DNA of 64,000 bases from Deltaproteobacteria bacterium. Its GTDB lineage: Bacteria > Desulfobacterota > Desulfomonilia > UBA1062. How positions within the stretch are numbered: the stretch's first letter is position 1; the number at the start of each line of letters is the position of its first letter. The notes under the pieces were generated by a model. The model saw nothing but the letters and a program-made list of their open reading frames with translations, was not told the origin of the DNA and made no database searches. Positions 1 to 64,000 of the stretch are shown piece after piece. The stretch spans positions 1 to 64,000 of the forward strand of contig JAHDOV010000009.1 in NCBI GenBank assembly GCA_018434685.1, read 5' to 3'. A program made the position numbers and the translations under genes.

Positions 1-935
<935 letters not shown>

Positions 936-940
936 GACCG

Positions 941-960
941 CGGGGGGCAACAGCCCCCCG
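941..960 (+). terminator. GC-rich hairpin after eno
   Basis: Perfect inverted repeat CGGGGGGC-AACA-GCCCCCCG six bases after the enolase stop. It has an 8-bp stem and a 4-base loop. It is followed by TTCCATT rather than a clean T-run, so it may be a weak terminator or a transcript-end stabiliser ahead of the next gene, which starts only about 14 bases later. Confidence 0.6.
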
Positions 961-973
961 TTCCATTAAAGCC

Positions 974-1951
974 TTGAAGAAGATCCTGCCGATCATCGTC
1001 ATCCTTATCCTTGTCCTGGGTGTCTCCCTGTGGCACAGGTCGCGCACCGAACTCCACTCCATGCAGCTCTTTCTCATGGACACCATCGTGGAAATACAGG
1101 CCCAGGGAGACCAGGTGCTAGCCCAGGCGGCCATGAAGGGGGCCTTCGAGGAGCTGGGGCGGGTCGATTCCACCTTCGGCTATCAGGATTCCCTGCTCAA
1201 GGAACTGAACTCATCGCACAGCATCGACAGCCGGGAGTTCTACGACCTGGTCCGCTTTTCCCTGACTGTTCACCGTGAATCGCTTGGGGCATTCTCACTT
1301 ACCCTGAGGCCCATCCTCGACGCGTGGGGGTTTTCCGGCACGCATCCCTACCGTGTCCCGACAGAGGAAGAGTTCGAACACTGGAGATCGCTCCCTTCCG
1401 ACTCGGACATCGTCCTGCTCGAGGACGGCCGGACCGTACAGACCAGGGAGGGATCCCTGATCGATCTCGGCGGGGTAGCCAAGGGCTATGCCGCGGACAA
1501 TGCAGCACGCGTCATGAGGGAAAAAGGAGTTGCCGCAGGGCTCATCAACGCCGGCGGAGACATCATGTCCTTTGGAGACCGCACCTGGCAGATCGGGATA
1601 AAACACCCGAGGGCCCCGGGGACGTTCGCCATCGTCCCGATCAGAGGCAGGGCCATTGCCACGTCAGGCGACTATGAACGGTTCTTCCTGCAGGACCACA
1701 GGCGCTACTGTCATATCCTGGACCCGGCAACCGGATGGCCCGCCCAGCGATACATGAGCACCACCATTGTTGCTGACAGCTGCGCACAGGCCGATGCCTG
1801 GGCCACCGCCCTGTTTGTCAACGGGCTCGAGTCCCTTCAGAGCGTCCTGAAGGACAAGGGCATGGAATGGATCGTGATCGATTTAAGCGGCACGGTTTCG
1901 GCCAGCAAAGGGTTAAGGGAGTACTGCCCTGATCGCATAGAGATCCAGTAA
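974..1951 (+). CDS. apbE: ApbE-family FAD:protein FMN transferase
   Basis: Transfers FMN from FAD onto a threonine of target flavoproteins such as Rnf or Nqr subunits, acting on the outer face of the inner membrane. With a TTG start at 974 the protein is 325 residues. It begins with a basic stretch and a single hydrophobic segment (about residues 4-19), fitting a membrane-anchored export signal. ApbE blocks present: MDTIVEI near residue 35, LRPILDAWGF, IDLGGVAKGYAAD, GLINAGGDI, ATSGDYERFF, HILDPATGWPA and DSCAQADAWATALFVNG. The start is uncertain: no ATG lies before the hydrophobic segment, no good ribosome site is visible, and the eno hairpin sits directly upstream. Starting later would delete the signal. 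Confidence 0.9.
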   Translation: MKKILPIIVILILVLGVSLWHRSRTELHSMQLFLMDTIVEIQAQGDQVLAQAAMKGAFEELGRVDSTFGYQDSLLKELNSSHSIDSREFYDLVRFSLTVHRESLGAFSLTLRPILDAWGFSGTHPYRVPTEEEFEHWRSLPSDSDIVLLEDGRTVQTREGSLIDLGGVAKGYAADNAARVMREKGVAAGLINAGGDIMSFGDRTWQIGIKHPRAPGTFAIVPIRGRAIATSGDYERFFLQDHRRYCHILDPATGWPAQRYMSTTIVADSCAQADAWATALFVNGLESLQSVLKDKGMEWIVIDLSGTVSASKGLREYCPDRIEIQ

Positions 1952-2043
1952 TCTTTCCTGGTCCGACGTTCAGGGCTGCAGGTCCTGCCTCAGTCCTGAA
2001 CGTTCACGATCCACCCGTGTTCTGGGGTCCGGATTCTCCGGTG

Positions 2044-2340
2044 TTATGAACCGCTCTCGTCTCCGATCCATTTCTGCAGGGTGTCGACGATCTTGCGTGC
2101 CTGGTCAGGACTGGATATGGTGAATTTGGACTGCTGCCGGTACTCGTTGTTCATCTTGCGGTATCTGCGTATGGAGTAGCGTTCAGGGCCATACTCCTCT
2201 TTCTTGGGATCCCACTGCTGGTACTTGAAGATAATCGTTGCCCATGCACCCTTTGAAAGGATCTCCTTGTCGAGTTCCTTTACGACAACGACGTCGTCTT
2301 CTTCATAATTAATCGTAATTTCATCAACATTCGATGCCAT
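2044..2340 (-). CDS. Small conserved-looking hypothetical protein
   Basis: 98 residues, acidic N-terminus (EEDDVVVVKELDKE) followed by an alternating beta-like region and a C-terminal helix (SSPDQARKIVDTLQKW). The start has a good ribosome site, GGGGAGG five bases before ATG. It sits 21 bases downstream of the HD-domain gene on the same strand, so the two are probably co-transcribed. The pattern of a Lys/Tyr/Trp-rich beta sheet followed by a helix recalls PC4/YdbC-type single-stranded nucleic-acid binders, but I do not recognise the family with confidence and assign no function. Confidence 0.8.
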   Translation of the reverse strand: MASNVDEITINYEEDDVVVVKELDKEILSKGAWATIIFKYQQWDPKKEEYGPERYSIRRYRKMNNEYRQQSKFTISSPDQARKIVDTLQKWIGDESGS

Positions 2341-2361
2341 TCCAACCTCCCCTTCTCTTAA

Positions 2362-3303
2362 TCAATCTTTATCTGCATGCAATGAAGAGAAAAAACAAGG
2401 TTTTTCTCGGACTGTTTCCTCCTCCCCTCTCACCTCACGGGTGAGCCCAGTACCGTGACATGTATCGGACAGTGTCATAAGGGTATGCCCCTGTTCGAGC
2501 AGGTGCGTGCTCATAGAGGACTCGAGCATGGAGAAGATATCCCTGACCTGCTGCGAGTCCGGCAGCGTTTCCCGGATCGATTCCAGATATCGTCGCTGCC
2601 GTACGCGGCGAAGCGCGGGGGCGAAATTGATATCGAAGATCCAGGCGCACTGGAGCATCTTGAAGTCGTTGAGCGTCTTGACTGCCCCATGTTCGACCAC
2701 CCGCCCGGACATGAGATCATCATAGACCGCCGGGGATATCTCCGGGACATCCGGAAGGTCGAGCTCGATGGCCCTGTTCCTGCTGTCTCCCTGGCGGGCA
2801 TAGTACGAGGTCAGGATATGCCAGATATCGAGCTTGTCGGCATCACGCAGCAGCCGGGCATAAAACAGGCAGGTGGGATGCTCCTGCTCGGGAAGACGGG
2901 CGCGGTTGTGGTAGGAGATGACCTTCATGGCAAGATCGCCGCTCTGTTCGTCCAGGAGTGCAAGCACTCCCTTGGCCTTAAGGATCGACACGCCGAGTTC
3001 GGCGTGGTTTACAGACCTGCTGTCCACGAAGGTCCGGTACCTGCGGAACTGTTCGAACCGCCCGACATCATGGAACAGGGCGGTCACCTCGGCCAGGAGC
3101 AGCTCGCCCCCCCGCAGTCCGAGCTCCCTGCCGACAGAGACGATCTCTTCGCAGACCCGCAGGGTGTGCTCGCGCTTGAGGGATATGTTCCTTGCCAGTT
3201 CCGGGTCGTCGCAGGCGAACGTTCCGACATAGTCCGCAAACCAGGCCTTGAGTTCATCGAGAACACATTGGTCCAGGGGGCATCCTTGGCTGTTCATCTC
3301 CAT
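2362..3303 (-). CDS. HD-domain phosphohydrolase
   Basis: 313 residues when started at the ATG at 3303, which has GGGAGGGG seven bases upstream; another ATG at 3309 lies too close to that site. HD-superfamily metal ligands are visible: a histidine in KREHTLRV (about H46), the HD pair in ALFHDVGRF (about 78-79), a histidine in ISYHN, and a later aspartate in LLRDADKLDIWH. Such proteins hydrolyse phosphate esters or nucleotides in the cytoplasm; the substrate here cannot be told. The C-terminal third has no recognised domain. It is divergent from the thiolase gene and upstream of the 98-residue gene on its own strand. Confidence 0.85.
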   Translation of the reverse strand: MEMNSQGCPLDQCVLDELKAWFADYVGTFACDDPELARNISLKREHTLRVCEEIVSVGRELGLRGGELLLAEVTALFHDVGRFEQFRRYRTFVDSRSVNHAELGVSILKAKGVLALLDEQSGDLAMKVISYHNRARLPEQEHPTCLFYARLLRDADKLDIWHILTSYYARQGDSRNRAIELDLPDVPEISPAVYDDLMSGRVVEHGAVKTLNDFKMLQCAWIFDINFAPALRRVRQRRYLESIRETLPDSQQVRDIFSMLESSMSTHLLEQGHTLMTLSDTCHGTGLTREVRGEEETVREKPCFFSSLHADKD

Positions 3304-3502
3304 GTACATCCCCTCCCATACCACCCCTACATGGCTCGAAGTCAAGCAAAGAGCATAACAAATGAATCTTCTTGATTTATTTCTTCCCATGTTTTATCCA
3401 GAAAACTTCCGGAGACATAGATTCCTCCACGGGATGTCCGGCTTTTTCTGGCGTTCGTGCAAGGGGATTTTTGGTAATCAGGCTTGATGCTAAGGAGGAG
3501 AC

Positions 3503-4681
3503 ATGAGAGAAGTCGTCATCACCAGTGCAGTTCGAACCCCGCTGGGAAATTTCAATGGAAGTCTGGCAAACATCGGTGCAACGAAGCTCGGCGCCATAGT
3601 CATCGAAGAGGCTATACGGCGCTCAGGTATCAACAAGAAAGATGTGAACGAGGCCATCATGGGGATCGTACTCCCGTGCGGCTATGGCCAGAATCCCGCG
3701 AAACAGGCCGCGGTCCAGGCGGACCTGCCCTGGGAGGTGGAGTGCTTCTCCGTCAACAAGGTCTGCGGGTCGTCGCTCAAAGCGGTCATGCTCGCTGCCC
3801 AGGCAATCGCAACCGGCGATGCGGATGTCGTGGTGGCCGGGGGCATGGAGAACATGAGCTCTGCCCCGTACTATCTCGAAAAAGCCCGTTTCGGCTACCG
3901 GATGGGCCCGGGACAGATCCAGGATCACATGGTTCACGACGGACTCTGGGATATCGTGAACGATTTCCACATGGGGATATCGAACGAGTTGTGCTCCGAA
4001 AAATACCAGGTATCACGGGAAGACCAGGACAGGTATGCGGCAGAGACCTATGGCAGGGCACTGCGGTCCATTCATGAAGGCAGGTTCGACGAAGAGATCG
4101 TCCCGGTGGCCGTTCCGCAGCGCAAGGGCGACCCGGTCATGTTCAGCCGCGATGAATGCCCGAGGGAGACCTCCTACGATCTCCTCTCGAGGATGCCGGC
4201 TGCCTTCAAGAAAGGCGGCCTCACCACGGCAGGGAATGCCTCGGTCATCTCCGACGGTGCGTCCGCGGTGGTGCTCATGGCCCGCGAAAAGGCCCTTGAA
4301 CTGGGCGCGCCCATCCTGGCGAGGGTCTGTGCCCAGGCCAGTGCCGGCCTCGACATGAAATACGTGCTGGTGGCGCCGATCCTTGCAATACCCAAGTGTC
4401 TGAGGAAAGAAGGCATCTCCATCGACGACGTTGAACTCTTCGAGATCAACGAGGCCTTCAGCGGTTCAACCGTGGCCATACTCAAAGAACTGAAGATCGA
4501 CCACTCAAGGGTCAACGTAAACGGCGGCAGCGTGGCGCTCGGACACCCGATCGGGGCCAGCGGCACACGGGTGCTCACCACACTGCTCTACGAGATGATC
4601 CGCAGGGACAACACGATCGGCTGTGCATCCCTGTGCCTGGGCGGCGGCGAGGCCGTGGCCCTGGTAGTCAGGAGAGACTGA
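3503..4681 (+). CDS. Thiolase (acetyl-CoA acetyltransferase)
   Basis: 392 residues, the usual thiolase length. It makes acetoacetyl-CoA from two acetyl-CoA or cleaves 3-ketoacyl-CoA. The nucleophile cysteine is C88 in NKVCGSSLKA, the histidine H348 in ALGHPIGASGTR, and the second cysteine C378 in LCLGGGEAVAL; NEAFSGS also fits, although the usual NEAFA has changed. The start ATG has AAGGAGG upstream. It is followed 64 bases later by a 3-hydroxyacyl-CoA dehydrogenase, so the pair provides two steps of beta-oxidation or of butyrate-type synthesis. No crotonase is present nearby. Confidence 0.95.
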   Translation: MREVVITSAVRTPLGNFNGSLANIGATKLGAIVIEEAIRRSGINKKDVNEAIMGIVLPCGYGQNPAKQAAVQADLPWEVECFSVNKVCGSSLKAVMLAAQAIATGDADVVVAGGMENMSSAPYYLEKARFGYRMGPGQIQDHMVHDGLWDIVNDFHMGISNELCSEKYQVSREDQDRYAAETYGRALRSIHEGRFDEEIVPVAVPQRKGDPVMFSRDECPRETSYDLLSRMPAAFKKGGLTTAGNASVISDGASAVVLMAREKALELGAPILARVCAQASAGLDMKYVLVAPILAIPKCLRKEGISIDDVELFEINEAFSGSTVAILKELKIDHSRVNVNGGSVALGHPIGASGTRVLTTLLYEMIRRDNTIGCASLCLGGGEAVALVVRRD

Positions 4682-4745
4682 TCCGTAACCGGGTCTTTTT
4701 AGCGACATGAATGCATGTTCATGAACATATGAAAAGGAGCAGACC

Positions 4746-5597
4746 ATGGAGATAAATACCTTTGGCGTAATCGGTGCGGGACAGATGGGGGCCGGAATTG
4801 CCCAGGTGGCGGCAGCCAGCGGCCTGGACGTGATCATGAACGACATCAACGACAAGTTCGTCCTCAGGGGGCTGCAGACGATTACCACAAACCTTTCCCG
4901 GTCGGTGGACAAGGGAAAGATCGCCACGGAGGAGAAAGACGCACTCCTCGAGCGCATCACGACCAGTGTGGACCTGAAGGATATGGCCCGGGCAGATTAC
5001 GTGGTCGAGGCAGCATCGGAGAATCAGGAGATCAAGTTCCGGATATTCCGCGACCTGGATTCGTTCTGCAAGCCCGGGGTAATCCTCGCCACGAACACCT
5101 CGTCCATTCCCATCGGCAGGGTCGCCGCCCAGACATCGAGGCCGGACAAGGTCATCGGCATGCACTTCATGAATCCGGTCCCGGTCATGAAACTGGTGGA
5201 GGTGATCAGGGGCATAGCGACCTCGGACGAGACCTTCCAGCTGACCTGGGATCTTTCCCTGAAATTCGGCAAGACCCCTGCCGTGGCAAACGACTATCCC
5301 GGGTTTATATCGAACCGCATCCTCATGCCCATGATCAACGAGGCCATCTACTGTATCTACCACGGCGTAGGAACCAAAGAGGACATCGATACGGTCATGA
5401 AACTGGGCATGAATCACCCCATGGGACCGCTGTCCCTGGCAGACCTCATCGGCCTCGACACCTGCCTGGCCATCATGGAGACCCTCTATGAAGGATTTTG
5501 CGATTCCAAGTACCGACCCTGCCCGCTGCTGCGCAAGTATGTCGAGGCCGGGTGGCTCGGACGCAAGACAGGCCGGGGCTTTTACAAATACGACTAG
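4746..5597 (+). CDS. hbd: 3-hydroxybutyryl-CoA dehydrogenase
   Basis: 283 residues, the typical size of the single-function NAD(P)-dependent enzyme that interconverts acetoacetyl-CoA and 3-hydroxybutyryl-CoA. The N-terminal Rossmann motif is GVIGAGQMGAGIAQVAA. The catalytic histidine lies in GMHFMNPVPVMKLVEV, and the C-terminal dimerisation domain contains NHPMGPLSLADLIGLD. AAGGAG stands upstream of the ATG. It is in line with the thiolase, so these act in sequence. The acyl-CoA dehydrogenase/Etf operon at 38-41 kb could supply or consume crotonyl-CoA-type intermediates. Confidence 0.95.
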   Translation: MEINTFGVIGAGQMGAGIAQVAAASGLDVIMNDINDKFVLRGLQTITTNLSRSVDKGKIATEEKDALLERITTSVDLKDMARADYVVEAASENQEIKFRIFRDLDSFCKPGVILATNTSSIPIGRVAAQTSRPDKVIGMHFMNPVPVMKLVEVIRGIATSDETFQLTWDLSLKFGKTPAVANDYPGFISNRILMPMINEAIYCIYHGVGTKEDIDTVMKLGMNHPMGPLSLADLIGLDTCLAIMETLYEGFCDSKYRPCPLLRKYVEAGWLGRKTGRGFYKYD

Positions 5598-5603
5598 CGG
5601 GGC

Positions 5604-5862
5604 TTACAAAGAGCAGGCCTCTGCATCGCCGACCTTGAACCGCTCCACATAGTGTGCCAGATCGCCTGCTTCTATGCTCAGATGATCCGATGTTCCGGCC
5701 AGTTCCTCTACGGTCGATGCATTCTGCCGGGTGGTGGAATCTATCTGCACGATGGCCCTGTTGAGCTCATCCACCCCGCCTGCCTGTTCTGAGGAGATCA
5801 TGGCGATCTCTTCCATGCCCTTAGACAGGTTCTCGACAGATGAAGTCGCAGATCTTCGGTGA
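5604..5862 (-). pseudogene. Remnant of a methyl-accepting chemotaxis protein (C-terminal tail only)
   Basis: About 83 residues match the end of the MCP cytoplasmic signalling domain: MEEIAMISSEQAGGVDELN, then AIVQIDSTTRQNASTVEELA and a closing helix. No sensor, membrane segments, HAMP or hairpin tip is present. The reading frame stays open upstream to about 6011, but the residues there (proline- and glutamine-rich) are unlike an MCP. I infer a truncated copy left by a rearrangement; its broken end lies about 30 bases from the stop of the neighbouring glycosyltransferase gene. Confidence 0.75.
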
Positions 5863-5893
5863 TGCCTCTCGATCTTTGGGAAAATTGTGGGAA

Positions 5894-7324
5894 TTATTGT
5901 TTCGGGGTCCTGTTTCTTGCAAGAATTTCTCTGAGCAGGGGCAGTCTCAGGATGTTGCGAATAAAAGGGGCGCACCGCTTTTTCAGGCCGGAAAGAATCA
6001 TAGCCAGCCATGCGCCCATACCGGTGTTCCGGGCTCGATAGAGCCCGGCAAGCTCAGCCGGGGGGACATCGAGTGCATACCCTGCCATGGCAAACTGGTT
6101 CAGGATCAAGGTTCTGAGCACCCCGACAGCCTGATAGCGCCGTGCCGAAGTTACCACGCTGGAGCCGAGCGTCACGATTCTTCCCGCGGTGCGCAGCCGT
6201 GAAAGAAACACGACATCCTCCAGGATAGGGATCTCGGGAAAACCGCCCATGCGTTTGAACGTGGCGGCACAAACGAAGAGGCCCTGATCGCCGTACGGCA
6301 TGCCGAGGCGTGACCTCAGGTTTGCACCGGCCGCTATGATGCGCATGGCTAGGGTCTGGCTGTCGAAGCACAGGCTGAACGCCCCTGCGGCAATGCCCGG
6401 GTCCTGGAGCGTCTCCCGGATCTCACGATCATATCCGGGCGGCACGACGGTGTCGGCATGGAGGAACAAGAGGTTCTCCCCTTTGGCATGCTCAGCCCCG
6501 AGATTCATCTGCACAGCCCTTGACCTGTTCCCTTCGATGACAAAAGCATTACAGCCGGAGGCAATCTCCACTGTGTTGTCGCAGCTTCCGCCGTCCACAA
6601 CCAGGACTTCCACCCTCCAGGCAGTCTGAAGCGATTCGATGGTTCGTACGATAGCCGCCCCTTCGTCGAGGGCGGGAATAATGACGGACAGTTCAGGAAG
6701 TGACCTGCTCTGTTTCATCTCCTCCCAGACCACAAGATCTTCGGGCATATCCACGTCGCTCAGCTCTTCCAGCAGTGCACTGCTCAGGCCATGGCTGCGT
6801 GCCGATGCCAGGGTGGTGCTGAGCGTCGACGAGTCGCTCCAGGGTATATCCCGGAACAGGCAGGGAACCGCCTCCTTCATGCCGACGAGATAATACCCCC
6901 CGTCACGGGCAGGTCCGAATACGCAGTCATGACGTTCCAACAGCCTAAAAGCCCTAAGTATCACAGTCCGGGTGATGCCGGGACAGTCGGTCCCGATGAG
7001 GATCACCCGGGAGAACCCCCTCTCGAAAGCCGACCGGAACGAGTTCAGCATACGCTCGCCCAGATCGTTACCGGACTGCTCCTTATAGGTGAGATCGCTG
7101 CCGAACATCCCGGCCATGCGATCCCTGCTGCCGCCGGAGAAGTGAATCTCGAAAAGAATGCCGTCTCTGCCTGCAAGGACCTGCGCCATGGCGAGCATGT
7201 GCTGCACCATCTCGGTGTGCAGCGAAGCAGCCCCTTGACTGCCGAGCTCCCCCTCGAGACGTGTCTTCACCGTGCCTGGACGGGGATACCTCGTGAAGAT
7301 GACGAGGAGGTCCTTGTCTCTCAT
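5894..7324 (-). CDS. Fused DUF2064 transferase and family-2 glycosyltransferase
   Basis: 476 residues with two domains usually made as separate proteins. Residues 1 to about 200 are DUF2064 (TIGR04282 type, nucleotidyl/glycosyl-transferase-like), shown by VIFTRYPRPGTVKTRL and LIGTDCPGIT. From about residue 210 comes a family-2 glycosyltransferase (TIGR04283 type) with SVIIPALDEGAAI, VVDGGSCDNT, the DxD-like LLFLHADTVVP and PYGDQGLFV. Both families were named from their association with radical-SAM/selenodomain (ArsS-type) loci. The product acts in the cytoplasm on nucleotide-activated substrates; acceptor and donor are unknown. The gene stands alone next to an MCP remnant, and no ArsS gene is in this window. 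Confidence 0.92.
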   Translation of the reverse strand: MRDKDLLVIFTRYPRPGTVKTRLEGELGSQGAASLHTEMVQHMLAMAQVLAGRDGILFEIHFSGGSRDRMAGMFGSDLTYKEQSGNDLGERMLNSFRSAFERGFSRVILIGTDCPGITRTVILRAFRLLERHDCVFGPARDGGYYLVGMKEAVPCLFRDIPWSDSSTLSTTLASARSHGLSSALLEELSDVDMPEDLVVWEEMKQSRSLPELSVIIPALDEGAAIVRTIESLQTAWRVEVLVVDGGSCDNTVEIASGCNAFVIEGNRSRAVQMNLGAEHAKGENLLFLHADTVVPPGYDREIRETLQDPGIAAGAFSLCFDSQTLAMRIIAAGANLRSRLGMPYGDQGLFVCAATFKRMGGFPEIPILEDVVFLSRLRTAGRIVTLGSSVVTSARRYQAVGVLRTLILNQFAMAGYALDVPPAELAGLYRARNTGMGAWLAMILSGLKKRCAPFIRNILRLPLLREILARNRTPKQ

Positions 7325-7398
7325 GGCAGGCTTCCTTCTCGCCGGCAGCCGGCCATCATATGGAGAACCAACGGCAACAGCAACGCACGCTCCGGTAT

Positions 7399-7842
7399 CT
7401 ACTCATAAAACAAGTTCCTGATCTTTTCCATTCTCCTGCGGTTCACGCCGAGGTCGGAATAGCCGAGCCTGGATGCCGATCTGAAGTGTATGACCTTGTG
7501 GTCGTCATCAAGGAGAAACTCCACATCGTCGACAAACCGAAACAGCGCAGAGGTGAATTCCACGTGGACATAGTCATTGTCGTTTACCGCCACCTTTGCC
7601 CTCTTAAACGAGGAGATTACGGCGAGCAGCTTCTCTCGTGCCGCGGCCTTTGCAGTGGTGTACCGCAAGGGCTCCATGGCATGTCTCTTGTCACTGCTGA
7701 AGGATGAAACACAGTTCGGCGAGTCAGGACACGGACAGAGCATGCCGTCCTGAACGCCCAGTGTGGAGGGCTTCGTGCCGGAACACCCAATCAGCAGCAG
7801 ACATGCGCCCATGATACAGCCGGTTCTCATATTCAGTCCCAC
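7399..7842 (-). CDS. DUF1499 family lipoprotein
   Basis: 147 residues from a GTG start with AAGGAGG seven bases before it. The N-terminus is a lipoprotein signal with lipobox LLIGC (Cys about 20), so the mature protein is probably membrane-anchored on the outside. DUF1499 features are PCPDSPNCVSSFSS, then VHVEFTSALFRFVDDVEF and the C-terminal VIHFRSASRLGYSDLGVNRR. Biochemical role of the family is unknown. It ends 75 bases before the start of the glycosyltransferase gene on the same strand, so they may share a transcript. Confidence 0.92.
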   Translation of the reverse strand: MGLNMRTGCIMGACLLLIGCSGTKPSTLGVQDGMLCPCPDSPNCVSSFSSDKRHAMEPLRYTTAKAAAREKLLAVISSFKRAKVAVNDNDYVHVEFTSALFRFVDDVEFLLDDDHKVIHFRSASRLGYSDLGVNRRRMEKIRNLFYE

Positions 7843-8038
7843 AAAAAAACCTCCTTATGTGTGTGCCCACAACAGAATCTGCAATCTGCTCTCTCTATCT
7901 GTAATAAACGCAAACACCTGCAGAGTCAAAGGGTGCACACATTACAGTATGGCGGCATGGCACGTGGGCAAGCCGGCGCAGCGGCATGAGTTGACATCAT
8001 TATTAAAATTTTGTGATTGTTCTGCCGAAAAGACCTGC

Positions 8039-9019
8039 ATGGATGTGTTCCGGCCCATTCCCATAGATGTCATACAGATTTACGAGGAATCAGCGGTGGA
8101 TCTGTTCATAAAGCAGGAGGACCGGCTGGTTCCCTTTCTCGAGAAGGGTGGCGTATTCACGAGGGATCATCTTGTCGATCTCAATCGTTTCGGCATCAAC
8201 AGGATTTACATACACGGCAAGGAGGCGCTGACCTTTGAAAAGTATGTCCATGCCTATTCGGACAGGATCCTCACCGACCCCAGCATCCCCTCGAAGGTCA
8301 AGGCGTCCACGTTCTATATCTCATCCATCCATGCACTCAGGAAGGCATTCGAAGACCCGAACTCTGAGAGGATCACGGATATAAAAAACACCCTCAAGCC
8401 CATGTTCAGGAACATCATGGAGAACAAGGTCCTCCTCGAAGACCTCTTCTCGCTCACGGAGCACGACTTCAACACCTATACGCACAGCGTGAACGTCGGC
8501 ATATACGCCACCTCGCTCGCGATCCACTTCTACAGAAACGACAGCTCGGTCAGCATGGAGCAGCTCCAGCGCCAGAGCTACGGATACTTTCTCCACGATA
8601 TCGGCAAATCCAGGGTGCCGCTCGGCATCCTCAGGAAGCGCGAAGCCTTGAGCGAGGAGGAATGGGCCGTCATGAAGAAGCATCCCGAATGGGGGTATAC
8701 GATCCTCATGGAAACCGGGCATCTCACGGACGAGGCGGCCTACATCTCGATGCAGCACCATGAGCGGCCGGATGGTTCGGGGTATCCCTTCGGCATGAAG
8801 GACATTCACCCGTGTGCCCGGATCTGCACCATTGCAGACATCTTCGATGCCCTGACATCCGAAAGGCCCTACAAGCCTGCCCTGAAGCCGTACGAGGCCC
8901 TCGGAATCATCAAGAAGGAGGCCGTCACCGACTTCGATCAGTACCTGCTGGCCGCCTTCATCAAAATGCTGGGGCCCCAGGAGGAGAACATTCAGCTGTC
9001 AAAGCCGGAGACTCTGTAG
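8039..9019 (+). CDS. HD-GYP domain cyclic-di-GMP phosphodiesterase-like protein
   Basis: 326 residues from the ATG at 8039. The N-terminal 100 or so residues form a domain often found before HD-GYP (FRPIPIDVIQIYEESAVDLF onwards). The HD-GYP domain follows, with YTHSVNVG, the HD pair H186/D187 in FLHDIGKSRVP, HPEWGYTIL, QHHERPDGSGYP (GYP about 248-250) and ADIFDALTSERPYKPAL. All hallmark residues for di-iron c-di-GMP hydrolysis are present, so it is probably active. The start is not certain because no good ribosome site is seen; the frame is open further upstream, where a TTGACA at 7991 could be a -35 box. Confidence 0.9.
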   Translation: MDVFRPIPIDVIQIYEESAVDLFIKQEDRLVPFLEKGGVFTRDHLVDLNRFGINRIYIHGKEALTFEKYVHAYSDRILTDPSIPSKVKASTFYISSIHALRKAFEDPNSERITDIKNTLKPMFRNIMENKVLLEDLFSLTEHDFNTYTHSVNVGIYATSLAIHFYRNDSSVSMEQLQRQSYGYFLHDIGKSRVPLGILRKREALSEEEWAVMKKHPEWGYTILMETGHLTDEAAYISMQHHERPDGSGYPFGMKDIHPCARICTIADIFDALTSERPYKPALKPYEALGIIKKEAVTDFDQYLLAAFIKMLGPQEENIQLSKPETL

Positions 9020-9196
9020 CGTTTACCGCTACGGGTTCATGTGAATAAAAACAAGCACAATTTTCATACAAACACTATCATCTCGTTTTCGATCGTGATA
9101 TACTGTTGTTATATTTATTATTTCCCAGGTTGTGTAAGTTGAAAAGAGCCTTGCCTGGTTCAAAATCATGTTCTTTTACCATGAGAGGATCTCGAT

Positions 9197-10696
9197 ATGG
9201 GTGAGAATAAGGGGAACAATGATCAACTCATAAAAGAGCCGGCCCGGGTACAGAACCAGGTCGCCGAGCTCGACCGGCTTGCCAGTGATTGCAGGCAGAT
9301 GCGAACAGCGCTGAGACAGGTCCAGATGGTGATCGAGAACAGCCCTGCTGTGCTCTTCCGGTGGAGGGCGGCTGAAGGCTGGCCCGTTGAACTGGTGACC
9401 CGCAATGTGCTCCGGTTCGGCTACACACCCGAGGAACTCCTTTCCGGAGCAGTCACCTATGCCATGCTCATACACGCTGACGACCTCGATCGGGTGACAC
9501 ACGAGGTACAGGATTATTCCGACAGCGGCAGCAGCTCTTACCGGCAGGAATACCGGGTGACCACCAAGGGGGGAGAAACCCGCTGGGTGGACGACCGGAC
9601 CGTCATCGAGCGTGACGCAGACGGTCGAATCACTCACTACCAGGCCATTGTCCTTGACATCACCGAGCGCAAACAGACCGAAGAGGCCCTCAGGGAGAGC
9701 GAAGAGCGCCTTAAACTGGCACTCAGCGCATCCAGTGACGGCATCTGGGACTGGGATATCCCTTCCGGAAATGCATTTTTCAGTCCCAGATACTATACCA
9801 TGCTGGGTTATGAACCCTATGAGTTACCCCAGGACTATGCGTCATGGAAAAGTCTCGTTCATCCCGATGATGTCGATCGGGCTGAGAAACACGTCTTGGA
9901 TCATATCAGAAACAACGACGGGAGTTATGCCATTGAGCTCCGCATGGCGACGAAAGCCGGAGATTGGCGCTGGTTTCTCACCCGCGGGATGATTGTTGAG
10001 CGGGATGCCGGCGGTCGCCCGTCCAGGATGGTGGGCACCCATACGGACATCACCAAGCGCAAGCAGGCAGAGGAGTCGCTGCTGCAGAGCGAAACCAAGT
10101 ACCGGTTTCTCACCGAAAAGATGAACGATGTCATCTGGACCACGGACATGAATTTCAACGTAACCTATATCAGCCCCTCCGTAGAAAAGCTCGTGGGATT
10201 CACCCCGGAAGAGTGCAGGCAGATGGCGGCCTGGGAGGCCATAACCCCGCAGTCCTATTCAAAGGTCCTGGATCTCCTGAGCAGTGAGCTCAGGCGCGAA
10301 CAGCAGGAGGGTATGGACCCCGACAGGACCATCACGCTGGAAATGGAGGACTATCACAAGAACGGTTCCACGGTGTGGGTCGAATGCCTTGCCAGCTTTA
10401 TCCGTGATGATGACGGCACTGCTATCGGGGTTCACGGGGTGTCCCGGGATATTACCGAGCGAAGACGGGCTGCCGTCGAGAAAGAACGGCTGATTGGCGA
10501 ACTCCGGCAGGCACTCGCCAATGTCAAGATTCTCAGCGGCATGCTCCCCATCTGTGCCAGCTGCAAAAAGATCCGCGACGACAAGGGCTACTGGAATCAG
10601 CTCGAGAGTTATATCTCAAGTCACTCCGATGTGCTCTTCTCCCACAGCATCTGCCCCGAATGCGCCAGAAAACTCTACCCGGATCTTGTGGATTGA
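9197..10696 (+). CDS. Triple-PAS sensor protein with Cys4 C-terminal motif, no kinase domain
   Basis: 499 residues. A short coiled-coil-like start is followed by three PAS/PAC units, each ending in a D-ITER/ITKRK type linker (about residues 160, 287 and 425). After a helix (AAVEKERLIGELRQALANVK) comes a tail with ICASCKKIRDDKGYW (C453, C456) and SICPECARKLYP (C486, C489), a likely zinc site. This tail is common on PAS proteins of anaerobic proteobacteria but its job is not known. No histidine kinase, GGDEF, EAL or methyl-accepting domain is present, so the output must pass through the tail or a partner. No membrane segment is visible, so it should be cytoplasmic. Confidence 0.9.
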   Translation: MGENKGNNDQLIKEPARVQNQVAELDRLASDCRQMRTALRQVQMVIENSPAVLFRWRAAEGWPVELVTRNVLRFGYTPEELLSGAVTYAMLIHADDLDRVTHEVQDYSDSGSSSYRQEYRVTTKGGETRWVDDRTVIERDADGRITHYQAIVLDITERKQTEEALRESEERLKLALSASSDGIWDWDIPSGNAFFSPRYYTMLGYEPYELPQDYASWKSLVHPDDVDRAEKHVLDHIRNNDGSYAIELRMATKAGDWRWFLTRGMIVERDAGGRPSRMVGTHTDITKRKQAEESLLQSETKYRFLTEKMNDVIWTTDMNFNVTYISPSVEKLVGFTPEECRQMAAWEAITPQSYSKVLDLLSSELRREQQEGMDPDRTITLEMEDYHKNGSTVWVECLASFIRDDDGTAIGVHGVSRDITERRRAAVEKERLIGELRQALANVKILSGMLPICASCKKIRDDKGYWNQLESYISSHSDVLFSHSICPECARKLYPDLVD

Positions 10697-10759
10697 AGGA
10701 AGCGCTCTTCAGTCATGGTACAGTTTCCTGTGCACGCGGAGAAGCTGACCGGGTCATGA

Positions 10760-13309
10760 TCACCTCACCAGTATTGGCAGGCACCGGTCTTCACTGCTCC
10801 GGTCACCGAGCTGGCCGTAGCCGTTATAGCCCCATATCCACAGGGTACCATTGTTCTTTACCGCAAGCGTATGATGGAGCCCGGCAGCGACCTGTGCCCA
10901 GTCTGTATCCGGTCTGATCCGGGTCGGCACATAGATATCCTTTAAGGAATTGATGCCGAGTTGGCCGAAGGCATTCCATCCCCATGTCCAGATGCTCCCT
11001 TCCCTCTTCAGTGCCGCACTGTGGTATTCTCCCGCGCAGACATACGCCCAGCCGGAATCTTTGCCCACACGAACGGGCGAGGATTTGAATACCTTTGTCC
11101 CGTCACCGAGCTGACCCCAGAGATTCGCCCCCCAGGCCCACAGGGTGCCGTCCTGTTTCACTGCCAGCGAGTGTCTCTTGCCTGCTGCGATGGAAACCCA
11201 TGCAGCATCTGATTCGATCAGTCTGGGGGTGGGACTGTCGACCTGAGAGCCGTCACCGAGCTGGCCGAGTTCATTCGAACCCCAGCACCACAACGTCCCG
11301 TCTTTCTTAATGGCCAGGGAGTGGGCCTCTCCGGCCGCAACCAGCTCCCAGTCGAGATCATCCCCGATCCGCACAGGTGTGGTGCTGTAGGTCAGCCCGG
11401 GTGTCCCGAGCTGGCCTTCGGTATTCCTGCCCCAGGCCCACAACGAACCGTCGCTCCTGACGGCCAGGGAATGATGGCTCCCGGCAGCGACGTGCCCCCA
11501 GTCATCCTCTCTTCCCACCCGGACAGGAGACGATGCCTGCCGCATAGTGCCGGTCCCCATCTGACCCGAGGTATTTGAACCCCAGGCCCACAGGGAGCCA
11601 TCAGCCTTCAGGGCGAGGGTATGTGAGCTCCCGCAGGAGACAGCTACCCAGTCTCTCTCAGTTCCGATATGCATGGGAACGGTGCAGCCTGAATGTTGTC
11701 CGTTGCCCATCTGGCCCTGCATGTTCCACCCCCATGCCCAGAGACTGCCGTCGGTCTTGAGTCCCACCGAATGAGAACCCCCTCCGGCCACGGACAACCA
11801 CATGGACTTGATCACGGTGACGGTAACCGAATCGCTGTCCGTGTCACCATCGCTGTCTTGAGCAAGAAAGGTGACTGCATACGTTCCAGCCTTGTCGAAC
11901 ACCACTTCCCCGGGGTCTTCGGCACTGCTCTTGTCTGCCCCTCCCTTGAAATCCCAGGTGAAGGCGATGGGCATGTTTCCGTCCCGGACCGCCCCGGCGA
12001 AAACAGCCGACTCCCCTTCATAGATCCTGAGATCCTGTGCAGGCGAGATAATGGCGGCCCGGGGCTGTGTGTCTTTGGCAACACGAATCGTTGCCAAATC
12101 AGTGCCCGTGTCGCCGTCTGCGTCCGTCACCGTCAAGACCACCCGGAATGTTCCCATGGTGTTGAGCAGTTGTTCGCCAGGGTCCTGTTCAGCAGAGTTT
12201 TCTCCTGCCCCGCCCAGATCCCACTGATAGGTGAGCGGCTCGTTTCCCTCCCGGACAGAGGCCTCAAACTGCACCAGCGCCTTCTCGGTAATCACGAGAC
12301 CGTCTTCAGGACTCATAATGCGGACAACAGGCGTTGTGTCCTTCACAACCGTTACTGTCCGAGTCTCCACACTGACGTCTCCGGTCGCATCGTCCGCACT
12401 GAAGATAACCCGATAGGTTCCGGGAGAAGAAAAGACAATCCTGCCCGGAGACAGCCCGGAGAAATCAGGAGCGACCCCCTCAAAACTCCAGACAAGGTTC
12501 AGCGGTTCGTCACCGCCCTGGACAGCCCCCTGGAACTCCAGGGAATCACCCTCCAGGACGGTGGGGTCGTTCAGGGGAGAAACAATCTTCGCCACGGGTT
12601 TCGTGTCATTCCGCACACGAATCTCCAGGGAATCGGCACAGCGGTCTCCATTCGCATCCTCGACGGTGAAGGTCACGAGGTGCACGCCCGGGGTCTGAAT
12701 GACGACCCTGCCCGGATCTTTCTTGCTGGACTTAGGCGCTGCAGCGCCCAAGTCCCAGGAATACCTCAACGGTCCGTTCCCCCCTGCTACCGATCCTTTG
12801 AAGACGAGGGGCTGACCCTGGAAGACAGCCGTGTTCCTTTCCGGGGATTCTATCGTTGCTGTGGGAATGTTCTTGCTGACCTCAACGATCACGGAGTCAC
12901 AGCCGGTATCTCCGTCACGGTCGCGCGCACACACCTGTACCGGGAATGTACCTGCCTCGTTAAAGGTGATGCGGCCCGGATCCTCTCTGTCGGAGCGCCC
13001 GTGGCTGTTACCGAAATCCCACACGCACACCACAGGCTCGTTGCCGCCGGTTATGGTTGCAGCAAAGGATACGGCCTCGCCTTCCTTGATGAGAGTATCA
13101 TTCCGCAACGCATCGATAACGACCCGTGGCGAGGTGTCTTCGATCACCTCGATCATCCGGGTATCGCTTGCAGCTGTGTCCTCGCGTATGACTTTTTCTT
13201 CACCAGGTGTTGAGGGCTGCTCGGTGCCTTGCGAACAGGAGACGAGGACCGGCACAAGCAGCATGAGGATCCATACCTTTCGTGAGAGCCTTGCCCGAAC
13301 TGATTTCAT
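10760..13309 (-). CDS. Lipoprotein with five PKD-like domains and a seven-repeat RCC1 propeller
   Basis: 849 residues from the ATG at 13309, chosen because a signal sequence with lipobox (VPVLVSC) follows at once; the frame is open 63 bases further up. After a short linker come five PKD/Ig-like repeats of about 90 residues, each with the pattern Y/V-x-W-D-F/L-G and DPGRI..F..GTY.V. Then follow seven RCC1-type repeats of about 50 residues, each carrying H-S/T-L-A-V/L-K..G-S/T-L-W-A-W-G-x-N and G-Q-L/M-G. Seven repeats make a closed seven-bladed beta-propeller. It is probably a surface-exposed binding protein; the ligand is unknown. A -10-like TATAAT lies upstream on the minus strand. Confidence 0.93.
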   Translation of the reverse strand: MKSVRARLSRKVWILMLLVPVLVSCSQGTEQPSTPGEEKVIREDTAASDTRMIEVIEDTSPRVVIDALRNDTLIKEGEAVSFAATITGGNEPVVCVWDFGNSHGRSDREDPGRITFNEAGTFPVQVCARDRDGDTGCDSVIVEVSKNIPTATIESPERNTAVFQGQPLVFKGSVAGGNGPLRYSWDLGAAAPKSSKKDPGRVVIQTPGVHLVTFTVEDANGDRCADSLEIRVRNDTKPVAKIVSPLNDPTVLEGDSLEFQGAVQGGDEPLNLVWSFEGVAPDFSGLSPGRIVFSSPGTYRVIFSADDATGDVSVETRTVTVVKDTTPVVRIMSPEDGLVITEKALVQFEASVREGNEPLTYQWDLGGAGENSAEQDPGEQLLNTMGTFRVVLTVTDADGDTGTDLATIRVAKDTQPRAAIISPAQDLRIYEGESAVFAGAVRDGNMPIAFTWDFKGGADKSSAEDPGEVVFDKAGTYAVTFLAQDSDGDTDSDSVTVTVIKSMWLSVAGGGSHSVGLKTDGSLWAWGWNMQGQMGNGQHSGCTVPMHIGTERDWVAVSCGSSHTLALKADGSLWAWGSNTSGQMGTGTMRQASSPVRVGREDDWGHVAAGSHHSLAVRSDGSLWAWGRNTEGQLGTPGLTYSTTPVRIGDDLDWELVAAGEAHSLAIKKDGTLWCWGSNELGQLGDGSQVDSPTPRLIESDAAWVSIAAGKRHSLAVKQDGTLWAWGANLWGQLGDGTKVFKSSPVRVGKDSGWAYVCAGEYHSAALKREGSIWTWGWNAFGQLGINSLKDIYVPTRIRPDTDWAQVAAGLHHTLAVKNNGTLWIWGYNGYGQLGDRSSEDRCLPILVR

Positions 13310-13387
13310 AACAGTGGTTCTCTTGAACCTTCCCCCCGGCACGATCATAACAGCACAACATAATGAGATCAAACATGAATCGTTTGT

Positions 13388-13393
13388 ATTATA
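13388..13393 (-). promoter_or_regulatory. Perfect -10 box (TATAAT) upstream of the PKD/RCC1 gene
   Basis: Read on the minus strand, TATAAT lies about 79 bases before the ATG at 13309. No convincing -35 hexamer is found at 16-18 bases, so this is a partial promoter match. Confidence 0.4.
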
Positions 13394-13696
13394 CCCTAAA
13401 AACAGCCGCTTGTGTATTGAATAAACCAGATATCCCGGCCGGCAAAAGAATCTTCTTATCGAGACACTCTCCGGTTCCGGGGGGTCAAGGGCTTGTCCCG
13501 GGGTCTATGCCATTGATTTATCCTTTGTCCTGCTTACCTTTAAGGTTATGTCATCAGGGGCAAGACCTTATTGCATACGCAGGCACGAAGCTGATCAGCA
13601 CAGCAATTAGCCGATCTTCTGAATGCCTTAAAACGCACTGCACCATATTGTATTCATACAGGAATAACGTATCTTGAACTTGAGGGAGAGACAGAC
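13394..13696. other. Intergenic region before the radical SAM/ABC/sugar-phosphate array
   Basis: No coding sequence supported on either strand. It presumably holds the promoter of the long array starting at 13697. A weak TTGTAT-16-TATCTT arrangement just upstream of the GTG is the only hint. I could not recognise a riboswitch. Confidence 0.4.
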
Positions 13697-14764
13697 GTGC
13701 ACTGGCAGATCAATCCGAAGATCGATAACATTCTCACCAAGGCGCAGGATCTGGCCGGCCTCGAGGAGTCAGAGGCCTGTGCCCTCCTGCGGTTGAACCT
13801 GGAGAGCCGGGAGGTCTATGCCCTCATGGAAACGGCCAACCGTATCTCGCGGGAACTCTTCGGCCAGAAAGGGGAAACCCACTTCCATATCGGGGTGAAT
13901 GTGGAGCCCTGCCCTTTCAACTGCCGGTTCTGCTCGCTGGCAGCAACTGCCGGGGTATTCCATGAATCAATCGAATTCAGTGAAGACGAGATCGTATCCT
14001 GGGCACGGTCAGCCCAGGCATGCTCTGCAGATGCCATCAATGTCATGACCACGGGCACGTACGAACTGGCCAGTCTCATGGAACTGGCCCGGGTACTCAA
14101 GACAGAGGTAAACACACCGCTCGTCGCCAATACCCGCGACATAAGCCACCGGGAGGGCGAACAACTCCTGGATGCAGGCTTTTCAGGGTTCTACCATGCC
14201 CTGAGACTCGGCGAGGGAAGAGATACGCCATTTACGGTTGAAAAGCGCCTGCACACCATCGAGGTGATCAGGGATGTGGGACTCTTGTGGATGAACTGCG
14301 TGGAACCGGTCGGTCCCGAGCACAGCCCCGAAGAAATCGCACACCTCATGGTTCTTGCACGGAAACATGGGGCAACGTACAGCGGGGTCATGCGGAGAGT
14401 CAATTTCCCAGGGTCCCCGCTTGAGTCCGTGGGAATGATATCCGAGCGGGAACTTGCACGGATGGTCGCGGTGAGCAGGCTTGTCATGGGCAATATCCCC
14501 AAGGCACACTGCACCCACGAACCCCACAGTGCATCCCTTCTGGCAGGCGCGAACCTGTTCTTTCCGGAGGTAGGCGCAAGCCCCCGGGACCGTATCGCCG
14601 ACACAGGCAAAGGACGGGGCAGGAGTGTGGACATGTGCCGGCGCCTTTTTACGGAGATGGGCTTAAACCCTGATCTTCCCTCCAACTGCTTTGGACACAG
14701 AGACTCGCGGGAAACAGACCCCGCGCTACCCATAAGGATTAAACGGATGAACAGCCTGGCCTAG
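13697..14764 (+). CDS. BioB-like radical SAM enzyme of unknown substrate
   Basis: 355 residues from a GTG start preceded by GAGGGAGA. The radical SAM cluster motif is C-x3-C-x2-C in EPCPFNCRFCS (about residue 74). The remainder follows the biotin synthase/HydE/PylB group, with MTTGTYELASL, NCVEPVGPEHSPEEI and a BATS-like C-terminus (SLLAGANLFFPEVGASPRDR). It is not a clear biotin synthase: the usual CPEDCKYCPQ motif is replaced and no biotin genes are near. The gene lies 23 bases before a NitT/TauT-type ABC importer, which suggests that the enzyme modifies or builds a compound that the importer brings in. It should act in the anaerobic cytoplasm with a [4Fe-4S] cluster. Confidence 0.88.
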   Translation: MHWQINPKIDNILTKAQDLAGLEESEACALLRLNLESREVYALMETANRISRELFGQKGETHFHIGVNVEPCPFNCRFCSLAATAGVFHESIEFSEDEIVSWARSAQACSADAINVMTTGTYELASLMELARVLKTEVNTPLVANTRDISHREGEQLLDAGFSGFYHALRLGEGRDTPFTVEKRLHTIEVIRDVGLLWMNCVEPVGPEHSPEEIAHLMVLARKHGATYSGVMRRVNFPGSPLESVGMISERELARMVAVSRLVMGNIPKAHCTHEPHSASLLAGANLFFPEVGASPRDRIADTGKGRGRSVDMCRRLFTEMGLNPDLPSNCFGHRDSRETDPALPIRIKRMNSLA

Positions 14765-14787
14765 CAGGAACCAGGCCCGGGATACGC

Positions 14788-15819
14788 ATGGATCGTATGC
14801 AGGAAGATACCTGGGGAACGATATCTCTGAAGAACGCCGTAAAAAAGACGTCGTGGCGCTGGGCGGCAGTGTGCCTCCTTGTCATGTCAGGCATCCCTAC
14901 GCTTTCCCCGGCAGCCCTGTGCCAGGATTACCGGGTCGGAACGTGGAAGACCCCGCAGACCATCCAGCCGTTCTTCTACGAGCACTACCTGTCATCAACG
15001 CAGCACGTAGAGGTGTACTCGTTCACCAATCCAGCAGACCAGAAGCTGGCCCTGCTTGCCGGGAGCCTCGACATGTGCGGCACAACCCTGTCATTGGCCA
15101 TTCATGCCGCCTCCCGGGGCGAGCCGGTCGTGGTGGTCTCGTCGCTCTGCAATAAATGCTCTGCCCTGGTGGTGAAGAAAGACGGCCCGATCACGTCTGT
15201 GGCTGAGCTGAGGGGCAGACGCATCGGCTATGTGCCCGGCACCATGCACGAGATACTCCTGAGGGAGACCCTCTCCCAGGCAGGCATCAACCCTGATACC
15301 GAGGCCAGGCTGACACGGGTGGACTTTTTCGATATGGGGATTGCCCTTGCAGGAGGGGGCATCGACGCATTCCTGTCCGGTGAACCCTTCCCGTCGCTCG
15401 CTTCACGGGAAGGATATGGGATTATCCTGGCATATCCATATTTCGAGGACACCATCGGAACCATCAATGCCGGGATGCTCGTGACGCAGCAGGCCATCCG
15501 GAACAATCCCGGCATGGTTCATGACCTGGTGAAGGCACATGCCCTGGCAACCGAATATCTTGCCACGCACAAACAACAGTGGCTCGAGCAGGCCTCCACC
15601 TTCGGCACCAGTATCGAGGTGCTCGAAATGGCGGTCCCCAACATGGAGCTTGCCTGGTACATGGACGAGACCTTTGTTGCAAGAGCGCGCGCCCTGGGAG
15701 AGAGGATGCAGAAACTCGGGCTCATCGACAATCAGCCGGACTATGACCGGCTCTTTGACCTGTCGTTTGTCCGGACGGTACAGGAAGATATCCGGCTGGA
15801 CAAGACAGCCGGCCAGTGA
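14788..15819 (+). CDS. NitT/TauT-type ABC transporter substrate-binding protein
   Basis: 343 residues with an unusually long N-terminus (about 20 residues) before a hydrophobic signal (WAAVCLLVMSGIPTLSPA), then a periplasmic domain of the NMT1/SsuA class. Visible family segments are YRVGTWKTPQTIQPFF, LLAGSLDMCG, VAELRGRRIGYVPGTMHE and the late AWYMDETF. The ligand cannot be read from sequence; relatives bind taurine, sulfonates, nitrate, or the thiamin pyrimidine. It is followed ten bases later by its permease. Confidence 0.92.
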   Translation: MDRMQEDTWGTISLKNAVKKTSWRWAAVCLLVMSGIPTLSPAALCQDYRVGTWKTPQTIQPFFYEHYLSSTQHVEVYSFTNPADQKLALLAGSLDMCGTTLSLAIHAASRGEPVVVVSSLCNKCSALVVKKDGPITSVAELRGRRIGYVPGTMHEILLRETLSQAGINPDTEARLTRVDFFDMGIALAGGGIDAFLSGEPFPSLASREGYGIILAYPYFEDTIGTINAGMLVTQQAIRNNPGMVHDLVKAHALATEYLATHKQQWLEQASTFGTSIEVLEMAVPNMELAWYMDETFVARARALGERMQKLGLIDNQPDYDRLFDLSFVRTVQEDIRLDKTAGQ

Positions 15820-15829
15820 GGCAGGGCAT

Positions 15830-16624
15830 ATGAACAGGAGTGCTGCACTAACCGGATCACTGCTGCCATGGATTATCCCCGCCCTTGCCGTGATCCTCTG
15901 GACCGTATTGACCAAAACCGGAATAATCCCCGGCTATCTCCTGCCGGCTCCGACCGAGATCATCCGCACCGGGTATTTCTATATCTTCGGGGAGCCCGGC
16001 CAGGCCCCGTATGCCGGCCGTTTCGTCGGTGATGCACTCGCTTCGGTATCCCGGGTCTTCCTGGGATTCTTCCTTGCAACCCTTGCAGGTTTTCCCCTGG
16101 GGATCATTTCCGGCCGCGTGTCCCCGGTCCATTCGTTGTTCAATACTGTTATCAACTCGCTCAGGGCTGTTCCGGGCATTACCTGGCTGCCCCTTGCCCT
16201 CGTATGGTTCGGCATCGGCATGAAAACCACGGTCTTCCTCGTCGCCCTGGCTGCGTTCTTCCCGATCTACCTCAACACCCTTTCCGGCGCACGGGGGATC
16301 AACCCGCAGTTGCTCAGGGCAGGTGCCATGATGGGTGTGGGAAGGCTAAGAGGGAGTTTCAGCATCCTTATCCCCTCCTGCATGCCGCATATCATAACAG
16401 GATTACGCCTCGGCCTGGGCATCTCGTGGGCGTATCTCGTCCTGGGGGAACTGACCGGCGTACCCGACGGTCTTGGCGCGGTGATCATGGATGCCCGCAT
16501 GCTGGGCCGGGTAGACATGATCATCGTGGGTATGATCCTGATCGCTATAGTCGGCAGAACCAGCGATGTGCTCCTCGTGGCAGCACTCAAGGGTTCCCTG
16601 AGAAGTGCACGGAGGATGGCCTGA
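15830..16624 (+). CDS. NitT/TauT-type ABC transporter permease
   Basis: 264 residues from ATG 15830, directly after the binding-protein gene. Five to six hydrophobic segments are visible, with LLPAPTEII near the first helix as in SsuC/TauC, and the EAA-type cytoplasmic loop that contacts the ATPase: RAGAMMGVGRLRGSFSILIP. The reading frame is open further upstream inside the binding-protein gene, but that part is not a permease. It lies three bases before the ATPase gene. Confidence 0.94.
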   Translation: MNRSAALTGSLLPWIIPALAVILWTVLTKTGIIPGYLLPAPTEIIRTGYFYIFGEPGQAPYAGRFVGDALASVSRVFLGFFLATLAGFPLGIISGRVSPVHSLFNTVINSLRAVPGITWLPLALVWFGIGMKTTVFLVALAAFFPIYLNTLSGARGINPQLLRAGAMMGVGRLRGSFSILIPSCMPHIITGLRLGLGISWAYLVLGELTGVPDGLGAVIMDARMLGRVDMIIVGMILIAIVGRTSDVLLVAALKGSLRSARRMA

Positions 16625-16627
16625 GCA

Positions 16628-17482
16628 ATGAAGACTGACCATACAGCATGGTATAATGCCAATGGACAGGCCGGGGCTCTCCTGGAGGTGAGTCACCTGT
16701 CCAAGTCGTATGACATGAACGGCTCGCAGCAGGTGATCCTGGAGAACATCAGCCTCTGCGCTGCCCCCTCGGAGATGGTCTGTATCGTGGGCAGGAGCGG
16801 ATGCGGCAAGACCACCCTGCTCAATATCCTCGCAGGATTCGATACCCCGAGTTCCGGCAGTGCTGTTATGAATGGAGAACTCATCCGGAGACCCGGGCCT
16901 GACCGGTGCGTTGTCTTCCAGGAGGACACGCTGTTCCCCTGGCTGACCGTGCAGGAAAACATTGCCTTCGGCCTGAAGGGAATCCTGAAAAATCCCTACC
17001 GGAAACGAGAAGTTGACCGTTTTCTCGAGCTTGTGGGCCTTGAGAATTTCCGGTATTATCTCCCCGGGGAGATCTCGGGCGGCATGAAACAGCGGGTGGC
17101 CCTTGCCCGGGTACTCATAATTCGGCCCCAGGTTCTGCTCATGGACGAGCCCTTTGCATCGCTGGATTACCACACCCGCAGGCAGATGCAGGACCTGCTC
17201 ATCTCATTATGGGAAGACCTGGGTCATACGGTGATCTTCGTAACCCACGATATCGATGAGGCCATCACCCTGGCGGACGAGATCGTGATCATGGAGACGG
17301 CACCGGGCAGGATCCGGGAAAAGCTAACGGTTCCCCTGGCGAGACCGAGGAAGGCCGAGCAGAGCGATTACATCTTCTTCAGAAAAAAGATCCTGGGCAT
17401 GTATGAGAATCCGGGAAACGTCAGGGGCAGTGATGGAAACCGGCAGGATGAACCAAGAACGCAGTTCAATGGAGGCAGATGA
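16628..17482 (+). CDS. NitT/TauT-type ABC transporter ATPase
   Basis: 284 residues. Walker A is GRSGCGKTT (about 56-64), Q-loop VVFQEDTLFPW, signature ISGGMKQRVALAR, Walker B VLLMDEPFASLD and switch histidine FVTHDIDEA. It powers uptake through the adjacent permease. The gene overlaps the next (glucokinase) by four bases, ATGA, so translation of importer and sugar-phosphate genes is physically coupled. Confidence 0.96.
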   Translation: MKTDHTAWYNANGQAGALLEVSHLSKSYDMNGSQQVILENISLCAAPSEMVCIVGRSGCGKTTLLNILAGFDTPSSGSAVMNGELIRRPGPDRCVVFQEDTLFPWLTVQENIAFGLKGILKNPYRKREVDRFLELVGLENFRYYLPGEISGGMKQRVALARVLIIRPQVLLMDEPFASLDYHTRRQMQDLLISLWEDLGHTVIFVTHDIDEAITLADEIVIMETAPGRIREKLTVPLARPRKAEQSDYIFFRKKILGMYENPGNVRGSDGNRQDEPRTQFNGGR

Positions 17483-18495
17483 GTATGCTTATTGCAGGTG
17501 ATGTAGGCGGAACCAAGACCACCCTGGTCATCTATGAGATCTCCGGTGACACGGTGCATCCCGTGGTGGAGGCGACTCTGCCCAGCGCGCAGTACCACAG
17601 CCTGGCATCCCTTGTCTCGGAGTTCCTCCAGAACAGCGGCATGAAGCCGGAGCATGCGGTCTTCGGCGTTGCAGGTCCGGTGATAGGATCACGGGCGACA
17701 ATCACGAACCTGCCCTGGACACTCGATGAAGACTCTCTCACGCGAGACCTTGCCCTGCGTTCGGTCAGGCTCATCAACGACCTTCAGGCAATTGCATACG
17801 GGATTCCCGAACTTGGCAGGGAAGACCTCTACACCCTCAATAAGGGCGAGCGAATTCCTCATGGTCCTATGGCGGTTATTGCCCCGGGAACCGGGCTGGG
17901 CGAGGCCTATATCACGTGGGAGGGGTCGCGCCACCATGCCCATGCCTCAGAGGGAGGGCACTGCGACTTTGGACCGAGGTCAGAGCTCGAGATCGAACTG
18001 CTTTCCTGTCTGCTCGAGCAGCACGGCCACGTCAGCTATGAACGTATCTGCTCCGGCATGGGCCTGCCCAATATCTACGAATTTCTCAGGGACAAGGACC
18101 ATTACGAGGAGCCCATCTGGCTTTCCCGCCTTATCTCAAAGGCGGATGACCGGACCGCGGCAATCGTACAGACAGCCCTCGATCCCGGAATCTCCTGCGA
18201 GCTGTGCACAAAGACCCTGGAACTCTTCCTCTCCATCCTCGGCGCAGAGACTGGCAACCTCGCCCTGAAGGTCATGGCCACCGGCGGGGTATACCTGGGT
18301 GGGGGAATACCCCCGAAGATCCTGCCCGCCTTTGCAGACAGCACCTTCATGGAGTCCTTCATCCGGAAGGGGCGCCTGTCCCCGGCTCTCGAACGGATGC
18401 CTGTCCACGTGATCCTCAATCCCCTGGTGGGGCTCATGGGCGCGGCATCCTTCGGCCTGTCGTCTCTCCACGAGGCCGAACGCGAGGGGGCATGA
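17479..18495 (+). CDS. glk: Glucokinase
   Basis: 338 residues; phosphorylates glucose with ATP in the cytoplasm. The ATP-binding loop is [14 protein letters not shown] at the N-terminus. The sugar-site segments are [40 protein letters not shown] and the His-rich [15 protein letters not shown], as in E. coli-type Glk (ROK-independent). Two starts are possible: ATG 17479, which overlaps the ABC gene, and ATG 17485, which is better spaced from GGAGG. It provides glucose-6-phosphate to the zwf, pgl and gnd genes of this window. Confidence 0.93.
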
Positions 18496-18497
18496 GC

Positions 18498-20567
18498 ATG
18501 GCCATGCAGCGTGTGTTTCAAGAGCAGTGCATCAACACCATCCGGTTTCTTGCGGCCGATGCCATAGAGAAGGCGCATTCCGGCCACCCCGGCCTGCCCA
18601 TGGGGGCAGCGGCCATGGCCTATGTCCTGTGGATGAAACACCTCAAGCACAATCCCACAGACCCTTCCTGGCCAGACCGGGACCGTTTCATCCTCTCAGC
18701 AGGCCATGGGTCCATGCTGCTCTATGCCCTGCTCCACCTGACCGGGTATGATCTGTCCATGGCGGATCTTAAGGCCTTCAGGCAGTGGGGAAGCAGGACT
18801 CCAGGCCATCCCGAGAGCCACATCACCAGGGGTGTCGAGGTGACCACGGGGCCACTGGGCCAGGGCATCGGCAATGCCGTGGGCATGGCCATGGCCGAGG
18901 CCCATCTCGCATCTATCTACAACAGGCAGGGACACCACATCATGGATCACTTCACCTATGTCCTGGCAGGCGACGGAGACCTCATGGAAGGGGTAGCGTC
19001 CGAGGCGTGTTCTCTCGCGGGCCATCTCGGCCTGGGCAAGCTCATCGTACTCTACGACAGCAACCACATATCTCTTTCGGGTTCGACCGGGCTCAGTTTC
19101 ACCGAAGATGTTCAGGCCCGCTTCGAGGCCTATGGCTGGCATACCGTTCATGTCTCCGACGGCAACGATCTCACCGACATCGACATTGCACTCATTTCAG
19201 CCCAGCAGGAAACCAGGAGGCCCTCGCTCATCATCGTGAACACGGTCATCGGGTTCGGCTCACCGAACAGGCAGGGAACCTTCAAGGTGCACGGTAGTCC
19301 GCTCGGTTCAGACGAGCTGAAGGCAGCGAAGCGGGAACTCGGCTGGCCCCAAGACAGGGAGTTCTTTGTCCCGGACGATGTGCTGCTGCATTTTCGCACC
19401 GCAGTGTCAGCCGGAATGTCACGGGAAGACCAATGGAAGATGGAACTCGACAGTTACAGCCGTTCCTACCCCGACCTTGCAGAAGATTTCACCAGGAGAA
19501 CCGGCGGCACGCTCCCATCCGGCCTCGAAGACAGCATCAGGGGCTACGTCCCTCAAAAGACCTTTGAGGCCACGAGAAAATCTTCGGAGACCGTCCTCCA
19601 GGCGCTCGCGGCAGTGGTTCCCGAGCTCATGGGCGGATCGGCAGACCTCAACCCCTCCACCTTTACCTGGCTGAAGGGGCACGGCGATTTCCAGCCGAAG
19701 GGAACCCCGCGAGAGGGGGTTCAGGGTGCAGTGGGCGGCAGCTGGGATTACAGCGGAAGGAACATCCATTTTGGGGTGAGGGAACATGCCATGGGTGCCA
19801 TCGCTACGGGCATGGCGCTGCACGGGGGCATCATCCCCTATACTGCAACATTTCTCACCTTTGCCGACTACATGCGCCCTTCCATCCGGCTTGCCTGCCT
19901 GACCGGCATCCGTGTGATCTACGTCTTCACCCACGACAGCATCGGCCTGGGAGAAGACGGGCCCACGCACCAGCCCGTGGAGCAGGTCATGTCGCTACGG
20001 TCCATGCCGAATCTCACCGTGATCCGCCCGGCAGATGCCCTTGAGACGGCCTATGCCTGGAGGGAGGCACTGCTCAACACCGAAGGTCCCACGGCGCTCG
20101 TGCTCACCCGTCAGGAGGTGCCCCTGCTGGACAGGAGTCGCTGCGCCCCTGCAGACCAGCTCGGCCGCGGGGGCTATATCCTCTGGGAATCCGGAAAAGT
20201 CCGGCCGGACATTATCCTCATCGCCACGGGCTCCGAGGTGCACCTCGCCCTGGAGGCCGGGACGATACTGGCTGCCGAGGGAAGAGCCATCCGCGTCGTT
20301 TCCATGCCGAGCTGGGAGCTCTTTGACCGGCAGGAGGAGGGATACCGTCACAGCGTCCTGCCCGGGGACGTACGGGCACGCATAGCCGTGGAGGCAGGGA
20401 TCACGCTCGGATGGGAACACTATATCGGGCTCGACGGGGCAGCACTCGGCATGAAAGGTTTCGGGGCGAGCGCCCCGGCGCCGGTCCTGTTCGAAAAGTT
20501 CGGCATCACGGCAGATCACATCGTTGAAACCGCCAGGGACCTGCTCGGGAGAACAAAAAAGGGGTGA
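18498..20567 (+). CDS. tkt: Transketolase
   Basis: About 689 residues. A thiamin-diphosphate enzyme exchanging two-carbon units between sugar phosphates. Visible blocks: [57 protein letters not shown], the ThDP motif [33 protein letters not shown] and [15 protein letters not shown]. ATGs at 18492, 18498 and 18504 are in frame; 18498 has the best spacing from GAGGGGG, while 18492 overlaps the glk stop. Full length and intact. Confidence 0.97.
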
Positions 20568-20576
20568 GGTGGTTGA

Positions 20577-22637
20577 ATGCCCAGGGATATCCCGGTCGGC
20601 AATGGCAGGCTGCTCATATGCTTTGACCAGGACTACGCCATCCGCGATCTATACTACCCGCACGTGGGCTTCGAGAATCACGTTCGGGGCAACCGCTGCC
20701 GTATGGGCATATTCGTGGACGGGCAGTTCTCCTGGGTGGGCAGCGGCTGGGCAAGAGAGCTCGTCTATGAGAGCGACACCCTGGTAACGAAGGTCACCCT
20801 TTCCCATTCCGGCCTCGGTGTCAGGATCGAATGCCACGACACAGTGGATTTCCATGAAAACATCTTCCTGCGGGAGCTCCGCGTGGAGAACCTGATGCCT
20901 GAGCCCCGGGAGATCCGGGTGTTTTTCTCCCAGGATCTCGATATCTACGGAACGAGCGTGGGAAACACGGCGGCGTATGACCCGAAGACCGGGGGAATCG
21001 TTCATTACAAGGGCCAGCGCTACTTTCTCTTTAACGCGCAGACACAAGCCGATGGCGGCCCGCACCAGTTTGCCACCGGGCAGAAGACATCCAGGGGCAT
21101 GGAGGGAACCTTCAGGGATGCGGAAGACGGCCTCCTTTCGGGAAATCCCATCGCCCAGGGTTCCGTAGACTCGGTTATCGGCCTGAGCCTCACCCTCGAT
21201 GGTTCTGCCGCCGGCAATGCTTATTACTGGATATCGGCAGGTCAGACCTGGGAGGATGTCAGGGTGCTCGATGCGTCCGTGAAACAGCGCCACCCGGAAC
21301 AGCTCATCAAGCGTACCAGGGATTACTGGCACCTGTGGGCCAGGAAGGAGACGCCGAGTTTTCATATGCTCGAGGACTCCATCGCCCAGACCTATCGCAG
21401 GAGCCTGCTCATCTTAAGGACCCAGATCGACTGGCAGGGAGGCATCCTCGCGGCCAACGATTCGGATGTCATCCAGTTCAACCGCGACACCTATTCGTAT
21501 ATCTGGCCCCGCGACGGTGCCCTGGTGGCGAATGCCATGGATCAGGCAGGGTATGTGGTCCTTTCCGAGAATTTCTACCGGTTCATCGCCGGCCTGGTGG
21601 GAAAGGAGGGCTACCTGCTCCACAAGTACAACCCGGACGGCACCCTGGCTTCATCCTGGCATCCCTGGTATGAAGACGGACAGGAAAGGCTGCCCATCCA
21701 GGAGGACGAGACCGCACTGGTGGTGTGGGCCCTGTGGAAGCACTTTGTGCTCTATCGGAATATCGAGTTCATCAAACCCCTCTACCGGCCGCTCGTGAAG
21801 AATACCGCCGATTTCATGTGCAGCTACCGGGACAGCACCACCGGCCTGCCGGAGGCATCGTACGATCTCTGGGAGGAGCGGCGGGGTGTCCTGAGCTATA
21901 CCGTGGGGGCCGTATTCGGCGGACTCACTGCCGCCTCCATCTTCTGCAGGATATTCGGTGAGGAGCACAAGGCAGAGCAGTACCGGAAGGCAGCCGCCGA
22001 GATCCGCGACGGTGCATCGAAGCACCTGTGGCAGGAGAAGTCAGGCCGTTTCTGCAGGATGCTCTATCACGGTCCGGGCGGAGAACTCGAGGTGGACGAC
22101 ACCTGTGACGCAAGCCTCTGGGCGCTTTTTGCCTTCGGGCTGTTCTCAGCGGACGACCCTCGCCTTGTTTCCACCATGAACACACTGAGGCAGCGGCTGT
22201 GGGTGAATACGCCGGTGGGAGGCATGGCCCGGTACGAGAACGACCCCTACCACCGGGTCAGCCAGGATCTGCCCGGCAATCCGTGGTTCATCTGCACGTT
22301 GTGGCTCGCCGACTATCTCATCGAGCGCTCGAAAACCATCGAAGACCTCGACGAGGCCATTGCCATCATGAAGTGGGTTGCAGACCATGCATTGCCGTCC
22401 GGGGTGCTTGCCGAGCAGGTGCATCCGTTCACCGGGGCGCCCCTGTCAGTCTCTCCGTTGACCTGGAGTCATGCAACCTTTGTCTCTACCACGCACCGGC
22501 TGGTCAGAAAACTCGGCTCCCTGCTGGAAATGCCGGAATCCGGCCTGGCGCTGATCGACAGGGCACGCACCGGCGACTGGATCGGCAGACTGTATAATGA
22601 AACTTGTGATTCCATTCATGAATTGTGTAAGGTATAG
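20577..22637 (+). CDS. Glycoside hydrolase family 15 (glucoamylase-like)
   Basis: 686 residues; N-terminal beta-sandwich domain (about 1-270) and an alpha/alpha barrel (about 290-660). GH15 marks are YIWPRDGALVANAMDQAGY, HPWYEDGQERLPIQEDETAL, the catalytic acid region GLPEASYDLWEERRG and the second glutamate region LAEQVHPFTGAPLSVSPLTW. No signal peptide, so it should work on intracellular glucan, dextrin or trehalose and release glucose for the glucokinase upstream. The exact linkage cannot be told. The ribosome site GTGAGGTGG lies before the ATG, nine bases after tkt. Confidence 0.93.
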   Translation: MPRDIPVGNGRLLICFDQDYAIRDLYYPHVGFENHVRGNRCRMGIFVDGQFSWVGSGWARELVYESDTLVTKVTLSHSGLGVRIECHDTVDFHENIFLRELRVENLMPEPREIRVFFSQDLDIYGTSVGNTAAYDPKTGGIVHYKGQRYFLFNAQTQADGGPHQFATGQKTSRGMEGTFRDAEDGLLSGNPIAQGSVDSVIGLSLTLDGSAAGNAYYWISAGQTWEDVRVLDASVKQRHPEQLIKRTRDYWHLWARKETPSFHMLEDSIAQTYRRSLLILRTQIDWQGGILAANDSDVIQFNRDTYSYIWPRDGALVANAMDQAGYVVLSENFYRFIAGLVGKEGYLLHKYNPDGTLASSWHPWYEDGQERLPIQEDETALVVWALWKHFVLYRNIEFIKPLYRPLVKNTADFMCSYRDSTTGLPEASYDLWEERRGVLSYTVGAVFGGLTAASIFCRIFGEEHKAEQYRKAAAEIRDGASKHLWQEKSGRFCRMLYHGPGGELEVDDTCDASLWALFAFGLFSADDPRLVSTMNTLRQRLWVNTPVGGMARYENDPYHRVSQDLPGNPWFICTLWLADYLIERSKTIEDLDEAIAIMKWVADHALPSGVLAEQVHPFTGAPLSVSPLTWSHATFVSTTHRLVRKLGSLLEMPESGLALIDRARTGDWIGRLYNETCDSIHELCKV

Positions 22638-22677
22638 GAGAATCTTATTCACACATCATTCGAGAAGGAGCATTACT

Positions 22678-23763
22678 ATGACAAAACTCCATGATCTGGC
22701 AGCCCTCGGGCAGGCAATATGGTTCGACTACATCAGGAGAACGCTCATCACCTCCGGGGAACTGCAGTCGCTCATCGACCAGGGGGTACGCGGAGTCACC
22801 TCCAACCCCACGATCTTCGAAAAGGCGATTGCAGGGAGCGTCGACTATGACGACGACCTGAAGGAACTGGTGAAGCGGGGCAACTCCATCGACGAGATCT
22901 ACGAGAAGCTTGCCATGTGGGATATTGCACACACCGCAGACCTGTTCCGCCCGGTCTACGACGAGACACGCGGCCTGGACGGGTATGTCAGCCTGGAGGT
23001 GAGCCCTACCCTGGCATATGAAACCGGCAAGACCATCAGCGAGGCCCGGAGGCTCTTCAGGACCCTGGACCGTCCCAACGTGATGATCAAGGTGCCGGCA
23101 ACACCGCAGGGCGTTCCCGCGATCGAAACCCTCATCGGGGACGGGATCAACGTGAACGTCACCCTGCTGTTTTCCGTGCGGAACTACGAGGACGTCGCCT
23201 GGGCATATGTCGCAGGTCTTGAAAAGCTGGCAGAAAAGAACGGGAATCTCGGCAAGGTCGCTTCGGTGGCCTCGTTCTTTGTCAGCAGGGTGGATTCCAC
23301 GGTTGATGCCGCCCTGGAAAAGATCGGCAACACCGAACTCCAGGGAAAGATCGCCATAGCCAACGCCAAGATCGCCTACGAGATCTTCCACCAGGTGTTC
23401 TCGGGACCGCGCTGGCAGAGGCTCGCAGACAGGGGAGCACAGGTGCAGCGGCTTCTGTGGGCGAGCACGGGGACCAAGAACCGGAACTATCCCGATACGC
23501 TCTATCTGGACGAGCTCATCGGGCCGCACACGGTCAACACCGTTCCCCCGGCAACGCTGCAGGCCTATCTCGACCACGGGAGAGTACAGGCAACCCTGGA
23601 TGAGGGTATTGATAAGGCCCGCGATCAGATCGACAGGATCGCAAGACTCGGCATCGATCTCGATGCCATCACCGACAAGCTGCAGGAAGACGGAGTGGCC
23701 TCGTTTGCACAATCCTTTGAATCGCTCATGAGCAGCATCGGGGAGAAAAGCAAGGAGTTCTGA
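22678..23763 (+). CDS. tal: Transaldolase
   Basis: 361 residues, matching the longer bacterial transaldolases. ATG 22678 has GAAGGAG upstream; the reading frame extends further up but without a ribosome site. Schiff-base lysine is K138 in NVMIKVPAT. Also seen are GVTSNPTIFEKAIAGS, the N-terminal SxxN motif region, and LLWASTGTKN near residue 260. Its stop overlaps the start of pgi by one base. In many bacteria this very transaldolase type is fused to phosphoglucose isomerase; here they are still separate. Confidence 0.96.
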   Translation: MTKLHDLAALGQAIWFDYIRRTLITSGELQSLIDQGVRGVTSNPTIFEKAIAGSVDYDDDLKELVKRGNSIDEIYEKLAMWDIAHTADLFRPVYDETRGLDGYVSLEVSPTLAYETGKTISEARRLFRTLDRPNVMIKVPATPQGVPAIETLIGDGINVNVTLLFSVRNYEDVAWAYVAGLEKLAEKNGNLGKVASVASFFVSRVDSTVDAALEKIGNTELQGKIAIANAKIAYEIFHQVFSGPRWQRLADRGAQVQRLLWASTGTKNRNYPDTLYLDELIGPHTVNTVPPATLQAYLDHGRVQATLDEGIDKARDQIDRIARLGIDLDAITDKLQEDGVASFAQSFESLMSSIGEKSKEF

Positions 23764-25472
23764 TGTCACAAATCTGCCGGATGACGGAGAACCTCGGACC
23801 ATACCTGAAGGTCGTGGAAACAGCGTTACTGAAGCTCCGGGATGACAATATCATGTCCCGCATATGGGCGCATGATCACACGGTTTGGAACCCCGGGCCC
23901 GCAGAGATCGCAAACCGGCTCGGGTGGCTCCAGGCACCCGGGGTCATGGCGGCTAGTGTCGAAAAGCTTGAATCCTTTGCACGGGACATGGCTGCCCTTG
24001 GGTATACCCGGGCCCTGCTTCTGGGCATGGGGGGGTCTTCTCTGGCGCCAGAGGTCTTCAGCAGGACGTTTCAGGCCAGGGAGGGGTTCCTCGAGCTGAC
24101 AGTGCTCGACAGCACGGACCCTGCCGCTGTTGCGTCCATGGCCTCCAGTATCGACCCGGCACATACCCTGTGCATCGTCTCGACAAAATCAGGCACCACC
24201 CCGGAGACGCTTTCGTTCTTCAGGTATTTCTACAACCTGTTTGCAGACGCCCTGGGCACCGAAGAGGCAGGAGGGCATTTCATCGCGATCACCGATGCGG
24301 ATACGCCATTGACAGCCCTTGCCCGGCGGTATGCCTTCCGCAGGACCTTTCTCAACGATCCCACCATCGGAGGCCGCTATTCCGCACTGTCATACTTCGG
24401 CCTCGTGCCGGCCGCCCTCATCGGGATGGATATCAGGCTGCTCCTGGACAGGGCTCTGATCCTTGCGGAGAACTGCAAATCAAGCAACTGCCCGGTCGAG
24501 GGTAACAACTACGGCGGCAGGCTCGGCACCCTCCTGGCTGTGATGGCCCGCTCTGGCAGGGACAAGGCAACCTTTGTCATCTCGAAACAGCTCGCGCCCT
24601 TTGGCGACTGGGTGGAACAGCTCATAGCGGAGAGTTCGGGCAAACAGGGCACCGGTATCGTGCCCATCGTGAACGAACAGCTCGGCTTCCCCGGCCAGTA
24701 CAGGGATGACCGGCTCTTTGTCCATATCAGGATAAACGGTGACGAGACCTATGACGACAGCCTCAGAGACCTCGAACAGGCAGGACATCCCGTGGTGCAT
24801 ATCTGTCTTCACGACAGCTCTGATCTGGGCGGGCAGTTCTTCCTCTGGGAGATGGCAATGGCCGTTGCAGGACATATCCTCGGCATCAATCCCTTTGACC
24901 AGCCCGATGTGGAATCCGCCAAGATCCTGGCCCGCAAGGCCATCAGCGAGTATCAGGTAAAGGGGACGCTGCCGGTGCAGACCCCGCTTCTGTGTGACAG
25001 GGACACCTTTGTCTACGGCGATCTCAGGGCGGACAGCCTCGAGGAAGCCCTGCTGGTATTCCTCGCGGGGATACACGACGGGTCCTATGTCGCTCTCCAG
25101 GCATATCTGCCTCCTACCGGACAGACCGATGCGGCCCTGGCTGAGCTCCGCATGAAGATCCGCGATAGCTGCCGGGTCGCCACCACGCTCGGCTATGGCC
25201 CGCGCTTCCTCCACTCCACCGGTCAGCTCCACAAGGGAGGTGCGGACAACGGCCTGTTCATTCAGATCACCTGCGACAATCCCCTGGAGATACCGATCCC
25301 CGACGAGGCAGGCTATAAAGCCTCCTCCATGGACTTCGGCGTACTGAAGACTGCCCAGGCCCTGGGTGACTGGCAGGCGCTGGTCAATGCGGGTAGAAAG
25401 GTCCTCCGGCTTCATGTGGGGCTGGACGACGTGTCGAGCGCCGTACGGCGCATAGCTCAGATGCTCGGGTAA
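23763..25472 (+). CDS. pgi: Glucose-6-phosphate isomerase (type found fused to transaldolase)
   Basis: 569 residues. SIS-type isomerase: LLGMGGSSLAPEVFSRTF, TVLDSTDPAAV, CIVSTKSGTTPETLSFFRYF and ALSYFGLVPAAL in the first domain, then GEMA-like LWEMAMAVAGHILGINPFDQPDVE. The C-terminal histidine/lysine region is RFLHSTGQLHKGGADNGLF. The start overlaps the transaldolase stop (ATGATG arrangement, one shared base), which implies coupled translation. It links glucose-6-phosphate and fructose-6-phosphate in the local pathway. Confidence 0.95.
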   Translation: MSQICRMTENLGPYLKVVETALLKLRDDNIMSRIWAHDHTVWNPGPAEIANRLGWLQAPGVMAASVEKLESFARDMAALGYTRALLLGMGGSSLAPEVFSRTFQAREGFLELTVLDSTDPAAVASMASSIDPAHTLCIVSTKSGTTPETLSFFRYFYNLFADALGTEEAGGHFIAITDADTPLTALARRYAFRRTFLNDPTIGGRYSALSYFGLVPAALIGMDIRLLLDRALILAENCKSSNCPVEGNNYGGRLGTLLAVMARSGRDKATFVISKQLAPFGDWVEQLIAESSGKQGTGIVPIVNEQLGFPGQYRDDRLFVHIRINGDETYDDSLRDLEQAGHPVVHICLHDSSDLGGQFFLWEMAMAVAGHILGINPFDQPDVESAKILARKAISEYQVKGTLPVQTPLLCDRDTFVYGDLRADSLEEALLVFLAGIHDGSYVALQAYLPPTGQTDAALAELRMKIRDSCRVATTLGYGPRFLHSTGQLHKGGADNGLFIQITCDNPLEIPIPDEAGYKASSMDFGVLKTAQALGDWQALVNAGRKVLRLHVGLDDVSSAVRRIAQMLG

Positions 25473-25499
25473 GCCGCAAGGAGCGGCTCATGTGTTCAT

Positions 25500-26210
25500 A
25501 TGAAGGGTGACGCTGCACTGCTCAAACAGGCTGCAGCCTACCGGGCTGTGGAGTTCGTGGAATCGGGCATGATCATCGGGCTCGGACACGGCAGCACGGC
25601 CCTGTACGCCCTCAGACGCATCGCCGAGCTCGTTTCCCGGCATACGCTCGAAGACATACTCGCCATACCCTGTTCGCTCCAGGTGGAGCACGAGGCACGA
25701 ACGCGGGGCATACCTCTGACCACCTTCGACGAGTATACCCGTATCGACCTCACCATCGACGGTGCGGACGAGGTGGACCCTGATCTCAATCTCATCAAGG
25801 GGGGCGGCGGGGCGATGCTGCGCGAGAAGATCGTTGCCCAGGCGAGCGCACGGGAGATTATCGTGGTGGACGAGTCCAAGCTCACCCCTTCGCTCGGAAC
25901 CCTCTCCCCGGTGCCCGTGGAGGTGCTTCCATTCGGCTTCAATGTCGAAACAAGATTCATCGAACAGCTCGGGGCCGCGGTGAAGGTGCGAAAGACACTG
26001 GAAGGCTCCCCCTTCCTGACCGATCAGGGAAACCTCATCCTGGACTGCACCTTCGGCCCCATACCGGATCCGCCGCATCTCGCAGCCATGCTCAGCGAAC
26101 GTGCCGGCATCGTGGAACACGGCCTTTTTATAAATATCGCGACGGATGTCATCGTTGCCGGATCCAAGGGTATCCGCCATCTCGTCAGATCCGGTGAGCT
26201 GCCGGCATAA
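25500..26210 (+). CDS. rpiA: Ribose-5-phosphate isomerase A
   Basis: 236 residues. Interconverts ribose-5-phosphate and ribulose-5-phosphate. RpiA blocks: GLGHGSTALYALRRI (phosphate loop), DLTIDGADEVDPDLNLIKGG with catalytic acids, GGAMLREKIVA, and VVDESKL. AAGGAG stands about 16 bases before the ATG, rather far. Lies 27 bases after pgi in the same array. Confidence 0.96.
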   Translation: MKGDAALLKQAAAYRAVEFVESGMIIGLGHGSTALYALRRIAELVSRHTLEDILAIPCSLQVEHEARTRGIPLTTFDEYTRIDLTIDGADEVDPDLNLIKGGGGAMLREKIVAQASAREIIVVDESKLTPSLGTLSPVPVEVLPFGFNVETRFIEQLGAAVKVRKTLEGSPFLTDQGNLILDCTFGPIPDPPHLAAMLSERAGIVEHGLFINIATDVIVAGSKGIRHLVRSGELPA

Positions 26211-26343
26211 TCGTCCTCCACCCTTGTACGCACAGTCTTCCCCGCTATATTAATACCTGTATCAGGACTGCATATCCCTGCTTCAGAGTATCTGTTTCCG
26301 TCTGATAAATGACATTTCCTGAACATGGGAAGGGGGATCGGGC

Positions 26344-27276
26344 ATGGAACTCGCGATGATCGGCCTGGGAAAGATGGGGCTCAATATGGCAACGCGTCTG
26401 CTGCGTGCGGGTCACTCCGTGGTGGCGTACGATCTGGCTGAAGAGGCTGTCCGGCAGGCTCGGCTCGAAGGCGCACAGGCTGCAGGAACGATCCGTGACG
26501 TTGCCGGCATGCTCGCTGCCCCGCGGGTGGTATGGGTTATGGTGCCTTCCGGAGACCCCACCGAAGATACTATTGCCACCCTGTCATCCCTCCTGTCCGC
26601 AGGCGACTGCATCGTTGACGGTGGAAACAGCAATTACAAAGACTCCATGCGCCGGGCCGGTATGCTCAAGGACCTGGGGCTGCATTTTGTGGATGTGGGC
26701 ACCAGCGGGGGAATCAGGGGGCTCGCCGAAGGGTACAGTATGATGATCGGGGGCGACGTGGATGTCGTGGTGCGCCTGCGCCCGCTGTTCGAGGCCCTTG
26801 CACCTGCTCCGGACAGGGGGTGGGGCCGCGTGGGGCCGAGCGGTTCCGGTCATTTCGTCAAGATGGTCCACAACGGCATTGAATACGGCCTGATGCAGGC
26901 ATATGCCGAAGGTTTCGACCTCATGAAGGCAAAAGAGGAGTTCGGCCTGGACATGCACCAGATTACTCAGATCTGGCGCTTCGGCAGCGTCATCAGGTCA
27001 TGGCTTCTCGATATCACTGCCGAGGCCTTTGCCGAAGACCAGGAACTGAGTGATGTCGAGGCCTGGGTTGCAGACAGCGGAGAGGGCCGCTGGAGTGTGG
27101 CCGAGGCCATCGACCTGAACGTCCCGGCGCCCGTGATCACACTTGCACTTGAGATGCGCCTGGTGAGCCGCCACAAAGACAGCTATGCGGCAAAGGTCAT
27201 CTCGGCCATGAGGAACAGGTTCGGCGGCCACCCGGTGCGCAGGGGTCATACGCGATCGGGCGAGCAGGCTGGCTGA
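26344..27276 (+). CDS. gnd: 6-phosphogluconate dehydrogenase, short (about 300-residue) type
   Basis: 310 residues, so the short, usually NAD-preferring, bacterial form. Oxidatively decarboxylates 6-phosphogluconate to ribulose-5-phosphate. Rossmann motif MIGLGKMGLNMATRLL; substrate loop DVGTSGGIRGLAEGYSMMIGG; catalytic Lys and Asn in HFVKMVHNGIEYGLMQAYAEG; WRFGSVIRSWLLDI. A 133-base gap separates it from rpiA. With zwf and pgl on the opposite strand at 32-35 kb, the oxidative pentose-phosphate branch is complete in the window. Confidence 0.95.
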   Translation: MELAMIGLGKMGLNMATRLLRAGHSVVAYDLAEEAVRQARLEGAQAAGTIRDVAGMLAAPRVVWVMVPSGDPTEDTIATLSSLLSAGDCIVDGGNSNYKDSMRRAGMLKDLGLHFVDVGTSGGIRGLAEGYSMMIGGDVDVVVRLRPLFEALAPAPDRGWGRVGPSGSGHFVKMVHNGIEYGLMQAYAEGFDLMKAKEEFGLDMHQITQIWRFGSVIRSWLLDITAEAFAEDQELSDVEAWVADSGEGRWSVAEAIDLNVPAPVITLALEMRLVSRHKDSYAAKVISAMRNRFGGHPVRRGHTRSGEQAG

Positions 27277-27304
27277 GCAAGAAAAGGGATAAAGGAGCAG
27301 ACCC

Positions 27305-28774
27305 ATGTCGGAATACGAATACGACCTCGGGATAATCGGCGGCGGAGCGGCAGGGCTCACTGCTGCCGCAGGGGGTGCCCAGTTCGGGGCAAAGACCCTC
27401 CTCATCGAAAAATCGGATAAACTCGGAGGTGACTGCCTCCACTACGGGTGCGTGCCGTCGAAAACGCTCATCAGGACCGCGGGGGTCTGGGCGCAGGCAC
27501 GCCGCTGTCAGGACTTCGGTCTCCCGGAACTGGTGCTGCCTCACGTGGACCTGGGCGCTGTCATGGACCGCGTCCAATCGGTCATCGAGAGGATCCAGCA
27601 CCATGACTCTCCCGAGCGGTTCTGCGGTCTCGGGGCCGGGGTGAAATTCGGCGCCCCGGTCTTTATCGATGACCATGTCGTGGAGGTCGACGGAGACCGG
27701 ATATCTGCCAGGAGCTGGGTTATTGCCACCGGCTCCAGCCCTGCCCTGCCCCCGGTGGACGGCCTCGATCTCGTGGCGCCCTGGACCAACGAGACCGTGT
27801 TCTCCCAGAGGACCCTTCCCGGCAGGCTCATTGTCCTGGGGGGCGGCCCGGTCGGTCTCGAGCTGTCACAGGCCTTCTGCCGGCTGGGATCACACGTCAT
27901 CATCGTCGAATTCATGGAACAGATCCTCGGGCCGGAAGACGCCGATATGGCTGAAATCCTGAAAGAGCGCCTCGTGAGCGAGGGTGTGGAGATCCATACA
28001 GGCACGAAGGCTGTCCGTGCCGAGGCCATACCCGGCGGCGTACGGATCGTAGTTGCCCCTGCCAGGTCAGAAGGCCCCACACGGGTGATCGAAGCCGATG
28101 CAATCCTGGTGGCAGCAGGCAGGAAGCCCAATATCGACGGCCTCGGCCTCGATGCGGCAGGGGTGAAGCATACCCCGCGCGGCATACCGGCCAATGCCCG
28201 CATGAAAACGAATATCCCGCACATCTATGCCTGCGGCGACGTGAACGGCCAGATGCCCTTTACCCATGTTGCCGGCTACGAGGGCGGTATCGCTTTAAGC
28301 AATGCGGTCCTGCGCCTGCCCAGAAAGGCAGACTACACCAGGGTGGGTTGGTGCACCTATACCGATCCTGAGGTGGCGAGCATCGGGCTGAATGAAAAAC
28401 GCGCGCAAAAGGAAGGCATCGACTACCACGTCTTCGAAGAGCTGTATGCGGACAATGACCGGGCGCTGGCCGAGGGGGAGGAAACCGGCAAGATCAAGAT
28501 GCTCGTGAGCCCCAGGGGCAAGCTGCTGGGCTGCCAGATCATCGGCGCCCACGCAGGGGAACTCATACATGAGTGGGTGCTTGCGCACAGTGCCGGGGTG
28601 AAGCTCTCTGCCATTGCCGGTATGGTTCATGTCTATCCGACCGTCTCCGAGATCTCCAAACGCGTGGCCGGAGACCTGTTCGCCTCGAAGATCTTCTCCG
28701 ACAAGACCAGGACCATGCTGCGGCTGCTGTTCAACCTCAAGGGTCGGGCATGCTCCCTGCCTAAGGAGGCATAG
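27305..28774 (+). CDS. MerA/Lpd-like FAD pyridine nucleotide-disulfide oxidoreductase
   Basis: 489 residues. FAD Rossmann motif IIGGGAAGLTAA; redox-active pair C44/C49 in GGDCLHYGCVPSKTL; NAD(P) motif VLGGGPVGLELSQAF; second FAD block IYACGDVNGQMPFTH; C-terminal dimer domain with HVYPTVSEI in place of the usual HAHPT. No vicinal C-terminal cysteines as in true mercuric reductase and no dehydrogenase-complex genes nearby, so substrate is unknown. Members of this subgroup are often found with TVP38-type membrane proteins; one lies at 34.7 kb, though on the other strand. AAGGAG precedes the ATG. Confidence 0.93.
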   Translation: MSEYEYDLGIIGGGAAGLTAAAGGAQFGAKTLLIEKSDKLGGDCLHYGCVPSKTLIRTAGVWAQARRCQDFGLPELVLPHVDLGAVMDRVQSVIERIQHHDSPERFCGLGAGVKFGAPVFIDDHVVEVDGDRISARSWVIATGSSPALPPVDGLDLVAPWTNETVFSQRTLPGRLIVLGGGPVGLELSQAFCRLGSHVIIVEFMEQILGPEDADMAEILKERLVSEGVEIHTGTKAVRAEAIPGGVRIVVAPARSEGPTRVIEADAILVAAGRKPNIDGLGLDAAGVKHTPRGIPANARMKTNIPHIYACGDVNGQMPFTHVAGYEGGIALSNAVLRLPRKADYTRVGWCTYTDPEVASIGLNEKRAQKEGIDYHVFEELYADNDRALAEGEETGKIKMLVSPRGKLLGCQIIGAHAGELIHEWVLAHSAGVKLSAIAGMVHVYPTVSEISKRVAGDLFASKIFSDKTRTMLRLLFNLKGRACSLPKEA

Positions 28775-29109
28775 AAGTTACCCGGTTTCTGTCCGCTCTA
28801 CTCTCCTCTCAAGATCTCCACGAGGAAAAAGGGCTGAGACTGAGCAGGAGACACGGGCAGGGAGAGCGGTCCTCATCTTCACAGGAAAATCGCCGGTGCG
28901 GAGCGAACGTGTCACCACAGCGCTTCAGCCAGGCATTGGTACCCCCTGCCCGTGATGGCGAAGAGATGGTGCAATTGAGTAATGAAACGGGCGGTCGCAT
29001 CATTGGCAGGACCAGCCCATACCATTACTCCAGTGCACCACTGCCCTTCTTTTCAAGATCTCGCAGAAACAGGGCAGCCGATGCCGGTCAAACAGGAAAG
29101 GGCCCTCGT
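28775..29109. other. Intergenic, no gene recognised
   Basis: 335 bases between the flavoprotein and a convergent small gene. Frames on both strands were read and no protein-like stretch or strong hairpin with T-run was found. Confidence 0.5.
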
Positions 29110-29427
29110 CTATTCCACGGGCCGCAGCGTGTTATCACCCTCGAGCTGGAGAAACGGCCTGATCCGGTCGATGTAGGTATACTCGAACCCGTTGACCATG
29201 ATGAGTTCATCGATTGTCGCCAGCGGACCGTTCATGTTCCGGTACGTGATGATATTCCTGGCGAGCGTCTCGGACATATCGGGGAGCATGATCAGCTGTT
29301 CGTATGATGCGGTGTTGATATTCAGGAATCCGGCAAACTGTTGTTGACCTTCCCCGGCGCAGATGGTGTTTCCAAAAACAAGGCACAGAAGTGCTATGGA
29401 CAGAAAAGCCACGATTACTCTTTTCAT
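29110..29427 (-). CDS. Secreted ComEA-like helix-hairpin-helix protein
   Basis: 105 residues with a signal peptide (VIVAFLSIALLCLVFGNTICA) and then one HhH region: FLNINTASYEQLIMLPDMSE, RNIITYRNMNGPLATIDELI, as in ComEA/competence-type DNA-binding proteins. The length is that of a minimal secreted HhH protein. It may bind DNA outside the cell membrane; the canonical GIG loop is changed to MSE. Stands alone. Confidence 0.88.
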   Translation of the reverse strand: MKRVIVAFLSIALLCLVFGNTICAGEGQQQFAGFLNINTASYEQLIMLPDMSETLARNIITYRNMNGPLATIDELIMVNGFEYTYIDRIRPFLQLEGDNTLRPVE

Positions 29428-29596
29428 GGCATGTCCCCCTTACATCACTGATTTCGGCAGCGCAATGATTCCGCCAGCACAGCTTATCATAATAATCCAC
29501 AGGCACATGAAGTCAATGCTTCGGGACTTATAAGGTCATACACTGGTGGCGGTCAGGGGTATTCTCTTCAGCACACCCCGCCGGGGGGGAACGACT

Positions 29597-30106
29597 TCAG
29601 GAAAAGTTCAGCCGGACAAGGTTCTGCGTATCGAAGATGTTTCTCACCCTGTTCAGATATTCGTTTTCCTTGAAGGGTTTCCTGATGTATCCATCCACGA
29701 GGTGCTCATCGAACATCTCGTTGAGGTCATCGTGCTTTGCACGGGCAGAACAGACCAGTGTCTTGATGTGCGGGTATTTCGTCTTTACATTCCGGATAAA
29801 TGTGTAGCCATCCATCCCGGGACGGTGAATATTGGTGGAAATGAGATCGATATTGCCCTTTCTGACCTCGACGGTCTGCAGTGCGGCGTCACTGGAAGGC
29901 AGGGTTATGATCTCGAGTGCATATTCCTTCAGGGAGTTCTCGAGTACGGCCCGTATGAACGACCGCATGTCCCTGTTGTCATCAACTATGAGAATGATCT
30001 TCTTGGTCTTTAATCTCATGTCGCGCAAGCAGTATAATCGCTTGCAGGACATTTTAAAAGGATATCTTGTATTATTTTTGACGAAAGAAAACTCCTGAGG
30101 GGTCAT
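29597..30106 (-). CDS. Stand-alone receiver domain lacking the phospho-acceptor aspartate
   Basis: 169 residues from ATG 30106, which has AAGGAGG upstream; an alternative ATG at 30019 would remove 29 residues that are not part of the receiver fold. Receiver features are present: acidic pair D42/D43 in ILIVDDNRDM, hydroxyl residue S120 in TLVCSAR and K143 in GYIRKPF. The site that is aspartate in ordinary receivers is asparagine (N92) in IDLISTNIHRPGMDGYTF. No output domain. It is therefore probably a pseudo-receiver acting by protein contact or controlled otherwise than by phosphorylation. Confidence 0.9.
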   Translation of the reverse strand: MTPQEFSFVKNNTRYPFKMSCKRLYCLRDMRLKTKKIILIVDDNRDMRSFIRAVLENSLKEYALEIITLPSSDAALQTVEVRKGNIDLISTNIHRPGMDGYTFIRNVKTKYPHIKTLVCSARAKHDDLNEMFDEHLVDGYIRKPFKENEYLNRVRNIFDTQNLVRLNFS

Positions 30107-30269
30107 TCATCCCTCCTTCGACGGCGTGGAGTCTCCCCGCGATGAACGCTGCGGTGAAGGCGCTGCTGACTGTCGCAGGCGCCAATGGTCTTCGCCAGAC
30201 CGCACTCGATCTGCGGCATACATCTCATGCCCGGTGACCGGCGACCAGGAGCAAAGCACCCATGCCCGG

Positions 30270-30710
30270 TTACAGGCTGTGCTGTTTCAATGTCTGATAT
30301 TTGATGCCGATGGTGGCCTCCATCAAACCGGTATAGGAGGCGCCGCACAGCTCTTTTTTCCTCTTGAGATAATGCGGCAGGTCCCGCACGTAGGTGCTCT
30401 CCGCCTCTGTTCCCCACAAGAGGTCACCGCTGTAGGGACTCCGGTGGTATGGTTCGCAGATCTTGAAGGTGAAATCAGGGATTCCGGATAATTTCAGCGT
30501 CAGCTCTGCGACGCAGTTCACCGGGCTCATCATATCGAAGAACACCTTCCCGACAAGGTTTTCGTCGATCATGATTATACTGGGATAGAGCGAATATTCA
30601 TGTATGAGGACATACCAGTTGTCATCCTTGTCCTTTTTCAGGTCCAGGTCGCTTATCCCCATGTCCTGCAAGTGCTGTTTGACTCTTTTGGCCAGTTCTT
30701 TTCGTTCCAT
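30270..30710 (-). CDS. Hypothetical protein, 146 residues
   Basis: ATG 30710 has GGGAGG eight bases before it; the longer open frame upstream lacks coding character. Mixed alpha/beta soluble protein with charged N-terminal helix (MERKELAKRVKQHLQDMG) and aromatic-rich middle (VLIHEYSLYPSIIMIDENLV). No signal peptide, membrane segment or known motif is seen. Divergent from queH. Function unknown. Confidence 0.78.
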   Translation of the reverse strand: MERKELAKRVKQHLQDMGISDLDLKKDKDDNWYVLIHEYSLYPSIIMIDENLVGKVFFDMMSPVNCVAELTLKLSGIPDFTFKICEPYHRSPYSGDLLWGTEAESTYVRDLPHYLKRKKELCGASYTGLMEATIGIKYQTLKQHSL

Positions 30711-30911
30711 TACGCAGCCTCCCTGCTTCTTGGGATTGCATCTCTCCACAGAACATCCGCCAGTACGGTCAGCACACAATGGTATTGGAAAAATATAACG
30801 ATGCCCGGCCGTCAAGTCAACATACCGGGAAGATATCCGTGGCCTGCCCAGATGGTCCTGCAGGCGCTGCCCACCGGCCACTTGCCAGGCGTGCTCAGAT
30901 GGGGTAAAGAC

Positions 30912-31448
30912 ATGAAAATGGAAGGAGTTAAAAGGATTCTGCTCCACACCTGCTGCGCCTGCTGTGCAACATCGCCTGCAGAACGACTGCTGTCAGAGGG
31001 CTATGGGGTGGTTTTGTTTTTCAGCAACTCGAACATCTTCCCTCAGCAGGAGTACGATAAACGCCTGGTCTCTGCCAGGAAGCTCTCCTCTCTCCTGCGT
31101 GTCGAACTCGTGGAAGACGAGTATGATCACCAGCTGTGGCTCGATCACATCAAGGGACTGGAACACGAACCCGAACGGGGAAGGCGCTGTCTGAAGTGTT
31201 TTGAGTTCAACCTGAAAAGGGCTGCCGGGGCTGCAGAGAGGCTCTCGATCCCCGGTTTCACCACGACCCTCACGGTGAGCCGCCACAAACCGTCCCGGGA
31301 GATATTCTCCATCGGTGCGGGTCTCCGGGGATTTACCCCCATAGACTTCAAGAAACGAGACGGTTTCTCACGCAGCATCTCCCTGAGCAGGCTCTACGAC
31401 CTCTATCGGCAGAACTACTGCGGCTGCGAATTCAGCATGCGCAGGTAA
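30912..31448 (+). CDS. queH: Epoxyqueuosine reductase QueH
   Basis: 178 residues of the DUF208/QueH family, which reduces epoxyqueuosine to queuosine in tRNA wobble positions. Diagnostic cysteines: LLHTCCACCATSPA at the N-terminus, RCLKCFEFNL in the middle and NYCGCEFS at the C-terminus; these bind a [4Fe-4S] cluster and a further metal. TTLTVSRHKPSREIFSIG is also typical. Starts at ATG 30912 (or 30918); ribosome site weak. The frame upstream to 30600 is antisense to the neighbouring gene and not part of it. Confidence 0.93.
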   Translation: MKMEGVKRILLHTCCACCATSPAERLLSEGYGVVLFFSNSNIFPQQEYDKRLVSARKLSSLLRVELVEDEYDHQLWLDHIKGLEHEPERGRRCLKCFEFNLKRAAGAAERLSIPGFTTTLTVSRHKPSREIFSIGAGLRGFTPIDFKKRDGFSRSISLSRLYDLYRQNYCGCEFSMRR

Positions 31449-31531
31449 CGGTAGTGCAAGGGGTGGTAACGAGCTACGGGGTGCCGGGAATGCTCCCCCG
31501 TACCCGTCGACAACAATAAAACAGGAGATAT

Positions 31532-31564
31532 GGGGCGTCCCTCCTCTTCGACCAGGGCCGCCCC
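31532..31564 (-). terminator. Hairpin downstream of the lysine-rich protein gene
   Basis: GGGGCG..CCCT paired with AGGG..CGCCCC (one mismatch, 11-base loop) just after the stop of the minus-strand gene. On that strand it is followed by ATATCTCCTGTTTT, a delayed T-run, so termination is plausible but not perfect. Confidence 0.45.
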
Positions 31565-31574
31565 TTACCATATA

Positions 31575-32036
31575 TTACGCTTCGGGTGTCTGCTCAGCTT
31601 CTTTCTTTGCCTTCTTCACTGCCTTTTTTTCTTCCTCAGGCTTTGTCTCCGGCTGCTTGGCTTCCTCGGTCACGGCTGCCTTCTTTGCCTCGGCAGGCTG
31701 ATCCCCGGCATCTTCCTTCTTTTTCTTCTTCTTGGGTTTAGCCTCTGCAGCGGCCTTCTCGGCAGCCTTATCCTTTTTGGACTTTTCTTTGGGCGGGGCG
31801 GCCTTCTTCTCTTCCCTCAGCCTGGCCATCTCTTCGATCTGTTTCTCTTTGCTGTCAATCGCCCTCAGCCTGTTGACAGTATCCCTGATCTTGGCCCGAA
31901 TCTTCTTAACTGTCGTATCTTTTTCTATCTGTACCGCATCTATCCCCATGCCGGTCAGGACTTCGATACGTTGACTCAATTTCCTCTGCCAATAGGCCTT
32001 CTGGCCTTCCTGCTCCGTTTTGCCCTTTGAAGCCAT
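31575..32036 (-). CDS. Lysine/alanine/glutamate-rich protein with histone-like tail
   Basis: 153 residues from ATG 32036 (AAAGGAGA upstream). N-terminal 75 residues look like an ordered helical domain (YWQRKLSQRIEVLTGMGIDA, KIRAKIRDTVNRLRAID). The rest is low-complexity Lys/Ala/Glu/Pro, including a run of six lysines (KPKKKKKKED) and KKAVKKAKKEAEQ. Such tails occur in histone H1-like or ribosome-associated bacterial proteins, hence nucleic-acid binding is a guess. No family recognised. Confidence 0.78.
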   Translation of the reverse strand: MASKGKTEQEGQKAYWQRKLSQRIEVLTGMGIDAVQIEKDTTVKKIRAKIRDTVNRLRAIDSKEKQIEEMARLREEKKAAPPKEKSKKDKAAEKAAAEAKPKKKKKKEDAGDQPAEAKKAAVTEEAKQPETKPEEEKKAVKKAKKEAEQTPEA

Positions 32037-32324
32037 GTTTTCTCCTTTCGCGTTCAATGGTTCATGGTTATGTAAACACTTCACTCTCTTCTCATATAGC
32101 AGAAAAGGCAAAGGAATTTTTGTGTATCACAGATTTTCCAGGATTTCCACAAATACCAGGATTTCATCGAAAACCGTTGCATCTTAAGCTGCCGACATGC
32201 ATGAAAAGCAATGGACTGAACACAATAAATCCGGGCAGAGAGCCCTTGTTCCCGATCATGAATTCTGTCCTTTCGACATGGATCATCTCTGCACCCGTAT
32301 CGCCCCGGCACAACAGCCAGTCAA

Positions 32325-33077
32325 TCACCCGTTCCCATGGGGGCGTTGTTCGAGAAGCGCTGCAGCTTCACTGTCGAGCACGTACATGAGCACCCCGCAA
32401 GACGGTGTCACCAGTGCCGCAGGCAGTTCCCTGTTCCGGTCCCGGATGACCCCTTGCACGGCCTGTGCCTTGTTCCTGCCGGTAACAAAAAAGATAATGG
32501 TGTGCGCGTTATTGATCACCCTCAGCGACAGGCTGATGCGCCAGGTGTCAACCCTGCCGGTTATGACCGGGACCGCCAGTCGCGTCTCCTCCTGCAGACC
32601 GCTCATGCCCGGGAAGAGTGATGCGGTGTGCCCGTCCTCTCCCATGCCCAGCATGACCAGATCGAACTCGGGGACATCACCCGTTCCGGTGAAGAACTCC
32701 TTGAGGTCCTGTTCATAACCCCGTGCTGCATCCTCCAGCGAGATTGTATCCGTGACAACCGTGTGCACCCGTTCTGTGCTGATCGGAACCCGGGCCAGCA
32801 GGTGCTCATGGATGAGCCGGAAATTGCTCTTAGTGTCGCCTGCAGGGACAAACCGCTCGTCCACGAGGAACACATGGGTCCTGTCCCAGGGAAGCGCCCT
32901 CCCGGACCGTGAGAGCCGTTCATACACCACAGCAGGGCTCCTGCCTCCCGAGAGGGCAACCGAGAACACGCCGGTGCTCTCCACTGCACTGAGCATGGTC
33001 CTCTCCCACTGTTCGGCCATGAAATCAGCGGCCCGTTCACGGTCGGGGAAGATGAATACCTCGCCCCTTTCTGCCAT
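32325..33077 (-). CDS. pgl: 6-phosphogluconolactonase
   Basis: 250 residues, DevB/SOL type. Hydrolyses 6-phosphogluconolactone. Family blocks: VALSGGRSPAVVYERL, FLVDERFVPAGDTKSNFRLI, FDLVMLGMGEDGHTASLFPG with the catalytic histidine, and FVTGRNKAQAVQGV. Lies 32 bases downstream of zwf on the same strand, consecutive pathway steps. Confidence 0.96.
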   Translation of the reverse strand: MAERGEVFIFPDRERAADFMAEQWERTMLSAVESTGVFSVALSGGRSPAVVYERLSRSGRALPWDRTHVFLVDERFVPAGDTKSNFRLIHEHLLARVPISTERVHTVVTDTISLEDAARGYEQDLKEFFTGTGDVPEFDLVMLGMGEDGHTASLFPGMSGLQEETRLAVPVITGRVDTWRISLSLRVINNAHTIIFFVTGRNKAQAVQGVIRDRNRELPAALVTPSCGVLMYVLDSEAAALLEQRPHGNG

Positions 33078-33109
33078 GGCCCTGCGCCTTCACCTCTTGT
33101 GCAGCCGTG

Positions 33110-34663
33110 CTAAAACCTGCTCCAGGAACAGCCGTCTCGTTCCAGGAGCGCATCGGCCTCGGGCGGACCCCAGGACCCGGCTGCATAGTTCGGGAACCCT
33201 GGCGCTATCTCCTCCCAGCGCCTGATAATGGGGTCTACGATAGTCCACATGGCTTCCACCCCGTCCTGGCGTGCAAACAGGGTGAGGTCCCCCTTCAGAC
33301 AGTCCAGGATGAGCCGTTCATGGGCGCTGTGACGCTCCACCTCGAAGGCCTTGTCGTAATGAAAATCCATGGTCACGTTATAAGGCTGATTCTCAATGCC
33401 GGGATACTTCACGCTCATGCACAGGGAGATATTCTCGTGAGGCTGTATGCCGAGTCTGAGGGCATTCGGCTTCAGGATATCACAGGTCTTGCCGAACAGC
33501 GCCAGAGGCGGCTGCCTGAAGAAGATCGAGATGACGGTCGCACGCTTCCTGAGACGCTTGCCGGTTCTCAAATAAAAGGGGACCCCTGCCCATCTCCAGC
33601 TGTCGATGTGGATCTTTGCCGCAAAGAAGGTCGGGGTGTTGGAATCAGGGGAGACCCCCGGTTCCTGCCGGTAGCCAGGCACCGGGATTCCGCCCACTTC
33701 TCCCGGGCCATACTGCCCCCTCACGGTAAAGGCATCGATGTAGCTCGCATCCATGGCACGGACCGTCCTGAAGACCTTCACCTTCTCGTCGCGGATCAGG
33801 TCGGCGGAGAAACCCACGGGGGGCTCCATTGCCACGAGGGCAACGAGCTGCATCATGTGGTTCTGGATCACGTCCCTGACGACGCCGGTCTCCTCGTAGA
33901 AGGCACCGCGGTGCCCTATGCCCAGTTGCTCGGCCACACTGATCTCCACATGGTCGATATAGCGCCTGTTCCACAGCGGCTCGAAGATGCTGTTCGCAAA
34001 CCTGAAGAACATGATGTTCTGCACCGTCTCCTTGCCGAGGTAGTGGTCCACCCGGTAGATCTGGTTTTCCTCAAAGACCTGGAGGAGAAGCCTGTTGAGC
34101 TCGGCTGCTGAAAAGCGGTCTCTTCCGAAGGGCTTTTCCATCACCATCTTCGGCTCTACGCTCCCCTCACACAGCCTGTGCTGCCCGAGGTGATATATGA
34201 TGAGAGGCGCCGCCGAAGGCGGCACGGCAAAATAGAAGATCACCTCCCTCTTGTTCCTGACATTGAGGCTGCAGGTATCCTCGATGACCAGAGCGAGTTT
34301 CCCGTACGCCTGCGGGCTCGAAAAATCGGCGCTGAGATACGTCAGATGGGAACAGAAGGCATCCCACTCGCCCTGAGCCAGTGGAAGCGGGGAGAATTCG
34401 ACGAGTGATGCGCGGATATAGGTGCGGTATTCCTCGTCCGACATGGGCGGCATGCCAAAGCCGATGATGGTGAATTCCTCCGGCAGGGCCCCGTCATGGA
34501 ACAGGTGATAGAGCGAGGGCATGAGCATCCGCTTCGCATAGTCCCCTGCCCCGCCGAAGATGACCAGGGCGAACGGTTCGGTCTTGAGGCCCCTGATGCC
34601 GGCATCACATTTCTCAAGTGCCATCTCTGTCTTTTCCTGCCCTGAAAGTATGAGCCGTTCCAT
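33110..34663 (-). CDS. zwf: Glucose-6-phosphate 1-dehydrogenase
   Basis: 517 residues from ATG 34663 (GAGGA upstream); the frame is open much further upstream through the TVP38 gene but that stretch is not protein-like. The nucleotide-binding motif is VIFGGAGDYAKRMLMPSLY, a slightly changed form of the usual GASGDLxxRK (A/S and L/Y exchanges), which may bear on cofactor preference. The active-site block is YRVDHYLGKETVQN. Later segments SFDIxFxxP-like WAGVPFYLRTGKRL and PNALRLGIQP fit. Commits glucose-6-phosphate to the pentose-phosphate pathway. Operon: TVP38 gene, zwf, pgl. Confidence 0.95.
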   Translation of the reverse strand: MERLILSGQEKTEMALEKCDAGIRGLKTEPFALVIFGGAGDYAKRMLMPSLYHLFHDGALPEEFTIIGFGMPPMSDEEYRTYIRASLVEFSPLPLAQGEWDAFCSHLTYLSADFSSPQAYGKLALVIEDTCSLNVRNKREVIFYFAVPPSAAPLIIYHLGQHRLCEGSVEPKMVMEKPFGRDRFSAAELNRLLLQVFEENQIYRVDHYLGKETVQNIMFFRFANSIFEPLWNRRYIDHVEISVAEQLGIGHRGAFYEETGVVRDVIQNHMMQLVALVAMEPPVGFSADLIRDEKVKVFRTVRAMDASYIDAFTVRGQYGPGEVGGIPVPGYRQEPGVSPDSNTPTFFAAKIHIDSWRWAGVPFYLRTGKRLRKRATVISIFFRQPPLALFGKTCDILKPNALRLGIQPHENISLCMSVKYPGIENQPYNVTMDFHYDKAFEVERHSAHERLILDCLKGDLTLFARQDGVEAMWTIVDPIIRRWEEIAPGFPNYAAGSWGPPEADALLERDGCSWSRF

Positions 34664-34689
34664 AGTCTGGTCCTCGCCTGGGGGCCTCT

Positions 34690-35382
34690 TTACCGGGCCT
34701 GTTCCCCTTCCTGCCTCAGGGTCTTGAACTTCTGGTAGATCGCCGGAATCAGGGCAAAGAGCCCCAACAGGGCAAAGGACAAGAGCACCCTGGGGCTTGC
34801 CACCTCGCTCAGCGTGTTGATGGAGGCAATACTCGCTCCTGCATTCGCATACACGAAACTCCCCGGCAGGATCCCCACCATGGTCCCGAGGATATAGGTC
34901 CTGAGGGACAAGCCGGTTATACCGCAGGCCAGATTGACGAGAAAAAAGGGGAAGACCGGCACGAGCCTCAAAAACAGCAGGTAGGACAGTGCATTCTCCT
35001 TGAGCCCCCTGTCCAGCGACTCCATCCTGGTACCGAACGACCGGACCACCCAGCCCCTCAGCAGGGTCCGGGCAAGCAGAAAAGCCAGCACCGCACCCGC
35101 GGTCGCCCCGATGTTCACCCACAGGGTACCCATCACGGCCCCGAAGATCGCGCCTCCTGTCAGGGTGAGAATCGCTGCGCCCGGAAGAGAAAGCGCGGTC
35201 TGGAGGGTGTAGACACAGATGTACCCAAGGATAAAGATCAGCCTGTGGCTTCCATAGTACGACAGCAGTGCGTCCCTGTTTGTCTTGAGGCTCTCGAGCG
35301 TCAGGAATCTCCCCAGATCGAAGAGGAAGAATGCAGCGAGAGCCGATGCCACAATGGCAAGAAGTATGATCTTTTTTCTCAT
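34690..35382 (-). CDS. TVP38/TMEM64 (DedA-like) membrane protein
   Basis: 230 residues from ATG 35382; an upstream in-frame extension lacks a ribosome site. About five to six hydrophobic segments. The SNARE-associated/VTT motif is seen as LSLPGAAILTLTGGAIFGAVMG, then FLRLVPVFPFFLVNLACG. Family members are inner-membrane proteins, linked to lipid scrambling or polyprenyl carrier handling; exact role unknown. First gene of the zwf-pgl unit, 26 bases before zwf. Confidence 0.92.
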   Translation of the reverse strand: MRKKIILLAIVASALAAFFLFDLGRFLTLESLKTNRDALLSYYGSHRLIFILGYICVYTLQTALSLPGAAILTLTGGAIFGAVMGTLWVNIGATAGAVLAFLLARTLLRGWVVRSFGTRMESLDRGLKENALSYLLFLRLVPVFPFFLVNLACGITGLSLRTYILGTMVGILPGSFVYANAGASIASINTLSEVASPRVLLSFALLGLFALIPAIYQKFKTLRQEGEQAR

Positions 35383-35547
35383 CCTGGTATCCCTTCTTTT
35401 GCCGTTTGTCCGGAGAGTGCCTCGGGATCTCTGCTGCGGCACGACCCATTCTCGTCTGTCCGGCTTCTCTCACGGCATGCTTCCACGCACCGGTGTCTTA
35501 GTACTTAACAATAGCGCCCCGTCAGGGCAGTGCAAGACTGCGGGGAC

Positions 35548-35553
35548 TATAAT
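35548..35553 (+). promoter_or_regulatory. -10-like TATAAT upstream of the selenium-linked flavoprotein
   Basis: Perfect TATAAT 112 bases before the ATG at 35666, in the divergent region between the TVP38 gene and the flavoprotein. No clear -35 box. Partial promoter match only. Confidence 0.35.
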
Positions 35554-35665
35554 TCACCCCTCATATTGTTTCAGTGGGGGTGGAACACTACTATTATTCA
35601 TAGCAATCAGCCTGGCTTCATGCAGTCACCGTGCAGGTGTTGTTCGTCCACAAGGGAGGATGCAG

Positions 35666-36784
35666 ATGGATCGGAAACAGGGCAGCCGGATCGTTTTTGT
35701 CGGCGGAGGACACGCCCACCTCTACTCCCTGCTCCATGCCGACCGGCTCATCCGGGAAGGCGCCGAGGTTGTCCTGGTCGGTCCGGATCAGTACCACTAC
35801 TATTCAGGAATGGGCCCCGGCATGCTCTCGCGCATATACGGGCCCGACGATGTCCGCATCGATGTGCAGAGACTGATCGAGTCCCGCGGCGGACGTTTCG
35901 TCAGGGGAGAGGTAACCGGAATCGATCCCGGCGCCAGGTCGCTTTCCATCGATACCGGAGAGAGTCTCGAATATGACATCGTGTCCTTCAACCTGGGCAG
36001 TTACGTCCCGGCGGATCTCATCACCGGGGCAGAAAACGAGGCCTACCCGGTCAAGCCCATCAAGAATCTCGAGGCTCTCAGGCAGGCAATCTTAGCGTAC
36101 ATCCATGCCTCGACACCCAGGATCCTCGTCATCGGGGCAGGACCTGCCGGCGTGGAGATCACCGGAAACATCCTGCGCCTCGTGAACAACAGCGCTGCCA
36201 GGGCAGACGTCACGCTGGCCGGTGCAGAAGAGCGGCTATTGCCGAGGTTCCCGTTAAAGGCAGGTCTCCTTGCCCAAGAGTCACTCTCCGGCCGGGGGGT
36301 AACGATCATGCCCAGCTGCCAGGTCTCTTCACTGGAAAAAGGCACAGCACGCACTGCCGACGGCAACGAAATCCCCTACGACCTGGCGGTCCTCACCACC
36401 GGCATCCGCCCGAAACAGGTTTATGAAGGCTCCGGCATCGAGACCGCACCGAATGGCTCTCTCCTGGTGAATGAGTTCCTCCAGAGTACCTCTCACCCCG
36501 CTGTATTCGGGGGTGGCGACTGTATAACCTTCAGGAAGCAACACCTCGATATGGTCGGGGTGTATGCCGTCAAACAGGCCCCGGTCCTGTTCGACAATAT
36601 CCGTGCACGCCTCCTTGGAGAACCGCTGAAAGAGTTCGTTCCCCAGAAGACCTATCTCCTCATCTTCAACCTCGGCGATGGCACGGCGATATTTGTCCGC
36701 AGCCCGATCGTGTTCAGGGCAAAGTGGGCCTTCACACTCAAAGACACCATAGACCGGCGCTTTATCTCACGGTTTCAGCGGTAA
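35666..36784 (+). CDS. FAD-dependent NADH dehydrogenase-like oxidoreductase of the SelD-partner family
   Basis: 372 residues. The family (TIGR03169 type) occurs either alone or as the N-terminal half of selenide, water dikinase (SelD) fusions. Marks: IVFVGGGHAHLYSLLHADRL at the N-terminus with a GGGHAH dinucleotide loop, YHYYSGMGPGMLSRIY, second Rossmann ILVIGAGPAGVEITGN (about 152-167), VLTTGIRPKQ, and FGGGDCITFRKQ. AGGGAGG precedes the start; ATG 35666 is better spaced than ATG 35660. Followed 28 bases later by the UGA-containing rhodanese gene, which supports a link to selenium/sulfur handling. Substrate unknown. Confidence 0.9.
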   Translation: MDRKQGSRIVFVGGGHAHLYSLLHADRLIREGAEVVLVGPDQYHYYSGMGPGMLSRIYGPDDVRIDVQRLIESRGGRFVRGEVTGIDPGARSLSIDTGESLEYDIVSFNLGSYVPADLITGAENEAYPVKPIKNLEALRQAILAYIHASTPRILVIGAGPAGVEITGNILRLVNNSAARADVTLAGAEERLLPRFPLKAGLLAQESLSGRGVTIMPSCQVSSLEKGTARTADGNEIPYDLAVLTTGIRPKQVYEGSGIETAPNGSLLVNEFLQSTSHPAVFGGGDCITFRKQHLDMVGVYAVKQAPVLFDNIRARLLGEPLKEFVPQKTYLLIFNLGDGTAIFVRSPIVFRAKWAFTLKDTIDRRFISRFQR

Positions 36785-36812
36785 ATAAAATTATCGACAG
36801 GGGGTGATGGAT

Positions 36813-37646
36813 ATGAGATTTCTGGATCTGTTCACCCGGGTAAAATCAATGGATGCGGGTCGCACGAAACAGATGATGGATGAGCAGCCCCTGGGTTCGT
36901 ACACCGCCTTGGATGTGAGGGAACCCGAAGAATACGAACAGGGACATATCCCGGGGGCGCTGCTCATACCGCTGTCCCAACTTTCTGCACGCATGGGGGA
37001 GATCGATCGCCGCAAACCCGTGGTGGCGTACTGAAGATCCGGGGTCCGCAGCAGGTCTGCTGCAAACCTCCTGGCCAGTCACGGGTTCGATGCCGCAACC
37101 ATGACCGGTGGATTTGCCGCCTGGAACGGTCTTTCTTCCACGGCGCCCCCGGATCAGGGGATCTTCCTCATCGAAGGCAATGAGACTCCGGACGAGCTCT
37201 ACGCGCTGGCATACGGGCTCGAGCAGGGAAATCACCGTTTCTATGCAACCCTGTCCGGACGATCGACGGATCAGGGTGCGCAGTCATTGTTCCGGATGCT
37301 TGCAGAACTGGAAGAACGTCACATGGACCGCCTCTGGGAGTTGTACGCAAAGCGCTACGAGGGCCGTGTAGAGAGATCGGTCTTTGAAACGACCGTGGTG
37401 GCGAACATCCTCGAAAACGCAACGCCCCTGGATGAGCTGATCGAGGAGTCTTCGGAGTTCTTCCGGGATAAGGTCGAAAGCATCGAATTCTCCATGGCTC
37501 TCGAGACGGACGCCCTGGACCTGTACCTGAAAATTGCGCAGAGGGTACCTGAAGGCGAAGCCAGGGAGCTGTTTCTCTCGCTTGCAGAGGAAGAAAGAAG
37601 GCACCTGGAACTGCTGAGGGTCCTTTACCGTCAGCAGACCCCGTGA
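36813..37646 (+). CDS. Selenocysteine-containing rhodanese fused to a ferritin-like (rubrerythrin) domain
   Basis: 277 residues when the in-frame TGA at 37032-37034 is read as selenocysteine (U74). Rhodanese domain: LDVREPEEYEQGHIPGALLI, then KPVVAY-U-RSGVRSRSAANLL, where the TGA takes exactly the place of the catalytic cysteine, and TMTGGFAAWNG. The same frame continues without another stop. C-terminal half (about 120-277) is four-helix ferritin-like with two ExxH iron motifs, ELEERHMDRL and AEEERRHLELL. A hairpin resembling a bacterial SECIS follows the TGA. Homologues with cysteine occur in Geobacter-type bacteria. Likely a persulfide/selenide transferase coupled to a di-iron redox site. 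ATG 36813 chosen for spacing from GGGGGTGA. Confidence 0.9.
37041..37070 (+). promoter_or_regulatory. SECIS-like hairpin for the UGA of the rhodanese gene
   Basis: Stem GCAGCA (37048-37053) and TGCTGC (37058-37063) around loop GGTC, with a weaker lower stem GGGG/CCTC. The loop begins 19 bases after the UGA, within the 16-37 base range for bacterial SECIS, and has G in its first two positions. The apex GCAGGTCTGC equals the apex of the E. coli fdhF SECIS as I recall it. Confidence 0.85.
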
Positions 37647-37774
37647 CCCGATCTCGACTGCCCCGTCCTTGAATACCGGTGCCGTGCACGTATTATGTAC
37701 CTGCGCTTGTGGTTGAACCACAGAGCTCGTGCATGCACTCCTACACGAGGAGACCGTTACAGGAGGAAGGATAT

Positions 37775-38386
37775 ATGAACGTACTGATCGTGTATTATTC
37801 TCTCTATGGCCATATTCACCGGATGGCCCAGGCCGTGGCCGAGGGGGTGAAAGAGGTGGACGGCGCACAGGTACGGCTTCGCCGTGTCCCGGAAACGCTG
37901 ACTGCCGAGGTGATCCGGAGTATGGGGGCGCTCGAGGCGCAAAAGTCTTTTTCCCACGTGCCCATCTGTTCCGTGGAGGAGCTTGCCCTCTCAGACACCA
38001 TCATCTTCGGAACCCCGACCCGGTTCGGCAACATGTGCGGCCAGATGAGGCAGTTCCTCGATGCCACCGGTTCGCTCTGGGCAGCAGATGCCCTGGTGGG
38101 CAAGGTGGCGAGCGTATTTACCAGCACCGCCACCCAGCATGGCGGCCAGGAATCAACCATCCTGAGTTTTCACACCACCCTGCTGCATCACGGGATGATC
38201 ATTGTGGGCCTGCCGTACTCGTTCAAGGGGCAGACGATTATCGATGAGGTGACCGGGGGCTCTCCCTACGGTGCATCGACTATCGCGGCATCGGACGGAA
38301 GCCGCATGCCGAGCACGAACGAGCTCGAAGCTGCACGGTTCCAGGGAAGACATGTTGCGACGATTGCCTCGAAGCTCGTTCGTTAG
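37775..38386 (+). CDS. wrbA: WrbA-like NAD(P)H:quinone oxidoreductase (flavodoxin fold)
   Basis: 203 residues. FMN-binding loop [19 protein letters not shown] at the N-terminus; second FMN segment [19 protein letters not shown]; third [27 protein letters not shown] near the end. This is the WrbA family, tetrameric flavoproteins reducing quinones by two electrons. AGGAGGAAGG precedes the ATG. 128 bases after the selenoprotein, so possibly but not necessarily in the same transcript. Converges on etfA with a four-base overlap of ends. Confidence 0.95.
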
Positions 38387-39384
38387 CTCCGGATCCGCCT
38401 CTTCAACTCCCTGATGAATGCGGTGCAGACCTGATTTGCATCCGCGACAATGGCCACGTCGGCCATCTTCATCATGGCGGCATTGGGGTTCTTGTTCACG
38501 GCGATGATGAAGTCGGCGTTCGTGATGCCTGCGGTATGCTGGATGGCACCGCTGATCCCGAAGGAGAGCAGGACCTTGGGTTGTATGTGCTTGTCGGCCT
38601 GGCCGACCAGGGCCTCTTCTTCGGCCCACTTAGAGTACACCACCGGCCTGGTTGCACCCACTTCTCCCCCGAGAATCCTGGCAAGATCGTAGAGATTTCT
38701 GAATTTCTTCCTGCTGCCCATCCCCCTGCCGCCGCACACCACGACCGCAGCGTCTTCGATCTTCTGCTCCCTGGGGGGCTGCCTTTCGGAACTGATGAGC
38801 CGAACCCGGTCCCTGGGAAGGTTTGCCGGGAGAGGCACCCGGACGATCTCTCCTGCCGCTTCATAGTTGTGCGGTATTTCCTGGAATGTTCCCGGCCGCA
38901 CGGTGGCCATCTGCGGCCGCCTTCCGGGGGTGACGATCCGGGCGAGCACGTTCCCGCCGAAGGCGGGAGCGGTCTGGACCAGAAGACCTTCCTCGTTCAT
39001 GTCGAGTCCCACGCAGTCTGCCGTGAGTCCGGTCTTGAGCCGTTTGGAAACCCTCGGCGCGAATTCCCTGCCGAACGAGGTGGCACCCACGAGGATGATC
39101 TCCGGATCATACGTAAGCGCAAGCCGTTCCATCAATGCCACGTACAGGTCGGTGCTGTAACTTTTGAGCATCGGGTGGTCGGTAACAAAGACCTTCTTCG
39201 CACCGTGGGCAATGTATTCGCCGACCCACTCGTCCACCTCGTGCCCGAACACAACGGCGCAGACCTCGGCATCGATCTTTTGGGCCAGGTCCGTGGCCCT
39301 TGACAGCAGCTGCAGGGTCACCCGGTTCTGAAAATAGTTCCGGTAATCTCCGAATACCCAGATACTGCGCGTCTTCTCAGCCAT
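38383..39384 (-). CDS. etfA: Electron transfer flavoprotein alpha subunit
   Basis: 333 residues. N-terminal part matches the EtfA Rossmann-like domain, and the C-terminal FAD domain carries [40 protein letters not shown] and [20 protein letters not shown]. No N-terminal ferredoxin domain, so it is the ordinary form. It takes electrons from the acyl-CoA dehydrogenase of the same operon. Start overlaps the end of etfB by eight bases. Confidence 0.96.
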
Positions 39385-40210
39385 GGCTCTGCCTGTCCAC
39401 CTTCAAGTCTTTCCTGATGACGCTCCCGATCCTGTCGTCAAAACGCTCGAACAGCTCTTCCACGATCTTTTTCGGCGCCCCGGTCAGCACGATATTCTTC
39501 TTCTCGGCCGTGGGTGAAAAGACATCGAGGATCCTCGTGGGAGAGCCCTGAATGCCGGTCATGGCCTCATCGAGCCCGAGATCGTCCGCGCTCACGATCA
39601 GGATATTCGGCTCGTCGAATGCATCCTGGAGACCCGCCAGGGGCGTATAGCGCGGTACATAGTTGTGCGTGGTCAGGGTGATCAGTCCCGGCATGTCCAT
39701 CTCGAGGGTCTCGAGAAAATTGTCGGATACCCGCCTGATGGTTATCGAGCCGTCACCGAGCTGCACATGCTCGGCATAGGCGATCACCGGGATATCGAGC
39801 TCCTCTGCCAGCTGCGGACCCACCTGGGCGGTCTCGCTGTCGCTCGTGTGGCAGCCGCAGAGGATGAGATCGAAATCCGGGCAGAAGATCTCTATGGCCC
39901 GTGCCAGGGTGTATGAGGTCACGAGGGTGTCCGCCCCGGCCATCTTCCTGTCAGAGAGCATGAGGCAGCGGTCTGCGCCCATGGCGATAGCCTCCCGGAG
40001 GACCTCCTCTGCCATGGGCGGTCCCATGGTTATGGCCGTGATGTGCCCGTCATGTTCGGCCTTGAGCCGGAGCGCCGCCTCGAGCGCATGCTTGCATGCG
40101 GGGTTCATCATCCCCTCGGCGAGGTCCCGCTTCAGCGACCCGGTTCCGGTATCCCACGGGAGCTCGGTCACCATGGGGACCTGTTTCATGCACACGATCA
40201 TCTTCAACAT
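39377..40210 (-). CDS. etfB: Electron transfer flavoprotein beta subunit
   Basis: 277 residues from ATG 40210; a TTG two codons upstream and ATG 40201 are alternatives. EtfB marks: MIVCMKQVP at the N-terminus, ALEAALRLK, ITMGPPMAEEVLREAIAMGA and DLILCGCHTSDSETAQVGPQ with the adenine-nucleotide site. Located between the acyl-CoA dehydrogenase and etfA. Whether this EtfAB bifurcates cannot be decided by eye. Confidence 0.95.
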   Translation of the reverse strand: MLKMIVCMKQVPMVTELPWDTGTGSLKRDLAEGMMNPACKHALEAALRLKAEHDGHITAITMGPPMAEEVLREAIAMGADRCLMLSDRKMAGADTLVTSYTLARAIEIFCPDFDLILCGCHTSDSETAQVGPQLAEELDIPVIAYAEHVQLGDGSITIRRVSDNFLETLEMDMPGLITLTTHNYVPRYTPLAGLQDAFDEPNILIVSADDLGLDEAMTGIQGSPTRILDVFSPTAEKKNIVLTGAPKKIVEELFERFDDRIGSVIRKDLKVDRQSHG

Positions 40211-40226
40211 CTGCAAAAGCCCTTTA

Positions 40227-41375
40227 TCACATCGGCTCCGTCAATACCGAGCGCGAAATGACCATGCGCTGGACCTCGCTGGTCCCCTCGTATATCTCCG
40301 TCACCTTTGCATCCCTGAAATATCGCTCCACGTCGTATTCACGGGAGTATCCGTAGCCGCCGTGAATCTGTACCGCCTGGCCGGTTATCCGCGATGCCAC
40401 ACCGCTGCAGTACAGCTTTGCCATGGCTGCCTCCTTGCTGAATTTCCTGCCTGCATCCTTCAGTGCACAGACCCGGTATACGAGGAGCCTGGAGGCATCG
40501 ATCTCGGTGGCCATGTCCGCGAGCATGTTCTGGATGGTCTGGAACGATGAAATGGGTTTCCTGAACTGCTGGCGCTCCTTGGAATATTTTACCGATGCCT
40601 CGAATGCCGCCTGGGCGATTCCCACTGCCTGCGCACCGATCCCGATACGTCCGGTATCCAGCGCACTCAGCCCGATCTTCATGCCTTCTCCCTCTTTGCC
40701 CAGGAGATTTTCCTTGGGCACACGGCAGTCTTCAAAGAAGAGCGACGAAACCGGGTTCGCCCGCATCCCGCAGAGGTCTTCGATCTCGCCAACGGAGAAA
40801 CCGGGCAGGTCTTTTTCCATGATGAACACACTGGCTCCGCCCCCCCCTCTTTCCGGGTCGGTGATGGCAAAGATGAGCGGCAGCGCGCACACCCCGCCGT
40901 TTGTCACGAATATCTTGGTGCCGTTGATGATATACGAGTCACCGTCGCGCACCGCATTCGTCTCGACACCCCCGGCATCCGACCCCGCGTTTGCCTCGGT
41001 GAGGCAGAATGCACCGATACACTCGCCGCTTGAGAGTTTCGGGATATAGCGCTGTTTCTGCTCGGCTGTCCCGTATTTCAGGATCGGGTAGATGCCGACG
41101 CTGTTGTGGACCGTGATACACAGGCCCACAGCCCCGCTCACGCGGGATATCTCTTCGATGGTTATCGCATAGCTGATGCTGTCGATATCCGCACCGCCGT
41201 ACTTTCTGGGCACCTGGAGCCCGAAGAAGTTCAACGGCCGCATCTTCTCGATGATCTCCCAGGGGAACCTTGCCTCCCGGTCGATCTCATGGGCAATGGG
41301 GCCAAGTTCGGCCTCGGCAAATTCCCGCACGGTCTTGCGGACCAGTTTATGCTTCATGCACGGGTTGAATTCCAC
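40227..41375 (-). CDS. Acyl-CoA dehydrogenase
   Basis: 382 residues, the size of short-chain (butyryl-CoA type) enzymes. FAD-binding segments FCLTEANAGSDAGG and FVTNGG; catalytic base glutamate in QIHGGYGYSREYDVERYFRD and IYEGTSEVQRMVISR. GTG start at 41375 with AAGGAG; an ATG six codons in is possible. First gene of an acd-etfB-etfA operon; electrons pass to EtfAB. With thiolase and Hbd at 3.5-5.6 kb it suggests beta-oxidation or butyrate-type metabolism. Confidence 0.96.
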   Translation of the reverse strand: MEFNPCMKHKLVRKTVREFAEAELGPIAHEIDREARFPWEIIEKMRPLNFFGLQVPRKYGGADIDSISYAITIEEISRVSGAVGLCITVHNSVGIYPILKYGTAEQKQRYIPKLSSGECIGAFCLTEANAGSDAGGVETNAVRDGDSYIINGTKIFVTNGGVCALPLIFAITDPERGGGGASVFIMEKDLPGFSVGEIEDLCGMRANPVSSLFFEDCRVPKENLLGKEGEGMKIGLSALDTGRIGIGAQAVGIAQAAFEASVKYSKERQQFRKPISSFQTIQNMLADMATEIDASRLLVYRVCALKDAGRKFSKEAAMAKLYCSGVASRITGQAVQIHGGYGYSREYDVERYFRDAKVTEIYEGTSEVQRMVISRSVLTEPM

Positions 41376-41748
41376 GCTCAGTTCACTCCTTCGGCCATTC
41401 CCGGTTCACTGTACTCTCCCGGGGCATGGCGCTGGAGGATAACGTAAAATCCGCCAAAGTTCAAGTGGATGCGTTCGAACGGTATCCGCGCCCATGAACA
41501 GCCAGGTATGCCGCAGTCAGCGGGGCACGAATAAATGCCGATAGGGCGTGGGGGTATCTTATATATGCCTCTGATATTGCGTATGAAATTAATATGTGAT
41601 AATGAGTCGTGCGTTCCTTCATCAGGCAGTTTCATCACAGGGAAACAAAACAACGGGCTTGAGAGCACCTTGAATAAGTGCAGGAAAGAAACTACAAGAA
41701 GGAAATTGCAGCAGCCAGCGGTTTGCGCAGAAACTAACAGGAGGCACT
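41376..41748. other. Divergent intergenic region between acyl-CoA dehydrogenase and htpG
   Basis: 373 bases expected to hold both promoters. An open minus-strand frame of about 96 codons (41378-41668) ends three bases before the dehydrogenase start but has no recognised domain and I do not call it. No CIRCE element and no clear sigma-32 box found. AGGAGG lies before htpG. Confidence 0.45.
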
Positions 41749-43713
41749 ATGGAGACGAAAAAAGAGACGCGGCAGTTCAAAACAGAGGTTCAACAGCTCC
41801 TGAAGCTGATCATCAATTCACTGTATTCTCATCCCGAGATCTTTCTGCGGGAGCTCATATCCAATGCATCGGATGCGATCGACAAGATCCGGTTCAGGTC
41901 GCAGACCGAACCTGACATCCTCGGCAACGATGCGGTCTTCAGGATAAAGATCGTCCCTGACCGGGAAAACGCCACCCTGTCGATTGTGGACAACGGGATC
42001 GGCATGGGGCACGACGAGGTGGTCGAGAATATCGGCACTATTGCACAGAGCGGAACGAGGGCGTTCCTGCAGGCCATAGAAGAGGCGAAGAAGAAGGACT
42101 CCCTTACCCCGGAGATGATCGGACAGTTCGGTGTAGGGTTCTACAGCTCGTTCATCGTTGCCGACAAGGTGACCCTCATCACGCGCGCAGCCGGGGAAGA
42201 TACCGCGACGAAATGGGAATCGAACGGCGACGGCTCGTACACCATCGAGGAAACCACGAAGGATTCCCGGGGCACCACGGTTATCCTCCATCTGAAGAAG
42301 ACCGCCGATGGCGAGCAGGACTATACGGACGAGTGGACCATCAGGGATATCGTGAAGCACCACTCCGACTTCGTCAGCTATCCGGTCGTCATGGACGTGG
42401 AAAAGGTCGAGCCCATTCCCGAGGAAAAGCTCATCCGGGACAAGGAGGGCAAGCCGGTCGGCAACACCACCCAGAAGGTCTTTGCCGAAGAGACGCTCAA
42501 CTCCATGAAGGCAATCTGGGCAAAGAACAAATCGCAGGTAACAGACGATGAGTACGATGAATTCTACAAGCACATCAGCCACGACTGGAACCCGCCGATG
42601 GAGCGCCTCCACATAAAATTCGAGGGGACCACCGAGTACACGGCCCTGCTCTATATCCCGTCAAAGATGCCGTTTGATCTTCACATGAGAGAGCCCAAGC
42701 ACGGGATCAACCTCTACTGCAAGCGGGTCTTCATCATGGATGACTGCAAAGAGCTGGTTCCCGAGTATTTCAGCTTCGTCCAGGGGGTGGTCGATGCACC
42801 GGACCTGAACCTCAACATCAGCCGGGAGATCCTGCAGAAAGACTCGCTCGTGAAAAACATCCGCAAGAATCTCATCAAACGGCTCTTCGGCCTGCTCGAA
42901 GAGATGGATCAGGAAAAATACGACCGGTTCTATGCGGAATTCGGTCCGGTCCTCAAGGTGGGCATCCCCACGGACTATGAAAACAAAGAGAGGATTGCAA
43001 AGCTCCTGAGGTACCGGACCACGAAATCGGCAGAGAAATACATCTCCCTGAAGGAGTACGTGGATCGGATGAAACCGGACCAGGAAGACATCTACTACAT
43101 CACGGGAGAGAACTTGACCGCGCTGCTCAACTCCCCGCACCTGGAGAGGCTCAAGGACAAAGACATCGAGGTGGTCCTCATGAGTGACCCCGTGGATGAG
43201 TGGGTGGTCCAGGGCCTGCAGAAGTATGAGGGCAAGAAGCTCAGGAGCGCAGAAAAGGGAGACCTCGGCCTGGACAGCGTAGACGATGAGACAAAGAGCC
43301 AGTATTCCGCCCTGTTCGATTTTATCAGGACCAGGCTGGAATCCAAGATCAAGGAGGTGAAACCCTCCACGCACCTGAAGCACTCCGTTGCGTGCCTGTC
43401 CGGTGATTCCTACGACATGAGCGCGTACATGGAGAAGATCCTCAAGGCGACCGGGCAGAAGGCCGAGCCTGCAAAGCGCGTACTTGAGCTGAACATAGAC
43501 CACCCGGCTATCACCAGGATAAAGGCACTGTTCGAACATGACAAGGGCGACCCGGTGCTTGCCGACTACGCCGACCTCCTGCTCGATCTCGCCGTCATAT
43601 CCGAAGGCGGCAAGCTCGACGATCCTGCGCGGTTCTCCAAGACCATCGGGAACCTCATGGCCCAGGCGCTTGTCATGGACGATTTCGTGGAAACCGATGC
43701 CGTCGAGGTATGA
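41749..43713 (+). CDS. htpG: Chaperone protein HtpG (Hsp90)
   Basis: 654 residues, full Hsp90 length. N-terminal ATPase domain: [51 protein letters not shown]. Middle domain: [41 protein letters not shown]-terminal dimerisation domain present to the end. AGGAGG before ATG. Ends in a strong terminator. Confidence 0.98.
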
Positions 43714-43763
43714 TGAGCGGGAGTACAATCAGTACGCTATAGTCAGAGCGTAGCGCTGAATAC

Positions 43764-43797
43764 AAAGGGGGCCCTGATTGATCAGGGTCCCCTTTTC
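43764..43797 (+). terminator. Rho-independent terminator after htpG
   Basis: AAAGGGG-G-CCCTGAT paired with ATCAGGG-T-CCCCTTTT, a 12-bp stem with one G:U pair, 2-base loop and T-run. About 50 bases after the htpG stop. Confidence 0.9.
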
Positions 43798-44066
43798 TAT
43801 CACTGTCTCAGTTCAGGTGATCAGTTGTTCCACGCGATCTCTTCAACAGCATCGGGATAGTCTGTGAGGTATCCCAGGCAGGCATCATTATCAACGGTAA
43901 TGTATGCAAGGACTCCGATCCCATCCGGTGCCTCGGTGGCTTCAGCTACATCGGTGCCTGTTCCGGAACCAGGCCGCTTGCTCCTTGTCCATTGATTTTA
44001 CATAAATTACATCAGGAACGTTTTGTATTGCCGGGGTCTGTGATATATATGACCGGGGTAGTTTTC
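43798..44066. other. Intergenic with a start-less minus-strand coding-like tail
   Basis: On the minus strand, 43820-43970 reads as a protein-like acidic C-terminus ([20 protein letters not shown] then [11 protein letters not shown], stop). The frame is closed upstream by TAA with no start codon between. It may be the remnant of a lost gene. The frame is not restored by reading a UGA. Confidence 0.3.
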
Positions 44067-44525
44067 ATGTTGAAAAAAATCATACTTACCTTGATGGCTG
44101 CGGTGTATGCGCTGAGCCCCTATGATATCCTCCCGGATTTTCTCGTTGGGTTGGGATGGCTCGACGACCTGCTCATCCTGTATCTGCTCTGGCGTTATGT
44201 ATACAATCCCGTTCGGAAGAACTTTGATTCCGGGGGGCCCTTCCAGCAGGGACAGCGCTCCTACCGGGAAGAGTCGGCATCCTCCGGCCGGGAAGAAACA
44301 GCAGGCAGGAACGGACCGAAGCAGGGGTCTACCGCTGCAGACCCCTATGCCATACTCGGTATCGGCAAGGATGCATCGACCGAGGAGATCCAGAAGGCAT
44401 ACAAGCGGCTGGCCGGAAAGTATCACCCGGACAAGGTTCAGCACCTCGGAGAAGAATTCCGGGAACTCGCGGAAAAACGCTTCAAGGAGATTCAGCAGGC
44501 CTATGATCATCTCACAAGGCGATGA
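44067..44525 (+). CDS. Membrane-anchored J-domain protein with DUF1232-like N-terminus
   Basis: 152 residues from ATG 44067. N-terminal hydrophobic region with the DUF1232 signature [23 protein letters not shown], a charged linker, then a C-terminal J domain of about 65 residues, [20 protein letters not shown], with the HPD tripeptide in [11 protein letters not shown]. It should recruit DnaK to the membrane. An upstream ATG at 44049 is possible but less well placed. Confidence 0.9.
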
Positions 44526-44686
44526 GAGTCCTTCCGGAATGAACAGAGGCCTTCCATCCATGATGAATACACCCCTTCAAGTATGTTCACAAACAAGACG
44601 ATAGTAGACAATAATGAGGCCGATGATGTATCACTACATCAGTTTGCCGGCCTCGCCGTTGAGGAAGCTGCTTGGGAGGAATATGC

Positions 44687-45070
44687 ATGATATCGAGGAA
44701 AGGAAATTCGGGCATGGATAATATTGTTGGACTGCTCGGCAAAGGTACCGAGTTTGAGGGCAAGCTGATCTTCGACGGCACCCTGCGGATCGACGGCAAA
44801 TTCAAGGGAGAGGTCATCACCAAGGGCATTCTCGCCATCGGAGAAGGAGCGCTGGTGCACGCAGAGGTCGAGGCAGACACCATTATCGTGCGCGGCGAGA
44901 TGCACGGCAACCTCAAGGCAACGAAAAAGATCGAGATCAAGGGCAACGGGAAGCTCTACGGCAACATCAACACCCCTTCCCTCATCGTTGACGAAGGCGT
45001 GATCTTCGAGGGGAGCTGCCAGATGAACGGCAGGGAAAAGAACGTTGTCCCCTTTGATGTGAAAAAATAA
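44687..45070 (+). CDS. Bactofilin
   Basis: 127 residues; cytoskeletal beta-helix protein (DUF583). Repeated short strands with glycine and valine: GTEFEGKLIFDGTLRIDGKF, GEVITKGILAIGEGALVHAE, NGKLYGNINTPSLIVDEGVI. N- and C-termini are short and charged as usual. GGAGG seven bases before the ATG at 44687. Likely polymerises at the membrane and has a role in shape or polarity. Confidence 0.95.
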   Translation: MISRKGNSGMDNIVGLLGKGTEFEGKLIFDGTLRIDGKFKGEVITKGILAIGEGALVHAEVEADTIIVRGEMHGNLKATKKIEIKGNGKLYGNINTPSLIVDEGVIFEGSCQMNGREKNVVPFDVKK

Positions 45071-45224
45071 CCATCGGTTAAGGAACCCGCCTCTCCCGGT
45101 CCAGCCGGACAAACGCGTACAGGAGCCGGCATCAGTTCATGACCTGCCGTGCTCCTGCAAGGCAGGCACCCACCGCTGAAGACTTCACGGACTCAACGAG
45201 CCGGGGCTCTCCCCCCGGCTGAGA

Positions 45225-46598
45225 CTACCGGCTCTGCATTGTCATGAGGGAGGATGGATGGATCAGGACATTGCTGTAGCGGACAAACCGGTTCCCCTGC
45301 TCCTTTGCCTTGTACATGGCAACATCGGCATGCTTCAGCAGTGTCTCCAGGTCATTCCCGTCATCCGGATACGTGCTGATGCCGATGCTGGGCGTGACAA
45401 AGTCAATGACCGCACCGCATATCCGGTACGGCATCGAGAGTCTCCTGACGATTCTGTGGGCAACGCTTTCCGGTTGAATCTCTGCCTGATTGCCCAGGAT
45501 TACGGTAAATTCATCCCCACCCAGGCGGCTGATGTAATCGGTATCACGCAGGATCTTTCTCAGCCGTGAGGACACCTCAACAAGAAGCCTGTCTCCGGTT
45601 TCATGACCGTAGAGGTCGTTGACCTTCTTGAACTTATCCAGGTCGAGGTACAGGATCGTCCGCTTGTTTTCGAACCGTCTTGCCTCTTTCAGCGTTTCAT
45701 CGAGCTGCTCGAGGAAGCCCTTCCGGTTGAACAATCCCGTCAGTGCGTCATGGTAGGCAAGATAGGCAAGCCTCTGCTCGGAGCGCTTCCTCTGTGTTGA
45801 ATCCCGGATTATCCCCTGAAACCCGCAAGGCTTACCCGATCTGTTTCTCTTAAGGTTCACCGAGGCCTCCACATACATCTTCGTGCCGTCTTTCTTGATG
45901 AGCTCCCACTCGACAGCCCGTACGGAGTTCCCCGTCAGGAAGACTTGGTGAAACGTTTCGAAGACCAGCCGGGCGTTTTCCTCATCCATGTATTCCCGGT
46001 AATTCTTCCCCTCCAGTTCCTCTGTGGAGTATCCAAGGTGTCCCTGTATCCGGTTGTTAAAAAAGGTGAAGTCTCCCTTGAGGTTCACCTCGAAATAGCC
46101 GTCCTCGATGGATTCGAGGACAGCGCTGAAGCGCATATCACTCTCGATAAGCGCCTGTTCGGTCTCGAGCCGTTCGGTGACGTCCTTTGCTATTCCCCGT
46201 ATCCTGGAGATATCCCCAGGGCTGTTCACGAGCATATTCTTATACTCGATGATATGCATGGTTCCATCTCTTGCCAGAACCTTCATGAGGCCTTCGTCCC
46301 TGCCGTTCTCATGCACCCTCTTGAGGTACCCGTCATAGAGCTTCAGGCCGTGAGGGGGAAGGAATTCCCTGATATTCCTGTGAATCAGCTCTTCCCTGCT
46401 GTATCCGAGCTGGCCTATGAAGTGCAGACTGATCTCGGTGATTGTTCCCTCACCGTCATGCTCGTAGATGAATTCGGATATATTGCGGTAGATCTCGTTG
46501 AAACGCTCCTTGTCCTCGAGCAGCATGGACTCCAGGTCCCTCACCCGCGCTTCCAGTTCTTCATACGTCGGTCTGCGCGTCATGGGCCCGTTATCCAT
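45225..46598 (-). CDS. Diguanylate cyclase with two PAS domains
   Basis: 457 residues from ATG 46598 (AGAGGAAAG upstream). N-terminal coiled coil (PTYEELEARVRDLESMLLED), two PAS/PAC units (about 35-160 and 165-290), then a GGDEF domain with active-site RLGGDEFTVIL and an intact inhibitory RxxD (RDTD) five residues upstream. So it should make c-di-GMP under product control. No membrane segments. The HD-GYP protein at 8 kb is the only degrading counterpart in the window. Confidence 0.95.
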   Translation of the reverse strand: MDNGPMTRRPTYEELEARVRDLESMLLEDKERFNEIYRNISEFIYEHDGEGTITEISLHFIGQLGYSREELIHRNIREFLPPHGLKLYDGYLKRVHENGRDEGLMKVLARDGTMHIIEYKNMLVNSPGDISRIRGIAKDVTERLETEQALIESDMRFSAVLESIEDGYFEVNLKGDFTFFNNRIQGHLGYSTEELEGKNYREYMDEENARLVFETFHQVFLTGNSVRAVEWELIKKDGTKMYVEASVNLKRNRSGKPCGFQGIIRDSTQRKRSEQRLAYLAYHDALTGLFNRKGFLEQLDETLKEARRFENKRTILYLDLDKFKKVNDLYGHETGDRLLVEVSSRLRKILRDTDYISRLGGDEFTVILGNQAEIQPESVAHRIVRRLSMPYRICGAVIDFVTPSIGISTYPDDGNDLETLLKHADVAMYKAKEQGNRFVRYSNVLIHPSSLMTMQSR

Positions 46599-47131
46599 GG
46601 TTCTTTCCTCTGCCCATGACTCGCCATACCTGGAGCACGACGGGCCTGCTTGGCATATACAGACCATTGTTCACGGCACACATACCTCGAATGCAACTCA
46701 TGTTCTGATCCTCCCTGACAACGAGGGACGAGTCCCTCCAGTATCAACCATTGCATACAATTCCAGCCCTCCAAACAACAATGTGATTTCAACGAACTCA
46801 TTATCGGAAACCTTGCAAAGAAATATTAATGCTTCCGCGCATACGACTATTGCTTCACCTGCTGATGAGATACTGTTCTCCTCCTTCCTATGCTCCGTTG
46901 GTTTTGCCTGTTGTGATCTGATTTTGGGGTGATAGCTTGACATTGTTGTTCCGGGTTTTATTTTATAGGATACGCCTTGGGTTCATAATTCAGAGAGAAC
47001 ATTTCCCCATGGACCCTCACTTGAATTGGACCCGAGGACCTCTTTTATATTCAGGCATCGACCGGCAGCCGCCACACACTGAAAGATCGTATCACCATGA
47101 TCAGGAATGAGGCCCGAAAGGAGAACCCGCC
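46599..47131. other. Intergenic, possible promoter for the small secreted protein
   Basis: 533 bases. A TTGACA at 46937 with 18-base spacing to TTTTAT is a candidate promoter reading toward the gene at 47132. Short frames on both strands have no recognised domain. Base use is more AT-rich around 46,750-47,000 than in neighbouring genes. Confidence 0.4.
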
Positions 47132-47449
47132 ATGCGTAAAAATCCGATTGCTCATGAAATCAGTATGATCCTGGTGCTGTTTTCTCTTGGCATGCCTCTC
47201 TGCTCACATGCCCTCGATGCCCAGGGCACGGGCATTGCGGCACTGGACAGCTCCACCTTTGTCGTGAGCAGGGAGTTCGCAGGGGAGATACGGCTGTATC
47301 TGTGCGTGATTGAAGATGGCAGGATCATCATCAAGGATTCCGGCGCGATACCGTACATGGTCCTGGATCACAGGGCACTCAATACGATAACCCCGGAGAA
47401 GAACCCGGCCAAACCACCCGAATCTCCGATCATCAAGATAGTCCCTTAA
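47132..47449 (+). CDS. Small secreted hypothetical protein
   Basis: 105 residues with a signal peptide (ISMILVLFSLGMPLCSHALDA). The mature part of about 75 residues has two or three beta-strands (TFVVSREFAGEIRLYLCVIE) and a proline-rich end. AAAGGAG is upstream of the ATG. No family recognised; probably periplasmic. Confidence 0.78.
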   Translation: MRKNPIAHEISMILVLFSLGMPLCSHALDAQGTGIAALDSSTFVVSREFAGEIRLYLCVIEDGRIIIKDSGAIPYMVLDHRALNTITPEKNPAKPPESPIIKIVP

Positions 47450-47507
47450 TAGATGTCACTCGCCCGGACGTTTTCAGGTGCACGCAGGGGGGCGCCGGCA
47501 GGGGGTA

Positions 47508-47786
47508 CTATTTTTTCGGCCCGTAACAAGCATCGAGAAGGCGCTTGGTCACGGAATTGCCTTTCTTCAGGATCTTGGACCCGCGGGTGATCTTGCACAG
47601 ACTGATCTTGTGGTCTGAGGCGATACGTCTCTGGGTATGCCCTGCGTGGAGCTCCTTGAGCAGTTCCCACCTGAGCTTGAGGTCGCTGACCTCCTTGGGG
47701 GTGAAGATTTCTTCGAAAAAGGCGATCATTTCATCGTGATCCTGTATCTGGGCAAAGATCTTTTCAAGTTCATGCCGGGACTTCAT
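47508..47786 (-). CDS. TrpR/YerC-family DNA-binding regulator
   Basis: 92 residues, all helix. FFEEIFTPKEVSDLKLRWEL, then a helix-turn-helix ending in SLCKITRGSKILKKGNS, which matches the TrpR recognition helix region (ATITRGSNSLK). It could be a tryptophan-responsive repressor, but no tryptophan genes are near and YerC/YecD-type relatives have other or unknown effectors. Confidence 0.88.
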   Translation of the reverse strand: MKSRHELEKIFAQIQDHDEMIAFFEEIFTPKEVSDLKLRWELLKELHAGHTQRRIASDHKISLCKITRGSKILKKGNSVTKRLLDACYGPKK

Positions 47787-47901
47787 CGAAGCCTCCTCAT
47801 CGTGGTGTGTAAAAATACTAGAAATTGCTCGATACTGTCAAAGATATTCTCAGGGGATACCGCTTTAAGGAGGGCAGGATTCTCGTGTTCCTTCTCCCGT
47901 G

Positions 47902-49062
47902 TCATACACACCTCAGGAGCCACTGCATAGGTGCCTTCCTGATCGTGATCGCCCCTTCGGGACAGACCTCCTGGCAACAGAAACAACGTATACATCTTCC
48001 GTAATCAAAGACCGGGACCTTCCTGCCGGCACCTGCCGGGCTGATCGCCTCTGCCGGGCATATCTGCTGGCACTGATAGCAGAGCGTACAGGAAGGCTCC
48101 ATGGGGACCGGTCTCTCCACAAAGAGTCTCTTCATGATCCTGCGGGGAAGATCCCTTTTCAGGAAAGCCGTCATGCCCGGGCTCCTGGGCGGGACAAAGC
48201 CCTCAAGCCGCATAGCCTCGATCGTTTCACCCTTCACGGCGATATCATCAGGGGATGCAACGCCGAATTCACGGGCAAAGCCCGAGTTGACGGTTGGAGC
48301 CAGCCGGCTGTCGAGACCGGCTATTTGCACCGCGACATAATCGACAGCCAGAGCGTCTTCTCCCACGATTATGGCACCGGCGTGCCGGGGAGATCCGGAC
48401 GAGCCCGGCCCCTCACCTTCCAGCGCCACAACGGCATCCAGGACGTGGAGGATCCTTTTGGGCGGTTCGAACCCGGCGAGGAATGCCCCGTAGAGGTCCA
48501 GGATCATTTCGGAGAATTCCTCCCTGCCGGGAAACCTCATGTGCATCTGCGCCTTTCTCATGCCGGGCACGGCCCCGAACAGGTTTTTCACCGCAGCGGT
48601 GATATAGGTGAGGTTATGGGTCTTGAACTTGGGGATGTTGACGATGACATCTGTCTCGAAGAATGCAGCGGCAATATCGAAATAGGTGAACAGCTTCGGG
48701 CTGCGGCAGGCAATTCTCCGCACTTCCCTGATGTCGGCTACCGCAATGCCCAGTTCCCTGACAATGGGATCATATCCGGCCGCATGCATGGCATTTTCCA
48801 GGGATGCCACGGCAGGCGACTCGATGAGCACCGGCTTCCCGCCATGATCCAGCACGATCTCCGCCACTGCCCGGAAGAATACCGGGTGCGTGACAACGCC
48901 GCTGTCAGGCTGGACGGCAGAGAGGAGATTCGGTTTCAGGGCCACGCGGGCACCCCTGAAGCATGCCGGGTCGAAGCCGATCAACCCCGCTGCCTCGAGG
49001 ATGTTGTCCTTCACTGTCCTGAGCGAATATTCCCTGCACGATACCAGTGCCACCTCTGCCAT
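47902..49062 (-). CDS. DUF362 protein with two [4Fe-4S] ferredoxin motifs
   Basis: 386 residues from ATG 49062 (GGGAGATC upstream). The DUF362 domain fills about 1-310: VALKPNLLSAVQPDSGVVTH, VIVNIPKFKTHNLTYITAAV, KNLFGAVPG. At the C-terminus come two cluster motifs, CTLCYQCQQICP and CIRCFCCQEVCP, both C-x2-C-x2-C-x3-C. No signal peptide. Family is frequent in anaerobes; function not established. A second copy lies at 54.6 kb. Confidence 0.93.
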   Translation of the reverse strand: MAEVALVSCREYSLRTVKDNILEAAGLIGFDPACFRGARVALKPNLLSAVQPDSGVVTHPVFFRAVAEIVLDHGGKPVLIESPAVASLENAMHAAGYDPIVRELGIAVADIREVRRIACRSPKLFTYFDIAAAFFETDVIVNIPKFKTHNLTYITAAVKNLFGAVPGMRKAQMHMRFPGREEFSEMILDLYGAFLAGFEPPKRILHVLDAVVALEGEGPGSSGSPRHAGAIIVGEDALAVDYVAVQIAGLDSRLAPTVNSGFAREFGVASPDDIAVKGETIEAMRLEGFVPPRSPGMTAFLKRDLPRRIMKRLFVERPVPMEPSCTLCYQCQQICPAEAISPAGAGRKVPVFDYGRCIRCFCCQEVCPEGAITIRKAPMQWLLRCV

Positions 49063-49189
49063 AGATCTCCCTCTCCCTGCAGTCACACCGATAAGTATCT
49101 ATCATCACTCAGGTCTCAATGCCAGTGTTTCATGGCAGGTCGCCTGTCAGGGCAGTGATCAGGTCCAGGTGAGAGGGCTGAAGCGAATA

Positions 49190-49219
49190 AAAAAAGAACG
49201 GGGCAACAGGTGCCCCGTT
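49190..49219 (-). terminator. Strong minus-strand terminator upstream of the DUF362 gene
   Basis: AACGGGGC-7 bases-GCCCCGTT stem. On the minus strand it is followed by CTTTTTTT, a full rho-independent terminator. No annotated minus-strand gene ends here, so it may end a small RNA or leader starting between 49220 and 49354. In the plus direction the T-run is poor. Confidence 0.7.
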
Positions 49220-49354
49220 TAAATTCAGGAGGTTTTAAGTTATCTTTTTGATGCTGTCCATGCGGAAAAGGATGCTCGTCGGCCTTAAAAAAGTGTTCAT
49301 ACCAGAGGTGTATATTCTGCTATACTACCAGCCTGAACACACAGGAGAATGTAC

Positions 49355-50104
49355 ATGAAGCTTGTATCGTGGAATGTGAATGGAATCAGGGCCGTTGTCA
49401 AGAACGGCTTTGTCGATGCTGTCACGGGCATGAACCCCGATATTCTCTGCCTCCAGGAAACCAGGGTGCAGAGAGATCAATACAGCCTGGACCTGCCCGG
49501 ATACCGGCAGTTCTGGTGCAGTGCCAGGAAAAAGGGGTATTCCGGCACGGCTGTCTTCGCCAAGAGAGAACCATCGGCAGTGTCCTATGAGATGCAGATC
49601 CCGGATCATGACGGGGAAGGCAGGGTGATCACCCTCGAATATAAAGACTTCTACCTGGTGAACGTGTATACGCCGAACGCCCAGCACGAACTCGTCAGGC
49701 TCGAGTACCGGCAGCGGTGGGATGAGGATTTTCTCGCGATGCTTTTGAGGCTGGAACAAACCAAGCCGGTCATCTTCTGCGGAGACCTGAATGTGGCCCA
49801 CAAGGAGATCGACCTCAAAAACCCCAAGGCAAACGAGAGAAACCCCGGTTTTACCATCGAGGAACGCAGCGGGTTCGACCGGTATATCGAAAACGGGTAT
49901 ATCGATACCTTCAGGGAATTCAACCAGGAGCCGGGCAACTACTCGTGGTGGTCCTACCGGTTCAACTCACGGGCCAGGAATATCGGGTGGCGTATCGACT
50001 ACTTCTGCATATCGCACTCTCTCAGGGCCAGACTGGAAGACGCCTTTATCCTCAAGGACATCATGGGCTCGGATCACTGCCCGGTGGGGATTATCCTGAG
50101 CTAG
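49355..50104 (+). CDS. xth: Exodeoxyribonuclease III / AP endonuclease
   Basis: 249 residues; base-excision repair nuclease. KLVSWNVNGIRAVVKNGF, LCLQETRVQRDQY, GYSGTAVFAKREP, FCGDLNVAHKEIDLKNPKAN, WRIDYFCISHSL and GSDHCPVGI, all metal and catalytic positions present. ATG 49355 is seven bases from AGGAGA; ATG 49349 is too close. Confidence 0.97.
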   Translation: MKLVSWNVNGIRAVVKNGFVDAVTGMNPDILCLQETRVQRDQYSLDLPGYRQFWCSARKKGYSGTAVFAKREPSAVSYEMQIPDHDGEGRVITLEYKDFYLVNVYTPNAQHELVRLEYRQRWDEDFLAMLLRLEQTKPVIFCGDLNVAHKEIDLKNPKANERNPGFTIEERSGFDRYIENGYIDTFREFNQEPGNYSWWSYRFNSRARNIGWRIDYFCISHSLRARLEDAFILKDIMGSDHCPVGIILS

Positions 50105-50204
50105 GGCGCAGGTGCCGGAGGAGTTTAGAAAACCCGGCGGCAGTTGTTCCTGTGCCCGGACCCTGCCCTTCCTGCTTCGGCCCGCAGTGGTGTGCAGCAG
50201 CACC

Positions 50205-50945
50205 CTACCAGCTGAAATTTTCCTTTTCCACCGAATGCGGATCGATATAGAGCCTGCCGAGCTCCCCGAGCATGAATTCCTGCATGGGAGGCGGGCCGCA
50301 CAGATACAGTGAAGAAGCTGCAGAGACCCCATGTTCCTTCAGCAGGTCCAGGGACAGACGCCCCGGCATGAATGATACCCCGGGGTATGCCCGGTCTTCA
50401 TAGGGCTCCACCGCTGTTTCGCGGCTGAGGTTGTGGACCACCCGGAGATCCAGCTCCCTGGTCATCTCCTTGAGCTCTTCCCGGGCAAAGGCATCGTCGA
50501 GCACCTTGTTGGACCAGAACAGAAGTATATTGTTCCGTGCCTTGACCACTCTGAAATGCCTCAGCACACTCAAAAACGGGGTGATGCCCACGCCGCCTGC
50601 AATCATGACAATGTCTTTTCTGGTCTCGATATTCTTGCAGAACAGCCCGTAGGGTCCTGCGCACCGTAGCGGGTCTCCCGGCTTCAGGTTCGGCACGGCC
50701 TGGGTAAAGGCCCCTGCCCTCTTGATGGTCACCCGGAGAAGCTCGTCGTCCGGTGCGCACGAAATGGTAAACGGGTGGGCCTCGCTCCACGCGCCGTCGC
50801 GCATGATCTTCAAGGTGAGGTACTGTCCGGCACGGCGCTGCCTGAACCTGTCGTCATACCCGGTGATGTACACCGAGGTGATGTCTGCATTCTCGGGTTC
50901 CACCCGCACCACCCTGCACGTATTGTCCTGTTCATTGCTCTCCAT
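50205..50945 (-). CDS. FAD/NAD(P)-binding oxidoreductase (ferredoxin reductase fold)
   Basis: 246 residues, FAD domain and NAD domain only, without an iron-sulfur module. FAD: RRAGQYLTL, AHPFTISCAPDDE (HPFTIS in place of RxYS). NAD: MIAGGVGITPFLSVLRHF; YLCGPPPMQEFML near the end. Similar to the flavin-reductase halves of Hcr or benzoate dioxygenase reductases; partner unknown. GGGGGAGGAG before the ATG. Confidence 0.92.
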   Translation of the reverse strand: MESNEQDNTCRVVRVEPENADITSVYITGYDDRFRQRRAGQYLTLKIMRDGAWSEAHPFTISCAPDDELLRVTIKRAGAFTQAVPNLKPGDPLRCAGPYGLFCKNIETRKDIVMIAGGVGITPFLSVLRHFRVVKARNNILLFWSNKVLDDAFAREELKEMTRELDLRVVHNLSRETAVEPYEDRAYPGVSFMPGRLSLDLLKEHGVSAASSLYLCGPPPMQEFMLGELGRLYIDPHSVEKENFSW

Positions 50946-51089
50946 GGCCGCTCCTCCCCCGAAAGTACATCTGTCTGTCTAACCAAGCAATAAGGCACAG
51001 CTTAAACAAATCAAGCTCGGCACATCCTTTCTTGCACCCGGACGGCTCGCCTACCTCAGGCACACCTGCGATGCTCGCACCTCATGAAC

Positions 51090-51431
51090 TCAGTGAGGGA
51101 ATACGACATCCATCACCTCAAGGGCAAAGCGTGCAGCAACCGTGGCCGGGCCTCCCCCCATCTCGATACCCACCTCGACGGCCTCCAGCACCTCTCGTTC
51201 GCCTGCGCCTGCCTGGACCGCCTGCTCGATATGCCACTGCATGCAGCTCTCGCAGTTCATGACCACGGAGATGCCCACCGCGATGAGCTCTTTGTGTTTC
51301 TTTGCGAGCTCTCCGTCTGAGAAGGCTGCCTTTTCCATGTCGAGGAATGCCCGGTAAACCGGTGAACCTGACTTGACCAGCTTCGCATGCGCCCACTTTC
51401 TCTTCCGGGTAATCTCTTCGAGTTTGTTCAT
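51090..51431 (-). CDS. AhpD-like carboxymuconolactone decarboxylase family protein
   Basis: 113 residues. Single CMD domain with redox motif CESCMQWHI (C-x2-C followed by His), as in AhpD alkylhydroperoxidases; K/E proton relay KHKELIAVGISVVMN upstream. Cysteine is used here rather than selenocysteine known in some relatives. AAGGAG about twelve bases before ATG. A likely disulfide-based peroxide or redox function; partner unknown. Confidence 0.93.
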   Translation of the reverse strand: MNKLEEITRKRKWAHAKLVKSGSPVYRAFLDMEKAAFSDGELAKKHKELIAVGISVVMNCESCMQWHIEQAVQAGAGEREVLEAVEVGIEMGGGPATVAARFALEVMDVVFPH

Positions 51432-51486
51432 GATCGATCATGCTCCTTTCCGAGTCCACATCTTGATTCCAGATGACGGCATCACC

Positions 51487-52362
51487 CTATAGAGGGTCTT
51501 TTCTCTGCTTGAGGAATGCATAGATGGCGGAGATATCGCTCTGTGCCCAGCCCTGCTGTTTGGCCAGGGCATAGATCTCCTTGATGGCATTGACCCCCGG
51601 CAGCGAGATGCCCTGTTCAAAGGCGCATACCGATGCCAGGTGCAGGTCTTTCTGCTGCCACTGGAGCGGAAATTCCGGGCTGTAGTCGTCGTTGGCCAGC
51701 TTATCCCTCTTCAGGGTCATCAGCGGCGCAACAGCGGGCGATCCGAGCAGCACGTCGAAGAGCATGTCCTTGCCGATGCCGAGCGATTCTCCCAGCACCA
51801 TACCCTCGGCAAAGGCATACATGGCCTCGCCGAGCAGCAGGTTGACGACCATCTTCATGGCCGATCCCATGCCGTTGCCCCCCACATGGACATATTTTTT
51901 GCCCATCACCTCGAAGAACGGCTCGCACGTCTTCACAAGTTCCGCATCCCCGCCCACGAGGAAGACCAGCTCCCCTTTTAGGGCTGGGATCTTCGAACCG
52001 GACACCGGTGCATCGAGGAACCCGACGCCGTGATCACGGCAGAGCTCTGCCATCCGGCGGGAGAATGACGGGTTGACCGTAGAGCAGTCCACCCAGATAC
52101 TTCCCTTTCTCATGGCAGGGAGGAACCCGTTTTCACCGCCGGAGACCTCGGAGACAACCTCCGGCGTGGAGAGCATGGTGAACAGGATGTCCACCTCTTT
52201 TGCAAGCTCGGCAGCAGTGTCCTTCCAGACGACCTGATCCGAGATCAGGCTCTGGACTTTCTCCCTGGTCCTGTTGTAGACCAGCAGTCGAAAGCCTGCA
52301 CTGGCCAGGTTTGCCGCCATGGCACTTCCCATGATTCCAAAACCGATAAACCCGATCTTCAT
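51487..52362 (-). CDS. Beta-hydroxyacid dehydrogenase (3-hydroxyisobutyrate/GarR type)
   Basis: 291 residues. Rossmann motif IGFGIMGSAMAANLASAG; substrate segment FLDAPVSGSKIPALKGEL; catalytic lysine in GMGSAMKMVVNLLLG. Family members reduce succinic semialdehyde, glyoxylate or tartronate semialdehyde; the sequence alone does not decide. AAGGGGTGA before ATG. Confidence 0.93.
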   Translation of the reverse strand: MKIGFIGFGIMGSAMAANLASAGFRLLVYNRTREKVQSLISDQVVWKDTAAELAKEVDILFTMLSTPEVVSEVSGGENGFLPAMRKGSIWVDCSTVNPSFSRRMAELCRDHGVGFLDAPVSGSKIPALKGELVFLVGGDAELVKTCEPFFEVMGKKYVHVGGNGMGSAMKMVVNLLLGEAMYAFAEGMVLGESLGIGKDMLFDVLLGSPAVAPLMTLKRDKLANDDYSPEFPLQWQQKDLHLASVCAFEQGISLPGVNAIKEIYALAKQQGWAQSDISAIYAFLKQRKDPL

Positions 52363-52428
52363 ATGTTCACCCCTTGGGTTATAGTAATACGCAGTACGCT
52401 ACGGGCAAGCAAAGCCGAGATCGCACCA

Positions 52429-52890
52429 TCACGTTTCCTTATCGCTGAAATACTCCCTGCGGACATACAGGTACAGCACGAACCCCCACCAGGAGGCGAC
52501 GAACAGCAATGTAGCCACGGCAAAGAGCTGGTAGATGGACTTGCTGTCCATGACCTGGAGGATCTCCCGGTAACTCCCCATTTCCTGCAGGAGGTACGCT
52601 TCCATGAAGGTGCGGTCCAGGAGAAACAGCACCTTGTCGAGCGTGTAGACCAGACCTCCGGCAAAGGCCGCCTTATAACCCCAGCTCTTCGGGGCCCACA
52701 GACCGATGCCGATCACCAGGAAAAAGGCCATATAGATGAGGTGGTACACGGCCGCCACAGCCCCGGTGCGGACCGCGCCCAGCAGTGGGACCGCCGAGGT
52801 CACCGACAGTAGCTCGAAAGCGGCTGAAGCCAGGAAGATCACGCCGGCAGTCCGGATGGTAAATGTGCCCTTTGTTTTTCTCTTCGTCAT
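52429..52890 (-). CDS. Hypothetical integral membrane protein
   Basis: 153 residues from ATG 52890 (GGGAGG five bases upstream). Four hydrophobic segments (IRTAGVIFLASAAFELLSV, VYHLIYMAFFLVIGIGLW, around 95, and FAVATLLFVASWWGFVLYLY), positive-rich N-terminus. No family recognised. Its start overlaps the stop of the upstream DUF1722 gene by four bases, so the two are translationally coupled. Confidence 0.87.
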   Translation of the reverse strand: MTKRKTKGTFTIRTAGVIFLASAAFELLSVTSAVPLLGAVRTGAVAAVYHLIYMAFFLVIGIGLWAPKSWGYKAAFAGGLVYTLDKVLFLLDRTFMEAYLLQEMGSYREILQVMDSKSIYQLFAVATLLFVASWWGFVLYLYVRREYFSDKET

Positions 52891-53603
52891 GGAACTACCT
52901 CCCTGCACCAGTACGCCAGTTCTCCCAGGGCAGTGGACTGCAGGAGATACGCTCTGTCGTGCCTGCACGACTGCACCTGTATTTCACTAATGAGTTCATA
53001 CAGGCTTGCTGCCTGGGGATCAACCGAAGAGTAGCCGGACACATAGCCCCACATGTGAAAGAGGGCATTTTTAAGCGATGCCGGCGACGGCACGGACCGC
53101 AGGCACGAGACCAGTTCGCACGACAGTTCGCCCAGGGTGATGTCCTTACTGGAAACCAGTGGACCGAACTGTTTGTATCGGTTGTAGTCCCTTGCCATCA
53201 CGGAATATTTATGCCGCGCCCACAGATCCTGTATATTCCCGGGAAGCGGGAGACGTCCCTGGTTCTTATGCTCATACTTCCTCTTGAGGATCTCGAACTG
53301 CCTCTCAGGTGCATCGAGGTAGTTCTGCGGCCATGATGCGCTGTGCCCCTGTACCGGAAGCGGGCTTCGATGCCTGAACCCGCGCAGTGCCATCTCTTCG
53401 ACCAGAAGGGCATGACGCACGGCCAGACCGCCCAGAAACCCTGCCCAGCGGAGCGTCTCCGGGTGCCTGGAATAGCCCCTCTTGTGGTTCAGAACAATGG
53501 AGACGATGCCATGCAGTTCCCGGTGCTCGCCGAGAAGGCTCTTGTCATTCAGGAAACCGGCATCTATATCCCATATCCGCACGGGATTCTCCCACTCCGT
53601 CAC
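52887..53603 (-). CDS. Pyrimidine-dimer glycosylase-like domain fused to DUF1722
   Basis: 238 residues from a GTG start. N-terminal half (RIWDIDAGFLNDKSLLGEHR, RGYSRHPETLRWAG) resembles the Pyr_excise/endonuclease V-type pyrimidine dimer glycosylase. C-terminal half has DUF1722: LWARHKYSVMARDYNRYKQF, then ALFHMWGYVSGY. DUF1722 proteins are often near photolyase genes, so a DNA-repair role is likely; no photolyase is in the window. Confidence 0.8.
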   Translation of the reverse strand: MTEWENPVRIWDIDAGFLNDKSLLGEHRELHGIVSIVLNHKRGYSRHPETLRWAGFLGGLAVRHALLVEEMALRGFRHRSPLPVQGHSASWPQNYLDAPERQFEILKRKYEHKNQGRLPLPGNIQDLWARHKYSVMARDYNRYKQFGPLVSSKDITLGELSCELVSCLRSVPSPASLKNALFHMWGYVSGYSSVDPQAASLYELISEIQVQSCRHDRAYLLQSTALGELAYWCREVVP

Positions 53604-53768
53604 CCGGGCCGCACCAGCAAGGCGTCCTGCCCGTGACGCAGCCCTGTTTTAAGGTTTCTAATCCTTCCTGCCCCCTGTTTCACTGCTACCACCCGCTACT
53701 CCTTCCTGAAATACTCTCTTTGGAACCGCCGGAAGGTTTCTCCTGTCATATTTCTGTTCCGCCTGGGA

Positions 53769-54557
53769 TCAGGCAAACCTCTGCCCACGCCAGCGGTACG
53801 GACTCTCGAGAATGATCCCGGGCACCCGGGCAGTCTCGAGCAGGTTCAGGCAGTCTTTGAATATGGTCGTCTGCTGGGGCCTGTTGCCTGCCTCGCCAAG
53901 CGCGTGTCCGAACGGATACCGGAGAAAGTAGGTCCGGGGAGGTTTGATAGCCACCGTGATAGTCCTCACCAGCGAGATACCCACCGTAGACATACCCCGC
54001 GATTCAATTTCCCGCTGAATCAGACCGACCGTCTGATTGCAGATCCCTCAGGCAGGCACCAGGAAGACGATATCCACCCCTTGTCCCTGCAAGGCTGTGG
54101 CGATCTCTTTCGCCGTCTTCTCCACGAGATACGGCAGATGGGGCAACACGATATGCCCCATGAGGCTGTAGAAGAATTCTGATGACCTGCCGACGATTCC
54201 CTCCTCCTGGCAAGCCCGCAGGATATCGATGGGCAGCACCAGGTTGATGTCAGAGTCAGCATCGGTGTGGTCGTAATAATCATGGGTGATCATAAGATCA
54301 CTCTTCGTGGCAGTCGAAGGGATCGTCCGGTAGCTGGGATCGCCATCTTTGTCATCCATGTTGAACGGGGCATCGTTCTTCAGGTGAACCCCGCCCGTGG
54401 TGATGAGAGCGATCGTGCACCTGGCCAGAGGTTTCGTAAGCGGGGTCCACGGTATGGCCTCAGACGTGACGGGTGTGAATTTCTCTTCCCATCGCTGCCG
54501 GACCCAGGGGATTTTAAACAGGGCCATCTTGAATCTCTTGATCGGCTTGTTTTTCAT
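53769..54557 (-). CDS. Orphan GrdB/PrdB-family selenoprotein
   Basis: 262 residues when the in-frame TGA (plus-strand 54048-54050) is read as selenocysteine (U170). ATG 54557 has AGGGA seven bases upstream. Family segments: FKIPWVRQRWEEKFTPVTSE, IPWTPLTKPL, ALITTGGVHLKNDAPFNM, GDPSYRTIPSTATKSDLMIT, HDYYDHTDADSDINLVLPID, FFYSLMGHI, then DIVFLVPA-U-GICNQTVGLI giving a U-x2-C motif as in D-proline reductase PrdB and glycine reductase GrdB. The same frame runs on through VGLIQREIESRGMSTVGISL to a TAG/TGA end with HALGEAGN. Size is like PrdB (about 240 residues), shorter than GrdB. No GrdA, GrdE, GrdC/D or PrdA is in the window, so its reductive substrate is unknown. SECIS-like hairpin follows. 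Confidence 0.93.
54018..54038 (-). promoter_or_regulatory. SECIS-like hairpin for the UGA of the GrdB/PrdB-like gene
   Basis: On the minus strand AATCAGAC-GGTCG-GTCTGATT, a perfect 8-bp stem with a 5-base loop starting GG. The loop starts 17 bases after the UGA, within the bacterial SECIS range. The loop starts GGTC as in the rhodanese gene. Confidence 0.85.
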
Positions 54558-54634
54558 AGGCACATCCCTGCGGGCCCGCGCTACCCGCCCTGTTCCACAC
54601 CCTTTTCCTGTTTCGATATTCCCTCATCCTGACA

Positions 54635-55702
54635 TCACTTAAGGATTATGGCCTTTTCGGGACAGATCTCCTGGCAGCAGAAACACGTGATGCAGGTCCC
54701 GACATCCACCCTGGGGAGGCTCTCCCTCATGGTCAGGGCCGAGACCGGGCACTGATCGATACAGGCACCGCAGCCCGTGCACAGCCCGGGATCGGCCTGG
54801 GGACGCAGCATAACCCGGTTATCGACCAGCGACTGCAGGGCATCGTTGTGGGTGGCCGCCTCTCCCCCCAGGGGAGGAAGCCTGAAACCGGGCAGCTGCC
54901 TCAGTTCGCCGACAACCTCGATCGTATCAAGGTCATAATCTCCCAGTCCGAGTTCCTTTGCCCTCTGCAGAAACCGCAGCCTGCCCGGCTCGCATCCCAT
55001 CATCAATGCAATGACCGCATCCAGGGCAACGGCATTGTCCGAGGCCAGAATGAGCCCGATATCCCTCAGATCGGGAGACGCCGGACCATTGCCTTCCATA
55101 CCGACTATGGCATCCACGATAAAGAGGTCTGGGATACGAAGCCGGAACACATCGACCACTGCGTCGTGAAAGCGAGCGGGACTGCCCGCTGCCTTGTGCA
55201 GCACGGCCTTCTGGCCACCGGGCAGAAGCCCGTAGCTGTTCTTGATCGCCCCGCTCATGACAGTCAGGCCGTGGGTCTTGAATTTCGGCAGGCTGATGAT
55301 GATATCCGCATCGAGGACTGCCTGGGAAAGGCTCACCGTGTCCATGAAATCGGCATTGAAGGCAACACGGCCGGTATCGATGCCGATGTTGCGATAATAC
55401 CCCCTGGCTGCTGCCATGAGGCCTGTGGTACGGAAACTTTCCTCGTTCCGGCCATAGCTGAACATGCCCGGGTTGTCTCCCACGATGATCTCTGCGGGTT
55501 TTTCTTTCTCCACCACGTCCACCACGGCACGAAGCACTGCAGGATGGGTGACGATGCCCTCTTCGGCCTGTGAGGCCCGCAGCACGTTTGGCTTTATGAG
55601 CACCCGTCTGCCCTTAAGCGGCAGGGGGAACAGCTCAAAGGCCCTCTCGACGGCCCCGCGGACCTGCTCATACGTGGCTGGATGGATCAGCACTGTAGAC
55701 AT
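54635..55702 (-). CDS. DUF362 protein with two [4Fe-4S] ferredoxin motifs (second copy)
   Basis: 355 residues from ATG 55702 (GAGGTG upstream). DUF362: RVLIKPNVLRASQAEEGIVT, DIIISLPKFKTHGLTVMSGA, IKNSYGLLPG, IPDLFIVDAIVGMEGNGPAS. Two cluster motifs at the C-terminus: CTGCGACIDQCP and CITCFCCQEICP. Same architecture as the protein at 47.9 kb but clearly diverged. It lies 77 bases before the GrdB/PrdB-like selenoprotein on the same strand, so electron supply to that protein is a possible role. Confidence 0.93.
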   Translation of the reverse strand: MSTVLIHPATYEQVRGAVERAFELFPLPLKGRRVLIKPNVLRASQAEEGIVTHPAVLRAVVDVVEKEKPAEIIVGDNPGMFSYGRNEESFRTTGLMAAARGYYRNIGIDTGRVAFNADFMDTVSLSQAVLDADIIISLPKFKTHGLTVMSGAIKNSYGLLPGGQKAVLHKAAGSPARFHDAVVDVFRLRIPDLFIVDAIVGMEGNGPASPDLRDIGLILASDNAVALDAVIALMMGCEPGRLRFLQRAKELGLGDYDLDTIEVVGELRQLPGFRLPPLGGEAATHNDALQSLVDNRVMLRPQADPGLCTGCGACIDQCPVSALTMRESLPRVDVGTCITCFCCQEICPEKAIILK

Positions 55703-55784
55703 GGTCGACACCTCGCTTTCTCAACTATGACAAACTCCGGTGCCCGAGTCAATTTTCACCTCGCATGCACCCTGTGATGGGCTG

Positions 55785-57065
55785 TCATGAAATCCAGTTC
55801 GGGCGGTCCCTCATCCACTCCCGCACGGTCTCATGAATCCACGGCTCCAGCCCCCTGGCCAGGTAGAACCTCGGGAGGAGCAGATCCTCTTCGGGCCGGA
55901 TAATACCCTCGTTCACTGCCAGCTGTGCCAGTGCGGTGTGCGGATATATCCTGATGCCAACGGTTATCTTCATGGCTTCAAGGCCGAGCGAATCGGCAAA
56001 TCCGAGGCTTTCCATCACGGTCTCCCGGGTTTCTCCGGGCCCGCCCAGCAGAAGGAACCCGGTCCGGCCCAGAGCATGCCTCTTCAACATGCTGGATATC
56101 TCCCGGACATCATCGGGAGAAAACCTCTTGTTCATGGCCCGGAGAATCGCCGGGGAGCCGCTCTCGAAGCCCAGGCTCACCTCCTCGCACCCTGCTGTGG
56201 CCATCTTTTCCACCAGCTCTTCATCCACCTGCCACGGATACAGGATGCACCGCCACGACACGGCAAGGTTCTGCGCGATCAAGTGATCGCAGAACGACTT
56301 CGCGTATGAAGGCGGCAGGTTGAAGGTGTTGTCCACGAAGAAGAAATGATCGAACCCCGCATGGACATATCCGGCCAGCACCTGCGCTGCACGCCCGGGG
56401 TCATGCCGGCGAAGCACCTTTCCCTCGATCAGGGAGGTGGAGCAGTAGCTGCACTCAAAGGAACAGCCGCGCCGTGTCTGGAACGGCACCCAGACGACCT
56501 GCCCTTCGAGGCTTTCGGGAAACCGCAGGTGTTCTCCTGCACGTGGCAGACAGCGGTCATCCAGGGGTGCCAGATACGTCCTTGGGGCCTGAAGACCCTT
56601 TCCCGGCAGGTACAGACCGGGAATTCCGGCTAAGGCCTGTCGCTGTTCAAGGCATTCCAGGAGCAGGACAAAGGACTGTTCCCCCTCGCCCTGAATGCCC
56701 ATGTCCGCACCGAGGTAATCGAGCGCACTGGCCGGAAAGATGCTGTACCCGGCACCGCCGATCACGATGGGCGCGCCGGTCACCTGCCGGCATACCGAGA
56801 TCATGGATTTTACCGGGTCGAGCAGGAACCGCGGGGCGGCCATCACCTGGTCGTCGATGTTCCTCACCGAGATCCCGATGACATCTGGCGCGAACTCCCG
56901 TATCGACTCCTTTAGGACCCTGCTTGCGTCATCGCTATTCATCAGGTTGACGATCCGCACCTCGTGGCCTGCCTCCTGTGTTGCCCTGGCAATACAGGCC
57001 AGGCCGAGCGGCAGCACCGGCATGTTTATCGTCTCGGTGTTTGCACAAACCAGAAGAACCCTCAT
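55785..57065 (-). CDS. B12-binding-type radical SAM protein
   Basis: 426 residues. N-terminal cobalamin-binding-like Rossmann domain (MRVLLVCANTETINMPVLPL, VIGISVRNIDDQ) without the DxHxxG motif, so cobalamin may bind base-off. Radical SAM motif C-x3-C-x2-C in RRGCSFECSYCST (about residue 200); GFDHFFFVDNTFNLPP and VSLGFESGSPAILRAMNKRF follow as in BchE/MiaB-like enzymes. Substrate unknown. GAGAGGG eight bases before ATG. Confidence 0.93.
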   Translation of the reverse strand: MRVLLVCANTETINMPVLPLGLACIARATQEAGHEVRIVNLMNSDDASRVLKESIREFAPDVIGISVRNIDDQVMAAPRFLLDPVKSMISVCRQVTGAPIVIGGAGYSIFPASALDYLGADMGIQGEGEQSFVLLLECLEQRQALAGIPGLYLPGKGLQAPRTYLAPLDDRCLPRAGEHLRFPESLEGQVVWVPFQTRRGCSFECSYCSTSLIEGKVLRRHDPGRAAQVLAGYVHAGFDHFFFVDNTFNLPPSYAKSFCDHLIAQNLAVSWRCILYPWQVDEELVEKMATAGCEEVSLGFESGSPAILRAMNKRFSPDDVREISSMLKRHALGRTGFLLLGGPGETRETVMESLGFADSLGLEAMKITVGIRIYPHTALAQLAVNEGIIRPEEDLLLPRFYLARGLEPWIHETVREWMRDRPNWIS

Positions 57066-57083
57066 GTATACTGCCCTCTCTCC

Positions 57084-57818
57084 TTATCGCTCAACAGCTG
57101 CCGGCCGGTGCTCATCCGGCAGCATGTCCATAAAGACAAACCCGTCGCGCGTCAGAGTCTCCCCTGTGCGGATGCTTACCGGCTTATGGAACATGGGCCC
57201 GTCATAGACGAAGCTGTGGAATTCCCCGTTTTCCCCGCATGGATCCATATCCGGGGGAAGGGCTTCAAGAAATGCCCGGTCATATTCCGAGCCGACCAGA
57301 CCAGGGCTCAGGCACCTTGGGTCGACACAGGTGATCTTTGCCCGAAGGCCGCCATCGATCATGTCCCGGGACAGGTCGGCCGTGGGCATACCCCACAGCG
57401 GAAATACCGGGGTGATTCCGGTACCGGCCAGCCGCGATTCCCGGTAGTTCCGTATATCCTCGAGGTAGAGATCGCCAAAGGCAAACCGGGTGACACCCTG
57501 GTGTTTCGCCTGTTCGACAAACATCCTCATGATGTCCTCGTATTGGGCATCACTGCAGGGATAGGGGATCGGTATCAGCTGCAGGGGCAGCCCCGCACTG
57601 AGCGCCTGCAGCTTCAGCAGTGCTGTACGCACCGCATGCATGCTGACACGGTCGAACTGCTCATTGATGGTGGTGAAGAGGCCGAGAACCTCTGTATCGG
57701 GCTTACTCTGGAGGACATGGAGGGCCCAGGCGCTGTCTTTCCCGCTGCTCCATGACAGCAGGGTCTTGGTCCTTTCCTCCGGCTCAAACGTCTGTCTGTA
57801 AAGAGATGGTTGGGTCAT
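57084..57818 (-). CDS. Diphthine-ammonia ligase-like PP-loop ATPase
   Basis: 244 residues from ATG 57818. PP-loop: TLLSWSSGKDSAWALHVLQS. Further family segments: DTEVLGLFTTINEQFDRVSM, HAVRTALLKLQA, GDLYLEDIRNYRE and FPLWGMPTADL; ENGEFHSFVYDGPMF near the end is typical of the DUF71/Dph6 group. Bacteria lack diphthamide, so the bacterial substrate is unknown. Ribosome site poor; the longer frame upstream runs into the pirin gene. Confidence 0.9.
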   Translation of the reverse strand: MTQPSLYRQTFEPEERTKTLLSWSSGKDSAWALHVLQSKPDTEVLGLFTTINEQFDRVSMHAVRTALLKLQALSAGLPLQLIPIPYPCSDAQYEDIMRMFVEQAKHQGVTRFAFGDLYLEDIRNYRESRLAGTGITPVFPLWGMPTADLSRDMIDGGLRAKITCVDPRCLSPGLVGSEYDRAFLEALPPDMDPCGENGEFHSFVYDGPMFHKPVSIRTGETLTRDGFVFMDMLPDEHRPAAVER

Positions 57819-57918
57819 AGGGGTTTTCTTACCATGAACCGGGCATTCTTTCACGCAGATGTATGTGTTTTCCGTGAGCAGGCATGAACGTTCCCGCAGC
57901 ATACATCCTGGACCTGGC

Positions 57919-58842
57919 TCAGGCGTTCTCATATTTGATGAACGTGCCCTGGCGATATTCCTCGAAGGCAATCCGCAGCTCTTCCTGGGTGTTCATCACG
58001 ATCGGTCCGTACCAGGCCACCGGCTCCCTGATGGGGTTGCCGGAAATGAGGAGAAATCGAACCGGGTCATACTCGGTGCTCACAACGACCTGCTCACCGT
58101 CATCGAAGAGGACAAGGTTTTCGTTCGACACAAACGAATCGCGCTCGATGTCGAAGTAGTTCGCCCCCTGCCGCTCATAGTTGAACGGGTTCTTCTCGTG
58201 GCAGAAATGTGCCCTCCCCTCGATCACATAGGCAAAGACCGTGCGGCCGGGCTCTGTGGGGTGGATGAACTGTGATCCGGACGGCACCGTAATATCGAGG
58301 TATTCCGGATCGATCACAATATCCCGGACAGGCCCTTCTGTCCCCTCGACCTCGCCGCAGATGATCCTGATGGAGGCACCTCCCTGCGTGGTGATCTCCG
58401 GTATCTGGTGGCTCTTCACCTCGCGGTACCGGGGGTTCATCATCTTGTTGGATGCCGGCAGATTGGCCCAGAGCTGAAACCCTCCCATGAAGCCCTTGCT
58501 GTCACCCCGGGGCATTTCCTGGTGAATAATGCCGCTGCCGGCTGTCATCCATTGCACATCCCCCGGAGCGATAACCCCGCTGTTGTGCATGCTGTCGCCG
58601 TGCTCGACCTCTCCGCGGAGAACATACGTGATGGTCTCGATCCCCCGGTGCGGATGCCAGGGGAACCCACCGAGGTAATACCAGGGATCGCTCGAACGAA
58701 AATCGTCGAGAAGCAGGAACGGATCGAACGCCGGGACCTCGCTGAAGCCGAAGGCCCGTTTCAGGTGTACGCCGGCGCCTTCGATCGTGGGTCTGCTCCT
58801 GATGACCTTCCGGATCTTCCTGTTTTTTTCCTGCAGAATCAT
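57919..58842 (-). CDS. Pirin family protein
   Basis: 307 residues. Pirin N-domain: FDPFLLLDDFRSSDPWYYLG, FPWHPHRGIETITYVLRGEV, HGDSMHNSGVIAPGDVQWMT, AGSGIIHQEMPRG, with the His/His/His/Glu iron site (H-x-H, H, E). C-terminal cupin domain with PIREPVAWYGPIVMNTQEEL. Related to quercetin 2,3-dioxygenase YhhW; natural substrate unclear. Confidence 0.95.
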   Translation of the reverse strand: MILQEKNRKIRKVIRSRPTIEGAGVHLKRAFGFSEVPAFDPFLLLDDFRSSDPWYYLGGFPWHPHRGIETITYVLRGEVEHGDSMHNSGVIAPGDVQWMTAGSGIIHQEMPRGDSKGFMGGFQLWANLPASNKMMNPRYREVKSHQIPEITTQGGASIRIICGEVEGTEGPVRDIVIDPEYLDITVPSGSQFIHPTEPGRTVFAYVIEGRAHFCHEKNPFNYERQGANYFDIERDSFVSNENLVLFDDGEQVVVSTEYDPVRFLLISGNPIREPVAWYGPIVMNTQEELRIAFEEYRQGTFIKYENA

Positions 58843-58912
58843 CTCTGTGAATATAACTCCGCGGCCTGAAAGTTCAATGCCACGGGGAGTTCCTGCAGGA
58901 TATGCCTCGGGC

Positions 58913-59386
58913 TTACCCGGCCGGCTGTACGTGTTTCGTTAAAATGATTTCGCTGATCCCGTTCTTGAACAGGTTCGGTACCTTCCCCACAGGGGTATAG
59001 CCGTGCCGTTCGTAGAACCGCTGCGCCGTCTCATTGAGCTCGCTGACCAGCAGGAAAAACCTGTTCGATGAGGAGACCTCTTCAAAATAGCGCAACAGCC
59101 CGGCGCCGATCCCCTGGTTCCGACAGCCCTTCTCAACGGCAAAACTCCTCAGGTAGGGAAAATGTGCGAAGCACCCGCCACGTGCAACCCAGATATAGCC
59201 GATGCACTCGCCACGATCATTCACGGCTACATGAATTTCTTTTGCATCGAAGCCCCGGTCGAACATGTCGTCGATCATAGGAAGGTCTGAAAAATAGGTG
59301 TCCCACAGGGCAGAGTCGTGCAACGCTCGAATACAGGACTCACGATGCGCCCTGGTGCCCAGGCAGATGTGTACCTTCACAACCAT
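58913..59386 (-). CDS. GNAT-family N-acetyltransferase
   Basis: 157 residues. Acetyl-CoA-binding motif A is RSFAVEKGCRNQGIGAGLLR (Q/R-x-x-G-x-G/A), then ASSxNRFFLLV and AQRFYERHGYTPVG of motif B. The acceptor cannot be told. A GTG two codons in is better spaced from GAGGAG than the ATG used here. Confidence 0.93.
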   Translation of the reverse strand: MVVKVHICLGTRAHRESCIRALHDSALWDTYFSDLPMIDDMFDRGFDAKEIHVAVNDRGECIGYIWVARGGCFAHFPYLRSFAVEKGCRNQGIGAGLLRYFEEVSSSNRFFLLVSELNETAQRFYERHGYTPVGKVPNLFKNGISEIILTKHVQPAG

Positions 59387-59505
59387 CTCCTCACTTGCAT
59401 TTTGTTGGTAACGAACCGGTGCTGCACCTCAGCCGAGAATCCCCTTGATCCCGTCTGCTATGAACTGCACGGGCAAGGACGCAAGCAATACCCCTGCCGC
59501 TGCTG

Positions 59506-59883
59506 TCAGCTGATTGTGACGAATTCGATGGTGTCCGGCTGATTCGGAACGAGGCAGAGGAACCGGAAGGCCTCATCCCCGTCGTTCTTATACCAGTGGG
59601 GAACGCCAGCCGGGATAAACACGACATCTCCGGCCTTGACCTCGTACGCCCGGTCCCCTATCCCGACCTCGGCACGGCCGCCCAGGACATACTGTTCGTG
59701 CTCCACCGCATTGGTGTGATTCGGCATACCACCGCCCGGCTCGATCGTGAAACACCTCATCGCGAAATTCGGGGCCTGCTCGCTGCTGATGAGCACCTGG
59801 ATGGAGGTTTTCGTTCCCGCCGCGACAGTGTTTCTCGGTACTGTCTCTGCTTGCTGAACAAGGGTCTGCTGGTTTTCCTTCAT
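59506..59883 (-). CDS. Single-domain cupin protein
   Basis: 125 residues from ATG 59883 (GGGAGGAAG upstream). Cupin motif 1: GGGMPNHTNAVEHEQYVLGG (H..H..E); motif 2: VKAGDVVFIPAGVPHWYKND. Metal site complete. Small enzyme or sensor of unknown substrate. Confidence 0.93.
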   Translation of the reverse strand: MKENQQTLVQQAETVPRNTVAAGTKTSIQVLISSEQAPNFAMRCFTIEPGGGMPNHTNAVEHEQYVLGGRAEVGIGDRAYEVKAGDVVFIPAGVPHWYKNDGDEAFRFLCLVPNQPDTIEFVTIS

Positions 59884-59988
59884 GGCATCTTCCTCCCTGA
59901 TACTACAGACATACTGTGCAGCGTGCACTGTGTCAATGGCGGTATTCGCCGCCCAATCTTTAACCTCAGCGGGATTTCCCGGTGCGAC

Positions 59989-60681
59989 TCAGAAGGAGAG
60001 CCCCAGTGACCGGGCAATGAATTCCACCAGGGGTGAAGCCCCGGTGAAGGCCTCGGCCACCTCGTCGATGAACCCGGCCCGGGTGATCCGGGAAGGCTCC
60101 ACCTCATGCATGAGGAAAAACGTCTTGCGCTTGATGTCCCCGATAAATTCGTGGCCTTGATCATAGCCGCTGGGCGGCCGCTTCAGGCCCTCGCCCTCCA
60201 TGGTCAGAAAGCGCTGGGCCACTTTCGGGCCGGTGATCACCTCCCGCCACCTATTGGGGTGTTCGACAATCGCCGTGCGGATCCTGTCGAGAACCGGGTT
60301 GGGCGGTGCCCAGATCCCTCCGCCCACGAACACCTCTCCGGGCTGCAGGTGGACATAAAAACCCGGGGCATGGGCATCCTTTCCCGCAACATGGCGGAAC
60401 TGGCAGCCGACATTTTCCTTGTACGGACGCTTGTCATGGGAAAACCGCGTGTCCCGGTAGATCCGGAACATGGACCCGCCGCTCGGCCTGGGGTCTGCCA
60501 CAAAGCTGCCGCTGATCCTGAGCAGACATTCCCCGATGGCGAGGATGAATTCCATCATCGGCTCGACGACCGACTCCTGGTAGCGGTCTTTGTTCGCGTT
60601 GAACCACTCGCGATTGTTGTTGCTGGAAAGGTCATTCAAAAAACCGAACAGGTCCTGCGGAAAACCCGAGAACGATCCCAT
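59989..60681 (-). CDS. DUF2461 (TIGR02453) family protein
   Basis: 230 residues from ATG 60681 (TAGGGAGGG upstream). LFGFLNDLSSNNNREWFNAN, MFRIYRDTRFSHDKRPYKEN and APGFYVHLQPGEVFVGGGIW are the hallmark segments of the family, whose function is not known. No signal or membrane segment. Confidence 0.94.
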   Translation of the reverse strand: MGSFSGFPQDLFGFLNDLSSNNNREWFNANKDRYQESVVEPMMEFILAIGECLLRISGSFVADPRPSGGSMFRIYRDTRFSHDKRPYKENVGCQFRHVAGKDAHAPGFYVHLQPGEVFVGGGIWAPPNPVLDRIRTAIVEHPNRWREVITGPKVAQRFLTMEGEGLKRPPSGYDQGHEFIGDIKRKTFFLMHEVEPSRITRAGFIDEVAEAFTGASPLVEFIARSLGLSF

Positions 60682-61016
60682 ATGAGTTCCCTCCCTAGTG
60701 ACGATAGTGCAGCACGTAGCTATGACCCGCATTGTACTATCAAACCGGCAGTCAGGCAACTATGGTGATGCTCTCTCCATGCGGCGAAATCCAACTACGT
60801 CCTGATCCCGCCCCTGATAACAGCCTGGCAGATCCCTTTACCCATGACCCTGGTATACCCGGGGATGGAATTTTTGATCGCGAGTACGGCCGCTTGCGTC
60901 CCGACGGTCAGGGCCGCCGGGAAGGTATCTCCCTCCCTGCTCTGCCGGCGCAACTCATGGGACACCGGCTGGTGAGGCTGCCCTCATTCCAGCCGTCAAG
61001 CAGGAATATTGCCGGA
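60682..61016. other. Intergenic with a possible 56-codon minus-strand frame
   Basis: 335 bases. A minus-strand frame from GTG 60965 to TAG at 60795 reads like protein (QAAVLAIKNSIPGYTRVMGK then GICQAVIRGGIRT) but lacks a clear ribosome site. Left uncalled as a gene. Confidence 0.3.
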
Positions 61017-61574
61017 TCAGGCAAATGATCTCTCGAATAACTCCGCCACTGCCTTCCTGCCGTTGTCTTCGAGAAAGCGTGTTCCGGTCCCGGTGAAATG
61101 AACGTGGCTGATGACCGGCTCGTTCTTTCCCGTGCACTCGATCCAGTCGAGCTCATTCCAGTGGAACCACGAATCACGTTTCTGGTCGAACACATACAAA
61201 GGCTTGTTGCACAGCTTGGCAAACTCGGCGCCCCATCCGGTACCGCCTTTGACGGTCTTGTCATCCAGGATCTCCCCGACCACGTAAATCTCCTGACCGC
61301 TGTTGATCTGGTACCAGATGCTCTGCAGGATTTTGCGGAATGTCGGTGTCGTGGTGTAGCGGCGGTTCATCAACCGAGAGATATACTCCAGGCTCACGTC
61401 GCCGTTCTTGAGCTCATCGCTGTTCAAAACGCGCAGGCCCCGCTGGCGCACAATGGCGTGCCCCTCAAAGGTGAAGTTCACCTCTTCGATGCCGAAACGC
61501 TCTGCATTCGTCCCGAATTCCTCTTCCGCGCCTTTAATACCGCCGCTGAACAGTATGCAGTTTTCCTTCTTCAT
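61017..61574 (-). CDS. Hypothetical protein, perhaps SLOG-like
   Basis: 185 residues; GAAGGAATTATT before ATG. N-terminal glycine-rich loop (CILFSGGIKGAEEEFGTNAE) and a later GGTGWGAEFAKLCNKPLYVF could form a nucleotide-binding Rossmann-like (SLOG/lysine-decarboxylase-like) fold. EVNFTFEGHAIVRQRGLRVL lies between. This is inference from loop pattern only; function unknown. Confidence 0.8.
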   Translation of the reverse strand: MKKENCILFSGGIKGAEEEFGTNAERFGIEEVNFTFEGHAIVRQRGLRVLNSDELKNGDVSLEYISRLMNRRYTTTPTFRKILQSIWYQINSGQEIYVVGEILDDKTVKGGTGWGAEFAKLCNKPLYVFDQKRDSWFHWNELDWIECTGKNEPVISHVHFTGTGTRFLEDNGRKAVAELFERSFA

Positions 61575-61932
61575 AATAATTCCTTCCTTCTACCCCTCGG
61601 TCTGTATTTTACACTGAAGGACCCGCGACTGCGGCCTCAAACAGCTCGATGTATAACGCGCCATGACAGGTTCTCTGGTGAGATGATGTTCGTGGCCGAA
61701 TCATACTTTACCGATAATCATAAGGGTGAACTCTCCTACTGGGAAGTAGCTGCGTTGTAAAGACATATTTTTTACCCGGGCTGAAACGGGCACCGGCTGG
61801 CTGCAGGCACCTGGTGGCAACGGGAAAGAAGAGCCTGGCCTGATTATGGCTGGAGTGGGGTGTTCGCTGCACGGATGAGGGGGCAGGCCTTGTCCGCAAA
61901 GCCTTCCCGGCCTTGTCGTGCCCGCTCCTTAA
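61575..61932. other. Intergenic, no gene recognised
   Basis: 358 bases between two minus-strand genes. A 25-codon plus-strand frame (61686-61760) is too short to judge. No hairpin with T-run was seen. Confidence 0.4.
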
Positions 61933-62580
61933 TCATGTCCTCTGGCCGTAGGTCTTAAACTTTTCGATCACCCGGTGCATCTCTTCGTCCGAGAGAATCA
62001 CCGGTTCGCCGGCAGACTTTGCCTGGAGGTAAATGCGGGCGACAAGCTCGATCTCCTCGGCAATGATAAATGCCGTCTTGAGATCTGCTCCCACGGCCAT
62101 GAGGCCATGGTTGGCCAGCAGCACGGCATTGCCCGAGCCTATGGTCTCACAGATATTCCGGGCAAGCTCTCTGCTGCCATACGTGGCATACGGGGCCAGG
62201 GGAACCTTTGTCCCGGCAAACCCCACCAGGTAGTGTACTGCCGGGAGCTCCCAGTTCAGGCAGGCGATCGTCGTGGCATAGACCGAGTGGGTGTGCACCA
62301 CGGCATTGATGTCTTCACGCTCCCGGTACAGCGCGAGGTGGGAATCCAGTTCGCTCGACGGTGCATACCGCCCTTGTTTCACGGTGCCGTCGAGATCGAC
62401 GATCACGATGTCTTCGGGGTGCATGTCGAGGTAGTCGACACCGCTGGGGGTGATAGCGACGAGCCCTGCAGCACGATCGATCACGCTCAGGTTTCCACCC
62501 GAACCGGTGGTGAGCCGTGATGAGATGAGTTTTCTGCCGTAGAGCACGAGCTCGTTTCGTTGCGCCTGCATGCTAATCAT
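61933..62580 (-). CDS. Class II aldolase (L-fuculose-phosphate aldolase-like)
   Basis: 215 residues from ATG 62580 with GGGAGG upstream. Zinc ligands H-x-H in VVHTHSVYAT and a late His in LANHGLMAVG; catalytic glutamate in SSELDSHLALY; GNLSVIDRAAG at the phosphate loop. It could act on fuculose-, rhamnulose- or ribulose-phosphate or on methylthioribulose. The same frame stays open about 150 bases upstream (see findings). Confidence 0.93.
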   Translation of the reverse strand: MISMQAQRNELVLYGRKLISSRLTTGSGGNLSVIDRAAGLVAITPSGVDYLDMHPEDIVIVDLDGTVKQGRYAPSSELDSHLALYREREDINAVVHTHSVYATTIACLNWELPAVHYLVGFAGTKVPLAPYATYGSRELARNICETIGSGNAVLLANHGLMAVGADLKTAFIIAEEIELVARIYLQAKSAGEPVILSDEEMHRVIEKFKTYGQRT

Positions 62581-62966
62581 GAGGTTCCTCCCCGGGGGTG
62601 TATATCCTGGTCGATCATCTGGACCGGCCTGCCCGGCACGGCCACTCTGCCGTGCTTCCATCCGGTTGTCTATCTCCACCCTGACCGCGCGGAGGTTCAT
62701 GTTCACATCGATGATGAATGCGGCCAGGCCGATGATCAGAAAGAGCAGACTGAAGGATCCTGATTACCGTCGTTAAATTGTATTCTTCCACGTATGCCTC
62801 GGGTCAACCTGAACTATTCGGTTATCAAGGATACGCTTACTGTGAAACCCGCCATGCCGTCAAGCGCAACCGCCCCGGGATACCGACTCGATTGCGTTAC
62901 GGGCACATCCCTGGTTCTCCCGGCCAGTGGATACTTCAGGCAATGGAAGTTATCCGTGCGGCGTCT
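62581..62966. other. Intergenic with an upstream-open hydrophobic frame
   Basis: 386 bases. Read on the minus strand in phase with the aldolase, it encodes a likely membrane helix (SLLFLIIGLAAFIIDVNMN) then a charged stretch. No standard start codon precedes the hydrophobic segment; an upstream TAA closes the frame. Nothing else recognised. Confidence 0.35.
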
Positions 62967-63197
62967 TTATTCCAGGATTTCCAGCACGACATGTTTCTTG
63001 AGCTTCGCCGAGGTGGCATTCAGGATGGTGCGGATTGCACTGACCGTCTGCCCCTTCTTGCCGATCACCTTGCCGACATCGTCCTTGTCTACCCGCAATT
63101 CCAGGACATTCACATTGGTACCCGTCACTTCCGTCACCTTCACCTCGTCAGGCTTGTCGACCAGCGCCTTTACGATCACCTCTACCAGAGCCTTCAT
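62967..63197 (-). CDS. khpA: KH-domain RNA-binding protein (KhpA type)
   Basis: 76 residues, one KH domain: LELRVDKDDVGKVIGKKGQT with the GxxG loop GKKG. Size and sequence are those of KhpA, a small RNA chaperone normally found between ribosomal S16 and RimM genes; those are not visible here. Confidence 0.96.
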   Translation of the reverse strand: MKALVEVIVKALVDKPDEVKVTEVTGTNVNVLELRVDKDDVGKVIGKKGQTVSAIRTILNATSAKLKKHVVLEILE

Positions 63198-63428
63198 TGC
63201 ATTAACCCCTCCTCAACATGGACTGAACGTTCACCACACCGGTTTTACCTGGGTACACTGTATACGATTTTGTGCCCCGTGAACATACCATATTCTCATA
63301 ACGAGCTTAAGGCCGCACTTTTCAGGCATACCAGGGACGGATCAAGGCAAGACGTTCCCTGTGTTTCTCTCCCGAGTGCTGGAACCCCGGAGGCTATTCC
63401 CTCGCTTCTCGGCCCTGCAACGCGACCC

Positions 63429-64000
63429 TCAGGAACTGATGCGCAGCAGGACGACACCGAGCATCGTGATTACGGTGGCGATCGTTTTCACGAGGCTGAA
63501 CCGCTCCTTGAGGACAAAAACGCCAAGCAGCAGCGCAAATATGATGCTTGTCTCCCGCAGGGCAGTCACCAGGGCGATCGGCGCCAGGGTAAACGCCCGG
63601 ATCACCAGCGAGTAGGCAAGAAACGAGGCTCCTCCGCTGCCCAGTGCAAGCCGCCATTCCCGGCACACCAGCCTCGTCACGACCCCGGGCCGGACAATAC
63701 CCATGGTTGCAGCAAAGATGGCGGCATTTATCATCGAGAGCGAGCCATAGTACCCCAGGGCGGTGCCGGCCATGCGGGCCCCGAGACCATCCACCAGTGA
63801 ATACGCGGCAATGAACCCCCCGGTGATTATGGCCAGCGTTGCGGCCCGTCCATTGCGCATCCCGTCGCTGCGGCGTACCGCGGTCAGGCTCATGATACCG
63901 GCACCGATCGTGATCACTGCGGCCAGTTCCAGCCAGGAGAGGTGCTGCCCCAGCAGGGCCACCGAGATACCTGCCACGAAAAGGGGCGCCACACCGCGTG
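63429..64000 (-). CDS. EamA/DMT-superfamily transporter, N-terminal part beyond window
   Basis: About 190 C-terminal residues. Five or more hydrophobic helices: VAGISVALLGQHLSWLELAA, TLAIITGGFIAAYSLVDGLG, MINAAIFAATMGIV, FLAYSLVIRAFTLAPIALVT, FALLLGVFVLKERFSLVKTI, corresponding to one EamA repeat plus part of the other. An inner-membrane metabolite exporter; substrate unknown. The frame is open at the right edge. Confidence 0.9.
   Translation of the reverse strand, partial: RGVAPLFVAGISVALLGQHLSWLELAAVITIGAGIMSLTAVRRSDGMRNGRAATLAIITGGFIAAYSLVDGLGARMAGTALGYYGSLSMINAAIFAATMGIVRPGVVTRLVCREWRLALGSGGASFLAYSLVIRAFTLAPIALVTALRETSIIFALLLGVFVLKERFSLVKTIATVITMLGVVLLRISS

Follow-up and report, generated by a model that had tools for sequence, protein, structure and literature searches.

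The window, the 64,000-nucleotide stretch of DNA that we analyzed, carries on its minus strand a gene (54557–53769) that encodes a single protein of 262 residues, including Sec170, when its in-frame TGA is translated as selenocysteine (Sec). This joining of two frames had been proposed in a preliminary description that named no strand, and it holds. The start is taken as ATG 54557, from which Sec170 is counted, with an in-frame GTG at 54563 as an alternative; the stop is TGA 53771–53769. The product contains the motifs TTGGVHLK, PSYRTIP, THDYYDHTDAD, SLMGH, and PA-U-GICNQTVGLIQ, and the call of a selenoprotein gene at 53769–54557 draws on this translation, on family matches, and on 80 related loci that share its motif. 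Upstream, 77 nt away and on the same strand, lies a gene (54635–55711) for a DUF362 protein with a 2x4Fe-4S ferredoxin part (PF04015, 172 bits), the iron-sulfur neighbor of the preliminary description. The downstream boundary is formed by a minus-strand gene (52887–53603) for a pyrimidine-dimer glycosylase/DUF1722 protein (PF03013, PF08349), which has no homolog in the related loci. Nearby, also on the minus strand, 51090–51431 encodes an AhpD-like carboxymuconolactone decarboxylase with Cys in its CESCMQWH motif; marine surveys have recorded selenoproteins among the relatives of this family.

The in-frame UGA (54048–54050, minus strand) specifies the first residue of UGIC and opens a bSECIS-like hairpin (54010–54050, minus strand; core stem 54037–54019), whose apical loop, GGUCG (54030–54026), begins 20 nt past the first base of the UGA. 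The 45-nt segment from the UGA onward has a folding energy of −15 kcal/mol (z −3.1), and none of 200 shuffled sequences was equally good. When 74 distinct homologs were compared at the same distance from the UGA, 95.6% of stem cells were paired, and 36 cells showed compensatory change on both sides (7.7 ± 2.2 in shuffled controls); moving the stem partner by 1–3 columns abolished the pairing signal. Because these bases encode protein as well, some of the pairing reflects protein conservation. Concerted changes in both arms, for instance Ser UCC and Gly GGA versus Thr ACG and Gly GGU, are nevertheless hard to explain except by pairing of the stem. The reading frame is conserved for 92 residues beyond the UGA, where G178, E185, R208, H218, and W256 are invariant or near-invariant. 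A possible further SECIS by the terminal TGA was folded and rejected (z +2.0), and TGA 53771–53769 was therefore taken as the stop.

Neither of the replacements that the preliminary description had considered for close relatives, a Cys or a stop, was found at the Sec position. UGA is conserved in 79 of the 80 related loci, the sole exception being GGA (Gly) at L066:8499–8501 (also seen in L155, from the same contig), with the hairpin intact. The near-identical L079 and L081 keep TGA at this point, which leaves natural loss or a base-call error in L066. Close relatives, defined by our own threshold of 284 bits or more against profile A1, occur in 33 of 395 genomes of the phylum; the TGA lies inside the gene in 32 of these 33, and the remaining one (G435) is almost certainly the same gene as L066. 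The genome also encodes tRNA-Sec (71.8 bits; gathering threshold 47) and SelB (345 bits; cut-off 242). Given the covarying hairpin, the near-complete retention of UGA, and the presence of Sec machinery, the in-frame UGA very probably encodes selenocysteine.

Among protein families, TIGR04483 (PrdB) gave the best match (174 bits, E = 3e-51), below its equivalog cut-off of 300 bits, which was reached in none of the 395 phylum genomes (best 205). PF07355 matched with 52 bits (cut-off 22) but only over its positions 209–345, TIGR01918 scored 68.6, narrowly above its cut-off of 65.45, and TIGR01917 was covered only at positions 206–409. The scores for PF07355, TIGR01918, and TIGR04483 show that the likeness is not due to chance, and the status of the window protein as a true Sec-containing member of the GrdB/PrdB superfamily is supported.

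Comparison with PrdB reveals homology over the full length, a shared UxxC motif (with Sec in most PrdBs), and up to 36–39% identity with the best bona fide PrdBs. Since true PrdB is also only about 241 residues long, the window protein is PrdB-length and not a short GrdB, as had been thought; its size is the expected one. The preliminary description had also credited it with the whole GrdB/PrdB signature. The motifs listed there are indeed present, but the claim was overstated: the window protein reads THDYYDH, MGHI, GHALGEA, and CN where PrdB has SHGGYDN, MGGGG, GANAGEP, and CH, and at the HDYY site both true PrdB and GrdB read HGGY, so that HGG is missing from the window protein. Further differences from PrdB are the extra N-terminal helices, the lack of an adjoining PrdA or CBO2463-type gene, and a position outside the PrdB clade. 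With GrdB/GrdF/GrdH (PF07355, TIGR01917/01918), homology covers the C-terminal half including the Sec site; unlike GrdB (about 430 residues), the window protein has no N-terminal half (about 200 residues), no HGG, and no GrdE and GrdA partners. The alphaproteobacterial "Glycine/sarcosine/betaine reductase selenoprotein B family protein" of Roseomonas and Haematobacter is likewise standalone and shares the site, but it has Cys for Sec (PNCPxCHQT), is about 300 residues long, and lies on a distant orphan branch. The Roseomonas homolog (L150:3944–4852) adjoins SelO, and that of Haematobacter (L151) lies beside cobalamin genes.

In a tree rooted with GrdB as the outgroup, the PrdB clade (91/85) stands apart from all orphans (96/96), which comprise subfamilies A (with the window gene), B, C, and D and the Cys-containing alphaproteobacterial proteins. 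Judged by the missed TIGR04483 cut-off, this position outside PrdB, and the lack of HGG, the window protein is not a proline reductase proper. Support for subfamily A as a single clade is moderate (61/82). Its members carry the labels SAR324, Thermodesulfobacteriota, Deltaproteobacteria, Nitrospirota, Nitrospinota, Chloroflexota, Methylomirabilota, Rokuibacteriota, Tectomicrobia, Binatia, and Wallbacteria; many of these records are metagenome-assembled genomes, and single taxon assignments may be wrong. Carriers available in culture include Geothermobacter hydrogeniphilus (L088) and Geomonas limicola (L104). The window gene is 64% identical to SAR324 genes, versions in the same family group as the host are 43–48% identical and sit on another branch of the tree, and the gene is absent from both genomes of the host genus that were searched. 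This pattern suggests that the window gene was acquired by horizontal transfer. In subfamily C (L009:1519–2358, L011:1387–2259), Sec is kept and the second Cys is missing, UPLD replacing UxxC. Subfamily D (L013:967–2196, L015:398–1612) has UPFCTRAVGG and about 405–410 residues, with some 150 extra residues at the C terminus.

The absence of partner subunits near the gene, pointed out in the preliminary description, extends to the whole genome. The 99% complete assembly (G000) was searched for PF09338 (PrdA/GrdE), PF04723 (GrdA), and PF07355. Neither PF09338 nor PF04723 had a match, and the single PF07355 match was the window gene itself; the better GrdB or full reductase operon that might have been encoded elsewhere was thus not found in this genome. 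As positive controls, PF09338 and PF04723 were both detected in genomes G337 and G395. Across the 395 genomes, PF09338 was found at 22 places in 18 genomes, in every case with a GrdB-type gene at most about 2 kb away. It was never beside a subfamily-A gene in the 33 Desulfobacterota genomes with close relatives, and elsewhere in these it occurred only in G116 and G434, each time on another contig, next to a GrdB-type gene distinct from the subfamily-A one. Plasmid-borne true PrdBs sit near prdA and a CBO2463-type gene. One orphan falls within the true PrdB clade: the "prdB" of a Peptoclostridium acidaminophilum plasmid (L149:2977–3690) has HGG and Sec, and no prdA lies in the 6.7 kb shown. These data support the view that the window gene is an orphan at the level of the genome and that its relatives, as a group, are without PrdA/GrdE partners.

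We also checked the link to DUF362, for which a co-occurrence analysis had been suggested. A DUF362 gene is near the selenoprotein gene in only 1 of the 80 related loci, where it lies 2.4 kb off on the opposite strand, and the two closest relatives (SAR324, 63–64% identity) have EF-G directly upstream. DUF362 was therefore rejected as a partner, and the neighbor looks incidental. A second DUF362 protein with 4Fe-4S motifs is encoded about 5.5 kb from the first (47902–49086, minus strand), which shows that DUF362 is no rarity in this part of the window. An operon scan of 82 adjacent same-strand neighbors found no Pfam family in more than 5, and hence no constant partner. A possible arsenosugar link was dropped; TIGR04283 matched four neighbors, largely generic glycosyltransferases. 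Neighbors of subfamilies B, C, and D (RND efflux pump, acyl-CoA dehydrogenase, SDR, ACT-domain protein) share no common theme. Overall, no pathway can be named from such diverse gene contexts.

The AlphaFold model (pLDDT 96.5, pTM 0.93) has two N-terminal helices followed by a Rossmann-like α/β domain, with Sec170 placed between strand 163–167 and helix 173–186. Fold searches of the PDB returned only generic Rossmann-like matches and no close relative among the matches listed (Foldseek gave E = 0.018 at best, and VIA-align Z = 8.8 at best, for microcystinase C alongside many Rossmann-like folds that tied with it), and a profile search of PDB sequences gave nothing convincing. Residues conserved in subfamily A are His58, Arg77, His92, Tyr94, His97, Asp103, His135, Sec170, Cys173, Arg208, and His218. 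Of these, His58, Arg77, His92, Asp103, Arg208, and the Sec/Cys pair are common to PrdB, as is Glu185. Cys173 of the UxxC motif (54039–54041, minus strand), the putative resolving cysteine, is invariant in the 61 aligned members of subfamily A and is found in true PrdB. Tyr94, His97, His135, and His218, present in 61/61 aligned members, stand where PrdB has Gly, Asn, a gap, and Ala. Since these residues sit near C-terminal strand ends or in the following loops, the invariant His58, His92, Tyr94, His97, His135, and His218 probably line a pocket in the modeled fold.

The N-terminal segment (54468–54557, minus strand), recognized from AlphaFold helices 4–13 and 17–26, the hydrophobic moment, and the alignment with PrdB, is basic and absent from true PrdB. 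Its median net charge is +3, and it is amphipathic in about half of the members by a shuffle test; the helix of the window protein itself is weakly amphipathic, with a net charge of +6 in the best helix window. The basic amphipathic helix of many members suggests peripheral membrane binding, and this helix, together with copper ATPase and cytochrome c neighbors in some lineages, gives weak hints of a location at the membrane.

In the mechanism proposed for the glycine and D-proline reductases, the Sec selenolate attacks a carbon of the substrate, a carbonyl or pyruvoyl adduct sits on a partner subunit, and the cycle ends in a selenenylsulfide (PMC10298544). The window protein keeps the scaffold and UxxC, but it has no member of the partner family at its side in the genome, and the motifs of its probable pocket are altered. 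For these reasons we favor, with some reserve, a single-subunit, Sec-dependent, thiol-recycled reductase, belonging to an orphan group sister to the D-proline reductase subunit PrdB and acting on a substrate that brings its own leaving group. The selenolate of Sec170, at the N terminus of a helix after a β strand, would attack a small electrophilic molecule able to react without a pyruvoyl subunit to activate it as a Schiff base; candidate bonds would be carbon-heteroatom or heteroatom-heteroatom bonds with a leaving group of their own. Cys173 would then resolve the Se-substrate adduct, giving a Sec-S-Cys selenenylsulfide that a cellular dithiol system would reduce again. Recycling through UxxC cannot be universal in the wider orphan group, in which subfamily C is without the second Cys. 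A substrate with its own leaving group has likewise been proposed for the GrdB-like, Sec-based monofluoroacetate reductase encoded by the farB/farE operon of Cloacibacillus (PMC10838667), but there the GrdB-type protein has a GrdE-like partner and an operon, neither of which accompanies the window gene.

Less likely is a redox housekeeping selenoprotein acting on peroxides, disulfides, or sulfoxides through Se-O or Se-S chemistry and cleaving no carbon-heteroatom bond. The UxxC motif and the lack of a fixed operon partner would fit such a role, as would its presence in Chloroflexus, Nitrospinota, and SAR324, among which some are exposed to oxygen, and the place of the "PrdB" family among the commonest selenoproteins of surface seawater (PMC2398784). 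The predicted fold, however, is Rossmann-like α/β, akin to the substrate-cleaving subunits of Grd/Prd and not thioredoxin-like, and the large set of invariant His, Tyr, and Arg residues exceeds what a dithiol exchanger needs.

The strongest recurring theme in the gene neighborhoods bears on another reading, that of a membrane protein linked to copper or another soft metal or metalloid, in which Sec, Cys, and His would bind the metal or form a redox site responsive to it. A copper-type P-ATPase occurs in 11 of the 80 loci (L046, L047, L058, L060, L061, L066, L079, L081, L094, L098, and L109), always within 2.2 kb and in 10 cases on the same strand, and a small cytochrome c is directly upstream in six (L055, L060, L066, L072, L079, and L081); the invariant His residues and the basic amphipathic N terminus also speak for this reading. 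The association requires six changes on the tree and involves at least four separate lineages, but most linked loci are from one clade, which leaves it thinly supported, and no copper ATPase is near in the other 69 loci or in the window. As a general link it was set aside, being real in some lineages and absent from most loci, and we regard a metal-linked function as improbable.

More doubtful still is a genuine reductase of D-proline to 5-aminovalerate, or of a similar amine, working with a carbonyl-bearing partner from an unrecognized family encoded elsewhere. PrdB is the best family match, identity to bona fide PrdBs is appreciable, and D-proline reductase is likewise membrane-associated (PMC13188914); against this, the genome has no PF09338, the curated PrdB cut-off is missed here and in all 395 genomes, SHGGYDN, MGGGG, and GANAGEP are replaced, and the related loci have no constant neighbor. 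That the gene is decaying, or that its product is a 169-residue protein truly ending at the UGA, where standard gene calling terminates the open reading frame, is hardly credible in view of the 92 conserved residues past this codon, the SECIS covariation, and the Sec machinery of the genome.

Surveys since 2005 have counted standalone UxxC "PrdB" proteins outside the clostridia (PMC1088965, PMC1794560, PMC2398784). They list 42 proline reductase PrdB selenoprotein genes from the Sargasso Sea (PMC1088965), PrdB selenoproteins in Anaeromyxobacter and Geobacter uraniireducens (PMC1794560), and 235 Sec and 110 Cys forms of PrdB in the GOS data (PMC2398784); they use the proline reductase name, and their available sections test neither partners nor pocket motifs. 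Matched by description only, these proteins very probably belong to the same wider orphan group as the window protein. The suggestion of the preliminary description that the enzyme may be new is weakened accordingly, although we found no functional study of orphan "PrdB" selenoproteins in the open literature: the window protein is an uncharacterized variant, not a new kind, and the database name of proline reductase or PrdB is probably wrong or misleading for it. A bolder version of the single-subunit reductase, which we put forward tentatively, is that of a distinct Sec-obligate, membrane-associated class that uses the Grd/Prd scaffold on a new substrate with no pyruvoyl/GrdE partner, spread over many phyla and hidden under the name "proline reductase."

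Unless PrdA has been checked for, a "PrdB" count in a marine or other non-clostridial selenoproteome should not be taken as a sign of proline fermentation. The cleavage of selenium-carbon bonds by the glycine and D-proline reductases is unusual, and how it proceeds is unsettled (PMC10298544). If confirmed, a relative that retains the Sec scaffold and works as one subunit, with no pyruvoyl partner, would separate the selenium chemistry of these enzymes from their carbonyl chemistry.
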